NCBI RefSeq assembly: GCF_027625995.1 | Contig: NZ_CP115397.1 | Span: 1 to 64,000 of the forward strand | Direction of reading: 5' to 3' | DNA: 64,000 nt | Source of the DNA: Hymenobacter yonginensis | GTDB taxonomy: Bacteria > Bacteroidota > Bacteroidia > Cytophagales > Hymenobacteraceae | Shown here: one piece after another, positions 1 through 64,000 of the stretch | Layout of the letters: every line of letters starts with the position of its first letter | How positions within the stretch are numbered: position 1 is the stretch's first letter | Made by a program: the position numbers and the translations under genes | The notes under the pieces: generated by a model | Seen by the model: the letters and a program-made list of their open reading frames with translations, nothing else | Databases searched by the model: none | Told to the model about the DNA's origin: nothing

Positions 1-127
1 GATAATACAGATAATACAGATAATACAGATAATACAGATAATACGATTCTTATATCCGCTTTTTGTATTACCAGTATTGCTTGTATTATGCGTGTTACCC
101 GTGTTATTGATATTATGTATGTTATGC
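1..127. repeat. Two facing arrays of 9-bp repeats (putative partition site)
   Basis: Positions 1-45 hold five direct copies of a 9-bp unit (GATAATACA, last copy ending in G). Positions 65-127 hold seven degenerate 9-mers in the opposite orientation (for example GTATTACCA, GTGTTACCC, ATGTTATGC), all in one 9-bp register. Read on one strand the shared core is RTAAYAC. The same core forms an array directly before parA (3184-3273), so this is probably a centromere or a binding site for the ParB-like protein. The window starts inside the array, so it may extend to the left. The function is inferred. Confidence 0.65.
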
Positions 128-159
128 GTTTCAAAGCAGGGCAGGCGAAATGTATGTCT

Positions 160-195
160 GGTAACACCTGTAATATCGGTCACACGAATAACACC
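160..195. repeat. Small cluster of the 9-bp repeats
   Basis: Four consecutive 9-mers in register (GGTAACACC, TGTAATATC, GGTCACACG, AATAACACC) match the RTAAYAC core of the arrays at 1-127 and before parA. It is probably another site for the same DNA-binding protein. Confidence 0.5.
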
Positions 196-748
196 AGAAC
201 TCGCTTCCAGGGGCCCAGGTAGACCATGCCGGTAGCTTTGGGGAAGCCTGCCTATCAGTTTCAGCAGGCCACTTCAGCAGCATGATGGGGCGCCAATCGG
301 AAGTTTGTGAGATGACCTGCGTGGGGCGGCTTCGCGAGCATAAGAACGTCACCGTCGCGGCGCCAGGGTAGGCCACACCCCAGGATGCCAGGTGGCAAGG
401 CAAACAATGCCGAGTAACTGACAGCGTTGTTTCACAAGAATATATAGCTGAAAAGCAGATGCTTAAGCTAGTAAGCGCACGATAATGTTACCTGGTAACA
501 TCAATAATACCAGAGCGCCCGTCACGGCATCAGTAGGCGGGGCGGGCAGAGGATATCACAGACCGGAAACCGGCTAAACGAATGTTGGCGGCGAGCTGCG
601 CAACGTGGGAAGCAGCTTGTTTTGTGGCCTGTTAGTTTGGGGCTACCAGATGCTGTGTGGTGCAGCTGGTTTGTCGCCGGCTTTTCCCGGAGCGGCCTGG
701 GAACGATTTCGCCCGGCTGGCCCTGAAAATACCCGGTAAGGCGCTACC
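196..748. other. Non-coding stretch with one more repeat pair
   Basis: No convincing gene is seen. Positions 494-511 carry two further 9-mers (GGTAACATC, AATAATACC), preceded by an inverted half-site, so the 9-bp repeat family is spread over at least 500 bp. Short open frames here lack recognisable features. Confidence 0.4.
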
Positions 749-1285
749 CTAGCGCCTCACCGGGACCCGCAGCATGACGTCGAGCTCCTCGCCGACAGTG
801 AAGCCCAGCGCGTTGCCGTTGATGCCGAAGTCTCTGCGGTTCACCTTGAACTGGCCGGTGAACACGCCTTTGTCTCCTTGCTGGCTGAACTGAAACGGAA
901 TGGTCACTGGCTTCTTTACGCCGTGCAGGGTCAGGTCGCCGCGCACGGCATAGCCGCTGCCGACGCGGGTGAAGGCCGTCGACTGAAAATAGATTTTTGG
1001 ATAGGTCGCCACGTCGAACCAGTCTTCTCCGCGGGCATGCTTGTCTTTCAGAGAGTTTCCCGTTTTGATGGTGGCTGCGTCCACCGTCACGCGCATGGAG
1101 GCGCTGCTCAGCTCAGCCGGGTTGTAGGTGATGGTGCCCGTCAGGCCCGTGAAGGTGCCTTCAGCCCGGCTACCCGCAAACCTGATGGTGTAGTTGGGGT
1201 CGAGGTTCCAGCTGCTGACCAGCAGCCCGGCAATAGGGGCGAGCAGTAGCGCGGCTTTGGCCATCACGGGACGTAGAAGAAACAT
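749..1285 (-). CDS. YceI-family periplasmic lipid-binding-like protein
   Basis: This 178-residue protein has an N-terminal hydrophobic signal segment followed by a YceI beta-barrel pattern. It starts with WNLDPNYTIRF and continues with SSASMRVTVDAATIKTGN, a KHARGEDWFD motif, LTLHGVKKPVTIP and a final DFGINGNALGFTVGEELDV. YceI proteins are exported lipocalin-like barrels that bind isoprenoid or other amphiphilic lipids. The start at 1285 was chosen because it gives a signal peptide directly before the domain; a second ATG at 1264 is possible. The open frame runs further upstream into the tnpB element, but that part is a shadow of tnpB. The IS end lies only about 125 bp upstream, so the native promoter may have been replaced. 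Confidence 0.85.
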   Translation of the reverse strand: MFLLRPVMAKAALLLAPIAGLLVSSWNLDPNYTIRFAGSRAEGTFTGLTGTITYNPAELSSASMRVTVDAATIKTGNSLKDKHARGEDWFDVATYPKIYFQSTAFTRVGSGYAVRGDLTLHGVKKPVTIPFQFSQQGDKGVFTGQFKVNRRDFGINGNALGFTVGEELDVMLRVPVRR

Positions 1286-1394
1286 GGGCGGAGAAGGAAG
1301 GAGAAACCAGAGAAAAAAAGGACGGGACTGAAAACCCCAGGTGCCAGCAAGGCAGCAGCCGGTCGGGTAGCCCGTGCGGCAAATCGAGTGACTG

Positions 1395-1570
1395 GAAAAC
1401 GAACACCGGATTGACATCCTCTCCCGCCTAAAGGCAGGGAGATTCCCTTTGGCGCTGGATGTCCCCAGCGGAACGCAGGATATTTGCCGCAGCATTCTGG
1501 TCCCGGTTGTGTTCCGTTCCACAGGTGCTACAGCCCCACGTTCTTACCCCCAACGCGCTTAGTCCACTCG
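1395..1570 (-). ncRNA. Candidate omega (right-end) guide RNA of the tnpB element
   Basis: TnpB guide RNAs come from the 3' part of tnpB through the right end, with the guide taken from flanking DNA. Here such an RNA would read the last ~140 nt of tnpB, the hairpin at 1421-1441 and then ~16-20 nt of flank from 1410 downwards (TCCGGTGTTCGTTTTCC). The position follows from family knowledge. The 5' limit is a guess and transcription is not shown. Confidence 0.3.
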
Positions 1571-2477
1571 GACCCGTCCTTTCGGAACAGACCGAGCAAG
1601 TCACGGTGGAGAAAGATTCGTTGACTTCGAGGTACGTGATGCCGAGTCGTAGGCTCTTGTAGGAAAGCATCGTTTTGAAGTCTGCCCAACCGGCGTCTGA
1701 CACCGATTTAGCCATTGTTGTCTTTTTGAGTTTGGAACTACTCACATTGCCCACCACCAATACGTCGTACTCATTGGTCAGCAGCGTGGTTTGCTTGTGG
1801 TTCCAGTCTTTGCGCTTGTTCTTAATCTTGGCGTGAATCCGCGTTACCTGCTTTTTCTTGCGGGCACGTTGCGCCGTGGCAAGCTGCACTTCAAAGGTGC
1901 GCGTCAGGCTTTCGCGTGTGAGTTCTACACCGTCTGAGAGCGTTGCCAGCGTTTTCAACCCGAGGTCGATACCGGCTTGCTTGCCAGTTGGCGCACGTTC
2001 GGGCGTGAGGTCTTCACAGACGAAGTTCACGTACCAGCGCCCTTGCGCATCTTCGGCAAACGAGCCGAAGCGCACCTTGCCGGGCAATGGACGCGAAGAC
2101 CAGAAGCGGAACGTATGCCCGTTGTACGTTACGCTATCGGCGCTAACCTTCACGCCCACGGCTTTGAACGGTATCCAACCGAGGCTACGCTTGCGGCTAC
2201 GCCAGTTGAGTTTCGGGCGCTTGAACTGCTTGCCACACTTGGCGTATTCATCCACTACGGCTTGCACCGTTTGGCTATGCAAGCCCAGCTCTTTACCAAC
2301 GCCAGCGGTCAACTTATGCAGGTCGAAGGCAGAAAGCAGCTTGCGGCGAAACGACCACTGATAGGCATTGCGCTCGTTGCAGTAGTTCCAGATATCGTTA
2401 CACGCCCAGCCCAGCTTGCGCAGGCGAACCCGGCAAGCTGAATCTTTGAGGCGGAAACGATACGTGGTGAGTTTCAT
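1428..2477 (-). CDS. tnpB: TnpB, RNA-guided endonuclease of an IS200/IS605-type element
   Basis: This 349-residue protein has the TnpB layout: an N-terminal helical region (MKLTTYRFRLKDSACR), RuvC-I with GIDLGLKTLATLSDG, RuvC-II at VLVVGNVSSSKL, a C4 zinc finger (CSVC and CSTC) and RuvC-III with HNRDQNAAANI. Family members use an RNA made from the element's right end to cut the empty target site and so keep the element. The usual RuvC-II glutamate is a glycine here (VVGNV). A glutamate pair sits about 42-45 residues later in YLEVNESFS, where most TnpBs have a proline (VDPxxTS). This resembles the relocated glutamate described for some TnpB and Fanzor proteins, so the enzyme need not be dead. 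A -7-like TATGTTTA lies just before the ATG. Confidence 0.9.
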   Translation of the reverse strand: MKLTTYRFRLKDSACRVRLRKLGWACNDIWNYCNERNAYQWSFRRKLLSAFDLHKLTAGVGKELGLHSQTVQAVVDEYAKCGKQFKRPKLNWRSRKRSLGWIPFKAVGVKVSADSVTYNGHTFRFWSSRPLPGKVRFGSFAEDAQGRWYVNFVCEDLTPERAPTGKQAGIDLGLKTLATLSDGVELTRESLTRTFEVQLATAQRARKKKQVTRIHAKIKNKRKDWNHKQTTLLTNEYDVLVVGNVSSSKLKKTTMAKSVSDAGWADFKTMLSYKSLRLGITYLEVNESFSTVTCSVCSERTGPSGLSALGVRTWGCSTCGTEHNRDQNAAANILRSAGDIQRQRESPCL

Positions 2478-2502
2478 TTGATAAACATACGAAACAACAT
2501 AC

Positions 2503-2510
2503 TATATTTG
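2503..2510 (+). promoter_or_regulatory. Bacteroidota -7 box for the small RHH gene
   Basis: TATATTTG matches TAnnTTTG exactly and ends only 4 nt before the ATG at 2515, suggesting an almost leaderless transcript. A TTTG lies about 22 nt upstream. On the other strand TATGTTTA stands just as close to the tnpB start, giving a compact divergent promoter. Confidence 0.55.
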
Positions 2511-2514
2511 CAAC

Positions 2515-2700
2515 ATGAGCAAGCAAAAACCACCCTATCAAGTGCGTATGTCGGATGAACTCTATGCTCTTGCGCAAGCCAAAGCGAAAGCCCTTGGCAT
2601 CTCATTTGCCGCCTACGTGCGCCTGTTAATCGCCAAAGACAGCAACGATTCAGTTCACGTTTCCCATCCCCTGCCTAAAGGCGAGGGGCTTTCAACTTAG
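2515..2700 (+). CDS. Small ribbon-helix-helix protein inside the tnpB element
   Basis: This 61-residue protein begins MSKQKPPYQVRMSDELYALA, a short beta strand followed by a helix, then KALGISFAAYVRLLIAK, the second RHH helix. This is the Arc/MetJ/CopG-type DNA-binding fold. It is transcribed divergently from tnpB and lies between the element's hairpins. Its last 13 codons are encoded by the left-end hairpin (2668-2688) and the stop codon falls at the element edge. It could repress the shared promoter region or act on the ends in transposition; both are inferences. It is not a TnpA, as there is no HUH or Tyr motif. Confidence 0.6.
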   Translation: MSKQKPPYQVRMSDELYALAQAKAKALGISFAAYVRLLIAKDSNDSVHVSHPLPKGEGLST

Positions 2701-3183
2701 CGTAACCTGAGCAATGGCCGTCTGTTTGGCATAGCACCTGCCGGCGCCTCATCCGTCGCAGGAAGAGAGGGCCGGCATGCTTGCGGAGCATCTTCAGGGC
2801 AATATGTAGATCAGCCCCAGGACGGCCAGGTCGTGGAAGCGGTGGTAGGTGATGGCGTCGCGCTCATGCTTGCTACCACCCCGCCGGGCCGGATAACTGT
2901 GCCAGGAGCGAGACAAAGCGCGACAGGAGGGAGGGGCACACTGAATGCTGTGACAAAAATCGGCTTTGAACTCAAGGCCGACACGGGCAGTGAGTTCGGA
3001 GACTGCGACTGCCCCATATTTCTTGATGCACGCCATACTCTTGTGCCTTCTGCGCGGGCGCTACGAACGCCCGGACGACCCGCACTGGGTCTTCACCAAG
3101 CAGGCCTGCGCCCTCGTTACCCTCAAGACCTGCTTGCGGTTTTGCTGGAAAATCTGAAGCACGAGGTAATCTAGAGCACATAT
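2701..3183. other. Gene-poor stretch with unidentified coding relics
   Basis: No intact gene is seen. The minus frame ending at 2794 has a gene-like tail (KHERDAITYHRFHDLAVLGLI) that could be the C-terminus of a lost transposase or other protein. The plus frame ending near 3157 reads RYERPDDPHWVFTKQACALV. Neither could be assigned to a family. It looks like decayed sequence between the IS and the partition locus. Confidence 0.3.
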
Positions 3184-3273
3184 AGTAACACTAGTAACAT
3201 AAATAATACGGATAACCCGATGCGCATGAGTAACACTATATTCATGGATAACTTCGATAACCTTCGTAATATT
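3184..3273. promoter_or_regulatory. 9-bp repeat array before parA (operator/centromere)
   Basis: Ten consecutive 9-bp registers fill 3184-3273. Eight match RRTAAYNNN (AGTAACACT, AGTAACATA, AATAATACG, GATAACCCG, AGTAACACT, GATAACTTC, GATAACCTT, CGTAATATT); registers five and seven have drifted. The array ends 5 bp before the parA ATG, so a protein bound here would cover the promoter. In type Ib partition loci the RHH protein binds such arrays, both to repress the operon and to form the segregation complex. That role is inferred here. Confidence 0.65.
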
Positions 3274-3278
3274 GGCCC

Positions 3279-4022
3279 ATGGCTAAAATCATTGCACTGA
3301 GCAACCAGAAAGGGGGCGTTGGTAAAACCACTTCCACCGTGAACATCGGCGCCGGCCTGGCCCGTGCCGGCCATAAGGTGGTGCTGATTGACCTGGACCC
3401 GCAGATCAACCTGACGCGCGGCCTGCGCCTCGACCATTCCGAAAACAATATCTACGGCGCCCTGCTAGGCGAATATGCGTTCCGGGCCCAGCCGCTGCAG
3501 CCCAACCTGGCCGTGGTGCCCGGGGCCCCGGCTTTGTCGAGCTTCGACAAGGTGAAGGGTGACGAGCTGGACCGCGAGTACCTGCTCAAGGACCTGCTCA
3601 CGCCCATCCTCGACAAGTGCGACTTTATTCTGCTGGACTGCCCGCCGGCCCTGGGGCTGATTACGCTCAACGCCTACGCCTGCGCCGACTCGCTGCTGAT
3701 TCCGCTGGAGGCGCAACTCTACGCTACCGACGGCCTGGAAAAGGTGCTGGAGCTGGTCTCGCGGGTACAGCGCCGCCTCAACCCGACCCTGAAGATTGAC
3801 GGCATCTTCTTCACCCGCTTCGACGGCCGCAAGATTCTGCGGCGCGAAACGGCCGAAGCCATCCGCGAGAAATACCCCGAGCTGGTGCTGCGCAACGTCA
3901 TCCGCGAAACCATCGGGCTGGGGGAGGCCCCCCACCTGGGCCAGGACATCTTCTCCTACGCCCCCAACAGCTCCGGCGCTACCGACTACCAGCAGCTCAT
4001 TGCCGAAATCCTCACCCGCTAA
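3279..4022 (+). CDS. parA: ParA-family partition ATPase
   Basis: This 247-residue protein is a small, type Ib-sized ParA without an N-terminal HTH. The deviant Walker A motif KGGVGKTT is at residues 11-18, the A' motif at VVLIDLDPQ and the Walker B motif at FILLDCPPALG. ParA binds DNA non-specifically in its ATP form and moves plasmid copies apart when stimulated by its centromere-bound partner. The gene directly follows the 9-bp repeat array and is 12 bp upstream of the RHH partner gene, forming the usual parA-parB order. No other ParA-like gene was found in the window, so this is the likely stabilisation module of the replicon. Confidence 0.95.
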   Translation: MAKIIALSNQKGGVGKTTSTVNIGAGLARAGHKVVLIDLDPQINLTRGLRLDHSENNIYGALLGEYAFRAQPLQPNLAVVPGAPALSSFDKVKGDELDREYLLKDLLTPILDKCDFILLDCPPALGLITLNAYACADSLLIPLEAQLYATDGLEKVLELVSRVQRRLNPTLKIDGIFFTRFDGRKILRRETAEAIREKYPELVLRNVIRETIGLGEAPHLGQDIFSYAPNSSGATDYQQLIAEILTR

Positions 4023-4034
4023 CCTTCCTTCCGC

Positions 4035-4664
4035 ATGGCCAAGTCCTTCAAGCAGCTGTCCTCCGGCACCGCCCAGCCCACTAAACGCACCTCGGAAATA
4101 GACCTGCTCGACTTCCTGGAGCAGGACCGCCAGACCACCGCGGCCACCCCGGAGCCAGCCGTGGCCGCAGCACCTGCCGCCGCACCTGTTACGGATAGCT
4201 CCGGCAGCACCGCCCCGGCCAAACCCGGCCGCCGCCCGGCCGCCGCTCCAGCTGCTCCGGAAGCTGCCGCGCCTGCCCGCAAGGCCCCCGGCCGCCCGAA
4301 GGCCGTCGCGCCGGCCCGGCCGACGCCGGTTACCGAAAGTGCCGATGTTACAGATGTTACTAGTGTTACTGCTGCCACAACAGTTGCCGAAGCAGCTGTT
4401 GGCACGGCGGCGACCGGTGTGGAGGAAGCGTCCGACAGCGACGTGCGGCAGACCTTCGTGCTGAGCCGGCAGTACCTGGAGAAGCTGAAAAACTTTGTGC
4501 ACACCCAGCGCATGGGCGGCCAGTACGACTTCACCCAGAAGCAGGCCCTGCACCAGGCCCTGGACCTGCTGTTTGATAACGCCGAGATTGAGGAGCGCCC
4601 GCTGCAGATCCGGCAGAAAGAGGAAGTGCGGCGCCAGCAGATCCGCAAGGGGCGGGGCCGGTAG
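4035..4664 (+). CDS. Atypical ParB: Ala/Pro-rich linker plus ribbon-helix-helix domain
   Basis: This 209-residue protein has three parts. The first ~30 residues (MAKSFKQLSSGTAQPTKRTS) are basic and could contact ParA. Residues ~40-130 form a low-complexity linker rich in Ala, Pro, Thr and Val. The C-terminal region has an RHH pattern: strand RQTFVLS, helix RQYLEKLKNFVHTQR and helix TQKQALHQALDLLF, then a basic tail ending KGRGR. There is no classical ParB nuclease-like domain. Its position after parA and next to repeat arrays indicates a centromere-binding protein. Unlike most RHH partners, which are about 70-110 residues, it is twice as long because of the linker. The gene carries three of the 9-bp repeats within its reading frame. 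Confidence 0.75.
   Translation: MAKSFKQLSSGTAQPTKRTSEIDLLDFLEQDRQTTAATPEPAVAAAPAAAPVTDSSGSTAPAKPGRRPAAAPAAPEAAAPARKAPGRPKAVAPARPTPVTESADVTDVTSVTAATTVAEAAVGTAATGVEEASDSDVRQTFVLSRQYLEKLKNFVHTQRMGGQYDFTQKQALHQALDLLFDNAEIEERPLQIRQKEEVRRQQIRKGRGR
4344..4370. repeat. Three 9-bp repeats inside the parB-like gene
   Basis: GATGTTACA, GATGTTACT and AGTGTTACT follow one another and are the inverted form of the RTAAC core found before parA. In frame they encode Asp-Val-Thr, Asp-Val-Thr, Ser-Val-Thr in the linker. They may be an intragenic binding site or simply a coincidence of a repetitive linker. Confidence 0.45.
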
Positions 4665-5054
4665 GGGAGGGGTTTGCCTGTCTGGCCGGCCGGAGCTGTA
4701 CCGCTGTGTGGGCTGCATCCATTCAAAGTCACTGGAGTTGCCGCGGAGTCGGATTCCCATGAAGTGGATTATCCCGTAGGATTGGCTGGGAGCCGTTGAA
4801 AGCCGGCCACGAGGTCAGCAGGATTCGGCCCACCATTCCCAGGCATGTTTCGCCGGCAACGGTCAGGAGCCGGCCAGCATCGACATCATGCCCCGAAGCC
4901 GGAATTTGCCGGGCTTTTCGCCAAGCTCTGAACCGGCTCCGGTACAATGCGCTTGCCCTGACTGACCGGCATCCGTTAGCGGGAGAAGGGCAGCAGGCGA
5001 GGCAGGGCGCCACCCATGGCCCGCCCGGCGGCAGGAATTCCCTATGTTCGACAC
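4665..5054. other. Intergenic stretch, nothing recognised
   Basis: It lies between the partition operon and the TetR gene. The open frames across it have no recognisable domain and look like by-products of high GC. Confidence 0.4.
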
Positions 5055-5624
5055 ATGAAAGAAGACCCCACGGCCATCTGGCTGCAGACGGGCTACGCCC
5101 TGTTTGCAGCCACCGGCCCCGACGGCCTGAAAGTGGAGGTGCTGGCCCGCAAGGTGGGCATCAGCAAGTCCTCGTTTTACCACCATTTCGCTGATTTGGA
5201 GGTGTTCACCCGGCAGCTGCTGCGCTACCACGTCGGGCAGGCGCGGCTGCTGGCCCGGCGCGAGGCGGCGTGTGAGAGCCTTGACCCCGGCCTGATTACG
5301 GTGCTGCTGGAACACAGCACGGACCTGCTGTTTCAGAGGCAGCTGCGGGTGCACCGCCGGCACGGCCTCTATGCCGAGTGCCTGGTAGAGGCTTCGGGGC
5401 CGGCGGCTGAAGCGTTTCTGGCCCTCTGGGCGCGGGAGCTGCCCCCGCACCTGACGCCCCACCTGCTGGGCGGGGTGTTTCAACTGGCCCTGGAAAACTT
5501 CTACCTGCAGCTGACCGACGCCACGCTGACCCGCGAGTGGCTCTCGGCCTACTTCCGTCAACTTACGCAACTGGTGCGCACGCTCAGCGCGGGCGGGGCG
5601 CCCACATTGGACGGTAGCGGCTAA
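5055..5624 (+). CDS. TetR/AcrR-family transcriptional regulator
   Basis: This 189-residue protein has an N-terminal TetR HTH: LKVEVLARKVGISKSSFYHHFADLEVF, quoted in part as ARKVGISKSSFYHHF. It is followed by an all-helical ligand domain of about 130 residues. TetR proteins repress nearby or remote operons until a small ligand binds. The start at 5055 (MKEDPTAIW) places the HTH at the normal distance; an upstream ATG at 5016 adds 13 unlikely residues. It lies before a small membrane protein gene and the copper island. Whether it controls either cannot be seen, as no clear palindromic operator was found. Confidence 0.85.
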   Translation: MKEDPTAIWLQTGYALFAATGPDGLKVEVLARKVGISKSSFYHHFADLEVFTRQLLRYHVGQARLLARREAACESLDPGLITVLLEHSTDLLFQRQLRVHRRHGLYAECLVEASGPAAEAFLALWARELPPHLTPHLLGGVFQLALENFYLQLTDATLTREWLSAYFRQLTQLVRTLSAGGAPTLDGSG

Positions 5625-5679
5625 AATCCGCGCCGGCGGGGCCTTACCTATGTGGCGGATTCACCAATTCAGCCCCATT

Positions 5680-6114
5680 ATGCCGCATTATTTCAGCTCA
5701 CACAGATTTCACCGGTTCTGGCTTAAAGTCACCGCGCTGGTAGTCGGCTCGTTCGGGCCGGTATTCACGCTGGGCACGCGGGCGGCCACGGCCGGCCCCG
5801 CCCGCTTTACACTAGACCTGCTAAGCTGGCCTCTGGATGGCAGCAGCACCTTTGCGGCCCCCGACACCCGCTTTCTGTCGGCCCTGACGGGTGGCTTTCT
5901 GGCCGGCTGGGGCGTGATGATCTGGCTGCTAGCCGGGCGCGTCTACGATCAGGCGCCGGAGGACGTGCGCAAAGCAGTGCTCGGAGGCGTGCTCACTTGG
6001 TTTGTGCTGGACAGCGCCGGCTCGGTGGCCTCGGGCAACCCATCCAACGCGGGCTTCAACGTGCTGGTGCTGCTGCTGGCCGTGGGCCCGCTCTGGCGGC
6101 CGGCCCGCACCTGA
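5680..6114 (+). CDS. Small integral membrane protein of unknown function
   Basis: This protein of about 144 residues (start at 5680, MPHYFSSHRF; ATG 5650 is also possible) has four likely membrane segments: FWLKVTALVVGSFGPVFTLG near the N-terminus, FLAGWGVMIWLLAG, AVLGGVLTWFVLD and a final VLVLLLAVGPLW. It starts 55 bp after the TetR stop on the same strand, so the two may be co-transcribed and it may be the regulator's target. I do not recognise the family. Confidence 0.65.
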   Translation: MPHYFSSHRFHRFWLKVTALVVGSFGPVFTLGTRAATAGPARFTLDLLSWPLDGSSTFAAPDTRFLSALTGGFLAGWGVMIWLLAGRVYDQAPEDVRKAVLGGVLTWFVLDSAGSVASGNPSNAGFNVLVLLLAVGPLWRPART

Positions 6115-6152
6115 GCGTGGCGGGCAGGCCGCCAGAGCAGCGGGGCCGGCAC

Positions 6153-6530
6153 TCACTTCACTACCAGACGGCCGCGCAGCATGCCCATGCCGCAGGTAAA
6201 CGCAAACGTGCCCGCCTGCTGGGGCAGCAGCTCTACCAATGTGGTTTTGAAGGCCGGCAGGTCGCGGCGGATGCTGAAGTCGGGGAGCAGCAGCTCCTCG
6301 GAACAGCTGTTTTCCTCGTCGCGGTAAAAGCTTAGCTGCACGGGCTTGCCGCGCTCCACCTCAATTACGTCGGGCGAGTAGCCGCCTTTCACGGTGATAT
6401 CCACCTGCTGCACGCCGCCGGAGGACGATACGGCGCTGGTCGTCGGGCGGGCGGAGAGGAAGAAGTACCAGACCACGAAGGCGGCCAGGGCCAGCCCCAC
6501 CAGGGTTACAATGATTTCGGTAGTATCCAT
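6153..6530 (-). CDS. Membrane-anchored cupredoxin-domain protein
   Basis: This 125-residue protein has one N-terminal membrane helix (IIVTLVGLALAAFVVWYFF) and then a cupredoxin-like barrel (VDITVKGGYSPDVIEVERGK, PVQLSFYRDEENSCSEELL). It ends TFAFTCGMGMLRGRLVV, which supplies the Cys and Met copper ligands typical of the family. Family members bind a single copper ion on the outer face of the inner membrane. It is 6 bp downstream of copA on the same strand and is surely in its operon. It probably accepts copper exported by CopA or buffers periplasmic copper; that role is inferred. Confidence 0.85.
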   Translation of the reverse strand: MDTTEIIVTLVGLALAAFVVWYFFLSARPTTSAVSSSGGVQQVDITVKGGYSPDVIEVERGKPVQLSFYRDEENSCSEELLLPDFSIRRDLPAFKTTLVELLPQQAGTFAFTCGMGMLRGRLVVK

Positions 6531-6536
6531 GGGTGG

Positions 6537-8810
6537 TTAGGACGGGAGAGGGGAGAAGCCGCGCAGGCGCAGTGAGTTGGTGAGCACCGATACCGAGCTC
6601 AGGGCCATGGCCCCGGCCGCCAGCATGGGTGAAAGGAGGATGCCAAAGAAAGGATACAGCAGCCCGGCGGCAATGGGAATGCCCAGCGTGTTGTAGATAA
6701 AGGCGAAAAACAGGTTCTGCTTGATGGTGCGAATCGTCTGGCGCGACAGATCGATGGCCGTCACCACACCTTGCAGGTCGGAGCGCATCAAGGTGATGCC
6801 GGCCGCCTCCATGGCCACGTCGGTGCCGCCGCCCATGGCCAGGCCAATGTCGGCCTGCGCCAGGGCCGGCGCGTCGTTGATACCGTCGCCGACCATGGCC
6901 ACCGTCCGGCCCTCGGCTTGAAGCTCCTTCACCTTGCCAGCCTTGTCGGCAGGAAGCACCTCGGCGAAGTAACGCGCGATGCCCACCTGTTGGGCGACCT
7001 GGGCCGCGGTCTGGGGGGTGTCGCCGGTCATCATCACCACTTCCAGGCCCATGGCCTGCAGGCGTTTGATGGCGGTGGCCGAGGTTTCGCGCACGGTATC
7101 GGCTACGCCAATCACGCCGGCCGCCTGGCCCGCTACTGCCACGTAGAGCACCGTTTTGGCCTGGGCCAGCAGGGCATCGGCGGCCTGGCGCACGGCGGGA
7201 GGCAGGGAGATGCCGGCTTCTTCGAGCAGGCGGAAGTTGCCGATGAGCACGGGCTGGCTGTTTACCACCGCCTGCGCGCCTTTGCCTTCGATGGCCTGAA
7301 AACCCGCGGCCGCAATAACGCTGGCTTCCTGGGCCTCGGCGTAGCGCACCACGGCTGCGGCCAGCGGATGCTCGCTCTGCCGCTCTACTGCCGCTACAAC
7401 TTGCAGCAGCGCGCCCGCATCCTGCCCGGGGGCCGGCACGAAGTCTGTCACGGCGGGCTCCCCGCGGGTGATGGTGCCGGTTTTGTCGAGCAGGACGGTG
7501 TCTACTTGGTGGGCTTTTTCCAGCGCCTCGGCGTTGCGGATGAGCACGCCGTGCTCGGCGCCTTTGCCGGTGCTGACCATGATGGCCGTGGGCGTGGCCA
7601 AGCCCAGCGCGCAGGGACAGGCAATGATGAGCACGGCCACAAAGTTGACCAGCGCCAGCGGCAGGCGGCTTTCCACCGGGGCCAGATCAAACCAGAGCAC
7701 GAACGTGAGGATGGCAATGACGACCACCGTGGGAACGAATACGGCACTCACCTTATCGGCCAGCCGTTGGATGGGCGCGCGACTGCCCTGGGCGTCTTCC
7801 ACCAGCTTTACAATCTGAGAAAGTAGGGTGTCGGCACCTACTTTGGTGACGCGGAAGCGGAAGGAGCCGGTTTTGTTGAGCGTGGCCCCGAACACCAGGT
7901 CGCCGCCGCGCTTTTCCACCGGCAGACTTTCGCCGGTGAGCATGGCCTCGTCCACAGCCGAGTGGCCTTCCTCGATCAGGCCGTCGGTGGCGACCTTCTC
8001 GCCCGGCCGCACCAGGATGATGTCGTTCAGCTGCACCTGCTCGATGGGCACGTCCACTTCCTGGCCGCCGGGGCGCACTACGCGGGCGGTTTTGGCCTGC
8101 AAACCCATCAGAGCCTTAATGGCGGCCGAGGTCTGGGTTTTGGCCCGCAGCTCCAGTAGCTTGCCAAGCAGAATCAGGGCAATGATGGTGGCGGTGGTAT
8201 CGTAATACACCTCGGGCATGATGCCCTGGCGCGTAAACCAGCCCGGCACCACCGTGGCGGCCAGACTGTAGAGGAACGCGGCGCCGGTGCCCACGGCAAT
8301 GAGTGTATCCATGTTGGCGGCCCGGTGCCGGAAGCCGTTCCAAGCCGAGACATAGAACTCGCGGCCACTGTAGAGCAGCACCGGCAGCGTGAGCAGCAGA
8401 AGGCCGTAGTTCAGCACCTGCATGTTCATCTGCTGCATCAGCGCGGGCCAGAGCATGAGCATACTCAGCGGCATGATGAGGACGGCCAGGCCCGCCGCCA
8501 CCCAGAAGCGGCGCTTGAGCTTGCCGTAAGCCACGGCTTTCTGCTGGTCGATTTCCGCCTGCCGGTCGGCGGCCGAGGTGTCGGGGTCGCGCTCTGTTAC
8601 GCCGTAGCCGGCCTTCACTACTGCTTCTTTCAGCGTGGCCGGGCTGGCTTGCGTGGGCAGGTAGTCGATGGTGGCCTTTTCGGTGGCGAAGTTGACCACG
8701 GCCCGCTGCACGCCCGGCGTGCGGGTCAGGGACTTCTCGACAAACGACGCACAGGAGGCACAGGTCATGCCTTCGATGTCGAGGGTTTCCGTTTTGGTGG
8801 TTGGTTCCAT
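6537..8810 (-). CDS. copA: Copper-translocating P1B-type ATPase CopA
   Basis: This 757-residue protein has one N-terminal heavy-metal-associated domain (GMTCASC at residues 14-20), membrane helices, and the actuator motif TGES. It also has the membrane CPC copper site ([13 protein letters not shown]), the phosphorylation motif DKTGTIT, the SEHPLA motif of P1B pumps and the hinge [13 protein letters not shown] with a single CxxC domain fits Cu(I)/Ag(I) export from cytoplasm to periplasm. The start at 8810 ([14 protein letters not shown]) was chosen over an ATG 39 codons upstream because it sits directly before the metal domain. It heads an operon with the cupredoxin and diverges from a His/Cys-rich secreted protein gene. 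Confidence 0.97.
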
Positions 8811-8924
8811 AAAAGTCAGTAGGAGGGGCAACGGTGCCGGCCGGCGGAATCCGCCAGCCCCCGCAAACACTCTGCAAAGGAACGGCGCTCCGGACCCGTA
8901 GTTGGTACGGAATCCATCCGGAAA

Positions 8925-8992
8925 CATGCATAATTTGCACTTGAGCCCGGCAGGCCGGGTTTACAGAATCCGGCTGAACTCATGCATAATTT
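8925..8992. promoter_or_regulatory. Direct repeat pair in the copA divergent promoter region
   Basis: The 12-mer CATGCATAATTT occurs at 8925-8936 and again at 8981-8992, 56 bp apart, between copA and the divergent gene at 9185. ATGCAT is itself palindromic. It is a candidate metal-responsive operator; no regulator for it was identified. Confidence 0.45.
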
Positions 8993-9157
8993 CGCTGGCT
9001 AATGGCCCGGCGGCGGCTGGTGGCACTCGCCGGAAATCCCCGCCGGGCAACGCACGCCAGCTTTTTGCCGACGGACCGGCGGCATCGGCAGACCATAGTA
9101 AAACCCTTAGGGTGGAATGATAGTAAGCAGCAGCACCGCACTTTTCGTGCAGATGTC

Positions 9158-9165
9158 TAGTTTTG
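9158..9165 (+). promoter_or_regulatory. -7 box for the gene at 9185
   Basis: TAGTTTTG fits TAnnTTTG exactly and lies 20 nt before the ATG at 9185, a normal spacing in Bacteroidota. No clear -33 TTG is present at the usual distance, which may mean an activator is needed. Confidence 0.5.
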
Positions 9166-9184
9166 CAGTTGCTTGGCGCCTGTT

Positions 9185-9661
9185 ATGTTCCGTAGTCTGT
9201 TCCCTTTCCGCCGTTTGCTGGCGACGAGCTTCCTGCTCGTCTTCGTCAACGTGTTCGTGGGGCAGTGCTACTGCGCGAGCCTGAAGGCGGCCCCCGTGGC
9301 TTCCAACGTAACAGCGCCGGCAGCGGCCAGGTCCACCCACCCCGGCTGCCACGGCCACGCCACGGCTACCGCCCGGCAGAAGCCGGCGAAAGCCTGTCAC
9401 GGCCAGGCCGGCTCCCATCCGGCCGGCAAGCACGACTGCTGCAAGGATAAGTCTGCTACGCTGCTCAAGTCGTTGGCCGCACCCGCCGAAAAGCAGCTGC
9501 TTACGCCCGCGCCGGCGGTGCTGCCCGCTGGTAACGACTTCTTTTTCCGGCCGGCCGCCGGCCGGTGGGACCGTGCCCACGCGGTGGTCCTGGTGTTGCG
9601 CGAGCACCTGCCGCCCAAAATCCCCGACATCCGGATCTTCATTCAGTCCCTGACGGTCTGA
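9185..9661 (+). CDS. Secreted His/Cys-rich protein of the copper island
   Basis: This 158-residue protein has a signal peptide (LLATSFLLVFVNVFVGQCYC) and a middle rich in metal-ligand residues: HPGCHGHATATAR, ACHGQAGSHPAGKHDCC. The rest is of low complexity and ends with a short helix. Such Cys/His clusters suggest a periplasmic metal buffer or sensor, but I do not recognise a named family. It diverges from copA and precedes the lipoprotein and efflux genes on the same strand. Confidence 0.65.
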   Translation: MFRSLFPFRRLLATSFLLVFVNVFVGQCYCASLKAAPVASNVTAPAAARSTHPGCHGHATATARQKPAKACHGQAGSHPAGKHDCCKDKSATLLKSLAAPAEKQLLTPAPAVLPAGNDFFFRPAAGRWDRAHAVVLVLREHLPPKIPDIRIFIQSLTV

Positions 9662-9969
9662 TTGGTTAACGTACTCTAGGCTCGCCCCGGTATAGCACTG
9701 CTATGGCCGGTGGCGAGCCTTTGCGTGTGCGTATGCGCTGGCAGCTAATGCGCGCCTAATTGCCCTTGTCTATCTGATTCAGATGCTCGGTCCGTAGCGC
9801 CGCGGACCGCCAGCTGGTTCTTCGCTTGCTTGCCGGACGCGGTTTGCCGCCTGCTTTGCGGGCCTGCCTGCAACGATGATTGCTGCCTGCTTTGGCAGTG
9901 GCCCCAAGCTCAAATTCCCGGTTAGCTGCTTCGCAGATGACCGGATGTTCAACTCCCAACCTTTGCTGT
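9662..9969. other. Intergenic stretch with short GC-rich dyads
   Basis: Several short dyads are present (for example around 9685-9720, GCTCGCCCCGGTA and its partner near TGGCGAGC), consistent with a terminator for the gene ending at 9661. Nothing else could be assigned. Confidence 0.35.
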
Positions 9970-10917
9970 ATGTTCCGCTTCCCTCTTTCCTTGCTGGCCC
10001 TCGCCAGCCTGCTCACCGCTACCAACTGCTCCTCCGATTCGGCCTCCAGCAGCGCCACCGATACCGTCACGACGCCCACCAACGGCCCGGCCGCAGGCAC
10101 CGCCGACCACGCCGGCGGCCACACTTACGCCTGCCCCATGCACCCCGAGGTGACCAGCACCAAGGACGGCGAGAAGTGCTCCAAGTGCGGCATGAAGCTG
10201 GAGCACAACGACGCCGTTTCCAATGGCAAAACCTACGAAATGAAGCTGGTGCCCACGCCCATGCAGGTGACGGCCGGCCAGCCCGCCACCCTGGCTTTTA
10301 CGCCCCGCGAAACCGGCAACGAATCGGCGCCCGTGCCCTTGGCCGTGGTGCACGAGAAGAAGATTCACCTCATTATCGTGAGCAAGGACCTGGGCCAATT
10401 CTACCACGAGCACCCCGAGTACACGGCGGCCGGCGACTACAAAGTGCAGTACGCCTTCCCGAAGGGCGGCGACTACGTGCTGTTTCAGGATTACACACCC
10501 GCCGGCTCGGGCCACCAGCTGGGCCGCCAGCCGCTCACGGTAGCAGGTCCGGCCTACGTGCCCGTCAAGTTTAAAAACGACGATATGCAGTGGGAAAAGG
10601 ATGGCTACCAGGCCACGCTTTCCTTCGATAAGGACCTGAAAGTGGGTCAGCTGCTGGGCATGAAAATCAACATCAGCAAAGACGGGCAGCCGGTAACGGA
10701 CCTGGCCAACTATCTCGGGGCGCTGGGCCACGTGGTGGTTATCAGCGAAGACACCGAGAACTACCTGCACGTACACCCCAACGACCAGGCCGACAAGGGC
10801 CCCAACATAGGCTTCAACACCAACTTCGAGAAGCCCGGCCTCTACCGCGTGTTCCTGCAGTTCAACCACGCGGGCAAAATCCACACCGGCGACTTCACCA
10901 TCAACGTGAAGGCCTAG
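9970..10917 (+). CDS. Heavy-metal-binding-domain lipoprotein
   Basis: This 315-residue protein has a lipoprotein-like signal (LLALASLLTATNCSS). A heavy-metal-binding domain follows at about residues 50-80: YACPMHPEVTSTKDG and EKCSKCGMKLE. This module is seen in CusB and copper ATPase N-termini, where Cys, Met and His bind Cu or Ag. The remaining ~230 residues form two similar beta-sandwich segments (PVPLAVVHEKKIHLIIVSKD and LGALGHVVVISEDTENYLHV), the second rich in His. It is likely a periplasmic copper sequestering or delivery protein. Upstream in-frame ATGs were rejected because they would precede the signal peptide. Confidence 0.8.
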   Translation: MFRFPLSLLALASLLTATNCSSDSASSSATDTVTTPTNGPAAGTADHAGGHTYACPMHPEVTSTKDGEKCSKCGMKLEHNDAVSNGKTYEMKLVPTPMQVTAGQPATLAFTPRETGNESAPVPLAVVHEKKIHLIIVSKDLGQFYHEHPEYTAAGDYKVQYAFPKGGDYVLFQDYTPAGSGHQLGRQPLTVAGPAYVPVKFKNDDMQWEKDGYQATLSFDKDLKVGQLLGMKINISKDGQPVTDLANYLGALGHVVVISEDTENYLHVHPNDQADKGPNIGFNTNFEKPGLYRVFLQFNHAGKIHTGDFTINVKA

Positions 10918-10931
10918 TACCCATTTTTCAC

Positions 10932-11025
10932 TTGAGTTGTCAGTTGTTCGTTATCAGTTGTTAGTTGTCAGGCCTCTACTAAAAAACTGACTAACAACTG
11001 ACAACGAGCAACTGACAACTAATAA
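10932..11025. repeat. Long imperfect inverted repeat (39-40 nt arms)
   Basis: The left arm 10932-10971 and right arm 10987-11025 are near-perfect reverse complements built of AGTTGT-like units, with a 15-nt loop. The hairpin lies between two copper-island genes and could stabilise or terminate the upstream mRNA. Related AGTTGTTAGT sequence recurs at 38821-38842, so it is a dispersed repeat. Confidence 0.7.
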
Positions 11026-11047
11026 CCACCTACTTACCACGCAACTC

Positions 11048-11773
11048 ATGAATACCTCCGCCTTTCTGCTCGCCGCCCTCTGCGCCGGCTCCCTGCTGAC
11101 GACCAGCTGCAACAACGATAACGCCGCTGACACCACGGCGACGACCACCGAAACCACTACCGCCGCCGACGGGGCGCACGATATGGCCGGCATGGACCAC
11201 GCGGGCATGGACCACGGCAGCGCGGCCCCGGCCGGCAGCTCGCCGCAGCTGGTGGCCATGAACGAGATGATGCAGAAGATGCACGCCACCAAGCCCAAGG
11301 GCAACACCGACCACGACTTTGCCCACCACATGCTGGAGCACCACAAAGGCGCGGTGGTAATGGCCGACCTTCAGCTGCGCGACGGCAAAGACGCCACTAT
11401 GCGCCGCATGGCCGAGCAGATCAAAGCCGACCAGCAACGGGAAATTGCTGAACTGGAGGCCGCCGCCACCCGCCTCGATATCGCCCCCACCAACTACCAG
11501 CCCAACAACCCCGCCGACCCGTTCACCAGCAAAATGAAGGCCTCTATGGACGGCATGATGCAGAATATGCCCAAGACAGTGGCCGACCCCGACATGAACT
11601 TCAATATGCTCATGACTGTGCACCATCAGAGCGCCGTGGACATGGCCAAGGCCGAGCTGGCCCACGGCAAAGACACCAAGCTCAAGGAGCTGGCTCAGCA
11701 GATTATTACTACCCAGGAAAAGGAAATAGCCGACTTCAAAGCTTGGCACAACCAGAACGCCGACAAGATGTAA
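11048..11773 (+). CDS. DUF305-family lipoprotein with Met/His-rich linker
   Basis: This 241-residue protein has a lipoprotein signal (LLTTSCNND), a Thr-rich spacer and the metal-rich segment HDMAGMDHAGMDHGS. Two DUF305 helical repeats follow: DFAHHMLEHHKGAVVMAD and NMLMTVHHQSAVDMAKAE. DUF305 proteins are ferritin-like four-helix bundles common in copper-resistance clusters, and the paired HH and MxD motifs are probable metal ligands. It lies between two metal-binding lipoproteins, which supports a periplasmic copper-binding role. Biochemistry for the family is limited. Confidence 0.85.
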   Translation: MNTSAFLLAALCAGSLLTTSCNNDNAADTTATTTETTTAADGAHDMAGMDHAGMDHGSAAPAGSSPQLVAMNEMMQKMHATKPKGNTDHDFAHHMLEHHKGAVVMADLQLRDGKDATMRRMAEQIKADQQREIAELEAAATRLDIAPTNYQPNNPADPFTSKMKASMDGMMQNMPKTVADPDMNFNMLMTVHHQSAVDMAKAELAHGKDTKLKELAQQIITTQEKEIADFKAWHNQNADKM

Positions 11774-11845
11774 GCCCCCGGCCGGCCCCGCCGCTGGCGC
11801 GGGGCCGGCCGCCTCATTCACCCACCCCTCGTACCCGGTTTTTTT

Positions 11846-12397
11846 ATGAGGATTTCCTCCGTTCTCGCCTCGGCCCTGCTGCTGGCTACTCCCCTCTCCA
11901 TCGTTGCCCAGCATAGTTATACGCCCGGCACGGCCGCCCACGGCCATAAGGCTGCCGGCGAAACCCACGCCCACGCTTCTCCCCACGGCGGCACGGTGCG
12001 CACGGCCGGCAAGTACCACCTGGAGCTGGTGCAGCAGGCCGGCCAGCTGCAGGTGTATCTGCTCGATGACAACGAGAAGACGCTGCCCGTAACCCGCGCC
12101 ACCGGCACGGCCATGCTGCTGAGCGCGGCGGGCAAAACCAGCTCGGTTAAGCTGCTTCCCACCGGCAACCATTTGGTAGCCGCCGTCCCCGCCGGCCTCA
12201 CGTTGCGCACGGCCATCGTCAGCCTCAACGCCAACGGCAGCTCGCTCAGCGCCCGGTTTGAAAAGATTGATTCAAAAGCGAAAGCCGGTAAAGTTGCCGC
12301 TGCTGCTTATGCCTGCCTCATGAACTGCGAAGGCAGTGCCAGCACCAATCCCGGCAGCTGCCCCAAGTGCGGCATGGCCCTCGTGAAAAAGTCGTAG
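11846..12397 (+). CDS. Secreted protein with C-terminal heavy-metal-binding domain
   Basis: This 183-residue protein starts with a signal peptide (SVLASALLLATPLSIVAQ). A His-rich stretch follows (HGHKAAGETHAHASPHGG), then a beta-rich body (KYHLELVQQAGQLQVYLLDD) and a C-terminal metal module YACLMNCEGSAS plus SCPKCGMALVKK. The module resembles that of the lipoprotein at 9970, but Met-Asn-Cys replaces Met-His-Pro. It probably binds copper in the periplasm. It precedes the RND efflux operon by 70 bp. Confidence 0.75.
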   Translation: MRISSVLASALLLATPLSIVAQHSYTPGTAAHGHKAAGETHAHASPHGGTVRTAGKYHLELVQQAGQLQVYLLDDNEKTLPVTRATGTAMLLSAAGKTSSVKLLPTGNHLVAAVPAGLTLRTAIVSLNANGSSLSARFEKIDSKAKAGKVAAAAYACLMNCEGSASTNPGSCPKCGMALVKKS

Positions 12398-12466
12398 GCG
12401 GGCGCCGTTTGGGCCGCTGCCTGCAGCAACCGCGGGCAACCCACCGGCTGGTTTTAACCTGATTGT

Positions 12467-13708
12467 ATGAAGTTCTTGAACATAAAAAGCGGAGGCTGCT
12501 GGCTGCTGACGCTGGTGCTGCTGGCGCTTGGCTCCGGCGCGGCGCGGGCCCAAACCGTAGTCAGCCTGGACAGCGCCGAGGCCCAGACCCTGCGCCGCCA
12601 CCCACGACTGCGGCAGTCAGCGCAGGAAATTGAGGAGCAGCGCGCCCTGAAGCAGGGCTCCTTCGCGCCGGCCAACCCGGATTTCCTGTTCTCGGCTCCT
12701 ACGGGCGAGATGTGGGCGCCGGGCGTGGTGCAAACCATCGATTTGCCCAACGTGTACCGGCGGCAGCGGCAGGTGGCCGAGGCCGGCATCAGCCTGGCCG
12801 AGCGTAACCGCGACGTAAGCCGGGCCAGCGTGCTGCGCGACACCCGCCTAGCCTACCTGAGCCTGCAGTTTGCCGAGGCACAGGTGCGCCAGCTCACCTA
12901 CCAGGACAGCCTGTTTCGGGTGCTGCGTCTGGCCACCGAGCGCCTGTTCACGGCCGGGGAAGTCACCTCGCTGCAGCGCATCAGCACTGACGCCGAAGCC
13001 CGGCAGGTAACCGTGTTGCTGCAGCAGGCCACCGCCGACCAACAGGCGGCCCAGCGCCGCCTAGGCCTGCTGCTGGGCCGCCCTGCCGAGGCCCTGGCCA
13101 CCATTACCGACCTGAGCCGCACCGGCCAGGAGCTGGCTCAAACCGGCACGGCGCTGCTCGGCGGCCTGCCCACCGATGACAGTGCGGCCCTGGTGCGCAG
13201 CCCCACGCTGGCCGTCGCCACCCAGAACGTGGCTTTGAGCCAGTCGGGCATCAGTCTGGTGCGGGCCCGGCGTACCCCGGCCCTCACGCTGGGCTACCAG
13301 AACCAGGCGTTTGAAAACTCGGCGCTCCGGTACCGCTTTCAGTTTGGCGTATCGGTGCCCGTGTGGTTCTGGACCTACCGCTCGCAACTACAGGCGGCCA
13401 CGGCCCGCTCCCAGGCGGCCGGCTACCAGCTGCAAACCCAGCGCCTGGAGCTCAGCACCCAGTACCAGCAAGCATTGGCCGACACGCGCAAGTTCGCGGT
13501 GTCGCTGGCCTATTATGAGCAGACCGGCCTGCCCCAATCGCGGGCCATCATCAGCCAGTCGCAGCGCCTGTTTCGGGCCGGGGAAGTGAGCTATTTGCAG
13601 CTTATCCTGAGTCTGAACCAGGCCTTTGCCATCCAGAACACCTACCTGACGACCATCCGCGAGTACCGCCAGGCCCTCATTGAACTCAACTACCTGCGGG
13701 GCGAATAA
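12467..13708 (+). CDS. TolC-family outer membrane efflux protein (CusC-like)
   Basis: This 413-residue protein has a signal peptide and two OEP-type repeats of long amphipathic helices with short strands, for example AQTLRRHPRLRQSAQEIEEQ and FRAGEVSYLQLILSLNQA. TolC-like trimers form the outer-membrane duct of tripartite pumps. The stop codon is 1 bp from the next ATG, and the order OMF, small protein, adaptor, RND pump defines a CusCBA-type operon. It is shorter than E. coli CusC (about 460 residues), as usual in Bacteroidota. Confidence 0.9.
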   Translation: MKFLNIKSGGCWLLTLVLLALGSGAARAQTVVSLDSAEAQTLRRHPRLRQSAQEIEEQRALKQGSFAPANPDFLFSAPTGEMWAPGVVQTIDLPNVYRRQRQVAEAGISLAERNRDVSRASVLRDTRLAYLSLQFAEAQVRQLTYQDSLFRVLRLATERLFTAGEVTSLQRISTDAEARQVTVLLQQATADQQAAQRRLGLLLGRPAEALATITDLSRTGQELAQTGTALLGGLPTDDSAALVRSPTLAVATQNVALSQSGISLVRARRTPALTLGYQNQAFENSALRYRFQFGVSVPVWFWTYRSQLQAATARSQAAGYQLQTQRLELSTQYQQALADTRKFAVSLAYYEQTGLPQSRAIISQSQRLFRAGEVSYLQLILSLNQAFAIQNTYLTTIREYRQALIELNYLRGE

Positions 13709-13709
13709 C

Positions 13710-14321
13710 ATGAAACAGCTACTTTTTCTGCTCCTGGGGTTGCTGCTGACCGGCGCGGCCCACGCCCACGGCGGTGAAGACCACAGCGGCACGGCATCGG
13801 CCGCTACGCCGGCCGGGGTTACCTCGTTTTCCGTGGCGGCCCTCTCCGAACAGTTCGAGGTGCTGCTGCGCTACGAGCCGCTGGAAGGCGGCCAGCCCGC
13901 CGACCTGCGCCTGTTCCTCTCGGATTATGCCACCAACGTCCCCATCAAAGGCGCGAAGCTCACGCTCACCAACCCGGAGGATGCCAACCTGAAATGGGCG
14001 GTGAGGGAGCAGGAGCCGGGCATGTATCTGCTGGAGGGCGAGTTTCCGACCAATAAGCCGTACAGCTTTGCGGTGAACATTGTGGCCGGCGAAAAAGCTG
14101 ACCTGCTGCTGCTCGAAGGCATTAAGGTGGGCGAAAAGTTGCCCATGGCCGATGCACCGCCCGCTGCTAATGCCGGGCTCTTTTCGTCCTGGCAAACCAT
14201 TGCCGCCCTGCTCGGGGCCTTCGGGCTGGGCATTGGCCTGACGGTTTTGCTGTTGCGCCGTCGCCGCCCGGTTGCGCCCGTTTCCACCCCCGTTTCCGCC
14301 ACTCATGAAAACCACGCATAA
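13710..14321 (+). CDS. Uncharacterised exported protein of the RND metal-efflux operon
   Basis: This 203-residue protein has a signal peptide (LLFLLLGLLLTGAAHAHGG), a beta-sandwich domain (EVLLRYEPLEGGQPADLRLF, GAKLTLTNPEDANLKW, FAVNIVAGEKADLLLL) and a C-terminal membrane helix followed by RRRR. The mature N-terminus HGGEDHSGTA is repeated in the downstream adaptor protein (HGGEDHAGTA), suggesting a shared metal-binding N-tail. It overlaps the adaptor gene by 17 bp, which implies translational coupling. I do not recognise a named family; a periplasmic chaperone for the pump is a reasonable guess. Confidence 0.75.
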   Translation: MKQLLFLLLGLLLTGAAHAHGGEDHSGTASAATPAGVTSFSVAALSEQFEVLLRYEPLEGGQPADLRLFLSDYATNVPIKGAKLTLTNPEDANLKWAVREQEPGMYLLEGEFPTNKPYSFAVNIVAGEKADLLLLEGIKVGEKLPMADAPPAANAGLFSSWQTIAALLGAFGLGIGLTVLLLRRRRPVAPVSTPVSATHENHA

Positions 14322-15450
14322 ATTTCTGGCCGCCACGGCCGCCGCCGGACTGGTGCTGACCGTGCTGCTGCCCCTACCCGGCCTAGTGCAGGCGCACGGC
14401 GGCGAAGACCACGCCGGCACCGCCAAAGCCAGCACCGGCGTGGCCCTCACCGACGAGGTGCTGCTGCCCAAGGAAAGCCAGTTTCTGTTCGAGGTGCGCA
14501 CCCAACTTGCCGCGTACTCCACCACCTACAGCCGGGCCACGCTCTACGGCACGGTGTCGGCCGCGGCTGGGGGCGAGGGCCGCGTGGTGGTGCCCCAGAC
14601 CGGGCGCATCGTGAGTTTGGCCGCGCAGGTGGGCAAAACCGTGTGGGCCGGGCAGACACTGGCCGTCATCGAGCAAACCCTGGATGCCACCCAGCAAATC
14701 GGCCTCAGCACCGAGCGCGCCAACGCTCAGGCCGAGCTGCGCGCCGCCCAGCAGGACTATGCCCGCCTGCAAACCATTGCCGACATTGCCGCCCGCAAAG
14801 ACGTGGTAGCCGCCGAGCTGCGCCTGCGCCAGGCCCGCCAGAACGCGGCCATCTACAACGGGCAGGCCAGCCAGCGGCGCGTCAGCATCACCTCGCCCGT
14901 GAGCGGCACCGTGGACGTGTTCAGTTTGGCCGTGGGTCAGCAGGTCAATCAGGGCGACGAGCTGTTCCGGGTCATCAACCCCGGCAAGCTGCGTGTGGAG
15001 GCTCAGGTGTTTGCCCAGGACTTAGCTAAAGTTACACCCGGCGCGCAGTTTCGGGTGGAAGGCCTGCAGGGCCAGGCGGGCGTAGCGGCCCGGCTGGTGG
15101 TGTTTAGCAACGTGGTGAACCCCGTGAACCAGGCCCGGCAGCTGGTACTGGAACTCAATGCCACCGAAGGCAGCGCCTACCGCGCCGGCCAGGCAGTGAA
15201 CGTGCAGGTAGTAGGCCAGACCGGCAGCGGCAAGCCCCAGCTGGTGGTGCCTACCGCGGCCATCACCGACCTCAACGGCAAGCCGGTGGTGTTTGTGCAC
15301 ACCGAGCCCGAGCGGTTCAAGATTCGCTTCGTGCAGCCCGGCGCCGTCAGCGGCCAGCAAACAGTGCTCCTGCAGGGGCAGGTGAACGAAAACGACCGGG
15401 TGGTAACGGCCGGCACCTACCAACTCAAGTCCATCTACCTGAACCAGTAG
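14305..15450 (+). CDS. RND efflux periplasmic adaptor (CusB/CzcB-like)
   Basis: This 381-residue protein has a signal peptide and then the His-containing tail HGGEDHAGTAKAS. The membrane-fusion architecture follows: a biotinyl-lipoyl half (GRIVSLAAQVGKTVWAGQTL), a coiled-coil hairpin (ERANAQAELRAAQQDYARLQ), the second lipoyl half (VSITSPVSGTVDVFSLAVGQ) and beta-barrel and membrane-proximal domains. Adaptors of this class link the RND pump to the TolC-like duct and may pass metal to the pump. The start at 14305 (MKTTHKF) precedes the signal peptide; an upstream ATG would lie deep in the previous gene. Confidence 0.92.
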   Translation: MKTTHKFLAATAAAGLVLTVLLPLPGLVQAHGGEDHAGTAKASTGVALTDEVLLPKESQFLFEVRTQLAAYSTTYSRATLYGTVSAAAGGEGRVVVPQTGRIVSLAAQVGKTVWAGQTLAVIEQTLDATQQIGLSTERANAQAELRAAQQDYARLQTIADIAARKDVVAAELRLRQARQNAAIYNGQASQRRVSITSPVSGTVDVFSLAVGQQVNQGDELFRVINPGKLRVEAQVFAQDLAKVTPGAQFRVEGLQGQAGVAARLVVFSNVVNPVNQARQLVLELNATEGSAYRAGQAVNVQVVGQTGSGKPQLVVPTAAITDLNGKPVVFVHTEPERFKIRFVQPGAVSGQQTVLLQGQVNENDRVVTAGTYQLKSIYLNQ

Positions 15451-15465
15451 GCGAAGTAGTAGAAC

Positions 15466-15570
15466 GTCATGCTGAGCTGGCCGAAGCATCTCTACTGCTT
15501 CGTTGCAATAGTAGTGGTTGGCCAGAAGTAGAGATGCTTCGACTTCGCCTCCGGCTGCGCTCAGCATGAC
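15466..15570. repeat. Intergenic palindromic (REP-like) element
   Basis: The outer arms GTCATGCTGAGC (15466-15477) and GCTCAGCATGAC (15559-15570) are perfect reverse complements. Inside them GAAGCATCTCTAC and GTAGAGATGCTTC form a second dyad. The segment 15479-15507 recurs in reverse orientation at 38859-38886 with only a couple of changes. It is probably a mobile REP/MITE-like repeat inserted between the adaptor and pump genes. Confidence 0.75.
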
Positions 15571-15607
15571 AGCCACTAATCCACCATCCCACCAATTCCT
15601 ACCAAGG

Positions 15608-18600
15608 ATGCTCGATAACATCATTCGCTTTGCCCTGCAAAACCGGCTGCTCATGCTGGCCTTTGCCGTGGGGCTGCTGATTGCCGGCACCTACACCGCC
15701 AGCCAGCTGCCGGTAGACGTGCTGCCCGACTTGGACCGCCCCCGCGTGACCGTGTTTCTGGAAGCGCCCGGCATGGCTCCCGAAGAGGTGGAAGCCCTGG
15801 TGACGCTGCCCGTGGAAACGGCCCTGAACGGGGCCACCGGCGTGTCGGCGGTGCGCTCCAACTCGGCCATCGGCCTGGGCATGGTGTTCGTGGAATTCGA
15901 CTACGGCACCGACATCTTCACGGCCCGCCAGATTGTGAGCGAGAAGCTGCAAACCACCAGCGAGCAACTGCCCGAAGGCATTACGCCGGTGCTGGGGCCC
16001 ATTTCTTCGGTCATGGGTCAGATTATGCTGGTGGGGCTGTCGGGCGGCAAGGAAACCAACCCCGCCGACCTGCGCACCCTGGCCAACTACACCGTGCGCC
16101 AGCGCCTGCTCAGTATCCCCGGCGTGGCCCAGGTAATTCCCATCGGCGGCGACAACCTGCAGTACCAGGTGCTGCTGGATATGCCCCGCCTGAACGCCAC
16201 CGGCTTGACCGTGAATCAGGTGGAAGAAGCCCTGCGCCGCTCCAACCTGAACACCACCGGCAACTTCTTTGACCGCAACGGCTCGGAAGTGCTCATCCGC
16301 AACCTGGGCCGGCTGCGCTCAGTAGCTGACATCGAAAACATCATCGTGGGCTACCGGGAGCAGTCGCCGGTGCGGGTGGCCGATGTGGCCCGGGTGGAGT
16401 TCGGGGCCCGCTTCAAGCGCGGCGACGGCAGCGTGAACGGTCAGCCGGCCGTAATTCTGAGCATCGAGAAGCAGCCCGGCGCCGCCACTGTGGGCCTCAC
16501 CGAAGCCGTGGAAAAAGCCCTGGTGGAGTTACAGCCTTCGCTGCCGAAAGATGTGCGGGTGAATACGCGGCTGTTCAAGCAGTCGGAGTTTATCGAGTCC
16601 TCCATCAGCAACGTGGAGGAAGCCCTGCGCGATGGGGCCATTCTGGTGGTCATCGTGTTGTTTGCCTTTCTGCTGAACGTACGCACCACGTTTATCTCCC
16701 TAGTGGCTATTCCGCTCTCGCTGCTGGTAACGGCGCTGGTGTTCCGCGTGGCGGGTATCAGCATCAACACCATGACGCTGGGTGGGCTGGCCATTGCCAT
16801 CGGCGAGCTGGTGGATGACGCCATTGTGGACGTGGAAAACGTATACAGGCGCCTGCGCGAAAACAAGCAGCGGCCCGACCCGCAGCCGGTGCTGCGCGTC
16901 ATCTACGCGGCTTCGTCGGAGGTGCGCAACTCCATCGTGTACGCCACCATCATTGTGGTGCTGGTGTTTTTGCCGCTGTTTGCGCTGGAAGGCATGGAGG
17001 GCCGCATTTTTGCGCCGCTGGGCATTGCCTACATCACCAGCATCGTGGCCTCGCTGTTCGTGTCGCTGACCGTGACGCCGGTGCTGTGCTACTATCTGCT
17101 GCCGCGCATGAAGCAGATGGACCATCCCGAAACCGACGGCGGACTGGTACGCTGGCTGAAAAAAAAGGATACGCGCCTGCTTACCTGGGGCCTGCAGCGT
17201 CCCAAACTGGTGCTGACCTCCACAGCTTTATTGTTTGTAATGGCCGCGGCCATGGTGCCCTTCTTCGGCACCGAGTTCCTGCCGCCGTTCAACGAAGGCT
17301 CCCTCACGGTCAACTTCTCGGCCCCGGCGGGCACCTCGCTCACCGAAAGCAACCGCCTGGGTACGCTGGGCGAGCAGCAGATGCTTAAGATTCCGGAAGT
17401 GGCCTACACGGCCCGCCGCACCGGCCGCGCCGAGCTCGACGAGCACGCCGAATCGGTCAATAACTCGGAAATCGAGGTGGCCTTCAAGACCGAAGCCGAA
17501 CTCGAAAAAGCGGGCAGAACCATGCGCAGCCGCGACGAAATCCTGGCCGACATGCGCCAGAAGCTCAGCCTGATTACGGGCGTGAACGTGAACATCGGCC
17601 AGCCCATTTCCCACCGCCTCGATCACCTGCTGTCGGGCGTGCGGGCCCAGGTGGCCATCAAGGTATTCGGCAACGATTTGCTGGAGCTGCGCCGCTACGC
17701 CAACGAGGTGCGCGCCGCCGCCGGCACGGTGCCCGGCGTAGTCGATTTGCAGGTGGAAAAGCAGGTCCAGATTCCGCAGCTCCTGATCCGCCCGCGCGAC
17801 GAAGCGCTCCGCGCCTACGGCATGGCCCGGGGCGAAGTGGTGCGCGACCTGGAGACGCTGTTTCAGGGTGCCGTGGTATCGCAGATGCTCGACGGGCAGA
17901 AGCGCTTCGATCTGGTGGTGAAGCTGCCTGAAGCCCAGCGCAACGACATTGCGGCCATCAGCCAGACCCGCATCGAAACGCCCGGCGGCGCTATGATTCC
18001 GGTGAGTGAAGTGGCCGACGTGGTGTACGAGCCCGGCCCCAACACCGTAAACCACGAAAACACCCAGCGCCGCATCACCATCTCGCTGAACGTGGCCGAG
18101 CGGGATCTGGGCTCCACGGTGAAGGAGATTCAGGCCAAAGTCAGCCAGCAGGTGAAGCTGCCGCCGGGCTACTACCTCACCTACGGCGGGCAGTTCGAGA
18201 GCCAGCAGTCGGCATCGCAGAAGATACTGTGGCTGAGCTTGTTTTCGCTGGCCGGCATCTTTTTGGTGCTGTTTTCGCACTTTAAATCCTCCTTGATGGT
18301 GGGTCAGATTATGCTCAACATCCCGCTGGCGCTCATCGGCTCGGTGGTGGCGGTGCTGCTCACGGGCGGCACGTTCAGCATTGCCTCACTGGTGGGCTTC
18401 ATCACGCTCACCGGCATTGCCTCGCGCAACGGCATCATGATGATTTCGCACTACATCCACCTCGTCGAGCACGAAGGCGAGAAGTTCGGCCTCCCCATGA
18501 TTATCCGCGGCTCGCTGGAGCGGCTGGTGCCGGTGCTGATGACAGCCTTAGTGGCCGCCCTGGCCCTGGTGCCGCTCACGCTTGCCAAGGACGCGCCGGG

Positions 18601-18811
18601 CAAGGAAATCCTGTATCCGGTGGCCACCGTCATCCTTGGCGGCCTGCTTTCGTCCACGTTCCTCGATATTATCGTAACGCCGGTGGTGTTCTGGCTGGTG
18701 GGCGAAAAGGCCCTGGCGCAGTACTTCGCGGCGCACCGGGAAACGGGCCTCGATGACCACCCGCAGGAGCTCGACGCGGCGCCGCTCACCCCGCCGGTCG
18801 ATGCCGGATAA
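15608..18811 (+). CDS. Heavy-metal RND efflux pump (CusA/CzcA-like)
   Basis: This 1067-residue protein has the RND layout of 12 membrane helices with two large periplasmic loops. The N-terminus is MLDNIIRFALQNRLLMLAF. It has PVDVLPDLDRPRVTVFLEAP, and the TM4 metal-pump signature GELVDDAIVDVENVYRRLRE, whose acidic residues serve proton relay in the HME subfamily. The second half repeats the fold (LVGFITLTGIASRNGIMMIS). It works with the TolC-like and adaptor proteins to expel Cu(I)/Ag(I) or divalent cations from the periplasm. The start at 15608 avoids the REP-like repeat upstream. About 160 bp separate it from the adaptor gene. Confidence 0.93.
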   Translation: MLDNIIRFALQNRLLMLAFAVGLLIAGTYTASQLPVDVLPDLDRPRVTVFLEAPGMAPEEVEALVTLPVETALNGATGVSAVRSNSAIGLGMVFVEFDYGTDIFTARQIVSEKLQTTSEQLPEGITPVLGPISSVMGQIMLVGLSGGKETNPADLRTLANYTVRQRLLSIPGVAQVIPIGGDNLQYQVLLDMPRLNATGLTVNQVEEALRRSNLNTTGNFFDRNGSEVLIRNLGRLRSVADIENIIVGYREQSPVRVADVARVEFGARFKRGDGSVNGQPAVILSIEKQPGAATVGLTEAVEKALVELQPSLPKDVRVNTRLFKQSEFIESSISNVEEALRDGAILVVIVLFAFLLNVRTTFISLVAIPLSLLVTALVFRVAGISINTMTLGGLAIAIGELVDDAIVDVENVYRRLRENKQRPDPQPVLRVIYAASSEVRNSIVYATIIVVLVFLPLFALEGMEGRIFAPLGIAYITSIVASLFVSLTVTPVLCYYLLPRMKQMDHPETDGGLVRWLKKKDTRLLTWGLQRPKLVLTSTALLFVMAAAMVPFFGTEFLPPFNEGSLTVNFSAPAGTSLTESNRLGTLGEQQMLKIPEVAYTARRTGRAELDEHAESVNNSEIEVAFKTEAELEKAGRTMRSRDEILADMRQKLSLITGVNVNIGQPISHRLDHLLSGVRAQVAIKVFGNDLLELRRYANEVRAAAGTVPGVVDLQVEKQVQIPQLLIRPRDEALRAYGMARGEVVRDLETLFQGAVVSQMLDGQKRFDLVVKLPEAQRNDIAAISQTRIETPGGAMIPVSEVADVVYEPGPNTVNHENTQRRITISLNVAERDLGSTVKEIQAKVSQQVKLPPGYYLTYGGQFESQQSASQKILWLSLFSLAGIFLVLFSHFKSSLMVGQIMLNIPLALIGSVVAVLLTGGTFSIASLVGFITLTGIASRNGIMMISHYIHLVEHEGEKFGLPMIIRGSLERLVPVLMTALVAALALVPLTLAKDAPGKEILYPVATVILGGLLSSTFLDIIVTPVVFWLVGEKALAQYFAAHRETGLDDHPQELDAAPLTPPVDAG

Positions 18812-19091
18812 TAGGCTGCCTTTCCGGCATGCACGGCGCATTTCAGCGGTTGCGCAGCCTGCCCGCGTCTGCTCATCCGGCCGCCGCGAGCACGCAGTTC
18901 GGCAGCAGGAGGCTATAATGCATGAAGCCGCTACGCGCAGTCAGGCTGGAGCAGTGAGGACTCGCAGTGATGGTAAATGGGGACAGGACATTTTTTCACT
19001 AGGTGACAACGGCGCGACACCGGGAGTGCGGCACCACCCGGCGGGAGGCAGGCAGAGCGGAGCCCATCGAAAGGCGGAGGCCCGGGCCACG

Positions 19092-20004
19092 TCAGCTGGC
19101 GGGCGCGTAGTCCTGGAAGATCAACGTGTTATTGAGCAGGGCCGCCGCGCCCATGCCGGCCGCGGCCGCGGCTACCACCTGCTGGAACGGGCTGGTCAGG
19201 TCGCCGTCGGCGTACACGCCGGGCACGCTGGTCAGGCCCATACCATGTGGTTTGTATATAGATGCCGTCGTCGGTAAAGGCGCAGCCGAGCTGGGCGGCC
19301 AGGTCGGTGCGCTGCTGCTGCGGCACGCGGGCAAACACGGCCGCCACCGCGAGCCGGGACTCGTCGGCAAAGGCCACCGTTAGCCCACCGGCCGGCGCGG
19401 GCTCAAGGGCCGCCACCGGCGTTTCCAGCACCCGGATGCCCAGCTGCCCGAGCGTGGCGAGCTGGGCGGCGTCGAGTTCGGCGGGACCGTCGGTGCAGAG
19501 TACCGGACCGGGGGCCCAGTGATGCAGCAGCACAGCCAGGTGGAAGCCCAGCGCGCCCCGCCCGTAGAGGGCCAGCGGCTGGTCGCGGACTTCCCGGCCG
19601 TGGCAGTAGGGACTGTGGTACACGCCCCGGCCCCAGAGCTCCCGGAAGCCGGGAATGGCGAGCAGCACGTCCACCACGCCGGGGGCCAGCAGCAGCGTGC
19701 GGGCCGTTACTGCCGTGCCTTCGACCAGCTCCAGGGCGAAGCCGCCCGGCACAGCGCGGGCGGTTTGGGCCAGGGCCGCCCGGATTTCCACCCCGTCGTA
19801 GGGCTGTAGCTGCTCGCGGCCCAGGCGCAGCAGCTCGGCGGGCGGGGTGCCGTCGCGGGTGAAGAAGTTGTGGGCGTGGGCGGCCGGGACATTGCGGGGC
19901 GGGCCGCCGTCGAGCACCAGCCCGCGGCGGCGCGAGCGGCCCAGGGTGAGGGCCGCGCTCAGGCCGGCGTTGCCGGCCCCTACGATAATGGTGTCAAAAT
20001 TCAT
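19092..20004 (-). pseudogene. Thioredoxin reductase-like FAD oxidoreductase, frameshifted
   Basis: The N-terminal frame (from 20004) reads MNFDTIIVGAGNAGLSAALT, an FAD-binding GxGxxG, and continues to GCAFTDDGIYI. It then leaves the family pattern near 19250-19262. The family C-terminus (HGMGLTSVPGVYADGDLTSP, then a run of Ala) follows in another frame down to 19092. One indel therefore breaks a gene of about 300 residues. The usual CPYCHG motif reads SPYCHG here, so a redox cysteine is also missing. It may be a true pseudogene or a sequencing error. Confidence 0.8.
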
Positions 20005-20073
20005 GGAGGAGATGATTTGTGGAAGATGGGATGAGGCGGATTGCCGGGGGTGGGCCAGTGGTTTAGCACGCAG

Positions 20074-20777
20074 ATGCGCCGGGTAGTGAAGAGCGGGTTG
20101 GCGGCGGCCGGCGCCGCCGACCGCCCGGCCCTGAACAACCTTAATCTAACCATCGCGCCGGGCGAAAATTCTGTTTGCTGGGCCAGAACGGGGCCGGCAA
20201 AACCACCACCATCAATCTGTTTCTTGGGTTTCTGCAGCCCACGGCCGGCCAGGCCCTGGTGGGCGGGCTGAGTGTAGACGAGCACCCGCTCGAAACCCGG
20301 CGGCGGCTGGCCTACCTGCCCGAAACGGTGATGCTCTAACCCAACCTCACGGGCCTGGAAAACCTCAATTTCTTCGCCTCCCTGGCCGGCTTCCGCTACT
20401 CCGCCTTGGAGCGGCATGACCTGCTACTGCGTTCCGGGCTGCCCGCCGAGGCCCACGCCCGGCGGGTGGGGGCCTATTCTAAGTGCATGCGCCAGAAAGT
20501 GGGCATTGCCATTGCCCTAGCCAAGCAAGCCCAGGCCCTGCTGCTCGACGAGCCCACCTCCGGCCTTGACCCCAAAGCCAGCAACGAGTTTTCCGAGCTG
20601 CTGCTGGCTCTGAGCCAGGCGGGCACGGCCATCCAGATGGCCACCCACGACATTTTCCGGGCCAAGGAAGTGGGCACTCGTATCGGCATCATGCGCGAAG
20701 GCCAGCTGGTGGAAACCCTGCCCACCCACAGCCTCACGGTCAGCGAGCTGGAAACCCTCTACCTGCAAACCGTGTAG
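20074..20777 (+). pseudogene. Degraded ABC transporter ATP-binding protein
   Basis: Recognisable pieces in order are LNNLNLTIAPGE, then after a frameshift near 20165 the Walker A region (GQNGAGKTTTIN, in a different frame). LVGGLSVDEHPLETRRRLAY and an in-frame TAA at 20338-20340 follow. After that come LTGLENLNFFASLAG, a signature region, LLLDEPTSGLDPKA (Walker B) and ATHDIF (H-loop). The typical signature LSGGM is also altered (YSKCMRQKVGIA). At least one indel and one nonsense change make this a pseudogene. It resembles efflux or Na+-type ABC ATPases whose permease is absent here. Confidence 0.85.
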
Positions 20778-20799
20778 CCCGGGCCGGCGTCCTGGCGGC

Positions 20800-20991
20800 T
20801 CAGGAAGGCTGGCACTCGCGGTAGGTGCCGGACAGCAGATAGTCGCGGGCCTGGGCCTCGAATTTGGCTGGCAGCGTCACGGCCGGAATGACCACCTGGT
20901 TGAGGCAGAAGATGTGCTGGCAGGCCGTGCACTTGAAGTGCACGTGGTTGTCGAAGTGGGCCTGGGCGCTGCACTCAATGGAGCGCGGCAA
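20800..20991 (-). pseudogene. Fur-family regulator, C-terminal fragment
   Basis: The fragment reads HFDNHVHFKCTACQHIFCLN, then VVIPAVTLPAKFEAQARDYLLSGTYRECQ. The HxHFxCxxC pattern and the final Cys are those of the Fur dimerisation and zinc-binding domain. The N-terminal winged helix is absent, so the protein cannot bind DNA normally. Confidence 0.75.
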
Positions 20992-21030
20992 CCTGCAGGT
21001 AACAACGGGTCACTTTCGAGGTCAAGTATA

Positions 21031-21288
21031 TTATCTAACGTCAAATACCGGTGATTTTAATGTCGGGTTGATGCTGAGCTGGATTTGAGGCCAGCCAAGC
21101 CGGCTAACCTTAATTAACGCGTCTATTAATGCCAGCCAGGGCTGCTCCCACAGGGGGAGCGTGAGACTGACCGGCTCCGCGCCGGCCCGCAGCCGGTAGG
21201 CCGGCGTGTAGGCGAAGGTATAGCCCTGCTCATCCTGGGTCAGGTGTCCCACCACTTCGCTGCGCATCCGTACTTCCGCCCGGCGCAT
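21031..21288 (-). pseudogene. hipA: HipA toxin, truncated to its N-terminal region
   Basis: The start MRRAEVRMRSEVVGHLTQDE and FAYTPAYRLRAGAEPVSLTL match the HipA N-terminal subdomain. After about 65 residues the sequence changes to an unrelated tail (LALIDALIKVSRLGWPQIQL) and stops. HipA is normally over 400 residues with a Ser/Thr kinase core, which is missing here. It starts 3 bp after the HipB stop, so the original hipBA operon order is kept. Confidence 0.75.
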
Positions 21289-21291
21289 GAC

Positions 21292-21510
21292 TTATTCCGG
21301 TTCTGGTGAGCGACTTACCGGTACTGGCCCCACCTCGTGCCCGAACAGCTGCAGCACGGCGTTGACCTTATCCAGGCGCAGGGTTGCTTTGCCCTGTTCC
21401 AGCTCGCGCACGAAGCGCAGCCCCACGCCCGCCTTGGCTGCCAGGTCGGGCTGCGAAAGCTGCAGCAAACGGCGGCGCTGCTTTACAAATTTGGCCAATG
21501 TATGTGGCAT
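21292..21510 (-). CDS. hipB: HipB-like XRE antitoxin (orphan)
   Basis: This 72-residue protein is a single XRE helix-turn-helix: FVKQRRRLLQLSQPDLAAKA, GVGLRFVRELEQGKATLRLD and VNAVLQLFGHEVG. In hipBA modules HipB neutralises the HipA kinase and represses the operon. Here the toxin gene is truncated, so HipB is an orphan that may act only as a repressor. Three evenly spaced palindromes lie directly upstream, the first starting 5 bp from the start codon. Confidence 0.85.
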   Translation of the reverse strand: MPHTLAKFVKQRRRLLQLSQPDLAAKAGVGLRFVRELEQGKATLRLDKVNAVLQLFGHEVGPVPVSRSPEPE

Positions 21511-21514
21511 AATA

Positions 21515-21614
21515 TATACCCGTTCGGGTGTAATAAGTAGCTGAACCAGATGTATCGTACCCTATCGGGTATGAAGATGGTGAATGCAGAGTAGGTTATA
21601 CCTCATCGGGTATA
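21515..21614. promoter_or_regulatory. Three palindromic HipB operators spaced 41 bp
   Basis: The sites are 21515-21532 (TATACC, 6 nt, GGTGTA), 21556-21573 (CGTACC, 6 nt, GGTATG) and 21597-21614 (TATACC, 6 nt, GGTATA). Their centres are exactly 41 bp apart, about four helical turns, so repressor dimers would sit on one face. All spacers end in TCG. The layout recalls the TATCC-N8-GGATA operators of E. coli hipBA. Confidence 0.75.
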
Positions 21615-21642
21615 AATTATTCGCTGTAATCTGCGGGTCCAA

Positions 21643-22285
21643 ACCCAGCACCGCGCCCTGCCCCAGGTCAGCAACACCGACCTGAGCAGCCTCAAAAACG
21701 AGTTGCTGAGCCTCACCCGTCATCCCCAACCCCGTAGCGCTGGCCTACGGCATCCACCTCCATACCTCCACCCTCGAACCCGCCACCTATGCCCGCACCG
21801 ACGAGCGCGGCATCAAGTGGGCCGACCTGGAAACGCTGGTCCGCCAAGTGCGCCGCCAGCGCTACTGCCGCGACCTGCTCTACCGCGGCCACGCCGAACA
21901 GTCCTACATTGCCATCCACGCGGCCACCGGAGTAGGGGGGAAGCTCCGCCCGGACCTGTTGGTGCGCAGCCGCGCCGGCCGCCAGCTCACGCTCATCGAC
22001 TTCAAAACCACCAGCAGCCCCGACCTGGCACACTTCCTGATTACCATCGAGAAGTACGACTACGACCGCCAAGCCGCCCTATATCTGGACGCCCTGCAGG
22101 CCACCCGCTTCCTCATCATGGGCGTGCAAAAGAAAGCTACGCACGCAGTCTGGCGCGGCGAGCTAACCGCCATGACCGGCCTGCTCGAGCAGGGACGCAA
22201 GAAGTACAAGCGGCTAATGCATGCTCTTAGCCACCATCCACAAGCGCCGACGCCGTTGCACAGGCAGCAGCAGCCGAATAACTAG
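21643..22285 (+). pseudogene. PD-(D/E)XK nuclease-like protein (DUF3799-type), frameshifted
   Basis: The first frame reads ALPQVSNTDLSSLKNELLSL and TRHPQP. After an indel near 21730 the next frame reads PVALAYGIHLHTSTLEPATY and continues to the stop at 22285. The nuclease core is KLRPDLLVRSRAGRQLTLID followed by FKTTSS, with Asp and the D-x-K pair typical of PD-(D/E)XK folds. QAALYLDAL then follows. No start codon is visible for the first part. Relatives include RecE/exodeoxyribonuclease VIII-like phage nucleases. Confidence 0.65.
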
Positions 22286-22414
22286 ATAACTTGCCACTGC
22301 GAGTCAGGCAGGGAGTAATAGCCGTCAACCATACTGCAGCTTGGAAACGCCGGCTACAACTCCCTGCCGCATTTTTAATTAGCCTCCATTCTACTTCCCG
22401 AATACGTTCTACCA

Positions 22415-23716
22415 ATGAAGTATTGCTATTTGCTACTGCTCTGCCTTTTTTCCCTTGTGGGCAACAGCCAATCCCTGAAAAAGGCTGACAGAAGCTACGT
22501 CTTCCGGGGAGTGAACGTGGTGGATGTAGCGTCGGGATCAATCGTCTCCAACACCAATGTCCTGGTCAGCAATGGGAAGATTGTGGCAGTTGGGCGCCAC
22601 AAGCCAAAGTTTCCTAAGGGCACGGTGGTGCTGGATGCAAAAGGCAAATTCATCATGCCCGGCATGTACGACATGCACGCCCACTTTCCCAACGTCGATG
22701 GCGAACCCTTTCCCGTGGACGAATACCTGTTGCTCAACCTGTCGCGGGGCATCACTTCTCTCCGGATCATGCGGGGCGCGCCGGTCGTATTGGAGTGGAA
22801 GCAAAAGATCCAGAACGAAGAGGTAATCGGGCCTTCTCTATTTGTGGGTTCTCCCGCTCTGGTGGTCGACGAAAAGTTGCAGCAGCAAGCTCTGCGCCCG
22901 CTCCTGGCAGGCTACCAGCGGCAGGGCTACGATTTCATCAAATACCTCGGCGGCAACAACCAGGGGGTGTACGACTCCATTAACCACATCGCGCAGCAAA
23001 TCGGCCTGAAAGTCGCCGGTCATGGGCCACCCATGGGCCTGGAGGCCGCCGTCAACGCCGGTCAGTCGTCGGTGGAACACATCGAACCCTTCATCGGCCT
23101 CTATTTATACGACAGCACGCGCTATGCCGCCGCCATGACCAGGTTCGTGGAGAAAAAGCTATGGTCATGTCCTGACCTGTACTGGTACCAGATTTACGGG
23201 TATCAGATTCCGAAGCCGCAGCTGCTGGCCTCCCCCGGTATTGAGTACGTTCCGAAAGAGATGGTAGCCCGCTGGGAAAAAGAGCTGTACGCCATCGATA
23301 GCACCACCCTCAAGCGCAAATACGATGCCTATGCCCTGCGGGTAAACACGTACAAAAAACTGTTGCCGCGCAAGGACAAACAGGGGGTTAATCTACTGGT
23401 GAGCCCCGGCGACGGCGTGTTTGTAATCCCGGGGTACAGCTACTTTGAAGAAATGAAGCTGTTCGCCCAGTGCGGTATCAGTAACGCTCATATCTTGGAA
23501 GCGTGCACGTCCAACGCTGCCCGCTATTTCGGAGAGGACAACCGGGGTAGAATTGAAGCGAATCAACCTGCCGATATCGTGTTACTCGACGCGAATCCAC
23601 TGCTGGACATTGCAAATACTACCATGATCAGTGGAGTAATGGTGCGTGGCCGGTGGTTTTCCAAGAAGGAGCTAGACGAGAAATTGGCGGCCATAAAGAA
23701 GAAGTACACCAACTGA
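22415..23716 (+). CDS. Secreted amidohydrolase-family protein
   Basis: This 433-residue protein has a signal peptide (LLLLCLFSLVGNSQS). The amidohydrolase barrel starts with FRGVNVVDVASGSIVSNTNV and has the metal motif GMYDMHAHF (HxH). Later metal ligands are likely HGPPMG and VEHIEPF. The C-terminal composite domain has GRIEANQPADIVLLDANPL. A putative metal-bridging Lys lies at DFIKYLGGNN. Members hydrolyse amide or ester bonds of varied substrates, often dipeptides or imidazolones, but the substrate cannot be told. The gene has lower GC and intact motifs, unlike its broken neighbours. Confidence 0.88.
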   Translation: MKYCYLLLLCLFSLVGNSQSLKKADRSYVFRGVNVVDVASGSIVSNTNVLVSNGKIVAVGRHKPKFPKGTVVLDAKGKFIMPGMYDMHAHFPNVDGEPFPVDEYLLLNLSRGITSLRIMRGAPVVLEWKQKIQNEEVIGPSLFVGSPALVVDEKLQQQALRPLLAGYQRQGYDFIKYLGGNNQGVYDSINHIAQQIGLKVAGHGPPMGLEAAVNAGQSSVEHIEPFIGLYLYDSTRYAAAMTRFVEKKLWSCPDLYWYQIYGYQIPKPQLLASPGIEYVPKEMVARWEKELYAIDSTTLKRKYDAYALRVNTYKKLLPRKDKQGVNLLVSPGDGVFVIPGYSYFEEMKLFAQCGISNAHILEACTSNAARYFGEDNRGRIEANQPADIVLLDANPLLDIANTTMISGVMVRGRWFSKKELDEKLAAIKKKYTN

Positions 23717-23754
23717 CCGCGCATCCGTAACCACCCACACGGCCACGCCTGATC

Positions 23755-24842
23755 TTATTGAGTAGGGCTAGATGAAGTATGCGGCGCTGCTGCACTATGC
23801 CCGGCAGGCCCCTGACCCGACGCCGCCCGCTTCCCGAACACGGCATCCAACTCTTCCGACGTCGGCAGGCTGCGGCGCAGCTCCGCGGGCAGGGTAGTGG
23901 TAAGCTGCCACTCGGCCACGCCAATAGGCTGACTCAGGCCGCGCAGCGCGTACTCTGCTACCACCCGGTTCTGGCTTTTGCACAAAATCAGCCCGATGGT
24001 GGGCTGGTCGGTCGGGTGGCGCAGCAGGTCGTCGGCCGCCGCCAGGTAGAAGTTCATCTCGCCGCTGTCCTCGGGCCTGAACTCACCCATCTTCAGGTCG
24101 ATGACAACAAAGCACCGCAGCTTAAGGTGATAGAACACCAGATCCAGGTAGTAGTCCTGTTCACCGACTTCGAGGTGGTATTGGCTGCCCACCAGCGCAA
24201 AGCCCTTGCCCAGCTCCAGCAGGAAGGAGCATACATGTTCGAGCAGGCCCCGCTCCAGGTCCCGTTCCTGCGCCTCCAGCTCCAGGGAGAGGAAATCGAA
24301 GGTGTACGGGTCCTTCAGAATCTGCTGCGCCAGCTCCGACTGCGGGGCAGGCAGCGTGCGGCTGAAGTTGCTCACCGCCCGTCCCTGCCGGTGGTAGAAG
24401 CCGCTTACCACCTGCGCGGCCAGCACGTTGCGGCTCCAGCCGTTTTCAATAGTCTGCTGCACGTACCACGCCCGCTCGGCTGAGTCTGCTACCTTATCCA
24501 GTAGGCGAACATTATGGCCCCACGGAATTTGTGCAACAAGCTGTTGCACAATTGCCGGCTCTGGCCAGGCCTGCGCAAAAGCCCTCATGTACTTGAGGTT
24601 ACGAGGGGAGAAGTCCGAGGCTTACAGAAACTCCTGCCGCAGGTCCTGCGCCAGCTGGTCAACCACTTTGGCGCCCCAGCCCTGCTGCTCCTACTGTTGC
24701 AGAATACTGCGGCCGATGCGCCAGTACAGCTGTACCAGCTCCGAATTCACGGCCAGTGCCGCCCGCACCTGCGTCTCGCGGATGTTAGCCTTTAGCTCGT
24801 TCAGAAACTACAGATAATCAGATGGTAGCAAAAGAGCAGACA
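23755..24842 (-). pseudogene. DUF1016 (YhcG-type) nuclease gene with three in-frame stops
   Basis: From 24842 one uninterrupted frame reads MSALLLPSDYL, stop, FLNELKANIRETQVRAALAV, NSELVQLYWRIGRSILQQ, stop, EQQGWGAKVVDQLAQDLRQE, FL, stop, ASDFSPRNLKYMRAFAQAW. It is then open for 277 codons to 23755. This is a full-length DUF1016 protein: an N-terminal helical DUF1016_N domain and a C-terminal PD-(D/E)XK domain (LDLVFYHLKLRCFVVIDLK). Three nonsense codons with no frameshift suggest decay by point mutation. The tail from the ATG at 24588 could still be made. Confidence 0.85.
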
Positions 24843-24933
24843 TAGGTAGCGAAGATAAACAGGCCCAAAAGAAACGAAGACCGCTCACGCAAAATGACTA
24901 GTGGCCCTTGCCTCGCCTCAGGGCCGTTATTAC

Positions 24934-25113
24934 TTACCCCACGGCTATCTTCCCGGCATCGTGCCACAGGAACCCCGGCAGCGGCGTGGCCAACTCCCAG
25001 GTAATAGCCATGGGCCGATTACCCTTATGGCTCATGTACCGCACCGGCCCAAGAAACATATACGGCATCGTTAGCCCTGCCGCATCCTGGTTCCGTTCGC
25101 ACACGAACAGTTG
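24934..25113 (-). pseudogene. DUF3427-type C-terminal fragment
   Basis: The minus strand reads AAGLTMPYMFLGPVRYMSHK, then GNRPMAITWELATPLP and ends KIAVG. Phe-Leu-Gly-Pro plus YxSHxGxRPM is typical of the C-terminal DUF3427 domain found on some DEAD/DEAH helicases. No upstream helicase remains. Between 25114 and 25260 there is only an unassigned basic helical relic. Confidence 0.5.
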
Positions 25114-25363
25114 AGCGCGTTCATCTGCGCGGCCGCGTCCTCGGCCGCCCCGATGGCATCGGCCAGCAGCTTGGTGTAGCGCCGGGCTTTCCGGTCGGCT
25201 TTGGCCCGCAGGCGGATGGCGCGCGTCATGCGCCGCTTAAATGAGGTCTTATACGCGGTAAACTGGCCTAGTGAGGCCTCCGCTGGCAGGCGGCGGGGCG
25301 GCAGGCAGCAGAAGTGTGGCCTGCCGTCCCGCCGTACGTGCCCATCACTCCGCCAGTCCGGGG

Positions 25364-26644
25364 CTAACGGCGGCCGGCGAAGAACTCCAGCACGGCTTGG
25401 TTGAACTCCGCGGGAACTTCCGTGGGCGCCTCGTGGCCGGCTTTGCGGAAAATCTTAAGTGTGGCGCGGGGCAGTTTGGTGGCTATCAGATCCGTGTGCT
25501 CCCGCCTGAAGATGTCGTTCTCGCCCGCCATCACCAGCACCGGCACGTTGACTTGGGCCAGCGCCTCCGGCGCGATGTGCGGCTCGGTGAGCAGCAGGTT
25601 TTTCAGCCGGTACTCCATATCCGCCTCCGTCACGCCGCGGCCTTTCATCTCCGTCAGCTGCCGGCGCAGCTGCGCGTTCAGCTTCGGCGACACCGATTTG
25701 TCGTCGTTGTAGAGCACTGCCGCCATCGAGGCCAGCTGCCGCACCTTGCCCGGGTGCCGCATGGCCAGCAGCAGGCCGATGTTGCCCCCGTCGCTCCAGC
25801 CTAGCACGCGGGCGCTGTCCACGCCGAGCACCTCCAGCAACGCGGCCGCATCGTCGGCAAACAGCTCGTAAGTGAGCCGGGTGGTGTCGGCCTGCGAGTT
25901 GCCCTGGCCCCGGCTGTCGAGCGCAATCACCTGGTAGCTTTTGGCCAGCGCCGGAATCTGCTGGCTGAAGGCGTTGATGGACGAGTTGTTGCCATGCAGC
26001 AGCAGCAGCGGCTCGCCCGCGCCGTACAGCTCGTAGTAGAGGCGCACGCCGTTCACGGTGGCGTACCGGCCTCGCCGCGTGTTGTCGCCGTACACCTCTG
26101 ATTCCGCCCGGGAGTTATCAATCAGCAGCGACTGCCGGCCGGAGCGGGCCTTGTCGGTGGTCAGCCGCACGTTGGCCATCTCCTTATACTCCCCCACATA
26201 CCAGGGGCGTAGCGTGTCGGCCTCAAAGCCCGCGTTGCCCAGCGGCACGCTGACTGTTTTGCCCTTGCTGGTGATGAGCAGCTCGAAATCATCGAAATAA
26301 TACCGGCCCCGGCCGGAAAAGAACATGCCCACCGACAGTTTATTGGCCTGGCGGTCAATCCGCCCGGAAACCGACAGCGCAGTCCAGGCCCCAGGCTTGT
26401 AGCTGTCCATCCCGTACTTATCGAAGTAGGACTTGATGTTCTTCTTGTCCAGCGAGGCGACGGCGCAGGCGATGGCACCCCCATGGCGCGCCTTGTCCTC
26501 AATCAGCACCTGGCCGCGCACCTCGAACGTGGCGTTCGGATAAGCGGCTACGTCGACCGTCTGCAGCAGATAGGATAATTTCTCTTGAGCATGAGCGGCC
26601 AGGGCCATACACAGCAGCACAAGCAGGAGTAGCGGTTTTCTCAC
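25364..26644 (-). CDS. Secreted alpha/beta hydrolase with N-terminal beta domain
   Basis: This 426-residue protein has a signal peptide (LLLLVLLCMALAAHA). A beta-sandwich of about 160 residues follows, resembling a carbohydrate-binding or galactose-binding fold (VPLGNAGFEADTLRPWYVG). Then comes an alpha/beta hydrolase: oxyanion loop LLLHGNNSS, nucleophile elbow GWSDGG, acid in VMAGENDIF and His in RKAGHEAPTE. The catalytic triad is therefore complete. The substrate is unknown; esterase or peptidase roles are possible. It is an isolated gene with 350 bp of non-coding sequence upstream. Confidence 0.88.
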   Translation of the reverse strand: MRKPLLLLVLLCMALAAHAQEKLSYLLQTVDVAAYPNATFEVRGQVLIEDKARHGGAIACAVASLDKKNIKSYFDKYGMDSYKPGAWTALSVSGRIDRQANKLSVGMFFSGRGRYYFDDFELLITSKGKTVSVPLGNAGFEADTLRPWYVGEYKEMANVRLTTDKARSGRQSLLIDNSRAESEVYGDNTRRGRYATVNGVRLYYELYGAGEPLLLLHGNNSSINAFSQQIPALAKSYQVIALDSRGQGNSQADTTRLTYELFADDAAALLEVLGVDSARVLGWSDGGNIGLLLAMRHPGKVRQLASMAAVLYNDDKSVSPKLNAQLRRQLTEMKGRGVTEADMEYRLKNLLLTEPHIAPEALAQVNVPVLVMAGENDIFRREHTDLIATKLPRATLKIFRKAGHEAPTEVPAEFNQAVLEFFAGRR

Positions 26645-26991
26645 GGTAGCAGAACAGAGAGTGAAAGCGTGTAAGCATAGGGGTGGGCGTAGCCGTGCTG
26701 CCGGCTGGAACCGGGGCGCAGAAAGACCGGCCCGTACCGGGGAGGCGGGGCCGGCCCAACGGTATGGTGCGGGTTTCCTCAGAAATCAGGCCAGAGCAAT
26801 CAGGCCAGGCTGGTAGATAACGTGCGCCCGGTACGCCGGCGGCCGGGCTGCCACTCGTCTTGGCAATCCGCTAGCGGGCGATCTGGCCGCCGCTTCTTCT
26901 GCCGCATGCCGCTGCAGCCCGGAACCATCTATCCCCAGGCTGGACAGCGGACATCCCAACGCGTGCAGCCGGCGCGGCTGGGTGCCGGGCC
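26645..26991. other. Intergenic stretch, nothing recognised
   Basis: GC-rich sequence between two minus-strand genes. It should contain the hydrolase promoter; no clear -7 box or operator was identified. Confidence 0.35.
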
Positions 26992-27588
26992 TTAGAGCCG
27001 GTCCCAGGCCGTGCCGTTGCGCTCCTCGAACCGGATCAGCCCATCGGCTTTGGTCAGGCACATGAGCACCACCGCCCGCGACCCTGAGCCGGGGGAAAAG
27101 GGGCCGTTGCACCACACCGCCGGATAGGTGCGGCCCGCGAAGGTGGCGGGCGCCAGCGCCTGGGTGCCGTTCTCAATCTGCTGCAGCGGCGGCTCCACGC
27201 TGCTGAAGCCCATGGACAGCCGCGCCTCCGTCCGGGAGGAATTTTGCGCCGCCAGATAGAACCGGATGAGGTGTTCTGCCCCCTTGCCGGTGGAATCGGT
27301 CCGTTCCAGCGTGCGCGTGGCATACTCGCGGTAGTACGCGGGGCATGGGTCAACCCCTGAGCCGGCGCCGTCCATCTTTCCTTCGGCCTCAGTCACGCGG
27401 TAGCTGCGCACGTAGCCCGTGCCGGCGTTGCGGAACCGCAGCACCGCTCCCTTGGCGTACGGATCAACCCAGGCGCGCAGGCCGGGCGTCAGCGGGTACT
27501 GGGGCAGGTTGTCGGTGTCGCAGACCTTGTCGCAGGCCGGGCAAAGCAGCAGTAACCCCGCTGCTAGGGGGAATAGGTAGACGCGCAC
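26992..27588 (-). CDS. Hypothetical lipoprotein
   Basis: This 198-residue protein has a lipoprotein signal (LFPLAAGLLLLCPACDKVCD), with the lipobox Cys at LCPAC. The mature part is beta-rich (GLRAWVDPYAKGAVLRFRNA) and keeps several Cys residues (VDPCPAYYREY, AVWCNGPF, VLMCLTKADG). The family is not recognised. It is probably an outer-membrane or periplasmic lipoprotein specific to this group. Confidence 0.7.
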   Translation of the reverse strand: MRVYLFPLAAGLLLLCPACDKVCDTDNLPQYPLTPGLRAWVDPYAKGAVLRFRNAGTGYVRSYRVTEAEGKMDGAGSGVDPCPAYYREYATRTLERTDSTGKGAEHLIRFYLAAQNSSRTEARLSMGFSSVEPPLQQIENGTQALAPATFAGRTYPAVWCNGPFSPGSGSRAVVLMCLTKADGLIRFEERNGTAWDRL

Positions 27589-27754
27589 AGCGTGAGAGCA
27601 ATAAGCGATACAGAATAAGCAGGCGGAAATATAGGAAAAGGGAATGCTTTCAATCCGGTAGCGGGCGCGGCCCGCCGGCCAGGCCCGCGCTTTCGCGCCG
27701 CGGGGAAAGGGCTGCCGGCCGGCAGGGCGGCACCCAGTCCGGCCGGCCCGCCGC

Positions 27755-29644
27755 TTACCGGCGCACCAGAAACCGGGTCTTCTCCCAGCCCAGGCCCGTG
27801 AAGAAGGTCAGGAAGTAGACGCCGGTGGGCAGATGATCCACCCGCAGCGCCGCTTGGTGGCGCACCGGGGCCGCGCGCAGCAGCACCTTGCCCGCCGCGT
27901 CGGCAACGAACAGCTCCTGCACGTCACCTTCCAGCTCCACGTGCAGCACGTCGGCGGTGGGGTTGGGGTAGCACGACCAGGCGTAGCGCCGGCCGGGCCG
28001 GGTGGCGGGGGCCGCCGTGCTGTCGCGGGCAGCGGTGTAGCGGGCAGCGGTGTAGCGGCCGGAGAGCGTGCCGGGCCGGCGGCCGGCCGTTGCGGCCGGC
28101 ACCTGGCAGTCGGTGGTGGCGGCGTAGCGGCCGATGATCTTCACCAACAATGCGTTGAGCTGCTCCACCTCGAACCGGTCGGTGGTGGGCTTGAGGTGGG
28201 GGTTGCCCACGCCGCTGTCGTCGGTGAGAAACACGTAGGTGCCGTTGGTGGCCAGGGCCAGAGCGCGCAGCAGGTACTCGGTGCTTTTGTCGATGCCGCT
28301 GGCCGCCACGGGAATCAGGCGGATGCCCTGGGCGGCGGCCTTGAGCACCGAGCGCTGCAGCGAGGCCAGCACCTGCGGGTTTTCGTGGGGCGGGGCGTCG
28401 AGAATCAGAAACAGCAGCCGCGCCCGGGCCTCGGGGGCCCAGGCCAGCTCGTTGACGGCCACGTCCAGGGCCTGGTCGACGGCCTCGGGAAAGTCGCCCC
28501 CGCCGCCGGCCTGCTGGGCGCGCAGGAAGTCCAGGGTCTGGCTCAGGTTGGCGCTTAGGTTGGTTTGGCGGGTCAGGTACTCGTCGCCGGCGTCGCGGTA
28601 GAACACGCTGCCCACGTTGAGCGTGACGCCGGCCAGCGAGTCGCGTACCTGCCCAATGACGTCTTCCAACTCGGCCTGCAGGTAGCGGATCTCGTCGCCC
28701 ATCGAGCCGGTGGCATCCACCACGAAGGCCACGTCCACCACGGCCGGCGTGCGGCAGGGCCGCGGCACCCGGATGCTGTTGAGGCCCTGCTGAAAGCGCG
28801 TGGGCTGGCGCACGGTGTAGGTCTGCCCGTCCACTAGGGCCTGCAGGCTGGCCACCTGCCCGGGGCCCGCGGCCGGCCCGGCCGTGAACAGGTTACTCCA
28901 GAGCTCACACCGGCCGGTGTTGTCGGTGCGGGCCTGCCAGAGCAGCAAGTCGCGCTGGTCCTTGAGCTGCACGGCCGCCCCTACCACGGGGTAGCCGTCC
29001 TCGGTCAGCAGCTGGGCAGTGTAGCGCTCCAGGGGCCGAATGCGCCACTGCTCGCCCCAGCGGCTCAGCTCCTGCTGGGCAATGTCGGGCCACAGGTGCC
29101 ACTTGCCGAAGTCGTTGACTTCCCCGGCCGTCAGCACGCCCGCGCTGGTTTTCAGACCCGAAGAGCTGGTTTCACGCTTGGACCGGGTGCTCAGCTCGGC
29201 GCGGGACGGGGCCGCCAGGGTGCTCAATCCCCGGATCCGTATACCGGGCGCGGCCCCCTTCACCGTGCTTACGGCAGCGCTGATGTGGCTGGTTCCGGAG
29301 GGAGCATGCCCCGTTACCACCACTTCGGACAGGGCCTTTGCGTCAGCTTCCAGCCACACCGTTACCGAATCGGGCCGGCCGGCGAGGCTGATTTCCTGGA
29401 AAACATAGCCAATTGAGGACACGAAAAGGCGCGGGGCGTGGCCCGAGACAGCGAGCGTGAAACGGCCCTGCGCGTCAGTGGACGCGCCGTTGGTAGTGCC
29501 TTTTTCCAGCACCGTGACCCCGGGCAGGGCTAGCCGGCTGGCTTTGTCGCGCACAATGCCCGAGACGGTGGTGGACTGGGCGGCGGCGCCCCGGAACACA
29601 AGTAGCAGCAGCAGAAGTAGCAGCAGCGGGAGAGAGTTTTTCAT
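27755..29644 (-). CDS. T9SS-secreted protein: CarboxypepD-reg domain plus VWA domain
   Basis: This 629-residue protein has a signal peptide and then a carboxypeptidase-regulatory-like domain (VSGIVRDKASRLALPGVTVL). A second short module follows (YPVVGAAVQLKDQRDLLLWQ). Next is a von Willebrand A domain with a MIDAS motif DATGSMGDE at VVDVAFVVDATGSMGDEIRY and later LDAPPHENPQV. The C-terminus is a type A sorting domain (SCYPNPTADVLHVELEGDVQ ... GVYFLTFFTG). Type IX secretion would export it and anchor or release it at the surface. The MIDAS suggests metal-dependent adhesion. The start at 29644 fits the signal peptide; earlier codons are unlikely. Confidence 0.88.
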   Translation of the reverse strand: MKNSLPLLLLLLLLLVFRGAAAQSTTVSGIVRDKASRLALPGVTVLEKGTTNGASTDAQGRFTLAVSGHAPRLFVSSIGYVFQEISLAGRPDSVTVWLEADAKALSEVVVTGHAPSGTSHISAAVSTVKGAAPGIRIRGLSTLAAPSRAELSTRSKRETSSSGLKTSAGVLTAGEVNDFGKWHLWPDIAQQELSRWGEQWRIRPLERYTAQLLTEDGYPVVGAAVQLKDQRDLLLWQARTDNTGRCELWSNLFTAGPAAGPGQVASLQALVDGQTYTVRQPTRFQQGLNSIRVPRPCRTPAVVDVAFVVDATGSMGDEIRYLQAELEDVIGQVRDSLAGVTLNVGSVFYRDAGDEYLTRQTNLSANLSQTLDFLRAQQAGGGGDFPEAVDQALDVAVNELAWAPEARARLLFLILDAPPHENPQVLASLQRSVLKAAAQGIRLIPVAASGIDKSTEYLLRALALATNGTYVFLTDDSGVGNPHLKPTTDRFEVEQLNALLVKIIGRYAATTDCQVPAATAGRRPGTLSGRYTAARYTAARDSTAAPATRPGRRYAWSCYPNPTADVLHVELEGDVQELFVADAAGKVLLRAAPVRHQAALRVDHLPTGVYFLTFFTGLGWEKTRFLVRR

Positions 29645-29874
29645 GGCAGCAGGCGGGCTGGGTGCACCCCGCCGGGCCGGCTTCTTCCGGGAAGCCGCGC
29701 CCGGCGGGCCTGCCAGTCTGATGCCGCGCCGATGCCGTTTGCACACGGCCGCCGCCGGTTTTTTTCTGCCGCCGCCTGCGGCCCGGTCGCGCGGGCCGCA
29801 TAAAAGCAGGTCCGGCCCCGTGTGGCCGCCGGACAGGCGGCCGCACGGGGCCGGGCAAGGTGCTGCGACGGATA

Positions 29875-30513
29875 TTACCGCGCGGTGACGCGGACGCGGG
29901 CTTTGCGGCGGGGCTTGCGGCGGGCCTCCATCTCAGCCAGCAAATCAACAACCAGCTGCACGGGGCTTTCCTGCATCTTCCCGGCCAGGGCCTCGATGGC
30001 GCTCAGTGACAGCCGCCCCGGGTTTTGCTGGGCATCGGTCAGCGACTCGGCCCCGATGCGCATCGTCCGGCACAGCTCACGCACGGTGAAGCCGGCCTTG
30101 CCGTCGGGGCGCGGGTGGTAATGGATGATACTGCTGAGCGTGCGCTTGCCGGCCGCCCGGGGCCGGGGCGTCGGGCCTGCAGTTGCCTTCGCCTCGTCAG
30201 CCGGCACGTCGGCGGCCGCATCGGTTGCGGGCTGGGCGGGGCGGGCACCGTCCGGTCCCGGCAGCGCCTCCAGATGCCGGGCCAGCCGGTGCAGGTCGTG
30301 CCAGTGCAGGAAAACCTGCTCGCCCTTTACCAGCAGATCGGGCTGCTGGCGCAGAAAGGCTTCCTCCCAGGTGGGCCAGCTCGGGTCGGGAAAGTACTGG
30401 GTGAGCCACTGCAGGGTGAAGCTCATGGCCCTGGCAATCAGCGGGGCTGAGGCCTGCCGGAACGGAATGCGGGTGGGCGTGTCGGCGGTGGGAAGTCCGG
30501 TTTCAGCTGACAT
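29875..30513 (-). CDS. Hypothetical protein with possible C-terminal helix-turn-helix
   Basis: The frame codes for up to 212 residues. The N-terminal part (MSFTLQWLTQYFPDPSWPTW) is helical, followed by an Ala/Pro-rich linker. The C-terminal ~60 residues (FTVRELCRTMRIGAESLTDA, QQNPGRLSLSAIEALAGKM) resemble an XRE-type HTH, ending in a basic tail. An inner ATG at 30426 (MSFTLQW) is an alternative start. It may be a plasmid regulator. Two further small genes lie upstream on the same strand. Confidence 0.55.
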   Translation of the reverse strand: MSAETGLPTADTPTRIPFRQASAPLIARAMSFTLQWLTQYFPDPSWPTWEEAFLRQQPDLLVKGEQVFLHWHDLHRLARHLEALPGPDGARPAQPATDAAADVPADEAKATAGPTPRPRAAGKRTLSSIIHYHPRPDGKAGFTVRELCRTMRIGAESLTDAQQNPGRLSLSAIEALAGKMQESPVQLVVDLLAEMEARRKPRRKARVRVTAR

Positions 30514-30567
30514 ACGGGTAACGATGGAGTAAGCCTTTAATGAGGGAGTAGTCGGGAAGGGGCGGCG

Positions 30568-30879
30568 TCAGTCGGCCCGTCCGCGGGCCGGGTGGGGGCG
30601 GGTTTGGCTGCCGTGCAGCAATTCGTGCTCGTGCCAGTCCTGGCGTATCTGCCGGGCTTCGGCCTGCAGAGTCTTGCGGCGCTCATTAAGGACTTCCAAC
30701 AGCGTGCCGACCACCTGCGCGCCCGCTTCCCGTTCGATGGGGATGATCAGTGTCCTGGTTGCTGAGTGCAGCGTCAGGGCCGTGATGCCTTCCAGCTCCA
30801 GGGCCAGCATCTGGTGCTGCCAGGCCCGGACCGCCTTGCGGGCCTGGCGGATTTGGCGGAGTTGCTTGCTATACCCCAT
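30568..30879 (-). CDS. Small hypothetical protein
   Basis: This 103-residue protein starts MGYSKQLRQIRQARKAVRAW and is mostly helical, with a possible C-terminal coiled coil (LNERRKTLQAEARQIRQDWH). It overlaps the upstream small gene by 11 bp, so the two are probably one operon. No family is recognised. Confidence 0.5.
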   Translation of the reverse strand: MGYSKQLRQIRQARKAVRAWQHQMLALELEGITALTLHSATRTLIIPIEREAGAQVVGTLLEVLNERRKTLQAEARQIRQDWHEHELLHGSQTRPHPARGRAD

Positions 30880-31108
30880 GGTTGGCCGAGGCAGTAGGAG
30901 TGGAGAGGATGGCTGCCTGGCGGCGGGCCAGCACAGCGGGTAGTTCGGCCAGCCAGTGGGTGAGCTGCCCGGTATCCTCACATTCGTGGATGCGGTGGTT
31001 GGCCAGTAGCTGCTCCAGCGGGGAAAAGAGCGGGTTGCCGAAAAATGCGGCCGACAGGGCGTGCCGAAGCTCTCCAGGCACAGGCTGCCTGGTTACATGA
31101 GTTTTCAT
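30869..31108 (-). CDS. Small hypothetical protein
   Basis: This 79-residue helical protein (MKTHVTRQPVPGELRHALSA) overlaps the next gene's start by 11 bp, which suggests translational coupling. No family is recognised. The operon continues towards the HTH-like gene at 29875. Confidence 0.5.
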   Translation of the reverse strand: MKTHVTRQPVPGELRHALSAAFFGNPLFSPLEQLLANHRIHECEDTGQLTHWLAELPAVLARRQAAILSTPTASANHGV

Positions 31109-31172
31109 GTAATTTTGGGATAAGGTTTGTAAGAACCCTACCGTAGTGCCTGCTCATACAGGTGCTATAATG

Positions 31173-31200
31173 GAGGTCATCCCTTGCCGGGGATGACCTC
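31173..31200. terminator. Strong hairpin, probable terminator
   Basis: GAGGTCATCCC (31173-31183) pairs perfectly with GGGATGACCTC (31190-31200) over 11 bp with a 6-nt loop. TTTC follows on the plus strand. It separates the minus-strand small-gene operon from the plus-strand RHH gene. Confidence 0.6.
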
Positions 31201-31251
31201 TTTCGCTTACTACGGATCGGGTTGTTCAGCTTGAACTGAACAAATGTAATG

Positions 31252-31302
31252 AGTAAAACAATTAAAATACAAGCAAAAATCTTGTGTTTTAATTGTTTTA
31301 CT
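31252..31302. repeat. 22-bp inverted repeat upstream of an RHH gene
   Basis: The arms 31252-31273 and 31281-31302 match at 21 of 22 positions, with a 7-nt AT-rich loop. The sequence is AT-rich in a GC-rich setting and ends 20 bp before the -7 box of the RHH gene. It may be that protein's operator or a relaxosome/oriT-like site; neither is proven. Confidence 0.65.
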
Positions 31303-31321
31303 CCCGCTTTAGTGTAACTCC

Positions 31322-31329
31322 TATCTTTG
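31322..31329 (+). promoter_or_regulatory. -7 box for the RHH gene at 31334
   Basis: TATCTTTG matches TAnnTTTG exactly and ends 4 nt before the ATG, implying a nearly leaderless mRNA, as for the RHH gene in the tnpB element. Confidence 0.5.
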
Positions 31330-31333
31330 CCTC

Positions 31334-31504
31334 ATGAAGAGTGAAGAAGCGAAGCCAGTACGCAAGCCCTTGCTGAGCATTGAATGCGAGTCGAAAGAGC
31401 AGAAGGAGCTGTTCGCCAGGGTGGCTAAACGCCGTGGTGTGACTACGGCCGCGCTAGTTCGGCTGCTGCTGCTGGATGAAGCCCGGCGACTTGGTGTTGA
31501 TTGA
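31334..31504 (+). CDS. Small ribbon-helix-helix protein (56 residues)
   Basis: The protein starts MKSEEAKPVRKPLLSIECES and continues KEQKELFARVAKRRGVTTAA then LVRLLLLDEARRLGVD. The pattern is a short strand, a helix and a second helix, as in Arc/MetJ/CopG and MobC-like proteins. A -7 box is 4 nt upstream and a 22-bp inverted repeat lies before it, so autoregulation is likely. No relaxase gene is near, so a mobilisation role is speculative. Confidence 0.65.
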   Translation: MKSEEAKPVRKPLLSIECESKEQKELFARVAKRRGVTTAALVRLLLLDEARRLGVD

Positions 31505-31700
31505 ACTGACTTACCCATTTGGCCAGGCCCAACCCTGGTTCAATAACCGGCCCGTTGCCCCGCAACACATCACGACTTGGTCGACATCAGAGAGACAGAG
31601 CAATTTGGTCTGCCTCAGTACCGTGACAGTGTAGTTCGACTAGGTGTATAGTCCCAGGATGTGATGGTGTATTTTCCGGTCTGGAATTACGCACAACGTT

Positions 31701-31810
31701 ATGGGACGAATACGAAGAATGCTTCATGGCAGCGCCCGCACAACGCAGGCAGTACAGCGCGCTTTCCAACGTAGCCAAGAAAGCCTGCAAGCGCTAGCTA
31801 CGCGCCACGC
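31701..31810 (+). pseudogene. N-terminal fragment of an IS481-type transposase
   Basis: The sequence reads MLHGSARTTQAVQRAFQRSQ and ESLQALATRHA, which matches the start of IS481-family transposases (LHGSA-TT then QxSxESLxALAxRY). The following HTH and DDE core are missing. The rest of 31505-32020 holds nothing else recognisable. Confidence 0.65.
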
Positions 31811-32022
31811 CACCGGCATTATCTCCAAGCAGGCGGTAGTTGTAACTCAGGCAGCCGTGCTGTTGACCTGTCCCGTCCATATTGCCGGATGCTTTTCCTA
31901 AAGACAGTAGCCTCTGTCCTTTTTACGAAGGAGATATCCGGTGGCCTGCCCTTAGTATCAGCCGGCGGACAGGACATCCTGGCGAACAATAAGGTGAAGA
32001 GACTCCGGCCTTTGTAGTAGCG

Positions 32023-32071
32023 GCCCCAAACAGAAACGGCCACCCAATGGGTGGCCGTTTCTGTTTGGGGC
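32023..32071. terminator. Long perfect hairpin after the large T9SS gene
   Basis: Arms of about 24 bp (GCCCCAAACAGAAACGGCC and its complement) meet at the centre ACCCAATGGGT. It lies just after the stop of the minus-strand gene at 32092, as expected for a terminator. The central core recurs in the hairpin at 37092-37116. Confidence 0.75.
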
Positions 32072-32091
32072 AAGTGTGTGCGTCGCCTGTT

Positions 32092-35000
32092 CTAGCGCAC
32101 TAGCACGAGACGGGTGTGCAGGGGCTGGCTGCCGGCACCGGTGACGCGCAGCACATACGTGCCTGCGGGCAGGGTGGCCGGCAGCGTCAGCGGGAACTGC
32201 TCGGCATCGGTCAGCGGGCGCAGGGCCTGGGTGTGGTGCAGGCGCCCGGCGTTGTCGAGCAGCTGCAGCGTCAGGACTTGGCCGGCACGGCCGGTGAGCA
32301 GCAGCGTGACGGGCCGCGCCGGGTCAGCGGGGTTCGGGGCCACGGTGAGGGCCGCGGCGGGTGTGCCCAGTCCGGCGGCCACGCTCACCACGCTGCTGTA
32401 GTGCAGCGTGCCGTCGGTGTCTTCCTGAGCGAGGCGGTAGTAGAGTTGGCGGGTGGGGGCACTGGCATCCAGCACCGCGTAGCGCCGGGCCTGGGTGGTG
32501 GTGCCGGCGGCGGGCTGCGCCGCCACCCGGGTGAACGTGCGCCCATCCGTGCTACGCTCCACGTGGTAGGTGCGGGCGTTCAGCTCCTGGGCCGTGGCCC
32601 ACTGCAGCTGCACCCCAACATTGGTGCGCCGGGCGCTGAAGGCGGTGAGCGTCACGGGCAGCGGGGCGGCCGAGAAGGCCCGGGCGGCGCTGTAGCTGTT
32701 GGCCACGCGCAGGCCGTCGACCAGCAGCTGGGTGGTGTTGGCGCTCTGGCGCAGGGCCACCGAGCCGAGGTTGGCGGGGGCCGAGCTGGCGGCCTCCGTG
32801 CTGGTGGCGTCGGCCGTGGCGGGCTCCGCCTGGCCCGGGTTCACGTAGAGGTGGGTTTCGGTGCCCGAGGGGCCAAACACGTAGCGCATCGTCAGCAGGT
32901 AGGTCTGCTTCAGCTCGTACTCGGCAGCGGCGTACTGGATGGTGCCGCTGCCCGCCACGCCGAACTGGATCTTGCCGGCGGTGGCGGCGGGCCGGACGTA
33001 AAGGCGGCCGCGGAAGGTGGTGCTGAGGGGGGCGGGCCCGAGGTGGAAGAAATAGTCGGCCGTGGTTACCGCATTCACGCTCACCAGCAGCGAGGCGTAC
33101 ACGGCCGTGCCGGCGCCCTGGCTGGGGAAGGTGCGGCTTACGTCCTCCCCCGAGGCGGCGAGCGAGGCCGCAGTATTTGCGGCGGCGGGCCGGCTGGCAG
33201 CATCGGCATCATAGCCACTGTAGCTCAGGCCTGTAGTGCTGACCAGGATGGCATTGGTGCCGGGTGCACTGTGGGCTGTCCAGCCGTGGGCGGTAAGCCG
33301 GTCGCCGGCCGGGTAGTCGAAGTTATCGGCCAGCAGCAGCCCGGCCGGCGGGGCGGGCGTGGACAGGGTCAGCTCGCCGGCGGGCGTGAGCAGGTAGTTC
33401 TCGGCCCCGCTGGTGTTGTCGTCGTTGTAGTCGAACACGGTGTAGGTGTACTCCGTGCTGGCCGAGAGGCCGGTGACGGTGACGCTGGCCGTGGCGGCGG
33501 CTCCCACCACGTACACACCGGGCGCGGGCTGGTCGCCCTGGCCGAAGACGGTGTTGGCCAGGTAGGTGGTGCCGTCGGCGGGCTGGAAGCTCAGGGCCGG
33601 GCCGGGCGTGACGAGCAGCAGCTTCTTGGCCCCGTCGCCCCCGCTGATAGCGAGCGTGACGCCTGTGGGCGTCACGGCGGTGGCCGTAAGAGTCGAGCCC
33701 TGGGTGGGCTCAGTGGCCAGTGATACGGCCGCGGTAGTGAAGTTGCGCTGCTCCCCGTAGCTGGTACCCTGGGCGTTGGTGGCGTAAGCGCGCACGTAGT
33801 AGGTGGTGCTTGGCAGCAGGCCGGTCAGCGCGGAGCTGAACGAGCCAATGCCGGTGCCGTCCTGAGTGAAGTCGTCCTGGGTGGTGGGCGCCTCGGTGAG
33901 GGCGTAGACCACGCCGCGCGCCGTGACGGAGCGGCCGCCATCCTCAAGGATGGTGCCGCCGGCCGTGGCCGTGGTGCTGGTGACGGTCGACACGGCGGCC
34001 GTGCTCAGGCTGGGCGGGTAGGCCGGGGCCACGCCGGTGCCCGACACGGCAATGCCGTCGAGCAGGGCCGCGCCGGGGCTGGTGAGCGTAATCACGCCGC
34101 TGTAGGCCTGCGCCGCTTCCGGCACGAAGCGCACCTCGACGGTTGCCGTGAGCGAGCCGCCGCTGACGGGCAGCGTCAGCGCCGCGCAGGAAAAGGCCGT
34201 GGTGCCGGTACGCAGCTGGAAGCCCGCGGGGGGCGTGAGCGTTACGTCACCGCCCAGGTTGCGGCCGCTAAGCGCCACCGAGCGGGCGGCCGAGGGCGTG
34301 TTCACCGGGACACTGCCGAAGTCCGGCACAGGGTTCGGGGTGGCGGTTACACTGGGCGTGGGAGCCGTTACGGTGATGGTCACCGGGGCGCTGGTGCCCA
34401 CGACGCTGCCGCAGGTGCTGGTGGCCCGCGCGACCAGGTAGTAGGTGCCGGCGGCGCCGAAGTCGGCACCTCGGGGCGTGTAGCTGGCGTCGGTGGCCGT
34501 GGCAATGGCCGTGGTGAACGGGCCGTTGCTGCTGGTTGAATACAGCCAGGCAAAGGACGACGGGGCGGCCGGCGTGGCCGTGATGGCCGCGCCCGTGCCG
34601 GTGGTGACCAGGCTCTGGGCCGAGGCGGGCGCAACCGTGACGTCGTTGGTGGCGGGCGCAGTGGTGACGGTCAGGTTGGCGCCGTTGGGCTGGCCAGCAG
34701 TGGCTGAGGATACGTGCACCACCCGCACCCGGTATCCCGTACCGGCGGCGGTGCCGGCCGGCAGCGTAGCAGCCAGCGGGGAGCTGCTGCCCTGCCCGAT
34801 CAGGTTTTGCGTGAGGTCGGCGGCAAATACGCCCTGCGCGGAGGAAAGCTGCACGGCAAACGGGGCGCTCAAGTCGGCCGGGTTGGTGTAGGGCACCGAA
34901 ATAGCGGTGCCGCTGGTTGCGGTTACGCAGAAGGGGCTGCCGCTCACGGCACCCGTAGTCAACGCCGGTGGCGTACCGCTCAGCGGCTGCACGTCAAACT

Positions 35001-35547
35001 CGTCGATGTTGAGGCGGGCACCGCCGCCGCTGAGCTTGCGCACCTGAAACCGGACGTTGCCGCTCTGATTGACAGCAAAGGTGGCCGTCTGCAGCGTCGC
35101 CGTGCTGGTAACGGGACTGCCCACCGTGACGAAGCTGGTGCCGCCATCCGTGGACTGGCGCAGCTCCCAGGTGGAAACGGCATCGGTGCCGTAGCGGGCG
35201 TGCTGCAGCGAAACCGTGGAGGCGCCGGTGCTCACGTCAAAGCCCATGGTGAGCGTTCCCACGTTGACGATGCGCACGGACTTCGTGCCGACTTTCTTGT
35301 CATTGGCTATCGTGCCCAGCAGCGCATCGTCCAGCACCCAGGCCCCGGTGGGCAGCGTGACGGTTCCGACTGCATAGCCCCCCTTAGTGGCGGATTCAAA
35401 GCCTTCGGGAAAATTGGATTGGGCCTGGGCGGGTCCGTACAGCGCCAGCAGGAGCAGTAAACCCAGCAGCCACTTCCGTCCGGAATAAACTTTCGAGTTG
35501 CCCGGGCGAGAAGAAGCGAAGGGCGAGAAGTAATGGAGCATGCTCAT
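32092..35547 (-). CDS. Large T9SS-secreted multidomain surface protein
   Basis: This 1151-residue protein has a signal peptide (LLGLLLLLALYGPAQA) and an N-terminal jelly-roll-like domain of about 140 residues (FPEGFESATKGGYAVGTVTL to RLNIDEFDV). Immunoglobulin- and FN3-like repeats follow (for example LLPSTTYYVRAYATNAQGTS), then a lectin-like segment. The type A C-terminal sorting domain is at VAPNPADPARPVTLLLTGRA to LPAGTYVLRVTGAG. Type IX secretion would place it on the surface. Its start codon overlaps the stop of the upstream nuclease gene (ATGA), so the two are coupled. The N-terminal domain is homologous to that of the nuclease. Function is probably binding or adhesion. Confidence 0.88.
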   Translation of the reverse strand: MSMLHYFSPFASSRPGNSKVYSGRKWLLGLLLLLALYGPAQAQSNFPEGFESATKGGYAVGTVTLPTGAWVLDDALLGTIANDKKVGTKSVRIVNVGTLTMGFDVSTGASTVSLQHARYGTDAVSTWELRQSTDGGTSFVTVGSPVTSTATLQTATFAVNQSGNVRFQVRKLSGGGARLNIDEFDVQPLSGTPPALTTGAVSGSPFCVTATSGTAISVPYTNPADLSAPFAVQLSSAQGVFAADLTQNLIGQGSSSPLAATLPAGTAAGTGYRVRVVHVSSATAGQPNGANLTVTTAPATNDVTVAPASAQSLVTTGTGAAITATPAAPSSFAWLYSTSSNGPFTTAIATATDASYTPRGADFGAAGTYYLVARATSTCGSVVGTSAPVTITVTAPTPSVTATPNPVPDFGSVPVNTPSAARSVALSGRNLGGDVTLTPPAGFQLRTGTTAFSCAALTLPVSGGSLTATVEVRFVPEAAQAYSGVITLTSPGAALLDGIAVSGTGVAPAYPPSLSTAAVSTVTSTTATAGGTILEDGGRSVTARGVVYALTEAPTTQDDFTQDGTGIGSFSSALTGLLPSTTYYVRAYATNAQGTSYGEQRNFTTAAVSLATEPTQGSTLTATAVTPTGVTLAISGGDGAKKLLLVTPGPALSFQPADGTTYLANTVFGQGDQPAPGVYVVGAAATASVTVTGLSASTEYTYTVFDYNDDNTSGAENYLLTPAGELTLSTPAPPAGLLLADNFDYPAGDRLTAHGWTAHSAPGTNAILVSTTGLSYSGYDADAASRPAAANTAASLAASGEDVSRTFPSQGAGTAVYASLLVSVNAVTTADYFFHLGPAPLSTTFRGRLYVRPAATAGKIQFGVAGSGTIQYAAAEYELKQTYLLTMRYVFGPSGTETHLYVNPGQAEPATADATSTEAASSAPANLGSVALRQSANTTQLLVDGLRVANSYSAARAFSAAPLPVTLTAFSARRTNVGVQLQWATAQELNARTYHVERSTDGRTFTRVAAQPAAGTTTQARRYAVLDASAPTRQLYYRLAQEDTDGTLHYSSVVSVAAGLGTPAAALTVAPNPADPARPVTLLLTGRAGQVLTLQLLDNAGRLHHTQALRPLTDAEQFPLTLPATLPAGTYVLRVTGAGSQPLHTRLVLVR

Positions 35548-36881
35548 TGGGTCGGGCCGTTGTCAATGGTAGATTCCACCACCTGCTGCACGCTGGTGGG
35601 CAGGGCCGAGAGCAGGTCGAGGCCGGTAGCGGCCTCAATAGCGTCGACGCTGGTGCGGTACTGACCCCAGTTGGTGGTCATGCCGTTCTGGTTGGGCGTG
35701 TCGATGGCGATGATGCGGGTGGCAGCCGACACGCGGCTCACGTCGTTGTTGCCGGTGGGCAGCACGACGATGACTTTCCAGATGCGGTTGGGGACCGTCA
35801 CGCGCCCCCCGTCAATTGTGGTAGCTGAAACGGGGATGAACGGCGTGCTGGTGCGGATTTCGCCCTGGCCGCCGATGCCGTAGGAGCCCATGATGATGTA
35901 GAGCTCGTTGCCGGCGTCCACCAGTGTGCGCGCGTAGTTTTCCAGGGCCGCCCAGGTGCGCTGGTTGTTGTCCGGCGACTGGGGAATCATGTTGGTCATC
36001 AGGAAGGTAGCCGAGTTGTCTTCGGGCGTGCTGGTGCGGTCGGCCGAGGGCGTATTGTGGCCCCGGTCAAAGCCGGAGCGGGAGTAGCTGGTGCCCTGCA
36101 CCCGGTACCAACTGGCGGGCAGAGTTTCGTCAGCGCGGAACAAGTCCACCCGGGGGGCGGAGCCGATCCACACGGGGGCCAGGTACCAGCTCACCCAGTT
36201 GGGCGTGCCCCGGTCGCGGTGGTAGGACAGCGCGTACTGCGGCTTTTCCAGCAGGTAGTTGAAGGGCATACTGACGTCGGCGGTGGCCCCGCTGGGGTTG
36301 CCCATGGTCAGGTGCTGGTTGTCGCCGGCCACCGGGGGCGGCGGGGCCGTGGTGGTGAAGGCCGTGACTGTGAAGTTGTCGAGGTTGAGGCGGGCGCTGC
36401 CGCCGGTGACCTTGCGCAGCTGAAAGCGCAGGCCGCCGGGCACGTTGACCGGGAAGGAGGCCGTTTGCAGGACGTAGGAGAATGCCACCACCGGCTGGCC
36501 GGCGCGCACCCAGGTGTCGCAGCCCTGGGTCTGGTACCAGAGCTCGAAGGCGGCGGTGGCGTCGGTGCCGTAAGCGGCGTGCTGCACGCTGACCGTGCTG
36601 GCGCCGTCGGGCAGGAAGAAGTCCATGGTCAGCGTGCCGGCCTGCTGCAGGCGGGCGGCCTGAGCGCCGGCGCGGTGATCCTGGGCGTCGGTACCGAGCA
36701 GGGCGTCGTCGAAAATCCAAGTGCCGGTGGCCAGGGGGACGGGCGCGGCCGGGTAGGTGGCCTTGGTGCCGGAGTCAAAGGACTCCGTGGTGGTCTGGGC
36801 CCAGGCGGCGGGGGCCAGCAGGCACAGCAGGGCCAGCAGCAGCCCCGTGCGGGGGCGCCGGCCAGTTAAGTGAACGGGCAT
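35544..36881 (-). CDS. Secreted DNA/RNA non-specific endonuclease with N-terminal beta domain
   Basis: This 445-residue protein has a signal peptide (GLLLALLCLLAPAAWA), a beta-sandwich of about 140 residues, and a NucA/EndA-type nuclease. The active-site motif is DRGH in SGFDRGHNTPSADR, and the metal-ligand Asn lies in NMIPQSPDNNQRTW. Family enzymes cut single- and double-stranded DNA and RNA with Mg2+. The start at 36881 matches the signal peptide; the frame extends upstream without a likely start. No T9SS domain is present, unlike its coupled partner. It could supply nucleotides, digest extracellular DNA or act as a defence effector. Confidence 0.9.
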   Translation of the reverse strand: MPVHLTGRRPRTGLLLALLCLLAPAAWAQTTTESFDSGTKATYPAAPVPLATGTWIFDDALLGTDAQDHRAGAQAARLQQAGTLTMDFFLPDGASTVSVQHAAYGTDATAAFELWYQTQGCDTWVRAGQPVVAFSYVLQTASFPVNVPGGLRFQLRKVTGGSARLNLDNFTVTAFTTTAPPPPVAGDNQHLTMGNPSGATADVSMPFNYLLEKPQYALSYHRDRGTPNWVSWYLAPVWIGSAPRVDLFRADETLPASWYRVQGTSYSRSGFDRGHNTPSADRTSTPEDNSATFLMTNMIPQSPDNNQRTWAALENYARTLVDAGNELYIIMGSYGIGGQGEIRTSTPFIPVSATTIDGGRVTVPNRIWKVIVVLPTGNNDVSRVSAATRIIAIDTPNQNGMTTNWGQYRTSVDAIEAATGLDLLSALPTSVQQVVESTIDNGPTQ

Positions 36882-37091
36882 TAAATGAAACAGTAAAAGT
36901 GGGTGTGCAGGTGAAGTGGGTGGGGTGGGCACGAAAAATCCTGCAAAGCTACCCCTGCCGCCGGGCACTGCCGGCACTACCACCGCATTCGTAACAGAAA
37001 GGACACATAGCCGGAAGCCGGCCGGCCGATTGGGGCAGCAGAGGGGGCATCGCGCCGCGTCAGTCCGACCGGCCTTTCCACCGGAAAAGCA

Positions 37092-37116
37092 AACGGCTAC
37101 CCAATGGGTAGCCGTT
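37092..37116. terminator. Hairpin after the small Cys-rich gene
   Basis: AACGGCTACCCA pairs with TGGGTAGCCGTT around one base. It lies 58 bp past the stop of the minus-strand gene ending at 37174. Its core ACCCAATGGGT is the same as in the hairpin at 32023-32071. Confidence 0.6.
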
Positions 37117-37173
37117 GCAGCTGCCAGCGTGGCGGGCAGCGTGGTAGGAGAGGCTATGCCGCCGCGGGGCCTG

Positions 37174-37422
37174 TTAAAAGCACTTCAGACAGGCGCGCTT
37201 GCCGAGCTCCTCCGCCGCGGTGGTGGACATGCTCTGCACCTCGTGGCTGCACCGGTTCAGGCCGGCGCACTCGTTGGTGGAATGGTACGCCACGGAGCCT
37301 TTGCTCATGCACACGTAGACCGCTGCAGTGGTGGTGCGGTGGGTGACCGGGGCGGCAAGCCGGGCGGGCAGGGATGCGCTGGTCAGCAGCAGGGAGCCGG
37401 CCAGGAGTAACGCTTTGAACAT
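37174..37422 (-). CDS. Small secreted Cys-rich protein
   Basis: This 82-residue protein has a signal peptide (LLLAGSLLLTSASLPARLAA). The mature part reads VYVCMSKGSVAYHSTNECAG and LNRCSHEVQSMS, ending GKRACLKCF. Five cysteines and a His suggest disulfides or metal binding. The spacing YxC, HxxxxCxGL, C and CxxC looks conserved, but the function is not known to me. Confidence 0.65.
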   Translation of the reverse strand: MFKALLLAGSLLLTSASLPARLAAPVTHRTTTAAVYVCMSKGSVAYHSTNECAGLNRCSHEVQSMSTTAAEELGKRACLKCF

Positions 37423-37499
37423 AGAGGGGGAAATAGGTGAGTAAGGATTTTGCTGCTGAAATATACTGCCGGCATAATAACCTCCTTGCCCGGCGTGGC

Positions 37500-38816
37500 T
37501 CAGCCCACCACCAGCATGTCCTCAAACCGGGTGGTGTAGGCCGGGCTGCGGTGCCGGGCGTTGCCCTGCCAGGGCGCGGGCTGGCCGGCGGGCGTAATGG
37601 TGGCCGCCGGCCGCACCGTGCCGCGCCCGAACTGCCGGTTGAGGGCGTCAAGGGTGCGCATGAGCTGCTGCGCGCGGCCCGCGTCGGGGGCCGGAGCGGC
37701 GGCAGCAGGCGCGAACAGGTCGAGCTGCCGGCCGCGGCCGGGGGGCTCCAGGCCGTCGAGTACCACGCCGGCCTTCACGTAGAGGCGGCCGGGCTCGTAG
37801 ATCCGCTCCAGCAGGCGGCGGCCGTAGGACAGCAGCTGCAGGGTGTCGCTGGAGGGGCCGCCGGGCAGCGTGAGCGTGGCCGAGCGGGTGTAGGGCGGCG
37901 GTACGCGGCTGTCGTAGCGGTCCTGGCTGAGGTACACGGTGAGGATGTGGGCCTGATCACCCTGGGCGCGTAGCTTCTCGGCAGCGCGGCTCAGGTAGGT
38001 GGTCACGGCGCCCCACAGGTCGTCGAAGGCGGTGAGGCGCTGGCCGAAGCTGCGGGAGCAGCTCAGGCTCTGGCGGGCCAGCGTGCCGTCCTCCGATGGG
38101 TTCAGGTCCTGGCAGGACTGGCCGCGCAGCTCCTGCACCAGCCGCCAGCCCACCACCCCGCCCAGCTGCCCGCGGGCCCAGGCCTCGGACACCTGGCTCA
38201 GGTCCCAGGCCGTGCGCAGGCCGTGGGCGTGCAGCTTGCCGGCGTACTGGCGCCCGATGCCCCAAACGTCCTCGACAGGCAGGGCCCGCAACGCCCGCTC
38301 GCGGCGGCTTTCGGTGTCGAGGCGCAGGACGCCCTGCAGCTCGGGGTACTTCTTGGCCAGGCGGTTGGCGACCTTGGCCAGGGTCTTGGTGGGGCCCATG
38401 CCCACGCAGGTGGGAATGCCGGTGCAGCGCAGCACGTCCTGGCGCAGGCGCTGGACGCGGGCATCAAGCGTGCCGCAGAAGGCTGTCAGGCCGTGCAGGT
38501 CGAGGAAAGCCTCGTCGATGCTGTAGACCTCCACGGCCGGCACCTGGTCGGCGAGGCGGGCCATGACGCGGCGGCTCATGTCGCCGTAGAGGGCGTAGTT
38601 GGAGCTCAGGGCCTGGCCCTTGTGGCGGCGCAGCAGCTCGCGCACCTCAAAAAACGGGGCGCCCATGGCAATGCCGAGCTGCTTGGCCTCGGCCGAGCGG
38701 CTCACCACGTTGCCGTCGTTGTTGCTGAGCACCACCACGGGGCGGCCGTCGAGGCGAGGCTGGAAAACCCGCTCGCAGCTGACGTAGAAGTTGTTGCCGT
38801 CGACGAGGCCGTACAT
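37500..38816 (-). CDS. umuC: UmuC, Y-family DNA polymerase subunit
   Basis: This 438-residue protein starts MYGLVDGNNFYVSCERVFQP, with the first catalytic Asp. It continues with VVVLSNNDGNVVSRSAEAKQ and the second catalytic pair YSIDEAFLD. The HhH, thumb and little-finger regions follow (GMGPTKTLAKVANRLAK, DVWGIGRQYAGKL). UmuC with processed UmuD forms DNA polymerase V for error-prone lesion bypass. It lies 112 bp downstream of umuD on the same strand. Plasmid-borne umuDC pairs are common and can raise mutation rates in the host. Confidence 0.95.
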   Translation of the reverse strand: MYGLVDGNNFYVSCERVFQPRLDGRPVVVLSNNDGNVVSRSAEAKQLGIAMGAPFFEVRELLRRHKGQALSSNYALYGDMSRRVMARLADQVPAVEVYSIDEAFLDLHGLTAFCGTLDARVQRLRQDVLRCTGIPTCVGMGPTKTLAKVANRLAKKYPELQGVLRLDTESRRERALRALPVEDVWGIGRQYAGKLHAHGLRTAWDLSQVSEAWARGQLGGVVGWRLVQELRGQSCQDLNPSEDGTLARQSLSCSRSFGQRLTAFDDLWGAVTTYLSRAAEKLRAQGDQAHILTVYLSQDRYDSRVPPPYTRSATLTLPGGPSSDTLQLLSYGRRLLERIYEPGRLYVKAGVVLDGLEPPGRGRQLDLFAPAAAAPAPDAGRAQQLMRTLDALNRQFGRGTVRPAATITPAGQPAPWQGNARHRSPAYTTRFEDMLVVG

Positions 38817-38858
38817 GGGTAGTTGTTAGTGGATAGTTGTTAGTGCTTGGTGCTTAGG

Positions 38859-38886
38859 CGCAACGAAGCGGTAGAGATGCTTCGGC
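38859..38886. repeat. Copy of the REP-like repeat between umuD and umuC
   Basis: This segment matches the reverse complement of 15479-15507 with only a couple of changes (core GTAGAGATGCTTCGG). AGTTGTTAGT-type sequence at 38821-38842 recalls the inverted repeat at 10932-11025. The gap between umuD and umuC therefore seems filled by dispersed repeats. Confidence 0.65.
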
Positions 38887-38928
38887 AGGCGGACGCCAGA
38901 TCAGGCAGGCCATTCTGTATAAGGTTAT

Positions 38929-39396
38929 TTAGTCGCGGCTGCGGAGCAGGGCGGTGAGCTTACCGGGGATGAGCTCGTGCACGACGTGGGTGACCACGCC
39001 CCAGATGCGCAGGTTGTCGGGCTCTGTGATGCAGTAGTCGGCGTAGGCCGGGTTTTCGGCCTGCAGCCACCAGCTGGTGCCGCGCCGCACCAGGCGCTTG
39101 ACGGTGCACTCGCCCTCCACCACGGCCACCACAATGTGGTTGTGGTCGGCCTCGAGGTGCTTGTCGACGGCCAGCAGGTCGCCGGCGTGGATTTCCGCGC
39201 CCTGCATGCTCTCGCCCGATACCCGGATCAGGTACGTGGCCTCGGGGTGGCGGAACAGGATGCGGTTGAGGTCGAAGAGCTCCTCCAGCTCGTCGGAGGC
39301 CGGCGACGGGAAGCCAGCGGGCACCAGGCTGGCAAATACGGGCAGCCACAGCGTGGTGGTCGGCTCGCCGACGTCAAAGAGTTCGATGGTGGTCAT
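38929..39396 (-). CDS. umuD: UmuD/LexA-type S24 peptidase
   Basis: This 155-residue protein has an N-terminal arm with the Ala27-Gly28 cleavage pair in LVPAGFPSPA. The Ser nucleophile lies in RVSGESMQGAEI and the Lys base in GECTVKRLV. RecA-stimulated self-cleavage turns UmuD into UmuD', the partner of UmuC. The start at 39396 (MTTIELFDV) gives the normal UmuD length; upstream codons extend across the promoter and were rejected. A perfect 17-bp palindrome upstream is a candidate SOS operator. Confidence 0.93.
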   Translation of the reverse strand: MTTIELFDVGEPTTTLWLPVFASLVPAGFPSPASDELEELFDLNRILFRHPEATYLIRVSGESMQGAEIHAGDLLAVDKHLEADHNHIVVAVVEGECTVKRLVRRGTSWWLQAENPAYADYCITEPDNLRIWGVVTHVVHELIPGKLTALLRSRD

Positions 39397-39429
39397 ACGG
39401 AGCGGAATATAGCGCGAACACGGCAAGTA

Positions 39430-39446
39430 TACTAATATAATTAGTA
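39430..39446. promoter_or_regulatory. Perfect palindrome before umuDC (candidate SOS box)
   Basis: TACTAATATAATTAGTA is a perfect 7-3-7 palindrome 34 bp upstream of the umuD ATG. It abuts a -7-like TATACTTG on the minus strand, so a bound repressor would block the core promoter. LexA boxes in this phylum vary, so the link to LexA is an inference. Confidence 0.6.
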
Positions 39447-39836
39447 AATTGTTTGATAAGCCGGCTTTGCGCCCAGTCATCAGCCCGGGTGTTACCTGTT
39501 AATATTCAGTCGAAAGCCTGTTCTGGATCGCTGCTGCACTTCCGTGGGCCGGCCGGGCTGCGCGCGTCATTCAGCTAAAATTGCTGGCAATAATGCGGGG
39601 CGGCGGGCGGCGAATCCGCCAGCTGTGGTGGGCATCACATCATCGTATGATGCGGATAAATAATATAATAAAAGACAATGAGTTGCTTTAAACAAGTTTT
39701 ATCATGCTTCATCCTCTGCCTTTCAGCCCGCCCCAGCCGGGAAAATGGCGGTGGAGGCTGCCCGAAAATAGCTATAGGTTTGCGTCCGCGGGCCCACTGG
39801 GCCGGGGCCAGCCTATCGTTACTTCCGTCGGGGTGT

Positions 39837-40106
39837 ATGCATAAGCTGTTACTGAGTCTGCTGCTGGCGGTGGGCCTGTCCGCCCGCGCCCATCGCGCCT
39901 ACGACATGTGGTATATCGGCAACTACGCCGCCCTGCGCTTCAACCTCGGCGGCGGCACCAAGCTCATTACCGGCAGCGCCATGCAACTGGCCGAGAGCAC
40001 GGCCAGCTGTTTTACAGAAACGGAGTACAGGGCTGGAACCGCAACAACTAGCTGATAACCAACGGCACCAGTCTGGGCGGCGGCCACTCGTCCACGCAGG
40101 CTCGAC
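39837..40106 (+). pseudogene. N-terminal fragment of a SprB-like gliding/T9SS protein
   Basis: After a signal peptide (LLLSLLLAVGLSARA) the sequence reads DMWYIGNYAALRFNLGGGTK, ITGSAMQLAESTAS. After a frameshift comes VLFYRNGVQGWNRNN, a stop, then NGTSLGGGHSSTQ. This matches the start of large gliding-motility-associated proteins (WYFGxxAGLDFN, LLFYTDGxxVWNRNH, NGxGLxGxxSSTQ). A frameshift, a stop and loss of the remaining sequence mark a pseudogene. Confidence 0.75.
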
Positions 40107-40124
40107 GTGCTGGAAGTGTGGGGA

Positions 40125-40754
40125 TTAGCCGGGTCTTCCAGGAAAGCAGGGCGCAGTCCTTGCCATTGGGTTTCCCAGCAGCGTGCTGACGAAAAACGTG
40201 CGGGCAATAACGTAGCTTCGGCCGATGAGCAACAGCTGGTACGGGGGCGTGGTGGTTGGGGAAACGTAGTGTTCCCCGGCGGTTTGCCAGTAGGTTTCCA
40301 CCCCATACTCAGCGCAGATGGCGGCCACGGCCTGAGCCACGGGAACGGGTACGCTCTCCAGGATAATGCCCCCGGTGCGAGTGAGGTCGGGGCGTACGTT
40401 GTTCGCCGCCAACCGGTGCCACCACATGGCCCAGGTGGCGGGCGCGAAGCTGTACCACGCGCCGGCCTGCTTGCGTAGCTCCTGCCGAATGGCCGCCAGC
40501 AGAGCCGGCGCGTCGGGGACGTAATGGCTGGTAGCCCGGGCCATGAGGTAGGTCTGGGGCCGGTTGACGCCGTTGAGCAGCGGGTGGTCGTGGTGGAAGG
40601 AGACGGGGCCGTGGGTGCCGCGCTGCAGCCGGGCGCTGAGCTTGCCCACGATATCGATGCGGTGGACTTCGGTATCGGTGACGAGCTCCAAGTAGGTGGT
40701 CTGGATGTAGCGGATCAGGCCCGAGGGATAGAGCTGCGCAAATTGCGTCATCAT
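40125..40754 (-). CDS. Hypothetical protein near the replication region
   Basis: The frame encodes 209 residues (MMTQFAQLYPSGLIRYIQTT). It has a mixed alpha/beta profile with TYLELVTDTEVHRIDIVGKL and a C-terminal YQLLLIGRSYVIARTFFVST. No family is recognised. The last ~15 residues are proline- and glycine-rich and may come from out-of-family sequence after a truncation. It is 210 bp downstream of the replication initiator gene on the same strand. Confidence 0.55.
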   Translation of the reverse strand: MMTQFAQLYPSGLIRYIQTTYLELVTDTEVHRIDIVGKLSARLQRGTHGPVSFHHDHPLLNGVNRPQTYLMARATSHYVPDAPALLAAIRQELRKQAGAWYSFAPATWAMWWHRLAANNVRPDLTRTGGIILESVPVPVAQAVAAICAEYGVETYWQTAGEHYVSPTTTPPYQLLLIGRSYVIARTFFVSTLLGNPMARTAPCFPGRPG

Positions 40755-40970
40755 GGCTGAAAGCTACGGCGTTTCGGCGTGCGTCGGAAAAGGCAGATCA
40801 AGCGTTTTCCAGCTGTCACGGTAGATTCGGCAACACCCCTTGTGGCAGGCTAGGTCGCGCCTTCGTCGAAAACAGTGGTGCCGGCCTCAATGGCCGGTCT
40901 GATGCTGCTGCAACGCGCAGGGAGTGCCTTCATTGCCCTTGATAGCGGTATGGTGCGTCTGCGGCTGGGC

Positions 40971-42164
40971 TCAGGGTTTGATTAGCCACTGGATGCCCTG
41001 CGCGTCCGTTTCCTGGCGAAAGCCGGCGGAGAGCCATACCCGGGCTAGGTTCTGCTCGAAGTTCTCATCGGGAATGAGCCTGCGCTGGCGCATGGTTTCG
41101 TACATGGCGTGCACGTCGTCAAGCGTATGCCGCTCCTGCTGCGCGACGACCGGTCTGGCAGGCTTTCGCTCCGGCTCGCCCGCCTCCCCGTGGCGCAGCT
41201 GTCGCCGGTAGTCTTCCAGCAGATAGCCTTCCAGCAAAGCCTTGTACACTGCTCCTGCCAGCTTCTTCACCTTGCCGGCTGCCGCCTGGCGGCGAACATG
41301 CGCGACCACAAAATAGATGTAGCCTTCGTCGTAGTAGCCGTTTTCCAGCTGTGTTTTTATGCCGGCCAGGCTTTTGGCGGCAATGCCCGCCTCCAGCAGC
41401 GTAGCTTCCCAGCTGGTTTCCGGTGCCTGTGCCGGTGCCGGCACAGGCGCGGCGCCGGTAGGCTTAAACAGAAAGCAGATATGCGTGATTGTACGGCCCT
41501 GCTTTTCCAGCACATACGTGAAGGCCATATCGGTCTGGGCCAGTTCGCTTTGCGCCGGGTCCAGGATGCGGGCTCTGAAGTTGGTGAACCGGTCGTATTC
41601 CTCTTCCACCCCCAGGATGGTTTTCAGCTCCGCCACTGCCATCACGCGTTTGCCGAAGGCGGCATATTCGCGCAGCAGCAGGTAGACCCGGTAGGCATTG
41701 CTGCTTTTGAGCTTCAGCAGCTCCGTGAGCTGGGCTTTGGTGAAGTTTTCGCGGAGCTGCAGCAGGTAGGGCATCAGAAGATCGTTGAAGCGCGCCTCAA
41801 CCACGCCTTCGTGATGCTTGTACTCGGCAAATGCCAGCAGCGGCAGAATGGAGAAGTCGGGCTGGGTCTGGCGGCGAGCGGTGGCATCCAGCTTCTCGAT
41901 CAGCAAGGTGCGGGAAGCAAAGTGCCGGAGTGTTTTGCGAACCAGCTCGTAGGTGGAGTTGCTCGTGCTGTGGGCCATGAGCTCGCGCACCGGGATCCGG
42001 CACACCTGAAACTGCGTGTCATCCCGGCCGATGCGGCTGAGCAGCGCCAGAAACAGCCGTGACTCCGTGGTATTGAGCACGAACCGGGCATTGATCAGCG
42101 CGTTGTGCTGCACAATCAGTGGGTGTACCGGGTGGGCTGCGTTCATCGAGTCAGGCTGTTTCAT
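40971..42164 (-). CDS. repB: RepB-family (Rep_3) plasmid replication initiator
   Basis: This protein of about 397 residues has the paired winged-helix layout of iteron-binding initiators. The first domain contains HPLIVQHNALINARFVLNTT and ESRLFLALLSRIGRDDTQFQ. Then come LVRKTLRHFASRTLLIEKLD, LTELLKLKSSNAYRVYLLLR and the second domain LKTILGVEEEYDRFTNFRAR, ending with a long basic tail. Rep_3 proteins bind direct repeats as monomers to open the origin and as dimers to repress their own gene. Seven direct and two inverted iterons lie upstream. This is the best evidence that the window is plasmid DNA. The start at 42164 is preferred, but an ATG at 42146 is possible. Confidence 0.93.
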   Translation of the reverse strand: MKQPDSMNAAHPVHPLIVQHNALINARFVLNTTESRLFLALLSRIGRDDTQFQVCRIPVRELMAHSTSNSTYELVRKTLRHFASRTLLIEKLDATARRQTQPDFSILPLLAFAEYKHHEGVVEARFNDLLMPYLLQLRENFTKAQLTELLKLKSSNAYRVYLLLREYAAFGKRVMAVAELKTILGVEEEYDRFTNFRARILDPAQSELAQTDMAFTYVLEKQGRTITHICFLFKPTGAAPVPAPAQAPETSWEATLLEAGIAAKSLAGIKTQLENGYYDEGYIYFVVAHVRRQAAAGKVKKLAGAVYKALLEGYLLEDYRRQLRHGEAGEPERKPARPVVAQQERHTLDDVHAMYETMRQRRLIPDENFEQNLARVWLSAGFRQETDAQGIQWLIKP

Positions 42165-42225
42165 AGACCTAAAATACACAGCCGGGGCCTATTATGCTAC
42201 ATGTCTAAAAAAATGTAGCGGTTTA

Positions 42226-42738
42226 ACCCCTTTTTTGTAGTCATATCAAGGGCTGGCGGGCCCTTTTTTGTAGTCATATGACCCCTTTTTTGTAGCAACT
42301 CACCCCTTTTTTGTAGTTGTATGACCCCTTTTTTGTAGCATTATGCCTCTGTATAATTTTGAATGTCAGTGTCTTATGGCACCCGTAAACTAGTAAACTT
42401 CTTAAATGAAGAAAACTACTAGTTTCTTGAGTAGTCTTTTTGAAAGTGAGTTTTCAAAAGATCATGCAGTAGCAGCCTCCCGGTAGCCGTTAAGCTGGAA
42501 ACGATGGGTTAGGGCTGACCCCTTTTTTGTAGTTATATGCTCCGCAGCCATCCGGATCAGCTGATTTGCGGGATGTAAGAGCCGTAAACGGCAGGGAGGT
42601 GCCGCAGGGCAGACCCTCTTTTTGTAGTCATATGCTGTAAATTGCTTTATATTAATGAGTTGCGAGTAATGTCCGGAGCGCCGGGAGCTGTATCTATACA
42701 ACTACAAAAAAGGGGTTATATAACTACAGAAAAGGGGT
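42226..42738. other. oriV: Origin of replication with nine iterons and an AT-rich segment
   Basis: The motif ACCCCTTTTTTGTAG occurs at 42226, 42259 (variant), 42281, 42302, 42324, 42518 and 42613 (variant), and inverted at 42702-42716 and 42724-42738. The first cluster is spaced about 21-22 bp (two helical turns), with one 33-bp gap; the inverted pair is also 22 bp apart. Flanking TCATATG-like bases are shared. Between the clusters lies an AT-rich segment with dyads (42385-42470) that could be the melting region. The layout upstream of repB is typical for an iteron-controlled plasmid origin. No clear DnaA box was seen. Confidence 0.88.
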
Positions 42739-43357
42739 GGGAAGTCGCGTTTTGCTTCCGTCTGGCAAGCCGGTAAACAGTATAGCGCGGGGCGTTTGCG
42801 CAATCCGGGCACAGGGTGAAAAACACCCTCCCAGTTGTATCCGGATCAGCCAGAACACCTCAAATTATTGTGGTCAACAACGTTTTGTCCACTCAGAGCC
42901 CGCAGCCGCTGGCCAATATATTTCCTGAAATCCGGCTGCTGCGCACGCCCCCGCAAGCTTGGCTTCGCCGGCAACAGCAACCTGGGCGTTCGCCTGACTC
43001 GAGGCGAGTACCGGCTCTTGGCAATGACACGGAAGTGGGGTCCGGCCTGCTCAAATTGTTGCTGGCCGTGTTCCAAGCCGATCTTCGGGCCAATGCCGCC
43101 GCTGGGCCCGCAAGTTCGACTCGCGTCAGGACGGGGTCTTGCTCGACACGTTGGAAGCGCGCGTGATGCGCAATCCATTCCGGCTTGTCCTGAGCTGATG
43201 GCAGGCGCAACCTTTTGGGAGGGGCGCTGAGTCGAGTGCCTTTCAATTCCTACTGGAAGTAGGGTTTGGCAACGGGGTGGGCGTCAGGAATAAAGCCAGC
43301 ATAGTGGCTTGCCTGCGGGAATGCGTTCAGCGCCGCTGACCGGGGGAGGAACGGTCT
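42739..43357. other. Non-coding or decayed stretch
   Basis: Several overlapping frames span 42800-43250 on both strands, but none shows a domain, a start signal or codon use like real genes here. It may be a relic of a transposable element. Confidence 0.3.
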
Positions 43358-43860
43358 CATCTATTACAAAAACCACGACAGGAATCAGGATCTTCCGCTT
43401 AGTCCGTAGAAGATTTTGCTTCCGACGAGCACTCAGCCACCCACACCTGCTTGGGTAAGCGCGAAGCAGTGCCTCTGCGTGGTTTTGGTAATAGATGCCC
43501 GTTCACTACGGGGGCGGGCCGGCAGGAGTCTGCGTGGTTCTGGTAATAGGTGTCCGGCATACGACAGGTCGTAAAGCACCCGTGCAAGACATCATTTTCA
43601 ATGTATTTAAATTGAAATAACTAGATGATATAAAGGCTTCTAAGTCGTGAGACTTCAAGTGGGATAAAAGGTCTGACTGATTATTCGGCGTCATCCATCT
43701 ATTACAAAAACCACGACAGCGGCGGCCCTTCCTTAACAGCCTTTTCTTGAAAGAGACGACCTGTTTAAACCTGATTGTTTCCCTGATTTACATGTTTCCA
43801 GGGTGTCTAACTGTTTGACTCTTAGTTGATAAATGCCTCATCTATTACAGAAGCCACGCG
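43358..43860. repeat. Second repeat family: five ~22-bp copies in both orientations
   Basis: The consensus is CATCTATTACMARAACCACG. Direct copies lie at 43358-43380, 43696-43718 and 43839-43860. Inverted copies lie at 43476-43497 and 43531-43552. The first and second copies face each other 140 bp apart like terminal repeats. Spacing is irregular and no open frame links them. They could be MITE ends, binding sites of a second replication or partition system, or a resolution site. No gene is recognised in 43358-44396. Confidence 0.6.
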
Positions 43861-44396
43861 GGAATGCGCCAAGCAGCTCACCTTATTTGATTCTCTGCAC
43901 TCGAAGAGCATGTCAGCCAGATCGTGGTGCAGCACAGCGCGATGTTGAACGCACGCGTTGATTTGTCAACGGTGTAAACGCGCCTGATTATGGCCATGCT
44001 TGCATGCATCGGGCGCAGCAACAGCGAGTTATGGCAGATACGCATTCCGCTCACTGAAATTGTGGCCCTGTCCCGGCGCCGGCCTGGGGCAAGGGCTACC
44101 AATAGGTGGCCGGCACATGCGACCAAATGGTGAGCCGCATCCTGCATATTGAGTGGTCAGATCTGCTGCGCAGCGCTTTGGCTGTCCTGCATCGATGCCC
44201 GGTACCCGGTACCTGCCAGCCGAAAACCAGCAATAGATGAAGCCGACTCGCAGCATAAGCATCATGGTTTGCGTAGCACTACCAAGCGTCGGCACGCGGC
44301 ACCTGGCTACTGTAACGGACCAGGTAGCGGCACTAGGGCCCGTAGGTGCCGGGAGCCTGCCTAGCGTTCAGTATCCTGCCGTTTTCAATCCATTGT

Positions 44397-44873
44397 ATGA
44401 ATCAGATGAGCTCCGGTCCCTTTGCCATGCCTTCCCACCTGCGACAAGCCCAGCTGGCGCTGGACGCTGCAGGCATTCCCCTGGAGGCGGGCATACAGGC
44501 CCTGGCCCTGGCTAACGAGTTCTATCACCAGACGCCCCAGGTCAGCCAGACCGATTCGCTGCGGCGGGAACGCAACCAGCTGCAGGATGAAATGGAAAGT
44601 CTCAGCAGCCAGCTGCAGCAGCAGCGGGCGGCAAACCGTCAGCTCGCCGAGCAGTTAGCCTCGGCCCGCCAGTTACCAAAGGAGCACCAGCAGAAAGCGT
44701 ATCGTCTGCGCAAACAGCTGCGCGCAATGCTGCAGGTGCTTGAGCACCCCCAGGCCAGGGAGCGGACTAAGCTGGCACGGGTGGAGCAACTCATCAGGGC
44801 TTCGCTGGCGAATCCGGGAACTGGTCCTGATATCCCGTATGATACTGAGCAGATACCCGCCGAGCCGCAGTAG
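44397..44873 (+). CDS. Coiled-coil hypothetical protein
   Basis: This 158-residue protein starts MNQMSSGPFAMPSHLRQAQL. Residues ~55-130 form a long coiled coil (LRRERNQLQDEMESLSSQLQ, QQRAANRQLAEQLASARQLP) followed by basic helices. The N-terminal ~45 residues (LDAAGIPLEAGIQALALANE) may form a small domain. No family is recognised. It is isolated, lying downstream of the repeat region, and could be a DNA-associated or structural plasmid protein. Confidence 0.55.
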   Translation: MNQMSSGPFAMPSHLRQAQLALDAAGIPLEAGIQALALANEFYHQTPQVSQTDSLRRERNQLQDEMESLSSQLQQQRAANRQLAEQLASARQLPKEHQQKAYRLRKQLRAMLQVLEHPQARERTKLARVEQLIRASLANPGTGPDIPYDTEQIPAEPQ

Positions 44874-45450
44874 CTGCTCGCCTCCAAGCAGATCACTTAC
44901 TATCACTAGGAGGTGCACCGGCCGTCAAGTACCATTTCCAGCTTAACCGCTAGCTCCCTAAAGCCGGTCAAGAGCAGATTAACTGCGACCATCAGCAGGC
45001 CACTCGCCGCATCACTGATAGGCTGGGCATCGGGAAGCCAAAACATCTTAGTACATGAATGTCATCCGCTACTACCGCGTCCGCTATGGCAATATGTACT
45101 GCATTGCCCTCAATAAGCCACACGAAACCACCACACTAGGTGCTTGCAAGCCTGCTGTAGCATGCATGCCCGCCCGTTCAGCCCCGAGTACCCTACTACC
45201 CTTGCTGAAGTGGAGCATTGGCACTTGTGTTGAAGTTCCTGGCTATGAATTCCCTGATTATGCTCGGCCCCCCAGACTCCAAGCTTCAGGAAGCCGAACC
45301 TAATCCCAAATCAGGATTGCTGAGATGGCCAGCTCCAATCAGCATGTAGGACTGAAGTGGGTATGCTGGTTCATCAAGTCGTTCATGTACCGCTGTTTCA
45401 GTCAGTATATAAGCTGAATAACCTTAAGAGAGTACTAGAAGAACCGGTTA
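44874..45450. other. Gene-poor stretch, nothing recognised
   Basis: An open frame at 45055-45303 (MNVIRYYRVRYGNMYCIALN) has no recognisable domain and a low-complexity tail, so it is not called as a gene. Confidence 0.3.
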
Positions 45451-45645
45451 TTATAGGTTTCCCTCCTGAGGTGGCTGATCTTGTCCCGGTGGGTACGGAT
45501 GCTGTCCCATCTGGCTCGACCAGCGTTTTTTGCTTTCTGCGATAAACCGGGATATTTCCCGCAGACCTTCTTCCGTAAGTGGCTCAGATTGAATAAGACC
45601 TGCATCTTCTGGCTCATCGTCTTCATTATGTCGTTGCTTGCTCAT
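45451..45645 (-). CDS. Small acidic hypothetical protein
   Basis: This 64-residue protein (MSKQRHNEDDEPEDAGLIQS, then EPLTEEGLREISRFIAESKK) is strongly charged with a plausible amphipathic helix. An overlapping frame on the same strand is less protein-like. No family is recognised. Confidence 0.4.
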   Translation of the reverse strand: MSKQRHNEDDEPEDAGLIQSEPLTEEGLREISRFIAESKKRWSSQMGQHPYPPGQDQPPQEGNL

Positions 45646-45984
45646 GAGGAAATGAATTCAGGTGATAAGTAGTTGCAAAAGAAGTCTCAATCATGCCAGC
45701 GTACAGTGCCGCAACTGCTAGCAGCCAAGCGCTTATTGCCCGATACAGGTAGGCATGAGAGAGGCAGATGAAGTTAACACTCCAGTTTCAATTATCCTTG
45801 GTTGACACAGGAGGAAGGCGGTAGCCCGTCTGTTATCAATCCCCTGGTCGGGCACGAGTTCGCTACATAAAATCTATGCTCTCCAGACGCGCAGTTACAC
45901 GTGTTTTTTCAATGCCCCCACGACGGCTGTGACTGCTTTGCTTTGTCTACAGCCTGTTATGGACTGATACGTTAAATTGGGGGT

Positions 45985-46613
45985 ATGGCCCGGCAAGTTG
46001 GTTACCCCAGTGATGTAACGGATGCAGAATGAGCGTTTGTGGCGCCGCAGCGGCAGCATTCGTTGCGGGACTTGTTCAACGCGGTCCGCTGCCTGATCAA
46101 ATCAGGCTGCGGCTGGCGCTACCGCCCGCACGATTTGCCGCCTTGGCCGGCCGTGTATCAGCAGTGGGCGCGCTGGCTTGGGCAACCGCTGTTTTGAGCA
46201 TCTGCTGGCTAATTTACGCGAACTGGCGTGTCTGTTGGCCAGTCGCCAAGCCGAACCTACGGCCGTGATTCTGGACTCGCGTACGCTGCAAAGCACGCCC
46301 GAGAGCGGAGCCCATGCGGGCTACGTTGGGGCCAAACGGCGCAAGGGTAGCAAGGTGCATGTGGCCGTGGATACGCTGGGCCACTTGCCTGGCTGCCATC
46401 GTCACGCCAGCCAGTGAACCGGACCGCGGGCAAGTCGCCACGCTGTGTGAGCGGGTGCAGCAGGTAACGGGTCAGCGCGTCGAAGTGGCCTATGCCGACC
46501 AGGGCTACACGGGCGAGGAAGCCGAATACGCGGCCGCCGTCCACGACATTGCTCTACAAGTTGTTTTGCTGGCGGTCATCATGCCGGGAACGCCCCAGAC
46601 GTTGGGTGGGTAA
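45985..46613 (+). pseudogene. Degraded IS5-family (IS427-like) transposase
   Basis: Pieces in different frames match the family in order: MARQVGYPSDVTDAE followed by a TGA where Trp is expected, then [20 protein letters not shown] and [16 protein letters not shown]. After frameshifts come [40 protein letters not shown] and YADQGYTGEEAEYAA. An internal deletion removes part of the N-terminal region. The catalytic D-containing LDSRT and ADQGY motifs are visible, but the gene is dead. Terminal repeats were not found. Confidence 0.85.
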
Positions 46614-46883
46614 GTCGCTTTCCACCGCGGCTCATTAAGCATCCGTTAACTCATACCGTGCTGCCATACCCTAAGATACGCAACACGCCTTTTCAGACAC
46701 AGCCTAAACGTCAGCATCAACGAGCGTACCGTTATTCTAACAGTAGAGCGGCGCAGCCTGCTTGAGCTGAAGGAGCACGGAGCTCTTCCTTGATACAGTG
46801 GCAGCTATCTGATCATTGAGAGTCGCGCATCAAGGGGTGTGCACGGGCGAATGCCGGCGGCTTCGATCAAACTGCGCGAAGGT

Positions 46884-47249
46884 TTAGTTGCCTGCCTGCA
46901 TCATGCGGGCGCGGTGGGCCAGGCCCCATTCCGCCAGGCTGTCGGTCAGGGTGGTCAGCGAGCGGCCGGTTTCCGAAAGGCTGTAGGTAACCGTCAGGGG
47001 TTTGCTCGTGGCCACGTGCCGCACAATAAGCCCATTGGTTTCCAGGTCTTGCAGCTCCCGGCTCAGTACTTTGCCGGAGATGCCCGTCACGTCGCGCAGC
47101 AGAGCCGAGTAGCGCATCGGCTGGTGGCAGAGGCGGGCAATGATGGCGAGCTTCCACTTGCCGCTCAGGATATCGAGTGTATCGTCGATGGCGCGCATGC
47201 GATGGGCACAGGCGCCCGTGAAGGAATGATCGGCCGAATCTTGCTGCAT
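46884..47249 (-). CDS. HxlR-family transcriptional regulator
   Basis: This 121-residue winged-helix protein is typical of HxlR regulators: CAHRMRAIDDTLDILSGKWK, LAIIARLCHQPMRYSALLRD, ISGKVLSRELQDLETNGLIV, then YSLSETGRSLTTLTDSLAEW. Family members often sense redox or electrophile stress through an N-terminal Cys; here Cys lies in FTGACAHR. It diverges from a nitroreductase gene and very likely controls it, since repeated TACCTTT half-sites lie between the two. Confidence 0.9.
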   Translation of the reverse strand: MQQDSADHSFTGACAHRMRAIDDTLDILSGKWKLAIIARLCHQPMRYSALLRDVTGISGKVLSRELQDLETNGLIVRHVATSKPLTVTYSLSETGRSLTTLTDSLAEWGLAHRARMMQAGN

Positions 47250-47298
47250 GAGAAGGAGTGGTTACCTGGTTGTCACCAGAGGGCCGCGGATGTCCCGG

Positions 47299-47348
47299 TT
47301 ACCTTTTGTCCCAAAGGTACGGCTTGTCAGCAAGAGCCTTTACCTTTG
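47299..47348. promoter_or_regulatory. HxlR operator and nitroreductase promoter
   Basis: TTACCTTTTG (47299-47308), CAAAGGTAC (47312-47320) and TACCTTTG (47341-47348) are three related half-sites, the first two forming a dyad. The last also fits the -7 consensus TAnnTTTG for the nitroreductase gene, so a bound HxlR dimer would overlap the promoter. Confidence 0.55.
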
Positions 47349-47382
47349 CCCCGGATCTAATTCCAGGAAAACACCTTTCAAC

Positions 47383-48054
47383 ATGTCCTTACTCGAAGAC
47401 CTGACGTGGCGCTACGCCACCAAAAAAATGAACGGCGAGCGTATTCCCGCCGATAAGCTGAATTACATTCTGGAAGCGGCGCGCCTGGCCCCGTCCTCGT
47501 CGGGACTGCAGCCCTACAAAATCCTGGTTATCTCGGACCCGGCGCTGCTGGCCAAGATCCGGGAGGTGTCCTTCAACCAGAGCCAGGTGACGGACTGCTC
47601 GCACCTGCTGGTGTTTGTGGCCTGGGACGGCTACAGCGAGGAGCGCATCACGCGCGTCTTCAACTACACCATGGACCAGCGCGGCCTGCCGCACCAGACC
47701 ATGGCCGACTACAAGCAGAATCTGTGGTCCATGTACGAGCCCCTGGGCCAAGAGTGGCACGCTCAGCACGCAGCCAAGCAGAGCTACATTGCCTTTGCCA
47801 TGGCTATTGCGGCAGCGGCGGAACAGCGCGTGGACGCTACGCCCATTGAAGGCTTCAACGCCGAACAGCTCGATACCCTGCTGCAGCTGAGAGGCAGTGG
47901 CTACCGCAGCGCGGTGCTGTTGCCGCTCGGCTACCGGCAGGAGTCGGAAGACTGGCTGGTGAACATGAAGAAGGTGCGCACCCCGATGGAGGAATTCGCC
48001 CAAGAGCTGACGCTGGCTGATCTGACGAACGCTGAGGAGCAGGCCGCCCAGTAG
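47383..48054 (+). CDS. Nitroreductase-family NAD(P)H oxidoreductase
   Basis: This 223-residue protein starts MSLLEDLTWRYATKKMNGER and has the FMN-binding motif ARLAPSSSGLQPYKILVISD. It continues with SYIAFAMAIAAAAEQRVDAT and PIEGFNAEQLDTLL, then the final FMN region VLLPLGYRQESEDW. Such enzymes reduce nitro compounds, quinones or enones with FMN. The start at 47383 fits the family N-terminus; the longer frame overlaps the promoter. It is divergent from its probable HxlR regulator. Confidence 0.92.
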   Translation: MSLLEDLTWRYATKKMNGERIPADKLNYILEAARLAPSSSGLQPYKILVISDPALLAKIREVSFNQSQVTDCSHLLVFVAWDGYSEERITRVFNYTMDQRGLPHQTMADYKQNLWSMYEPLGQEWHAQHAAKQSYIAFAMAIAAAAEQRVDATPIEGFNAEQLDTLLQLRGSGYRSAVLLPLGYRQESEDWLVNMKKVRTPMEEFAQELTLADLTNAEEQAAQ

Positions 48055-48070
48055 GCACCTGCCCTTGACG

Positions 48071-48136
48071 AAAGTGCCCCGTAATCGTCCTATTCCTGGC
48101 TTATCCAGCGGGCAGTAGGTTGTTACGGGGCACTTT
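48071..48136. repeat. 14-bp inverted repeat downstream of the nitroreductase
   Basis: AAAGTGCCCCGTAA (48071-48084) and TTACGGGGCACTTT (48123-48136) are perfect reverse complements with a 38-nt loop. It may be a terminator of the nitroreductase gene. The Tn3-family transposon starts 12 bp later. Confidence 0.55.
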
Positions 48137-48148
48137 TGCGTGGTAAAG

Positions 48149-48186
48149 GGGGGCGCACTATAGTAAGAACGGAAAACAACGCTAAG
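48149..48186. repeat. Left terminal inverted repeat of the Tn3-family element
   Basis: It begins GGGGGCGCAC and ends AACAACGCTAAG. The inner 20 bp differ from the right repeat at one position only. TAAAG directly outside is one copy of the target duplication. Confidence 0.9.
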
Positions 48187-48359
48187 GTCAGTTAATCAGA
48201 TTCCGGTGGTGGGGTGTCGCAGGAAACGGGCGTTTTTTCGGCCCAGTAAATAGCGCACGGAAAAAGCAGCAGAAAGTGGTCTGCAACTGTCTCATTAGCT
48301 GTTCTCATTATTCAACGGCTCACTATCCTTGCCCCCGTTGACTTATCGAGAAAAGCACT
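48187..48359. promoter_or_regulatory. Probable res site and tnpR promoter region
   Basis: The 173 bp between the left repeat and tnpR is where Tn3-family elements usually place their resolution site. A direct repeat CTGTCTCATTA / CTGTTCTCATTA lies at 48287-48310. The three resolvase subsites could not be defined by eye. Confidence 0.4.
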
Positions 48360-48953
48360 ATGATTTTTGGTTATGCCCGCGTTAGTACCCCCGACCAGCA
48401 GTTGCATTTACAGACCGACGCGCTGCAAGCCTACGGCTGCGTGGAAGTCGCTCAGGAAAAAGTGTCATCGGTCAAAGAGCGGCCAGCTCTCCGGCACCTG
48501 CTGACCCGCTTGCGGCCGGGCGATACGCTCGTGGTGTGGAAGCTCGACCGACTGGGCCGTTCGCTCAAAGACCTGGTCACCCTAGTCAGCGGCTTCCAGC
48601 AACTGGACATTCACTTTGTCAGCCTGCAGGACCACTTGGACACGACGACGGCACAGGGCCGGCTGATGTTTAACCTGTTTGCCTCTCTGGCCGAGTTTGA
48701 GCGCGATATTATCCGGGAACGAACGAAAGCCGGCTTGACGGCCGCCCGCGCCCGCGGCCGGCAGGGCGGGCGGCCCAAGGGGCTGTCCAAAGAAGCCCTG
48801 TCCAAGGCCCAGGCCGCGAAAACGCTCTACCTGCAGCAGGATAAGACGGTGGCGGAAATCGGCAAACTCCTAGGGGTCGGCCGGGCCACCATTTACCGCT
48901 ACTTGGCGTACCTGGGAGTGGCAACCGGCGGAAAAGCGCAGGAATCGGCGTAG
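48360..48953 (+). CDS. tnpR: TnpR, serine resolvase of the Tn3-family element
   Basis: This 197-residue protein starts MIFGYARVSTPDQQLHLQTD, with the nucleophile Ser in ARVST. It has the conserved VVWKLDRLGRSLKDLV, then FNLFASLAEFERDIIRERT (helix E) and a C-terminal HTH (KTVAEIGKLLGVGRATIYRY). Resolvases of this type separate the cointegrate made by replicative transposition. All catalytic residues seem present, so it is probably active, although the tnpA gene is broken. Confidence 0.95.
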   Translation: MIFGYARVSTPDQQLHLQTDALQAYGCVEVAQEKVSSVKERPALRHLLTRLRPGDTLVVWKLDRLGRSLKDLVTLVSGFQQLDIHFVSLQDHLDTTTAQGRLMFNLFASLAEFERDIIRERTKAGLTAARARGRQGGRPKGLSKEALSKAQAAKTLYLQQDKTVAEIGKLLGVGRATIYRYLAYLGVATGGKAQESA

Positions 48954-49000
48954 TTGCCGCATTGCCGAATTGCCGGGTGCCTGCTCGTGGCGGCTGCCGT

Positions 49001-49032
49001 CAGAAAGTCTTCAGAATTGCCGGCTACCTTTC
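49001..49032 (+). promoter_or_regulatory. Response-regulator promoter 1 (two-component genes)
   Basis: CAGAA at 49001-49005 and 49012-49016 (11 bp apart) is followed, 13 bp from the second start, by TACCTTTC at 49025-49032, a near-perfect -7 box. The start codon is at 49057. The same geometry is found at 51012 and 54371. Confidence 0.75.
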
Positions 49033-49056
49033 CGCTGTTCCTAACCCTGCTCTCCC

Positions 49057-49734
49057 GTGAAGCTGCTGATTGTAGAAGACGAGCCCGCCCTGCGTACCTC
49101 TCTGGTGGAGTACCTGCGCCAGGACGGCTATGTTGTGGAAGCCGCGGCTAGTTACGAGCAGGCCCACGAGAAAATCAAGCTCTACCAGTACGACTGCGTG
49201 CTGCTGGATTTGACCCTACCCGACGGCAACGGGCTGGACGTGGTGCGCACGCTCAAGGCCGACCGCTCCCCGGCCGGGGTGCTGATTATCTCGGCCCGGG
49301 GCGCGCTCGACGATAAAGTGCTGGGCCTGGAGCTGGGGGCTGATGACTACCTGGCCAAGCCGTTCCACCTCTCGGAGCTGAGTGCCCGGCTGAAGGCCAT
49401 CATCCGGCGGCGGCAGTTTCAGGGGCAGCGCCACCTGCTATTTCAGGAGTTGACCGTGTTTCCCGACCAGGCCCAGGTGCTGGTCAACGGCGAGCAGGTA
49501 CTGCTCACGCGCAAGGAGTTTGACCTGCTGCTATATCTGCTCACCCATCCCGGCCGCGTGCTGACCAAGGAATCTATTGCCGAGCACGTGTGGGGCGACG
49601 CGGCCGATGCGGCCGACTCCTTCGACTTTCTCTACACCCACCTGAAGAACCTGCGGCGTAAGCTGCAGGAGAAAGGAGTCGGGGACTACATCCGCTCCGT
49701 GTACGGGGTAGGCTATAAGTTCAGCGCGGAATGA
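49057..49734 (+). CDS. OmpR-family response regulator of the transposon
   Basis: This 225-residue protein has a receiver domain with the acidic pair Glu7-Asp8 (IVEDEP), phospho-acceptor Asp51 (VLLDLTLPDG) and Lys101 (YLAKPF). The C-terminal winged helix has LLTRKEFDLLLYLLTHPGRV and the recognition region FDFLYTHLKNLRRKLQ. The gene begins with GTG (49057). It overlaps the kinase gene by 4 bp, so the pair is translationally coupled. OmpR-type dimers bind direct repeats spaced 10-11 bp, which fits the CAGAA repeats in the three transposon promoters. It probably responds to a metal or envelope signal via the kinase. Confidence 0.94.
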   Translation: MKLLIVEDEPALRTSLVEYLRQDGYVVEAAASYEQAHEKIKLYQYDCVLLDLTLPDGNGLDVVRTLKADRSPAGVLIISARGALDDKVLGLELGADDYLAKPFHLSELSARLKAIIRRRQFQGQRHLLFQELTVFPDQAQVLVNGEQVLLTRKEFDLLLYLLTHPGRVLTKESIAEHVWGDAADAADSFDFLYTHLKNLRRKLQEKGVGDYIRSVYGVGYKFSAE

Positions 49735-51005
49735 AGCTGCTGGCCGCTACCAACCGCTACTACCTTCTGCTGGCCACCGTACTCTTCACCGTGGGCAGCG
49801 TACTGCTGTACTATGGCGTGCGCTGGACGCTGCAAAGCGAGGTAGAGGAGCGCCTGTTTCAGCAGCGCGACTACCTGCGGGAGCAGGTGCAGCGCACCGG
49901 CCGCCTGCCCGGCACCCCGTTTGAGGGGCGCATGCAGCTCAGTGCAAAGCCCCAGCCGGAAGGCCTGCGCGACACCCTGCTGCTGGAACCCCTGGAAAAC
50001 GAGCTGGAGCCCTACCGTCAGCTCACGTTCCGGCTGCAGCTCAATGGGCAAACCCAGTGGGTGTCGCTGAGCAAAGCCCTGCTGGAAACCTACGAAGTGC
50101 AGCGCCTGATTTTGTTGCTGCTGGTGGGTGTGCTGGGCACGCTGCTGCTGGGCGTGGTGCTGCTCAACCGCTGGCTGACCCACCGCCTCTGGACCCCGTT
50201 TGAGCAGACCCTGCACCAGCTGCAGGGCTATGATATACGTCAGCACCAGGTCCTGCAGCTGCCCGTCACCCGCATCGAGGAGTTTGCCCAACTCAACCAT
50301 ACGCTCACCCAGCTGAGCGAGCGGGTCGCGGCCGACTACGCCACGCTTAAGGAGTTCACCGAAAACGCGGCCCACGAAACCCGCACTCCGCTGGCCATCA
50401 TGCAGGCCAAGCTGGAACAGCTGCTGCAGCTGCCCGATCTGCCCGCGCCGGCCGGCCCCTTGGTGGGCGACCTGTACGCAGCCGTGCAGCGGCTGGCCCG
50501 CCTGCACCAGGGCCTGACGCTGCTCAGCAAAATCGAGAACCAGCAGTTTGCCGCCACCCAGCCGCTGCCGCTGGCCGAGTTGCTGCGCGAGAAGCTGGGC
50601 CAACTGGAAGAGTTCATGCAGCAGAAAAACCTGCAGCTGGACGTACAGATCAGCGCCGAGCCAGTACTGCTGATGCACCCGGCCCTGGCGGATTCGTTGC
50701 TTAGCAACCTGCTACACAACGCCATCCGGCACAACCAGCTGGGCGGCCTGCTGCGGGTGCAATTAAGCGCCACCGAGCTGATGATCACCAATGCCGGTCC
50801 GGCCCTGACGGCGCAGCAGGAGCCCGCCCAGTTTTTCGAGCGGTTCCGCAAGCAGAACGCCGCGTCCGAGTCGCCCGGTCTGGGTTTGTCCATCGTGCAG
50901 AGCATCACAGGCTTCTATGGCTTTACCGTGACGTATGGGTACGCCCCGGACCCGCCGCGGCATACGCTGCGCGTCCGGTTTGGGCCGGCGGCTAGCGCGC
51001 GCTGA
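49731..51005 (+). CDS. Sensor histidine kinase of the transposon
   Basis: This 424-residue protein has two membrane helices (YLLLATVLFTVGSVLLYYGV and LILLLLVGVLGTLLLGVVLL) around a periplasmic domain of about 90 residues. A HisKA domain follows with the phospho-His in NAAHETRTPLAIMQAKLEQL, then HATPase with the N box LLHNAIRHN and G box SPGLGLSIVQ. No obvious metal-binding motif is visible in the sensor domain. It overlaps the response regulator gene by 4 bp. The signal is unknown; given the cargo, periplasmic metal or membrane stress is likely. Confidence 0.92.
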   Translation: MKLLAATNRYYLLLATVLFTVGSVLLYYGVRWTLQSEVEERLFQQRDYLREQVQRTGRLPGTPFEGRMQLSAKPQPEGLRDTLLLEPLENELEPYRQLTFRLQLNGQTQWVSLSKALLETYEVQRLILLLLVGVLGTLLLGVVLLNRWLTHRLWTPFEQTLHQLQGYDIRQHQVLQLPVTRIEEFAQLNHTLTQLSERVAADYATLKEFTENAAHETRTPLAIMQAKLEQLLQLPDLPAPAGPLVGDLYAAVQRLARLHQGLTLLSKIENQQFAATQPLPLAELLREKLGQLEEFMQQKNLQLDVQISAEPVLLMHPALADSLLSNLLHNAIRHNQLGGLLRVQLSATELMITNAGPALTAQQEPAQFFERFRKQNAASESPGLGLSIVQSITGFYGFTVTYGYAPDPPRHTLRVRFGPAASAR

Positions 51006-51011
51006 CAACTA

Positions 51012-51043
51012 CAGAATGTGCACAGAATTGGCTCTTACGTTTG
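51012..51043 (+). promoter_or_regulatory. Response-regulator promoter 2 (PAP2 operon)
   Basis: CAGAA at 51012-51016 and 51023-51027 (11 bp apart), then TACGTTTG at 51036-51043, a perfect -7 box exactly 13 bp from the second CAGAA. This fixes the next start at 51069, because the upstream ATG at 51018 would lie inside the promoter. Confidence 0.8.
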
Positions 51044-51068
51044 GGGCCTACCTGCTGCTGCCTTCTGT

Positions 51069-51851
51069 ATGTTTCGCTCTGTACTGCTCCCCTGGCTATG
51101 CTGTCTGCTGCCCCTATTTCCAGCCCGGGCCCAGATGGTACCATCCGCTTCGCTAACGCCCTCCACGAGTGATTCCACGGCCCATCGGGCGCTCTGGCAG
51201 CGGCCGGTAAGCCGGGCAGTGCTGGTGCCCACGCTGCTGCTCACGGCCGGGGCCCTGACCACCCACCGGGTGGAACTGCTGGAATCAGACGAGGAGCTGC
51301 GGGAGGAAATCCGCGAGCACATGGGCCGGCCCGCGACCACGCTCGACAACCAGCTGCGCTACCTGCCGGGGGCAGTAACGCTCGGCCTAGGTTTGGCCGG
51401 GGTGCCGGGCCGCCACAAACCGGTGGATCAGCTGCTGCTGGCGGCGCTGGCCTTCACCCTCAACGACGCGGCGACCAGCAACCTGAAGAGGCTCACGCAG
51501 GTGCAGCGCCCCGACAGGTCCGACTTCCATTCCTTTCCCAGCCAGCACACCAGCCTGGCCTTCGCCTCGGCCACGTTCCTGCACAAGGAATACGGCGGGC
51601 GCAGCATCTGGTACAGCCTTGGGGGCTACGGCGTGGCCGCCACTACGGGGGGCATCCGCATGGCCAAGGATGCGCACTGGCTCTCCGACGTGCTGGCCGG
51701 CGCCGGCGTGGGCATTCTCTCCACCGAGGCGGCCTACTGGCTGTATCCGCGCCTTATGAAGCCGATGCGCCGGGTGCTGGGCAGCCGGGCACTGGTGGTA
51801 CCCACATACCAGCAGGGCGCCGTGGGGGCCACCGCGGTGGTCCGGCTGTGA
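51069..51851 (+). CDS. PAP2-superfamily phosphatase (first of three)
   Basis: This 260-residue protein has a signal peptide or anchor (VLLPWLCCLLPLFPARAQ). It has the PAP2 motifs KRLTQVQRP (KxxxxxxRP), FPSQHTSLAFA (PSxH) and a third motif around RMAKDAHWLSDVLAG (with His and Asp). The middle Gly of PSGH is Gln (PSQH). PAP2 enzymes act on phospholipids or undecaprenyl pyrophosphate outside the cytoplasm. It is the first gene after promoter 2 and is followed closely by another PAP2 gene. Confidence 0.88.
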   Translation: MFRSVLLPWLCCLLPLFPARAQMVPSASLTPSTSDSTAHRALWQRPVSRAVLVPTLLLTAGALTTHRVELLESDEELREEIREHMGRPATTLDNQLRYLPGAVTLGLGLAGVPGRHKPVDQLLLAALAFTLNDAATSNLKRLTQVQRPDRSDFHSFPSQHTSLAFASATFLHKEYGGRSIWYSLGGYGVAATTGGIRMAKDAHWLSDVLAGAGVGILSTEAAYWLYPRLMKPMRRVLGSRALVVPTYQQGAVGATAVVRL

Positions 51852-51922
51852 GGCCGCTGCTCCTTCTTTTCCTGAATCCGGCCCCGTTTCTTCCTGTGGC
51901 CCCACTTTCTGCCAGACAGCAT

Positions 51923-52753
51923 ATGCGCAAGCGACTTATCCAGTACCCGTTGCTGCTCCTGTTGAGCGGCGTAGTAGCTCACCCTCTTTCTGCGCAGGTA
52001 GTGCCCCCGCAGACAGTGCCCCCGCAGACGATACTCCCGGATACCACGCACAAGTTTGAGAACCCCAATGCCCTAGCGGCAAGCAGCAAAAAGCCCTGGT
52101 ACGCCGGCAAGCTGGTGAAAGCCACCATCGTGCCGGCCGTGCTCATTGGCTACGGGGCCTACACCTTTAACGGGGGCGGCTTTTACACCAACCAGCAGGC
52201 CAACCGCGACATTCACCGGGTATTCCCCACCTTCCGCACCCGCGCTGACGACCTGCTCATCTTCGCCCCGTACCTGGAGCTGGGCGCCGTGCTGTTCTCG
52301 GGCGTGGAGTCGCACAACGACCGCCTCAACATGGGGCTGGTGGTGCTGAAAAGCGAGCTGATCATGCTCAGCACCACTTACGCGGTGAAGTTTCTGTCAC
52401 GCGAAACCCGGCCGGATGGGTCCGATAACCTGTCGTTTCCCTCGGGGCACACGGCGCAGGCGTTTCTGGCAGCCAGCATCGTGCACACCGAGTTCCGGGA
52501 CAAGAGCCAGTGGTACGGCATCGGCGCTTACACGATTGCCACCAGCGTGGCCGCACTGCGCATGATCAACAGCAAGCACTGGCAGAGCGACGTGGTGGCC
52601 GGGGCCGGCTTTGGCATCCTGTCGGCGCACCTGGGCTACCTCACCCACCGCAACCGCTGGGGCCGCAAGCCTACGCTGGTGGGCCTGAACGTAGCCCCGG
52701 CCTACTTCGGCGGTGGCACGCCCGGCCTGACGGTAAGCTGGCGCGCCCGCTAA
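51923..52753 (+). CDS. PAP2-superfamily phosphatase (second of three)
   Basis: This 276-residue protein has a signal peptide (LIQYPLLLLLSGVVAHPLSA) and PAP2 motifs KFLSRETRP, FPSGHTAQAFLAA and RMINSKHWQSDVVAGAG, all three complete. It is similar in length and layout to the first PAP2 protein, so the pair may come from a duplication. The start at 51923 was chosen for its signal peptide; a GTG at 51848 overlapping the previous gene is possible. The substrate is unknown but lipid phosphates are likely. Confidence 0.9.
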   Translation: MRKRLIQYPLLLLLSGVVAHPLSAQVVPPQTVPPQTILPDTTHKFENPNALAASSKKPWYAGKLVKATIVPAVLIGYGAYTFNGGGFYTNQQANRDIHRVFPTFRTRADDLLIFAPYLELGAVLFSGVESHNDRLNMGLVVLKSELIMLSTTYAVKFLSRETRPDGSDNLSFPSGHTAQAFLAASIVHTEFRDKSQWYGIGAYTIATSVAALRMINSKHWQSDVVAGAGFGILSAHLGYLTHRNRWGRKPTLVGLNVAPAYFGGGTPGLTVSWRAR

Positions 52754-52765
52754 CGGCCCGGTTGT

Positions 52766-53530
52766 ATGCAATCCGTCCTGAAAAAGATTCCCGAGGTTAC
52801 CCTGCTGTTCTGGGTAATGAAAATCTGCGCGACGACCCTGGGGGAAACGGCCGGTGACCTGCTGGCCCAGACGCTGCACGTGGGCTACGGAGCCAGCACC
52901 CTGCTGTTGCTCGGGCTGTTTCTGGCGGTGCTGCTGGGGCAGCTGGTCGCCCGGCACTACGTTCCCGCCCTGTACTGGGCCGTGATTCTGGCCACGAGTA
53001 CGGCCGGCACTACCCTCTCGGACTACCTGGACCGGACCCTGGGCCTGGGGTATGCCACGGGGGCGGGGCTGCTGGTAGGCCTGCTGCTGGCCGTGCTGGG
53101 GCTGTGGTGGGCGAGCGAAAAGTCCTTATCCGTGTCCGATATCCGCACCCGTCGCGGCGAGCTGTTCTACTGGACGGCCATTCTGGTGTCCAACACGCTG
53201 GGCACCGCACTGGGCGACTACCTGGCCGACAGCTCCGGGCTGGGGTTCGGGGGGGGCGCGCTGCTGATCGGCAGCCTGCTGGCCGCCGTGGTAGGCGCCT
53301 ACTATCTCACCGGCATTTCGCGGGTGCTGCTCTTCTGGCTGGCCTTCGTGCTGACCCGGCCGTTTGGGGCCACCTTTGGCGACCTGCTCACCAAGCCGGT
53401 AGCGAAAAACGGGCTGGGGTTCGGCACGCAGGGCTCCTCCCTGATTCTGCTGCTACTGTTGGTGGCGCTGGTGGCGTATACCACCTGGCGGCCCCAGGTC
53501 CCCGCGCAAACCCATTCACCGCGCCGCTAA
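52766..53530 (+). CDS. COG4705-type membrane protein with four internal repeats
   Basis: This 254-residue protein is almost entirely hydrophobic. Four repeats of about 60 residues share the pattern Thr, small, x, Gly, acid, then Asp-x-Leu and a Gly-Leu-Gly-Tyr/Phe end. They are TTLGETAGDLLAQTLHVGYG, GTTLSDYLDRTLGLGYATG, GTALGDYLADSSGLGFGGG and GATFGDLLTKPVAKNGLGFG. Each repeat has about two helices, so the protein may form a pseudo-fourfold channel or transporter with acidic residues near the centre. COG4705 members are often described as uncharacterised membrane-anchored proteins. It sits inside the PAP2 operon, 12 bp after the second PAP2 gene. Confidence 0.8.
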   Translation: MQSVLKKIPEVTLLFWVMKICATTLGETAGDLLAQTLHVGYGASTLLLLGLFLAVLLGQLVARHYVPALYWAVILATSTAGTTLSDYLDRTLGLGYATGAGLLVGLLLAVLGLWWASEKSLSVSDIRTRRGELFYWTAILVSNTLGTALGDYLADSSGLGFGGGALLIGSLLAAVVGAYYLTGISRVLLFWLAFVLTRPFGATFGDLLTKPVAKNGLGFGTQGSSLILLLLLVALVAYTTWRPQVPAQTHSPRR

Positions 53531-53594
53531 TCAGGCGCCGCGGCTCCCGCTGGCAGCCACCAGCTGCCGACTACTCCCCTTTCCCGCCCGCCGC

Positions 53595-54308
53595 ATGTAC
53601 CTATCCGCACTTTGGGGCTTTGGCCGACTGCTCTGGCGGCGGCACCGCCAGCTGCTGCTCGGGCTGCTGCTGGGCTTCGTGGGGCCCTGGTGCGTGTTCA
53701 TCAAGGTGGCCCAGGAAGTATGGGAAGACCAGGGCTTCTTCGGCGACCAAGCCCTGCTGGAACTGCTGCACCGCACTGGCAGCCCCGGGCAGGACGCCGT
53801 GGCCCTGTGGATGGCCCGGGCCGGGGGCATGTTCTGGACGCCCCTCGTGGCGGCGGCCGTGCTGCTAAGCCTGCTGCTGGCCCGGCAGCGGCGGGCGGCC
53901 CTGTTTTTTCTGCTCGCCGTGGGCGGAGCCGGCGTGCTGAACCTGTTTGCCAAGCTGCTGCTGGCCCGGGCCCGCCCGGCGCTCTGGGTGTCGATCGCCC
54001 CGGAGACCACCTACAGCTTTCCCAGCGGGCACGCCATGGGGGCAGCGGCCTTGGCCCTGACGCTCGGCGTGCTGCTCTGGCCCACCCGGGGCCGCTGGGT
54101 AGCCGTGGGCCTCGGCACGGGCTGGGCGCTGCTCATGGGCTGGTCGCGCATGTATTTGGGTGTGCATTTCCCTTCCGATGTGCTGGCCGGCTGGGTGGGG
54201 GCCGTGGGCTGGGTGGGTGGCATGCACCTGCTCTTTGACCGGCACGCCCTGGATCTGGGCCAGCTGTGGCGCGATACCCGCACCTACTGGCTGGCCCGGC
54301 GGGGCTGA
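53595..54308 (+). CDS. PAP2-superfamily phosphatase (third of three)
   Basis: This 237-residue integral membrane protein has about six helices. The PAP2 motifs are KLLLARARP, FPSGHAMGAAALAL and RMYLGVHFPSDVLAG, all complete. Unlike the other two it lacks a cleavable signal and resembles undecaprenyl-pyrophosphate or phosphatidylglycerophosphate phosphatases. It follows the COG4705 gene by 64 bp and is the last gene before promoter 3. Confidence 0.9.
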   Translation: MYLSALWGFGRLLWRRHRQLLLGLLLGFVGPWCVFIKVAQEVWEDQGFFGDQALLELLHRTGSPGQDAVALWMARAGGMFWTPLVAAAVLLSLLLARQRRAALFFLLAVGGAGVLNLFAKLLLARARPALWVSIAPETTYSFPSGHAMGAAALALTLGVLLWPTRGRWVAVGLGTGWALLMGWSRMYLGVHFPSDVLAGWVGAVGWVGGMHLLFDRHALDLGQLWRDTRTYWLARRG

Positions 54309-54370
54309 GCACGCGCCCGGCCAGTTGATGCGCACGAGCATCCCTCATCGTGGTGGTGGCAGGACGACTA

Positions 54371-54402
54371 CAGAATTGCTTCAGAAAGGCCTCGTAATCT
54401 TG
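54371..54402 (+). promoter_or_regulatory. Response-regulator promoter 3 (RND efflux operon)
   Basis: CAGAA at 54371-54375 and 54382-54386 (11 bp apart), then TAATCTTG at 54395-54402, exactly 13 bp from the second CAGAA, with one mismatch to TAnnTTTG. The efflux operon starts about 150-170 bp downstream, so the leader is long. Confidence 0.75.
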
Positions 54403-54572
54403 GGTCCGTTTCAACTTCACGCATTCTTCATACTTGGGTTTAGTACTACTCGTGCGAGCCAGAAAAGGCGGTGAAAACACGCCGGAGCCAGCGAGCTAAG
54501 TCCAAGATCCTACTCTGCACCTATCCTGGCGGTAGTCCTCTGCCCAGGTAGTTGCCCCCAGCAGCTGTTGCC

Positions 54573-55937
54573 GTGACCATACATTCCCCGCTTTCACCTC
54601 CCGTTTACCTGGGTGCTACGCTGAGCCGGCGCGGCCTCTGGCTGCTGCCGCTGCTGCTACTGCTGGCGGGCTGCGTGAGTACCAAATCGACCTACACCCG
54701 TGAGCATGTGGCCCGCCGGCTGCAGGCCCGCGCCGGCTACGAGTTGGGACCTGCCCGCGTGTCTAGCACCCCCGCCCCCGCGCTGCCCAACCTGCAGGAC
54801 GGCCTGAGCGAGGAGGAAACCGTGAGCCTGGCCCTCACGCGCAATCCTGCCTTTCAGGCCGACCTGAGCACCCTGGCCCTGGCCCAGGCTGATTTGCAGG
54901 ACGCCGGCCTGCTGGCCAACCCCGTGCTCACGGGCGTGACGGCCTACGGTACCTCGCCCGTGTTTCTGGCCCTGAACTTCGCCTCTGACCTGCTCTGGCA
55001 GCGCCCCGGTCGGGTGGGGGCCGCACAGCTCGAAACCCAGCGCGTGGCCGAAAGCCTGGTGAGCCGGGGCCTGCTCGTGAGCCGCGACGCGCAGGTAGCC
55101 TACACCGACATTACCCTGGCCGAGGAGCGGCTGCGCATTACCCGCGAGGCTATTGTCATGCGGGCCGAGGTGGCGCGCATCGTACGGGCCCGCTACCGGG
55201 TGGGCGAGGCCAGCGAGCTGGAAACCGTAGCCCCAAGCGCCGACTCGCTGCGCGCCGTGGACGACTTCTACCGCGCCCGCCGCGACGCCCAGGTGGCGCG
55301 TTTGCGCCTCTTCGCCACCCTGGGGCTGGACTCGGTGAATGCCGACTCGGTGCGCTTCACGGCGGCTCCTACCTCGGCTACTACCGTGCCGCCGCTGCGC
55401 ACCTTGCTGGATTCGGCCTACGTGGCCCGGCCCGATTTGTGGGCGGCGCGCATCGGCATCGAGGGCATCGGCAAGCGGCTGAAATGGGAACGGAGCCGGG
55501 TGTTTTCGTTTGTACTCTCGCTCAATGCCCGCCTCAACGACCTCAACCCCGTGAGCCTGGGGCCGGGCGCGGCTATCGGCCTGCCTATCTTCAACCGCAA
55601 CCAGGGCCGCATTTCGCGGGTGAAAGCCGAACTGGAACAGGCCTCCTGGCAGTACCTGGCGTTGCGCCAGACCGTGAACCTGGACGTGCGCGAGGCCTAC
55701 GCCCAGTACGAGCAGGCCACCCAGAGCATGGCCCTGTGGGAACGAAGCTACCTGCCCAGCCTCACTGACGCGCTACGCCGCTCCACCAACGCCTTCATCA
55801 ACGGCGACTTTCCCTACGTGCAGGTGGCCGAAACCACCCGCCAGCTGCTTGACGCCCGTCAGCGCGCCGCCGACGCCCGCGCCGACCAGCGCCGCGCCCT
55901 GGCCCGGCTGCGCTACGCCGTGGGTGGCCGCTTCTAA
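54573..55937 (+). CDS. TolC-family outer membrane efflux lipoprotein
   Basis: This protein of about 454 residues has a lipoprotein signal (LLPLLLLLAGCVST). Two OEP-type repeats follow with long helices (LTRNPAFQADLSTLALAQAD and LRQTVNLDVREAYAQYEQAT). This is the outer-membrane duct of the tripartite pump. No ATG fits the start: a GTG at 54573 gives a plausible length and a TTG at 54552 is also open. It is followed within 21 bp by the adaptor gene. It differs clearly from the TolC-like protein at 12467, which has no lipobox. Confidence 0.88.
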   Translation: MTIHSPLSPPVYLGATLSRRGLWLLPLLLLLAGCVSTKSTYTREHVARRLQARAGYELGPARVSSTPAPALPNLQDGLSEEETVSLALTRNPAFQADLSTLALAQADLQDAGLLANPVLTGVTAYGTSPVFLALNFASDLLWQRPGRVGAAQLETQRVAESLVSRGLLVSRDAQVAYTDITLAEERLRITREAIVMRAEVARIVRARYRVGEASELETVAPSADSLRAVDDFYRARRDAQVARLRLFATLGLDSVNADSVRFTAAPTSATTVPPLRTLLDSAYVARPDLWAARIGIEGIGKRLKWERSRVFSFVLSLNARLNDLNPVSLGPGAAIGLPIFNRNQGRISRVKAELEQASWQYLALRQTVNLDVREAYAQYEQATQSMALWERSYLPSLTDALRRSTNAFINGDFPYVQVAETTRQLLDARQRAADARADQRRALARLRYAVGGRF

Positions 55938-55958
55938 CTTCTCCGACATCTTCCTGCC

Positions 55959-57203
55959 ATGTACTTCCCCCCGTTCACATCCTCTCTGCTGGTAGCCGCC
56001 CGCTGCCTGGCGCTGACCAGCCTGCTCGGCGGCGCGGTGGCCTGCGGCAACGCCGAAAAGCCCAAGGCCGTCAGCCCCGCCGAGGTCGAAAACCCGGTCA
56101 AGGAGTCGGACCTGACCACCGTAGTGATTACTGCCGATGCGGAAAAGCGGCTGGGCATCAAAACCGTGGCCATCAAAACCGATAACGTGCGGGCCACGCG
56201 GGAAGTGGGCGGCGAGATTCAGGCCGTTCCGGGCCAGGCCGTCACCATCGTGGCCCCCGTGCAGGGCACGCTACGCGGCGGGGCCAGCCTCACGGCCGGG
56301 CAGCGCGTGCGCCAGGGCCAGACGCTGTACAGCCTGGTGCCGCTGCCGCCGGAGCGCGACCTGCTCACCCTTGACCAGGGCACCACCCAGGCCCGCACCC
56401 AGCTGCAGGTGGCCCAGGCCCGCCTGAACCGCGCCGAGGAACTACTGGCCGACCGCGCCGGTAGCGTCCGGGCCCGCGATGACGCCCGCGCCGACGTGGC
56501 GTTGGCCCAGCGCGCCCTGGCCGACGCCCGCGCCCGGCAGGGGGCCCTGAACGGCAATACCGGCGGCGGGCAAAGCCTACCCATCAAAGCACCGCTGAGC
56601 GGGGTGGTGCAGCGCGTGAGCGTCGCGCCCGGCTCGGTGGTGACGGCCAACACGGTGCTGGTGGAGCTGGCTGCCCTCAACAAAGTATGGGTGCGCGTGC
56701 CATTGTTCGTGGGTGATTTGCGTCGTCTGGGCAAGGAACAGTTCGTGACCGTACGGCCCCTGAACGGGGGCGCGGCCCGGCAAGCCCGGGCGGTGGAAGC
56801 CCCCTTGCTCAGCGCCTCCGCCGGTACCGGCACGCCCGGGGCGGGTGCAGCCGGTACGGGCACCGCCGACGTGTTCTACGAGCTGGACAACACCGACGAG
56901 GCCTTCCGCCCCGGCGAGCGGGTGGCCGTGGACGTGACGCTGGGTAGCGGCAACTCAGCCACGGGCGGCACTGCCACAACTGCCGCCCTGACCATCCCGG
57001 CCGCTGCGCTGCTCTACGACGCGTCGGGCGGGCAGTGGGTATACGTGCGCACGAACCCCCTGCAGTACACCCGGCAGCGGGTGGAAGTGCAGCGGGCAGT
57101 GGGAAACCAGGTGGTTGTTTCCCGGGGCGTGCAGGCCGGCGCGGAAGTCGTGACCGACGGCGCGGCGGAATTATTCGGAACTGAATTTGGCGGCAGCCAC
57201 TAA
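55959..57203 (+). CDS. RND efflux periplasmic adaptor of the transposon
   Basis: This 414-residue protein has a lipoprotein-like signal (LTSLLGGAVACGNAEKPKAV). The lipoyl halves are at QAVTIVAPVQGTLRGGASLT and SLPIKAPLSGVVQRVSVAPG, with the coiled coil TQLQVAQARLNRAEELLADR between them. Beta-barrel and membrane-proximal regions follow (RQRVEVQRAVGNQVVVSRGV). A Gly/Thr/Ala-rich insert (SAGTGTPGAGAAGTGTADV) is unusual. No His-rich N-tail like that of the first adaptor is present. It is 4 bp from the pump gene. Confidence 0.92.
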   Translation: MYFPPFTSSLLVAARCLALTSLLGGAVACGNAEKPKAVSPAEVENPVKESDLTTVVITADAEKRLGIKTVAIKTDNVRATREVGGEIQAVPGQAVTIVAPVQGTLRGGASLTAGQRVRQGQTLYSLVPLPPERDLLTLDQGTTQARTQLQVAQARLNRAEELLADRAGSVRARDDARADVALAQRALADARARQGALNGNTGGGQSLPIKAPLSGVVQRVSVAPGSVVTANTVLVELAALNKVWVRVPLFVGDLRRLGKEQFVTVRPLNGGAARQARAVEAPLLSASAGTGTPGAGAAGTGTADVFYELDNTDEAFRPGERVAVDVTLGSGNSATGGTATTAALTIPAAALLYDASGGQWVYVRTNPLQYTRQRVEVQRAVGNQVVVSRGVQAGAEVVTDGAAELFGTEFGGSH

Positions 57204-57206
57204 GCC

Positions 57207-60200
57207 ATGAAGTGGATAATAGAATCGGCGTTGCGGCTGCGGCTGGTAGTGGTCACCCTATTTGGGGTGTTGCTGGTGGCGGGCCTGCAGGTGGTGCGCA
57301 ACACGCCCTTGGACGTATTTCCTGAGTTTGCTCCGCCCTACGTGGAAGTGCAGACCGAAGCGCCCGGCCTGAGCACGGCCGAGGTGGAGGCCCTGGTGAG
57401 CGTGCCACTAGAAAACGCCCTGAACGGCACGCCCGACGTGAAGAAAATCCGCTCCAAGTCGGTGCTGGGCCTCTCGTCGGTGGTGCTGTACTTTCCGCAG
57501 GGAATTGATATCAACAACGCACGGCAGGCGGTGCAGGAGCGGTTGGCGCGGGTAGCGCCTACGCTGCCCGGCGTGGCCCGGCCCCCGGTGATGCTCTCCC
57601 CGCTGTCTTCGACCAGCCGGGTGCTGAAGATTGGGGTATCGTCGGATAGCCTCACGCAGGTGAAGATGACGACCCTGGCCCGCTGGAGCATCCGCCCGCG
57701 GCTGATGGCGGTGCCCGGGGTGGCCAACGTGGCTATCTGGGGCCAGCGCGACCGGCAATTGCAGGTACTGGTAAACCCCGAGCAGCTGCGCACCCTGGGC
57801 CTGACCCTGGCCGAAGTGGAAAAGGCCGCGGCCGACGCCACCACGCTGGCCGGCGGCGGCTTCATCGACTCCCCCAACCAGCGTTTGGCCGTCTCGCAAA
57901 GCTCGGCTATTCAGTCGGCCGCCGACCTGGCCCAGATGCCCGTCACCTTCCGCAACGGGGTGAGTCTGAAGCTGGGCGAGGTGGCGCAGGTGGTCGAGGG
58001 CTTCCCCGCCCCCATTGGCGACGCCGTGATTAACGACGGACCGGGTCTGCTGCTCATCGTGGAAAAGCAGCCCGGCGCCAATACCCTGGACGTGACCCGC
58101 CAGGTGGAAGCGGCCCTGAACGCCATGCGGCCGGGCCTGAAAGGGCTGGAAATCGACTCCACCATCTTCCGGCCGGCGACCTTTATCGAGATGTCGCTCA
58201 GCAACCTGAACAAGTCGCTGCTGATTGGCTGCGTGCTGGTGGTGCTGGTGTTGCTGTTCTTCCTCTACGAGTGGCGCACGGCCCTGATCAGCGCTTTGGC
58301 GCTGCCCACGTCGCTGATTGCGGCGGCACTGGCCCTGCGCTACTCTGGCAAAACCATCGACACCATGGTGCTGGCCGGCCTCATCATTGCCCTGGGCGAA
58401 GTAGTGGACGATGCCATCATCGACGTAGAGAATATTATGCGCCGGCTGCGGCTGAACCACGATGCCGGTTCGCCGAAAACCGCCTTTGCCGTGGTGTACG
58501 AAGCTTCAATGGAGGTGCGCTCGGCCGTGATCTACGGCTCCGTTATCGTGGCGCTGGTCTTGCTGCCCATCTTTTTGCTACCGGGCCTGTCGGGGGCGTT
58601 TTTCCAGCCGCTGGCCTTCGCCTACGTGCTGGCTATTCTGGCTTCGCTGTTCGTGGCGCTGACTTTGACGCCGGCTTTGGCCCTGATTCTGCTGCCTAAG
58701 GCAGCGGAGAAAAAGTCCAAGGACGCGCCGGTGGTGACCTGGCTCAAGCGGCACTACGCCCGCGTGCTGCCCGGTTTGCTGGCCCGCCCCAAGCGCGTAG
58801 CCTGGTCCCTGACCGGCGTGGCGGTAGTGTCGATGCTGCTGGTACCGTTTTTCGGCCAGGAGTTTTTGCCCAACTTCAAGGAGTACGACTTTCTGATGCA
58901 CTGGGTGGAGAAGCCCGGCACCTCGCTGCAGGCCATGTCGCGCATCACGGTGCGGGCCAGCAAGGAGCTGCGCGCCATTCCGGGCGTGCGCAACTTCGGG
59001 GCCCACATCGGCCGCGCCGAGGTGGCCGATGAGGTGGTCGGACCCAACTTCACCGAGCTGTGGATTTCCGTCGACCCCAAGGTGGACTATGAGCAGACCG
59101 TGGCCAAAATCCAGACCGTGGTGGACGGCTACCCCGGTCTCTACCGCGACCTGCTGACGTATTTGCGCGAGCGAATCAAGGAGGTGCTCACCGGCACCTC
59201 GGCTACCATCGTGGTGCGCATCTTCGGCCCCGACCTCGACCAGCTCTACACCAAGGCCAAGGAAGTCGGCGGCAAACTCGAAGGCATCGACGGCGTGGTC
59301 GACCTGAAAGTGCAGCAGCAGACGCTGGTGCCCCAGATTCAGGTGAAAATCAAGCCCGAAGCCGCCGCCCGCTTCGGCCTGAGCCCCGGTACCGTGCTGC
59401 AGGCCATTAGCACGCTGGTAAAGGGCCGCAAGGTGGGCGAAATCTACCAGGAGCAGAAGATTTTCGACGTGGCCGTGTGGGGCCAGCCCGCCGTGCGCTC
59501 CGACTTTGGGGCCGTGCGCGACCTGCTCATTGGCCTGCCCGGCGGCGGGGCCGTGCCCCTGCGCGAGGTGGCCGACGTTCAAATCGTGCCCACGCCCAAC
59601 GAAATCACCCGTGAAGCTTCCTCCCGCCGCATCGACGTGACGTTGAACGTGCGCGGCCGGGACCTGGGCTCCGTGGCCCGCGACGTGCAGGCGCAGGTGG
59701 ATGGCGTGGCCTTCGAGGCCGGCTACCACCCCGAAATCCTGGGCGAGTACGCCGAGCGGCAGGCCTCCCAAAACCGCATGGCGCTGCTGGTGTGCCTCTC
59801 GCTCATCGGTATCTTCCTGGTGCTCTACACCGACTTCGGCACCATACGGCTGGCTACGCTAGGCATTCTGAGTTTGTTCTTCGCCGTGTCGGGCTGTCTG
59901 CTGGCGGCGTTCCTGACAGGCGGCGTGCTGTCATTGGGTTCCATCGTGGGCTTCATCACTGTGCTCGGGGTGGCGGCCCGCAACAGCATCATGCTCGTGA
60001 GCCACTACCAGCACCTGGAGCGGGAGGAAGGCATGCCCTTTAGCAAGGAGCTTATCATTCGCGGCTCGCTGGAACGGGTGTCTCCCATCATCATGACGGC
60101 CCTCACGTCGGTGCTGGCCCTGCTGCCCATCATTCTGGCCGGCAACGAGCCGGGCTCGGAAATCGAGCACCCCATGTCGGTAGTGATTCTGGGCGGCGTC

Positions 60201-60296
60201 ATCACCTCCACCGTACTCAACCTGCTGGGCATGCCGGCGCTGTACTGGGCCTTCGGGCGGAAGGCAGGTAGCCCGTCCGACTCCGCGAACCAGTAG
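57207..60296 (+). CDS. Heavy-metal RND efflux pump of the transposon
   Basis: This 1029-residue protein starts [20 protein letters not shown] and has [20 protein letters not shown] and the TM4 signature [20 protein letters not shown] of the HME (heavy-metal) RND group. The second half shows [20 protein letters not shown]. The acidic TM4 residues match those used for proton relay. Ion specificity cannot be read with confidence; copper/silver or divalent metals are possible. It is only distantly similar to the pump at 15608, so the plasmid carries two independent systems. It ends 35 bp before tnpA. Confidence 0.93.
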
Positions 60297-60330
60297 AAAA
60301 GCGTGGGCTGAGACCCTGGACGTTCCCCCG

Positions 60331-63300
60331 ATGCCGGTAGAATTTCTTAGCAACGACCAAGCCGCCCGGTACGGGCGCTATCATGCCGACCCGAGCCCGG
60401 AGCAACTCAGCCGTTTCTTCTACTTGAGCGGCCCGGACCTGCAGTGGTTATCGGGGCGTCGGCGCCCTTACAACAAGCTGGGATGTGCCGTGCAGCTCTG
60501 CACGCTCCGTTTTCTGGGCACCTTTCTGCCTGACCCCACGCAGGTGCCGGCCAGTGTGGTCCACACGCTGGCTCAGCAACTCGGTTTGCCGGTGGAGTCG
60601 TTGGACGGCTACCATACCCGCCCTAATACGTGGTATGACCACCAAGCTAGCCTGGTGGCGTACTCAGGGTACATGTCCTTTGATGACCGGCAAGCGTTTC
60701 GACTCACGCGCTGGCTCTACGCGCAGGTAACCACTAGCACGGTGCGCCCGAGCATTCTGTTTGATTTGACCACGGCGCATCTGGTTAATCTGCGCGTGTT
60801 ATTGCCAGGCGTTTCGCTCCTGACGCGCCTCATTGCGCGGGTGCGCGAACGGAGTGGCCAGCACATCTACCGCCACCTGCGGGCCCGCCTCAGTCCCGCG
60901 CAGCAACTTGCCTTGGAAGCGTTGCTGCTGGTGCCCGCGGGGGAGCGGCTAACGCCCTTGGAAGTGTTGCGCACACCGCCCACCCGCGTGTCGGCTCCTG
61001 CCCTGGTGGTCGCCCTGCGGCGGGTGGAGCAGATTCGGGCCGTCGGCGTGGGGGATGTGTCCGTGCAGAATGTAGCCGAAGCCCGGCTGGTCCGTATGGC
61101 CCGGCATGCCCAACTGGCGTGGGCTCAAACGCTGTTGCGCATGAGCGAGGAACGTCGCCTGGCCACGCTGCTGGTGTTCGTGCAGGCCTTGGAACGCACG
61201 GCCACCGACGACGTGCTGGATTTGTTCGATGGGCTGATGACGTCGCTGGCCCTGCGCGGAGAAACCAAGCGTCGTCGTGAGCGGCTTCGCTCGCTCAAAG
61301 ACCTGGACCATGCCGCCCTGCTGCTCCAGCAAGCTGTCTGCATCCTGCTCGACGAGGCGGTACCCGCCGAAGCAATACGGCCCCGCGCCCTGGCCGTCCT
61401 GGGCGAGGCCCGATTACGGGCGGCGGCAGACGCCGTGCAGGCGCTGGCCAGCCCGCAGGAGGACCCTATGGCGCAAGCGCTGAGCGGCAGCTATGCCACG
61501 GTGCGCCGCTTCTTGCCCGCCTTGCTCGGCAGCGTCAAGTTCGAAGGTACTCCATCAGCCAAACCCCTACTGGACGCCTGGCACTTCCTGCAAGCGCAGG
61601 AAACGAGCGGCCGGGGCCGGCCCAAATGGACTGCCGCCCCCCGCGCGGTGGTGCCCAAGGGGTGGGCGGGGCGGGTATTTCCTGCCAAAGGCGAGGTAAA
61701 CCCACCCGCGTATACCATATGCGTGCTCGACCGGCTGCATCAAGCTTTGCGCCGCCGGGAGGTATTTGTAGTACGTAGTGAACGGTACGGCGACCCACGG
61801 GCCGAACTGCTACGGGGCGAACAGTGGGAGGTAGCGCGCGATTCCGTGGCGCGGGCCCTAGAAAGGTCTACTGACCCAACCGTCGAAGTGGGTCGACTCC
61901 AGCAGCAACTGCGGGACGCCTACCGCGAGGTGAGTGAAAATCTAGCGCAGAATACGGCCCTGGAGTTGCGGCAGGAGAACGGACAGCCATACGTGGTGGT
62001 CAGTCCCCTGGCGGCGCAGCAGGAGTCTGCGCGCTTACAGCACCTGCGGGAGCACCTGGCCAGCCAGTTGCCCCAAGTCGAACTGGCCGCGCTGCTCCTG
62101 GAAGTGGAGGCCTTTACCGGTTTTGCCAGCGCCTTCAGCCATGTGGCCGATGGGCAGACGGCCGCCACCGACCTGCCCCTGAGTATCTGCGCCGTTCTGC
62201 TGGCCCAGGCCTGCAACATCGGCCTGAAAACGGTGGCGCGGGCCGACGTACCGGCTCTGACGTTGCCGCGCTTGTCGTGGGTACAGCAAAATTACATGCG
62301 GGTCGAAACGCTCACCGCCGCGAATGCCCGGCTCGTGGACGCACAAGCGGGGCTGCCGCTGGCCCAGGCCTGGGGCGGTGGGGAAGTGGCCTCGGCCGAC
62401 GGGATGCGCTTCGTCGTGCCCGCCCACCCTGCACGCCGTCTGTAACCGCAAATACTACGGCTCGCAGCGTGGCGTGACCTACTACAACTTCACGGGCGAC
62501 CAGTTCACCGGCTTTCACGGCATCGTCATTCCCGGTACGCTGCGCGACTCCCTCTTCATCCTGGCCGGGCTGCTGGAACAGCAAACCAGCCTGGACCCAC
62601 GCGAAATTATGGCCGACACCCACGGCTACAGCGACGTGGTTTTCGGCCTGTTCGCGTTGCTGGGCTACCGCTTCAGTCTCCGGCTGGCCGACTTGGCCGA
62701 CCAGCGTTTCTGGCGGCTGCAGAAAGACGACGATTACGGGCCGCTGAACGCGTTGAGCCGCCACGTCATCAATGCCCGTCTCCTTATCGAGCACTGGGAC
62801 GATATGCTACGGCTGGCCGGCTCACTTAAAGTGGGCAAGGTCAAGGCCCCGGCCGTGATGCGCACCCTGCAACGGGCCGGAGCCTTATCGGGCCTGGGCC
62901 GGGCCGTGGCCGAATTAGGGAGGGTGGAGAAAACGCGCTACCTGCTGGCCTACGTCCACGATGAGGCCTACCGGCGGCGCATCCTGGTGCAACTCAACCG
63001 GGGTGAAGGGCGGCATGCGCTGGCCCGCGCCGTCTTTCACGGCAAGAAAGGCGAGTTGCGCCAGCGCTACCGCGAGGGTATTGGAGGACCAGTTAGGAGC
63101 CCTGGGTTTGGTGGTGAATGCGCTGGTGCTATGGAACACGCGTTATTTACAGCAAGCGCTGGTGCAACACCAAGAAACGGGTGGGGAAGTACTGGAGGAG
63201 GACATTACCCGGCTTTCGCCGTTGTTGTATGAGCACGTCAACATGCTGGGACGCTACGATTTTACGTTGTCCGAAAGCCTTGCTGCGGGGCAATTGTGGC

Positions 63301-63350
63301 CGTTGCGGGACCCGGCCGGTTGGGAAGAACAACTTGCGCAAATTCCTTAG
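60331..63350 (+). pseudogene. tnpA: TnpA, Tn3-family transposase, broken by two indels
   Basis: Together the frames encode a protein of about 1005 residues, the normal Tn3 TnpA length. The N-terminal DUF4158-type domain starts MPVEFLSNDQAARYGRYHAD. The DDE core includes YYNFTGDQFTGFHGIVIPGT and MADTHGYSDVVFGLFALLGY, and the C-terminus has EDQLGALGLVVNALVLWNTR. The first frame ends at 62445 after FVVPAHPARRL; family sequence resumes one frame away with TLHAVCNRKYYGS. This fits a 2-nt loss near 62420-62430. A second shift near 63075-63085 (GREGIGGP versus GLEDQLG) fits a 1-nt insertion. The stop at 63348-63350 lies in the right terminal repeat. Confidence 0.9.
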
Positions 63351-63383
63351 CGTTGGTTTCCGTTCTTACTCTTGTGCTACCCC
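63346..63383. repeat. Right terminal inverted repeat of the Tn3-family element
   Basis: Reverse complement of the left end with a few differences, finishing GCTACCCC on the plus strand. TAAAG at 63384-63388 is the second copy of the target duplication. The tnpA stop codon lies within it. Confidence 0.9.
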
Positions 63384-63471
63384 TAAAGAGCGGGGATGAG
63401 GTATAGGCAGTACGAGGTTCCTCCCGGAGGCTGGTCAACCACGGCACCTGTGCTTGGGTCTGGCTACCCAC

Positions 63472-64000
63472 TTAGGATTCCAGCTCCGGCAGGTTCAGGG
63501 TAGCCCGCAGCACCTTGATGATGAGTTCAGCGCCCCGGTCGGCGTTGGTGAACAGCACAAGGCCGCGGCGGGTCCGCGGATGCAGTACAATCAGGGTGAA
63601 CAGCCCCTCGTCCCGACCAGAGTGCAACAGCAGATACCCCTGATCAGGCTGGCTGGTGATGGTGCGGACTTCCCACCCTAAGCCCATGGCCTGGTTAGGC
63701 TGCCCGGTAGGAGTGAGGGGGGCCACCATCGCCTGCCACACGCTGTCCGGTTTGCTGGTCTGCCGGATAACCCACGCGCCGAATCGAGAGTAGTCCTGCA
63801 CCGTGGTAACCAGGCCATCAGCGGCGTTGGGGGCCGCGGGCTTGGGGGTGCGCAGCACCGCCCCGCGCGCGTCGTGCCCGACGGCCAGGCGGGTGGAGTC
63901 CAGCAGCCGGTCATCGGCCCAGCTGTAGCGGGTATCCCGCAGCCGCAGCGGCCGCAGCAACACGGAGTCGGAGAGCTGCTGCAAAGAGCAGCCGAATTTG
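63472..64000 (-). CDS. Serine hydrolase (beta-lactamase class C fold), partial
   Basis: The minus-strand frame is open at the window edge; about 175 C-terminal residues are visible. They include LQQLSDSVLLRPLRLRDTRY, AADGLVTTVQDYSRFGAWVI, LGWEVRTITSQPDQGYLLLH and SGRDEGLFTLIVLHPRTRRG. HSGRDEG matches the third active-site motif region (HxG) of class C beta-lactamase-like and esterase-type serine hydrolases. The SxxK and YxN motifs would lie to the right of the window. It is outside the transposon. Confidence 0.75.
   Translation of the reverse strand, partial: KFGCSLQQLSDSVLLRPLRLRDTRYSWADDRLLDSTRLAVGHDARGAVLRTPKPAAPNAADGLVTTVQDYSRFGAWVIRQTSKPDSVWQAMVAPLTPTGQPNQAMGLGWEVRTITSQPDQGYLLLHSGRDEGLFTLIVLHPRTRRGLVLFTNADRGAELIIKVLRATLNLPELES

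Follow-up and report, generated by a model that had tools for sequence, protein, structure and literature searches.

A probable type Ib-like plasmid partition cassette in Hymenobacter with a putative 9-bp-box centromere, part of which lies in the gene of its putative binding protein

Introduction

Can a plasmid partition locus keep part of its centromere within the very gene that encodes its binding protein? The question is raised by the first positions of a 64,000-nt stretch of Hymenobacter yonginensis DNA (contig NZ_CP115397.1; "the window"), in which short repeats lie both upstream of parA and within the gene that follows it. Single parS sites within binder genes are already known. In the Streptomyces systems SCP2 (ParA/ParT/parS) and SCP1 (parS1), the centromere site is likewise within the coding sequence of the binder: SCP2 has one 18-bp inverted repeat and a clamp-type ParT, and SCP1 has a parS site in parB1 (PMC12260392, PMC13245405). 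In contrast to these, the Hymenobacter gene has an array of short boxes, in codon register, in the part that encodes a disordered linker. The initial annotation of the window suggested that this centromere family may be undescribed; our literature searches, which were limited, found no in-frame centromere array inside a binder gene, and the suggestion stands within that scope.

Results

The box is 9 bp long (RRTAAYAYN, with the consensus AGTAACACT) and is pseudo-palindromic (AGT...ACT). Considering both strands, there are 25 exact matches to RTAAYAY within positions 1-4400 of the window, versus 15 in the other 59,600 bp, where no 150-bp stretch holds more than one. Box by box, we confirmed the positions that were proposed initially, except that the first array is incomplete and one inverted box was overlooked. 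Distal array I (1..45, + strand) contains five exact direct boxes (GATAATACA) and is the right-hand end of a longer array, the remainder of which is cut off by the edge of the window; in G001, the closest relative, the cluster equivalent to positions 1-126 has 29 exact boxes, versus 11 in the window. Distal array II (64..126, - strand) contains seven inverted boxes in phase, of which six are exact and one (73-81) has one mismatch, and distal array III (160..195, + strand) contains four boxes, three of them exact. Further boxes lie at 484..511: the overlooked inverted box (484-492) and two direct ones (7-mers at 495 and 504). Directly upstream of parA, the promoter-proximal array (3184..3273, + strand) has 10 positions in a single 9-bp phase (five exact boxes, three with one mismatch, and two that do not match). 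Finally, the intragenic array (4344..4370, - strand) consists of three inverted boxes, all exact, that keep codon register within the linker of the partner and encode DVT-DVT-SVT. An IS605/TnpB-type insertion (roughly 1408-2705) now separates the distal arrays from parA, and the window also contains genes for a Rep_3 initiator and a resolvase.

By its domain match, parA (3279..4022, + strand) encodes a 247-amino-acid Walker-type ATPase that lacks an N-terminal DNA-binding domain: the match to AAA_31 begins at residue 2, KGGVGKTT is close to the N-terminus, and there is no N-terminal HTH, as is typical of type Ib. The layout of the locus agrees with the earlier label "type Ib-like," but the ATPase itself is nearest to solved Soj/ParA chains (top phmmer matches of 1e-50 to 6e-36; another Soj-named chain is at 1e-10), well ahead of the type Ib ATPases delta' (2e-14) and ParF (1.6e-10). 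Although Soj-type chains are known from the chromosomal type Ia system Soj/Spo0J, the partner is not a type Ia ParB: among the matches listed for 37 partners, none was to a ParB model of Pfam or NCBIfam, including ParB_N. A separate ParB_N gene, one per genome, was present in all five genomes that we tested.

An element at 3267..3274 (+ strand), TAATATTG, is of the form TAnn(T/A)TTG, and we take it to resemble the Bacteroidetes -7 promoter box. It ends 4 nt upstream of the ATG of parA and suggests that the parA mRNA may be leaderless. Similar elements are found at the same spacing in 24 of 37 loci and within 30 bp in 27 of 37; the strict form (TAnnTTTG) lies within that distance in 15 of 37, while random 30-mers match at a rate of 0.9%.

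The partner gene (4035..4664, + strand) encodes a putative centromere-binding protein of 209 amino acids. From comparing 37 loci, the partner has a basic N-terminus (K3 and K6 are invariant), a linker that is predicted to be disordered, and a conserved C-terminal RHH-like domain. Partners range from 142 to 253 amino acids, and 28 of 37 have 142-170, so the claim that an Ala/Pro linker enlarges this protein holds for the window but is confined to its sub-branch. The initial annotation also called the partner an RHH protein. In profile searches, none of the 37 partners matched an RHH model, and none had a convincing match in Pfam or NCBIfam. Weak RHH-type matches were found only in distant relatives: out-group partners match RHH_3 (3.8e-4, below the cut-off of that model), Antitox_RHH (0.041 and 0.074), and an Arc-like PHROG (3.7e-5), all on the last helix, and non-RHH matches such as VipE (9.7e-4) are equally strong. 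There was also a weak match to a TraM chain (0.48). Two monomer AlphaFold models contain helices but no strand. On these results the RHH fold has weak support, and in our reading the partner would be a centromere-binding protein of probable RHH type.

The comparative set consists of the window and 36 relatives (37 loci). We found parA and the partner in 34 of 120 Hymenobacter genomes. Another six of the 40 matched genomes (G015, G025, G032, G051, G068, and G080) were left out of the counts because their sole matches had E values of 5e-5 or weaker, which we judged to be low-complexity matches to the linker. Extra copies of the partner in G060 and G081 C8 were not taken as separate loci, and four loci (L031-L034) that coincide with loci in G-series genomes were counted once. 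In all 36 relatives, parA is directly upstream of the partner, and boxes are enriched in most loci. Four of the relatives' loci are on plasmid records. Short direct or inverted repeats upstream of the par operon, which are a mark of type Ib systems, were enriched in 32 of 37 loci, with 192 boxes observed and 25.5 expected (9-bp step). The other five were L041 (p = 0.012) and L051, L052, L069, and L070, which lack any box. (The enrichment p-values, both here and for the linker, are per locus and uncorrected, and related loci are not independent.) Given these enrichments and the counts in the window, we reject chance as the source of the boxes.

The arrangement of the boxes is regular. Among neighbours within 63 bp, the spacing is a multiple of 9 for 356 of 376 direct pairs and 60 of 62 inverted pairs. 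We found 105 clusters of at least three boxes: 33 are before parA, 24 are in the partner gene, 45 are outside ORFs of at least 90 amino acids, and three are in doubtful ORFs. Boxes that adjoin an exact box have a near-identical consensus upstream of parA and within the partner gene, including a T that is silent in the gene. Many arrays are diverged copies in which the core is kept far better than position 9. Across genomes, arrays of three boxes are present in 30 of 34 with the partner versus 4 of 86 without it (Fisher, 1e-19). The 9-mers would have been unremarkable if they were equally dense elsewhere, and this is not so in the window or in the genomes of relatives. Outside the genus, 15 boxes lie between parA and the partner in a relative from another family, whose partner also contains in-frame boxes, and the box is absent from most of 16 out-group loci.

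We asked if the in-gene boxes are conserved as DNA. Against a null in which the protein was held fixed and synonymous codons were redrawn, boxes in the linker were enriched in 32 of 37 loci (162 observed, 32 expected), including the window (p = 0.001) and not including L051, L053, L067, L068, and L069. Codon 1 retains its silent T in 120 of 124 tripeptides of the linker (69 of 73 in 20 non-redundant loci), whereas control ORFs have it in 12 of 57; for inverted-type boxes, the silent position is kept in 19 of 21 versus 5 of 51. The control ORFs (at least 200 amino acids, with third-position GC above 0.55) favour C-ending codons because they are GC-rich, so we also give the background for T-ending codons within the genes: 460 of 902 such codons elsewhere in the partner gene and 432 of 1,426 in parA. 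Beyond the anatomy of the locus and its conservation, these tests show that the in-gene boxes are under constraint at the DNA level, which is the retention within a partner coding sequence that an intragenic site of the SCP2 ParT type should have. The original proposal of a partition locus whose 9-bp boxes are partly inside the partner gene is thus supported, and the arrangement is recurrent.

If the linker repeats were instead selected as a peptide (an Asn/Thr-rich spacer), then their resemblance to DNA boxes would be incidental. Almost all of the in-gene boxes do share one reading frame, and some constraint on the peptide is possible. However, the silent-codon tests led us to reject selection on the peptide alone; direct and inverted boxes within one linker encode different peptides (xNT versus xVT), which swap with box orientation; the orientation class has changed at least seven times on the tree; and the step is 9 bp, not 3. 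We consider this explanation very improbable. We give just as little credence to the idea that the repeats are iterons for the Rep_3 replication initiator, which we also reject. Two annotated plasmids have Rep_3 genes close to the par locus, and more than a dozen relatives among those listed have them within 5 kb of it, but 108 of 120 genomes carry Rep_3 and just 34 have three-box arrays. Arrays occur in 2 of 74 genomes that have Rep_3 and no partner, versus 30 of 34 with the partner; arrays follow the partner, not Rep_3, and the boxes themselves lie upstream of parA and inside the gene of the partner.

The boxes might also be a functionless 9-bp satellite that spread by slippage and is tolerated in a disordered linker. 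G001 has a long near-perfect array, and most of its in-gene boxes are lost, with one exact box left. G011 holds an unrelated 9-bp microsatellite, and in that genome the reversed control pattern scores 17 too. Three genomes (G032, G091, and G094) have arrays and no partner; searching 18 kb of G032 and about 3 kb around the arrays of the other two found neither parA nor the partner. Nevertheless, a neutral satellite would not explain why diverged arrays retain the core or why the silent T is retained, the partner is the only ORF that convincingly hosts clusters, and the presence of arrays tracks the partner, so we consider it quite improbable. It is unlikely, although less strikingly so, that the boxes serve autoregulation alone, as operators at the promoter and in the gene through which the partner represses its own operon, with the real centromere elsewhere. 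Boxes upstream of parA do overlap the presumed promoter immediately 5' of the start codon, and RHH binders double as repressors (PMC5016525, PMC9499535). But the 45 clusters outside ORFs and away from the start of parA are many for one operator, and the pSM19035 repeats are described as filling both roles (PMC9499535).

Since the homologous locus of G001 is on a 4.87-Mb contig, we also considered, and rejected, a chromosomal centromere. On that contig, dnaA (3.05 Mb) and the ParB_N gene (3.23 Mb) are distant, and three Rep_3 genes (4.68, 4.726, and 4.738 Mb) surround the par locus, which makes integration of a plasmid, or a join made during assembly, the likelier explanation.

Discussion

We conclude that the locus is probably a type Ib-like plasmid partition cassette with a multi-cluster centromere of 9-bp boxes, one cluster of which is in the gene of its putative binder. 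The cassette belongs to a family found in Cytophagales, mostly in Hymenobacter. A similar layout is that of delta/omega/parS from pSM19035 (type Ib), which, in the part of the report available, likewise has short non-palindromic repeats, direct and inverted, in several clusters; these overlap the promoters of the system's genes and are bound by an RHH protein, and their contiguity matters (PMC9499535). That text describes no array within the coding sequence of the binder, whereas the Hymenobacter partner gene has one. Also, the pSM19035 repeats are contiguous 7-bp heptads (WATCACW) instead of 9-bp boxes at a 9-bp step, and the Hymenobacter ParA resembles Soj chains more than it does delta.

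The repeats of another system, pCXC100, may also be about 9 bp long. In both TP228 (ParF/ParG/parH) and pCXC100 (ParA/ParB), which are type Ib, the binder is a small RHH protein whose N-terminus is flexible and repeats precede the operon; in pCXC100, all of the centromere repeats are described as direct (PMC5016525). The sequence of their repeats is different, we detected no similarity between their binders and the Hymenobacter partner, and, when compared with the Hymenobacter ParA, ParF scores much lower than the top Soj chains do.

From sequence comparisons, we infer that the boxes act as a centromere, that the partner binds them, and that it represses the operon and segregates the plasmid. 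The centromere would comprise the clusters before parA, in the linker-coding stretch of the partner, and in nearby intergenic DNA. Dimers of the partner would sit side by side on successive boxes, the promoter cluster would also allow them to repress transcription of parA and the partner, and the basic N-terminus would activate ParA on the nucleoid. With the intragenic cluster, the two-gene cassette would bring its own centromere.

A single stretch of DNA in the gene appears to be read twice, as code for the protein and as a handle for partition. With a length of three codons, a 9-bp box can arise, disappear, or flip while the reading frame stays intact. Tentatively, then, the centromere may be dual-coding, with the DNA array that is encoded in the gene shaping the disordered linker, so that the peptide of the linker is for the most part a side effect of how the centromere evolves; we see this as possible, if somewhat short of an even chance. 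If so, a binder gene with its own binding array would make for a self-contained, transferable partition cassette, and direct feedback of the binder on its own transcription would be possible.

The locus offers a natural, codon-resolved example of DNA-site constraint within a coding sequence. A likely centromere array is maintained in register within the linker-coding part of its presumed binder's gene, across Hymenobacter as well as at one locus of a different family, and the box arrays may predict plasmid incompatibility groups.

Rows of 9-bp boxes around parA and inside the adjacent gene

The boxes (RRTAAYAYN, counted as exact RTAAYAY on either strand) lie in rows at 1-45, 64-126, 160-195 and 484-511, distal to parA (3279-4022); at 3184-3273, immediately 5' of parA; and at 4344-4370, within the next gene (4035-4664, 209 amino acids), which we call the partner. 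The initial annotation had located these rows, including the one inside the partner gene, to within one or two bases, but its list overlooked an inverted box at 484-492. Bases 1-4400 contain 25 exact boxes, versus 15 across the remaining 59,600 bases of the window, where any 150-bp stretch contains one at most. Base 1 falls in the middle of a row. In the nearest relative (G001), the counterpart of the cluster at 1-126 has 29 exact boxes versus 11 in the window, and therefore the window edge truncates this cluster.

A Rep_3 initiator (40971-42179) and a resolvase gene lie in the window, and four of the relatives come from plasmid records, so the window is plasmid DNA. About 46 kb of its 64 kb aligns with the stretch that we fetched from a 4.87-Mb contig of G001, mostly at 88-96% identity (one piece of 166 bp is at 83%), and the corresponding plasmid DNA in G001 is probably integrated. 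Where G001 has a Rep_3 gene just 3' of the partner, the window has a short unaligned stretch (4666-4896), so judging from the alignment, it appears to have lost this adjacent initiator. An IS605/TnpB-type insertion (1408-2705, with OrfB_IS605 and Cas12f1-like TNB domains) now splits the distal arrays from parA. Another copy, at C1:4659841 in G001, matches it at 99% identity, and the insertion in the window contains a 61-amino-acid NikA-like ORF (2515-2700).

Box arrays occur with the partner

Searching 120 Hymenobacter genomes with the partner protein gave matches in 40, of which we kept 34 (36 loci) and left out six with weak, linker-like matches. parA is immediately 5' of the partner in all 36 relatives, with ParA identities of 62-100%. 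In a sample of the order, a profile of the partner family matched 20 of 390 genomes and 8 of 129 genera, and 11 of those 20 genomes are Hymenobacter; in a sample of 395 genomes from the phylum, only G001 matched. One relative (L068, in G081 C8) has a second par copy, comprising a parA tail fragment and a partner copy (near 8259-8330 and 7569-7781), that looks degraded and has one TAG stop at the matching place.

Arrays of three boxes were found in 34 of the 120 genomes: 30 of the 34 with the partner versus 4 of the 86 without it (Fisher test, 1e-19). Rep_3 is present in 108 of the 120, and comparing the lists, just 2 of the 74 genomes with Rep_3 but without the partner have arrays.

Partnerless arrays of the same box lie in G032 (C1:34513-34555), G094 (C54:1483-2735) and G091 (C94:2128-2152). 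The fetched DNA around them (18 kb for G032, about 3 kb at each place for G091 and G094) contains no parA or partner; these arrays are perhaps remnants, or borrow the partition proteins of another plasmid. The array in G011, the fourth genome with arrays but no partner, is a microsatellite on which a reversed control pattern scores as high.

Across the window and its 36 relatives (37 loci), boxes are enriched over dinucleotide shuffles in the 150 bp upstream of parA in 32 loci (p < 0.01; 192 seen versus 25.5 expected), the exceptions being L041 (p = 0.012), L051, L052, L069 and L070. They are also enriched in the partner's linker in 32 loci (p < 0.05; 162 seen versus 32 expected) if the protein is held fixed and synonymous codons are sampled at the frequencies seen in parA and elsewhere in the partner gene; here the exceptions are L051, L053, L067, L068 and L069. 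Among neighbors at most 63 bp apart, the spacing is a multiple of 9 for 356 of 376 direct pairs and 60 of 62 inverted pairs, and is looser for neighbors in opposite directions (11 of 42 and 27 of 47). A reading frame by itself requires only multiples of 3, yet within the partner gene the multiple-of-9 step holds for 102 of 105 neighbors in the same direction and 16 of 20 in opposite directions. Upstream of parA, 29 loci have a run of at least four in-phase boxes (at most one mismatch), and 25 have such a run in the linker; in the window, the linker run comprises three boxes.

These loci contain 105 clusters of at least three boxes: 33 are upstream of parA, 24 within the partner gene, 45 outside ORFs (ATG-started, at least 90 amino acids) and 3 in ORFs of 98-130 amino acids with low third-position GC. 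Among ORFs of at least 90 amino acids, the partner gene is thus the sole convincing host. In G001, a single exact box is left of the decayed in-gene array, and a near-perfect tandem of the box lies at C1 ~4736118-4736286; it is possible that centromere function was handed over between clusters there.

The in-gene boxes are conserved as DNA

In codon register, a direct box reads NRT-AAY-AYN. In these linkers its first codon is for Ser, Gly, Asn or Asp, its second for Asn and its third for Thr or Ile. The T that ends the first codon is silent. It is kept in 120 of 124 direct-type linker tripeptides, whereas identical tripeptides in controls have it in 12 of 57 cases; for the inverted type (xVT), the counts are 19 of 21 and 5 of 51. 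The controls were 249 ORFs from the same loci, selected to be GC-rich, and a milder background is given by the same codons elsewhere, which end in T in 460 of 902 cases in the remainder of the partner gene and in 432 of 1426 in parA. With both box types pooled over 20 non-redundant loci, T is present in 69 of 73.

Boxes that lie one step away from an exact one need not match themselves, and for these the upstream and in-gene consensus sequences are nearly identical (AGTAACATT and AGTAACACT); the information content of the in-gene silent T is about 0.8 bit (0.7 for the non-redundant loci). Exact in-gene boxes are all direct in 20 loci, all inverted in 4 and of both kinds in 13, and this class changes at least seven times on a tree of ParA and the partner domain, parts of which are weakly resolved. 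That one double-stranded box gives rise to two different peptides is as expected if selection acts on the DNA.

The comparison also covered 16 loci of the order from outside this family. One of them (G203, with a ParA ~51% identical) has 15 direct boxes in the interval from parA to the partner, as well as in-frame inverted boxes in the partner itself (two exact and one near-match, NITSVTSIT). Another (L098) has a 9-bp array upstream of parA, and three (L106, L107 and L109) have repeats of roughly 10 bp, with a related GTATTACA core in L106 and L107. The box is absent from most of the others of the 16. In L109, a 10-bp tandem repeat of the TTTGTATTGA type lies upstream of a distant parA-partner pair, which suggests that another branch changed its repeat step from 9 to 10 bp.

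The fold of the partner

In all 37 loci, the N-terminus of the partner (M1, K3 and K6 invariant) and its C-terminal domain are conserved, and the linker varies in length and sequence. The linker (residues 38-127) has AlphaFold pLDDT mostly below 50, consistent with disorder. The partner has no match worth naming in Pfam or NCBIfam. The initial annotation took it for a ribbon-helix-helix (RHH) protein, and its motif, (V)RQTF(V/I) followed by a helix, a G-turn and an S/T-capped helix, does look like one; out-group members also give weak RHH matches, all on the last helix. However, non-RHH models score equally for some out-group members, and two AlphaFold monomer models, built from five sequences (mean pLDDT 57.6 and 74.0), have helices but no strand. 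The fold is the weak point of the model proposed below.

A proposed mechanism

Our model starts from three observations: the anatomy of the loci, the association of arrays with the partner and a constraint on the boxes at the DNA level. A TAnn(T/A)TTG element, which resembles a Bacteroidetes -7 box, lies 4 nt before the parA ATG in 24 of the 37 loci. The upstream row extends to this presumed promoter, so repression from that row is likely. Dimers of the partner would coat consecutive boxes; in pSM19035, full activation of ParA requires at least four contiguous repeats (PMC9499535). The partner's basic N-terminus would stimulate ParA, as the N-terminus of other binders does (PMC5016525 and PMC9499535).

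Short-repeat centromeres with RHH binders are known from pSM19035, TP228 and pCXC100 (PMC5016525 and PMC9499535). Centromere sites inside the binder's gene are described for SCP1 parB1 (parS1) and SCP2 parT (PMC12260392 and PMC13245405). SCP2 parT carries a single 18-bp site, whereas the family studied here carries an in-frame array in the presumed binder's linker; our searches of open-licence paper listings turned up neither this family nor such an array. A row inside the gene may tie the centromere to its binder, supply extra binding sites or feed back on transcription.
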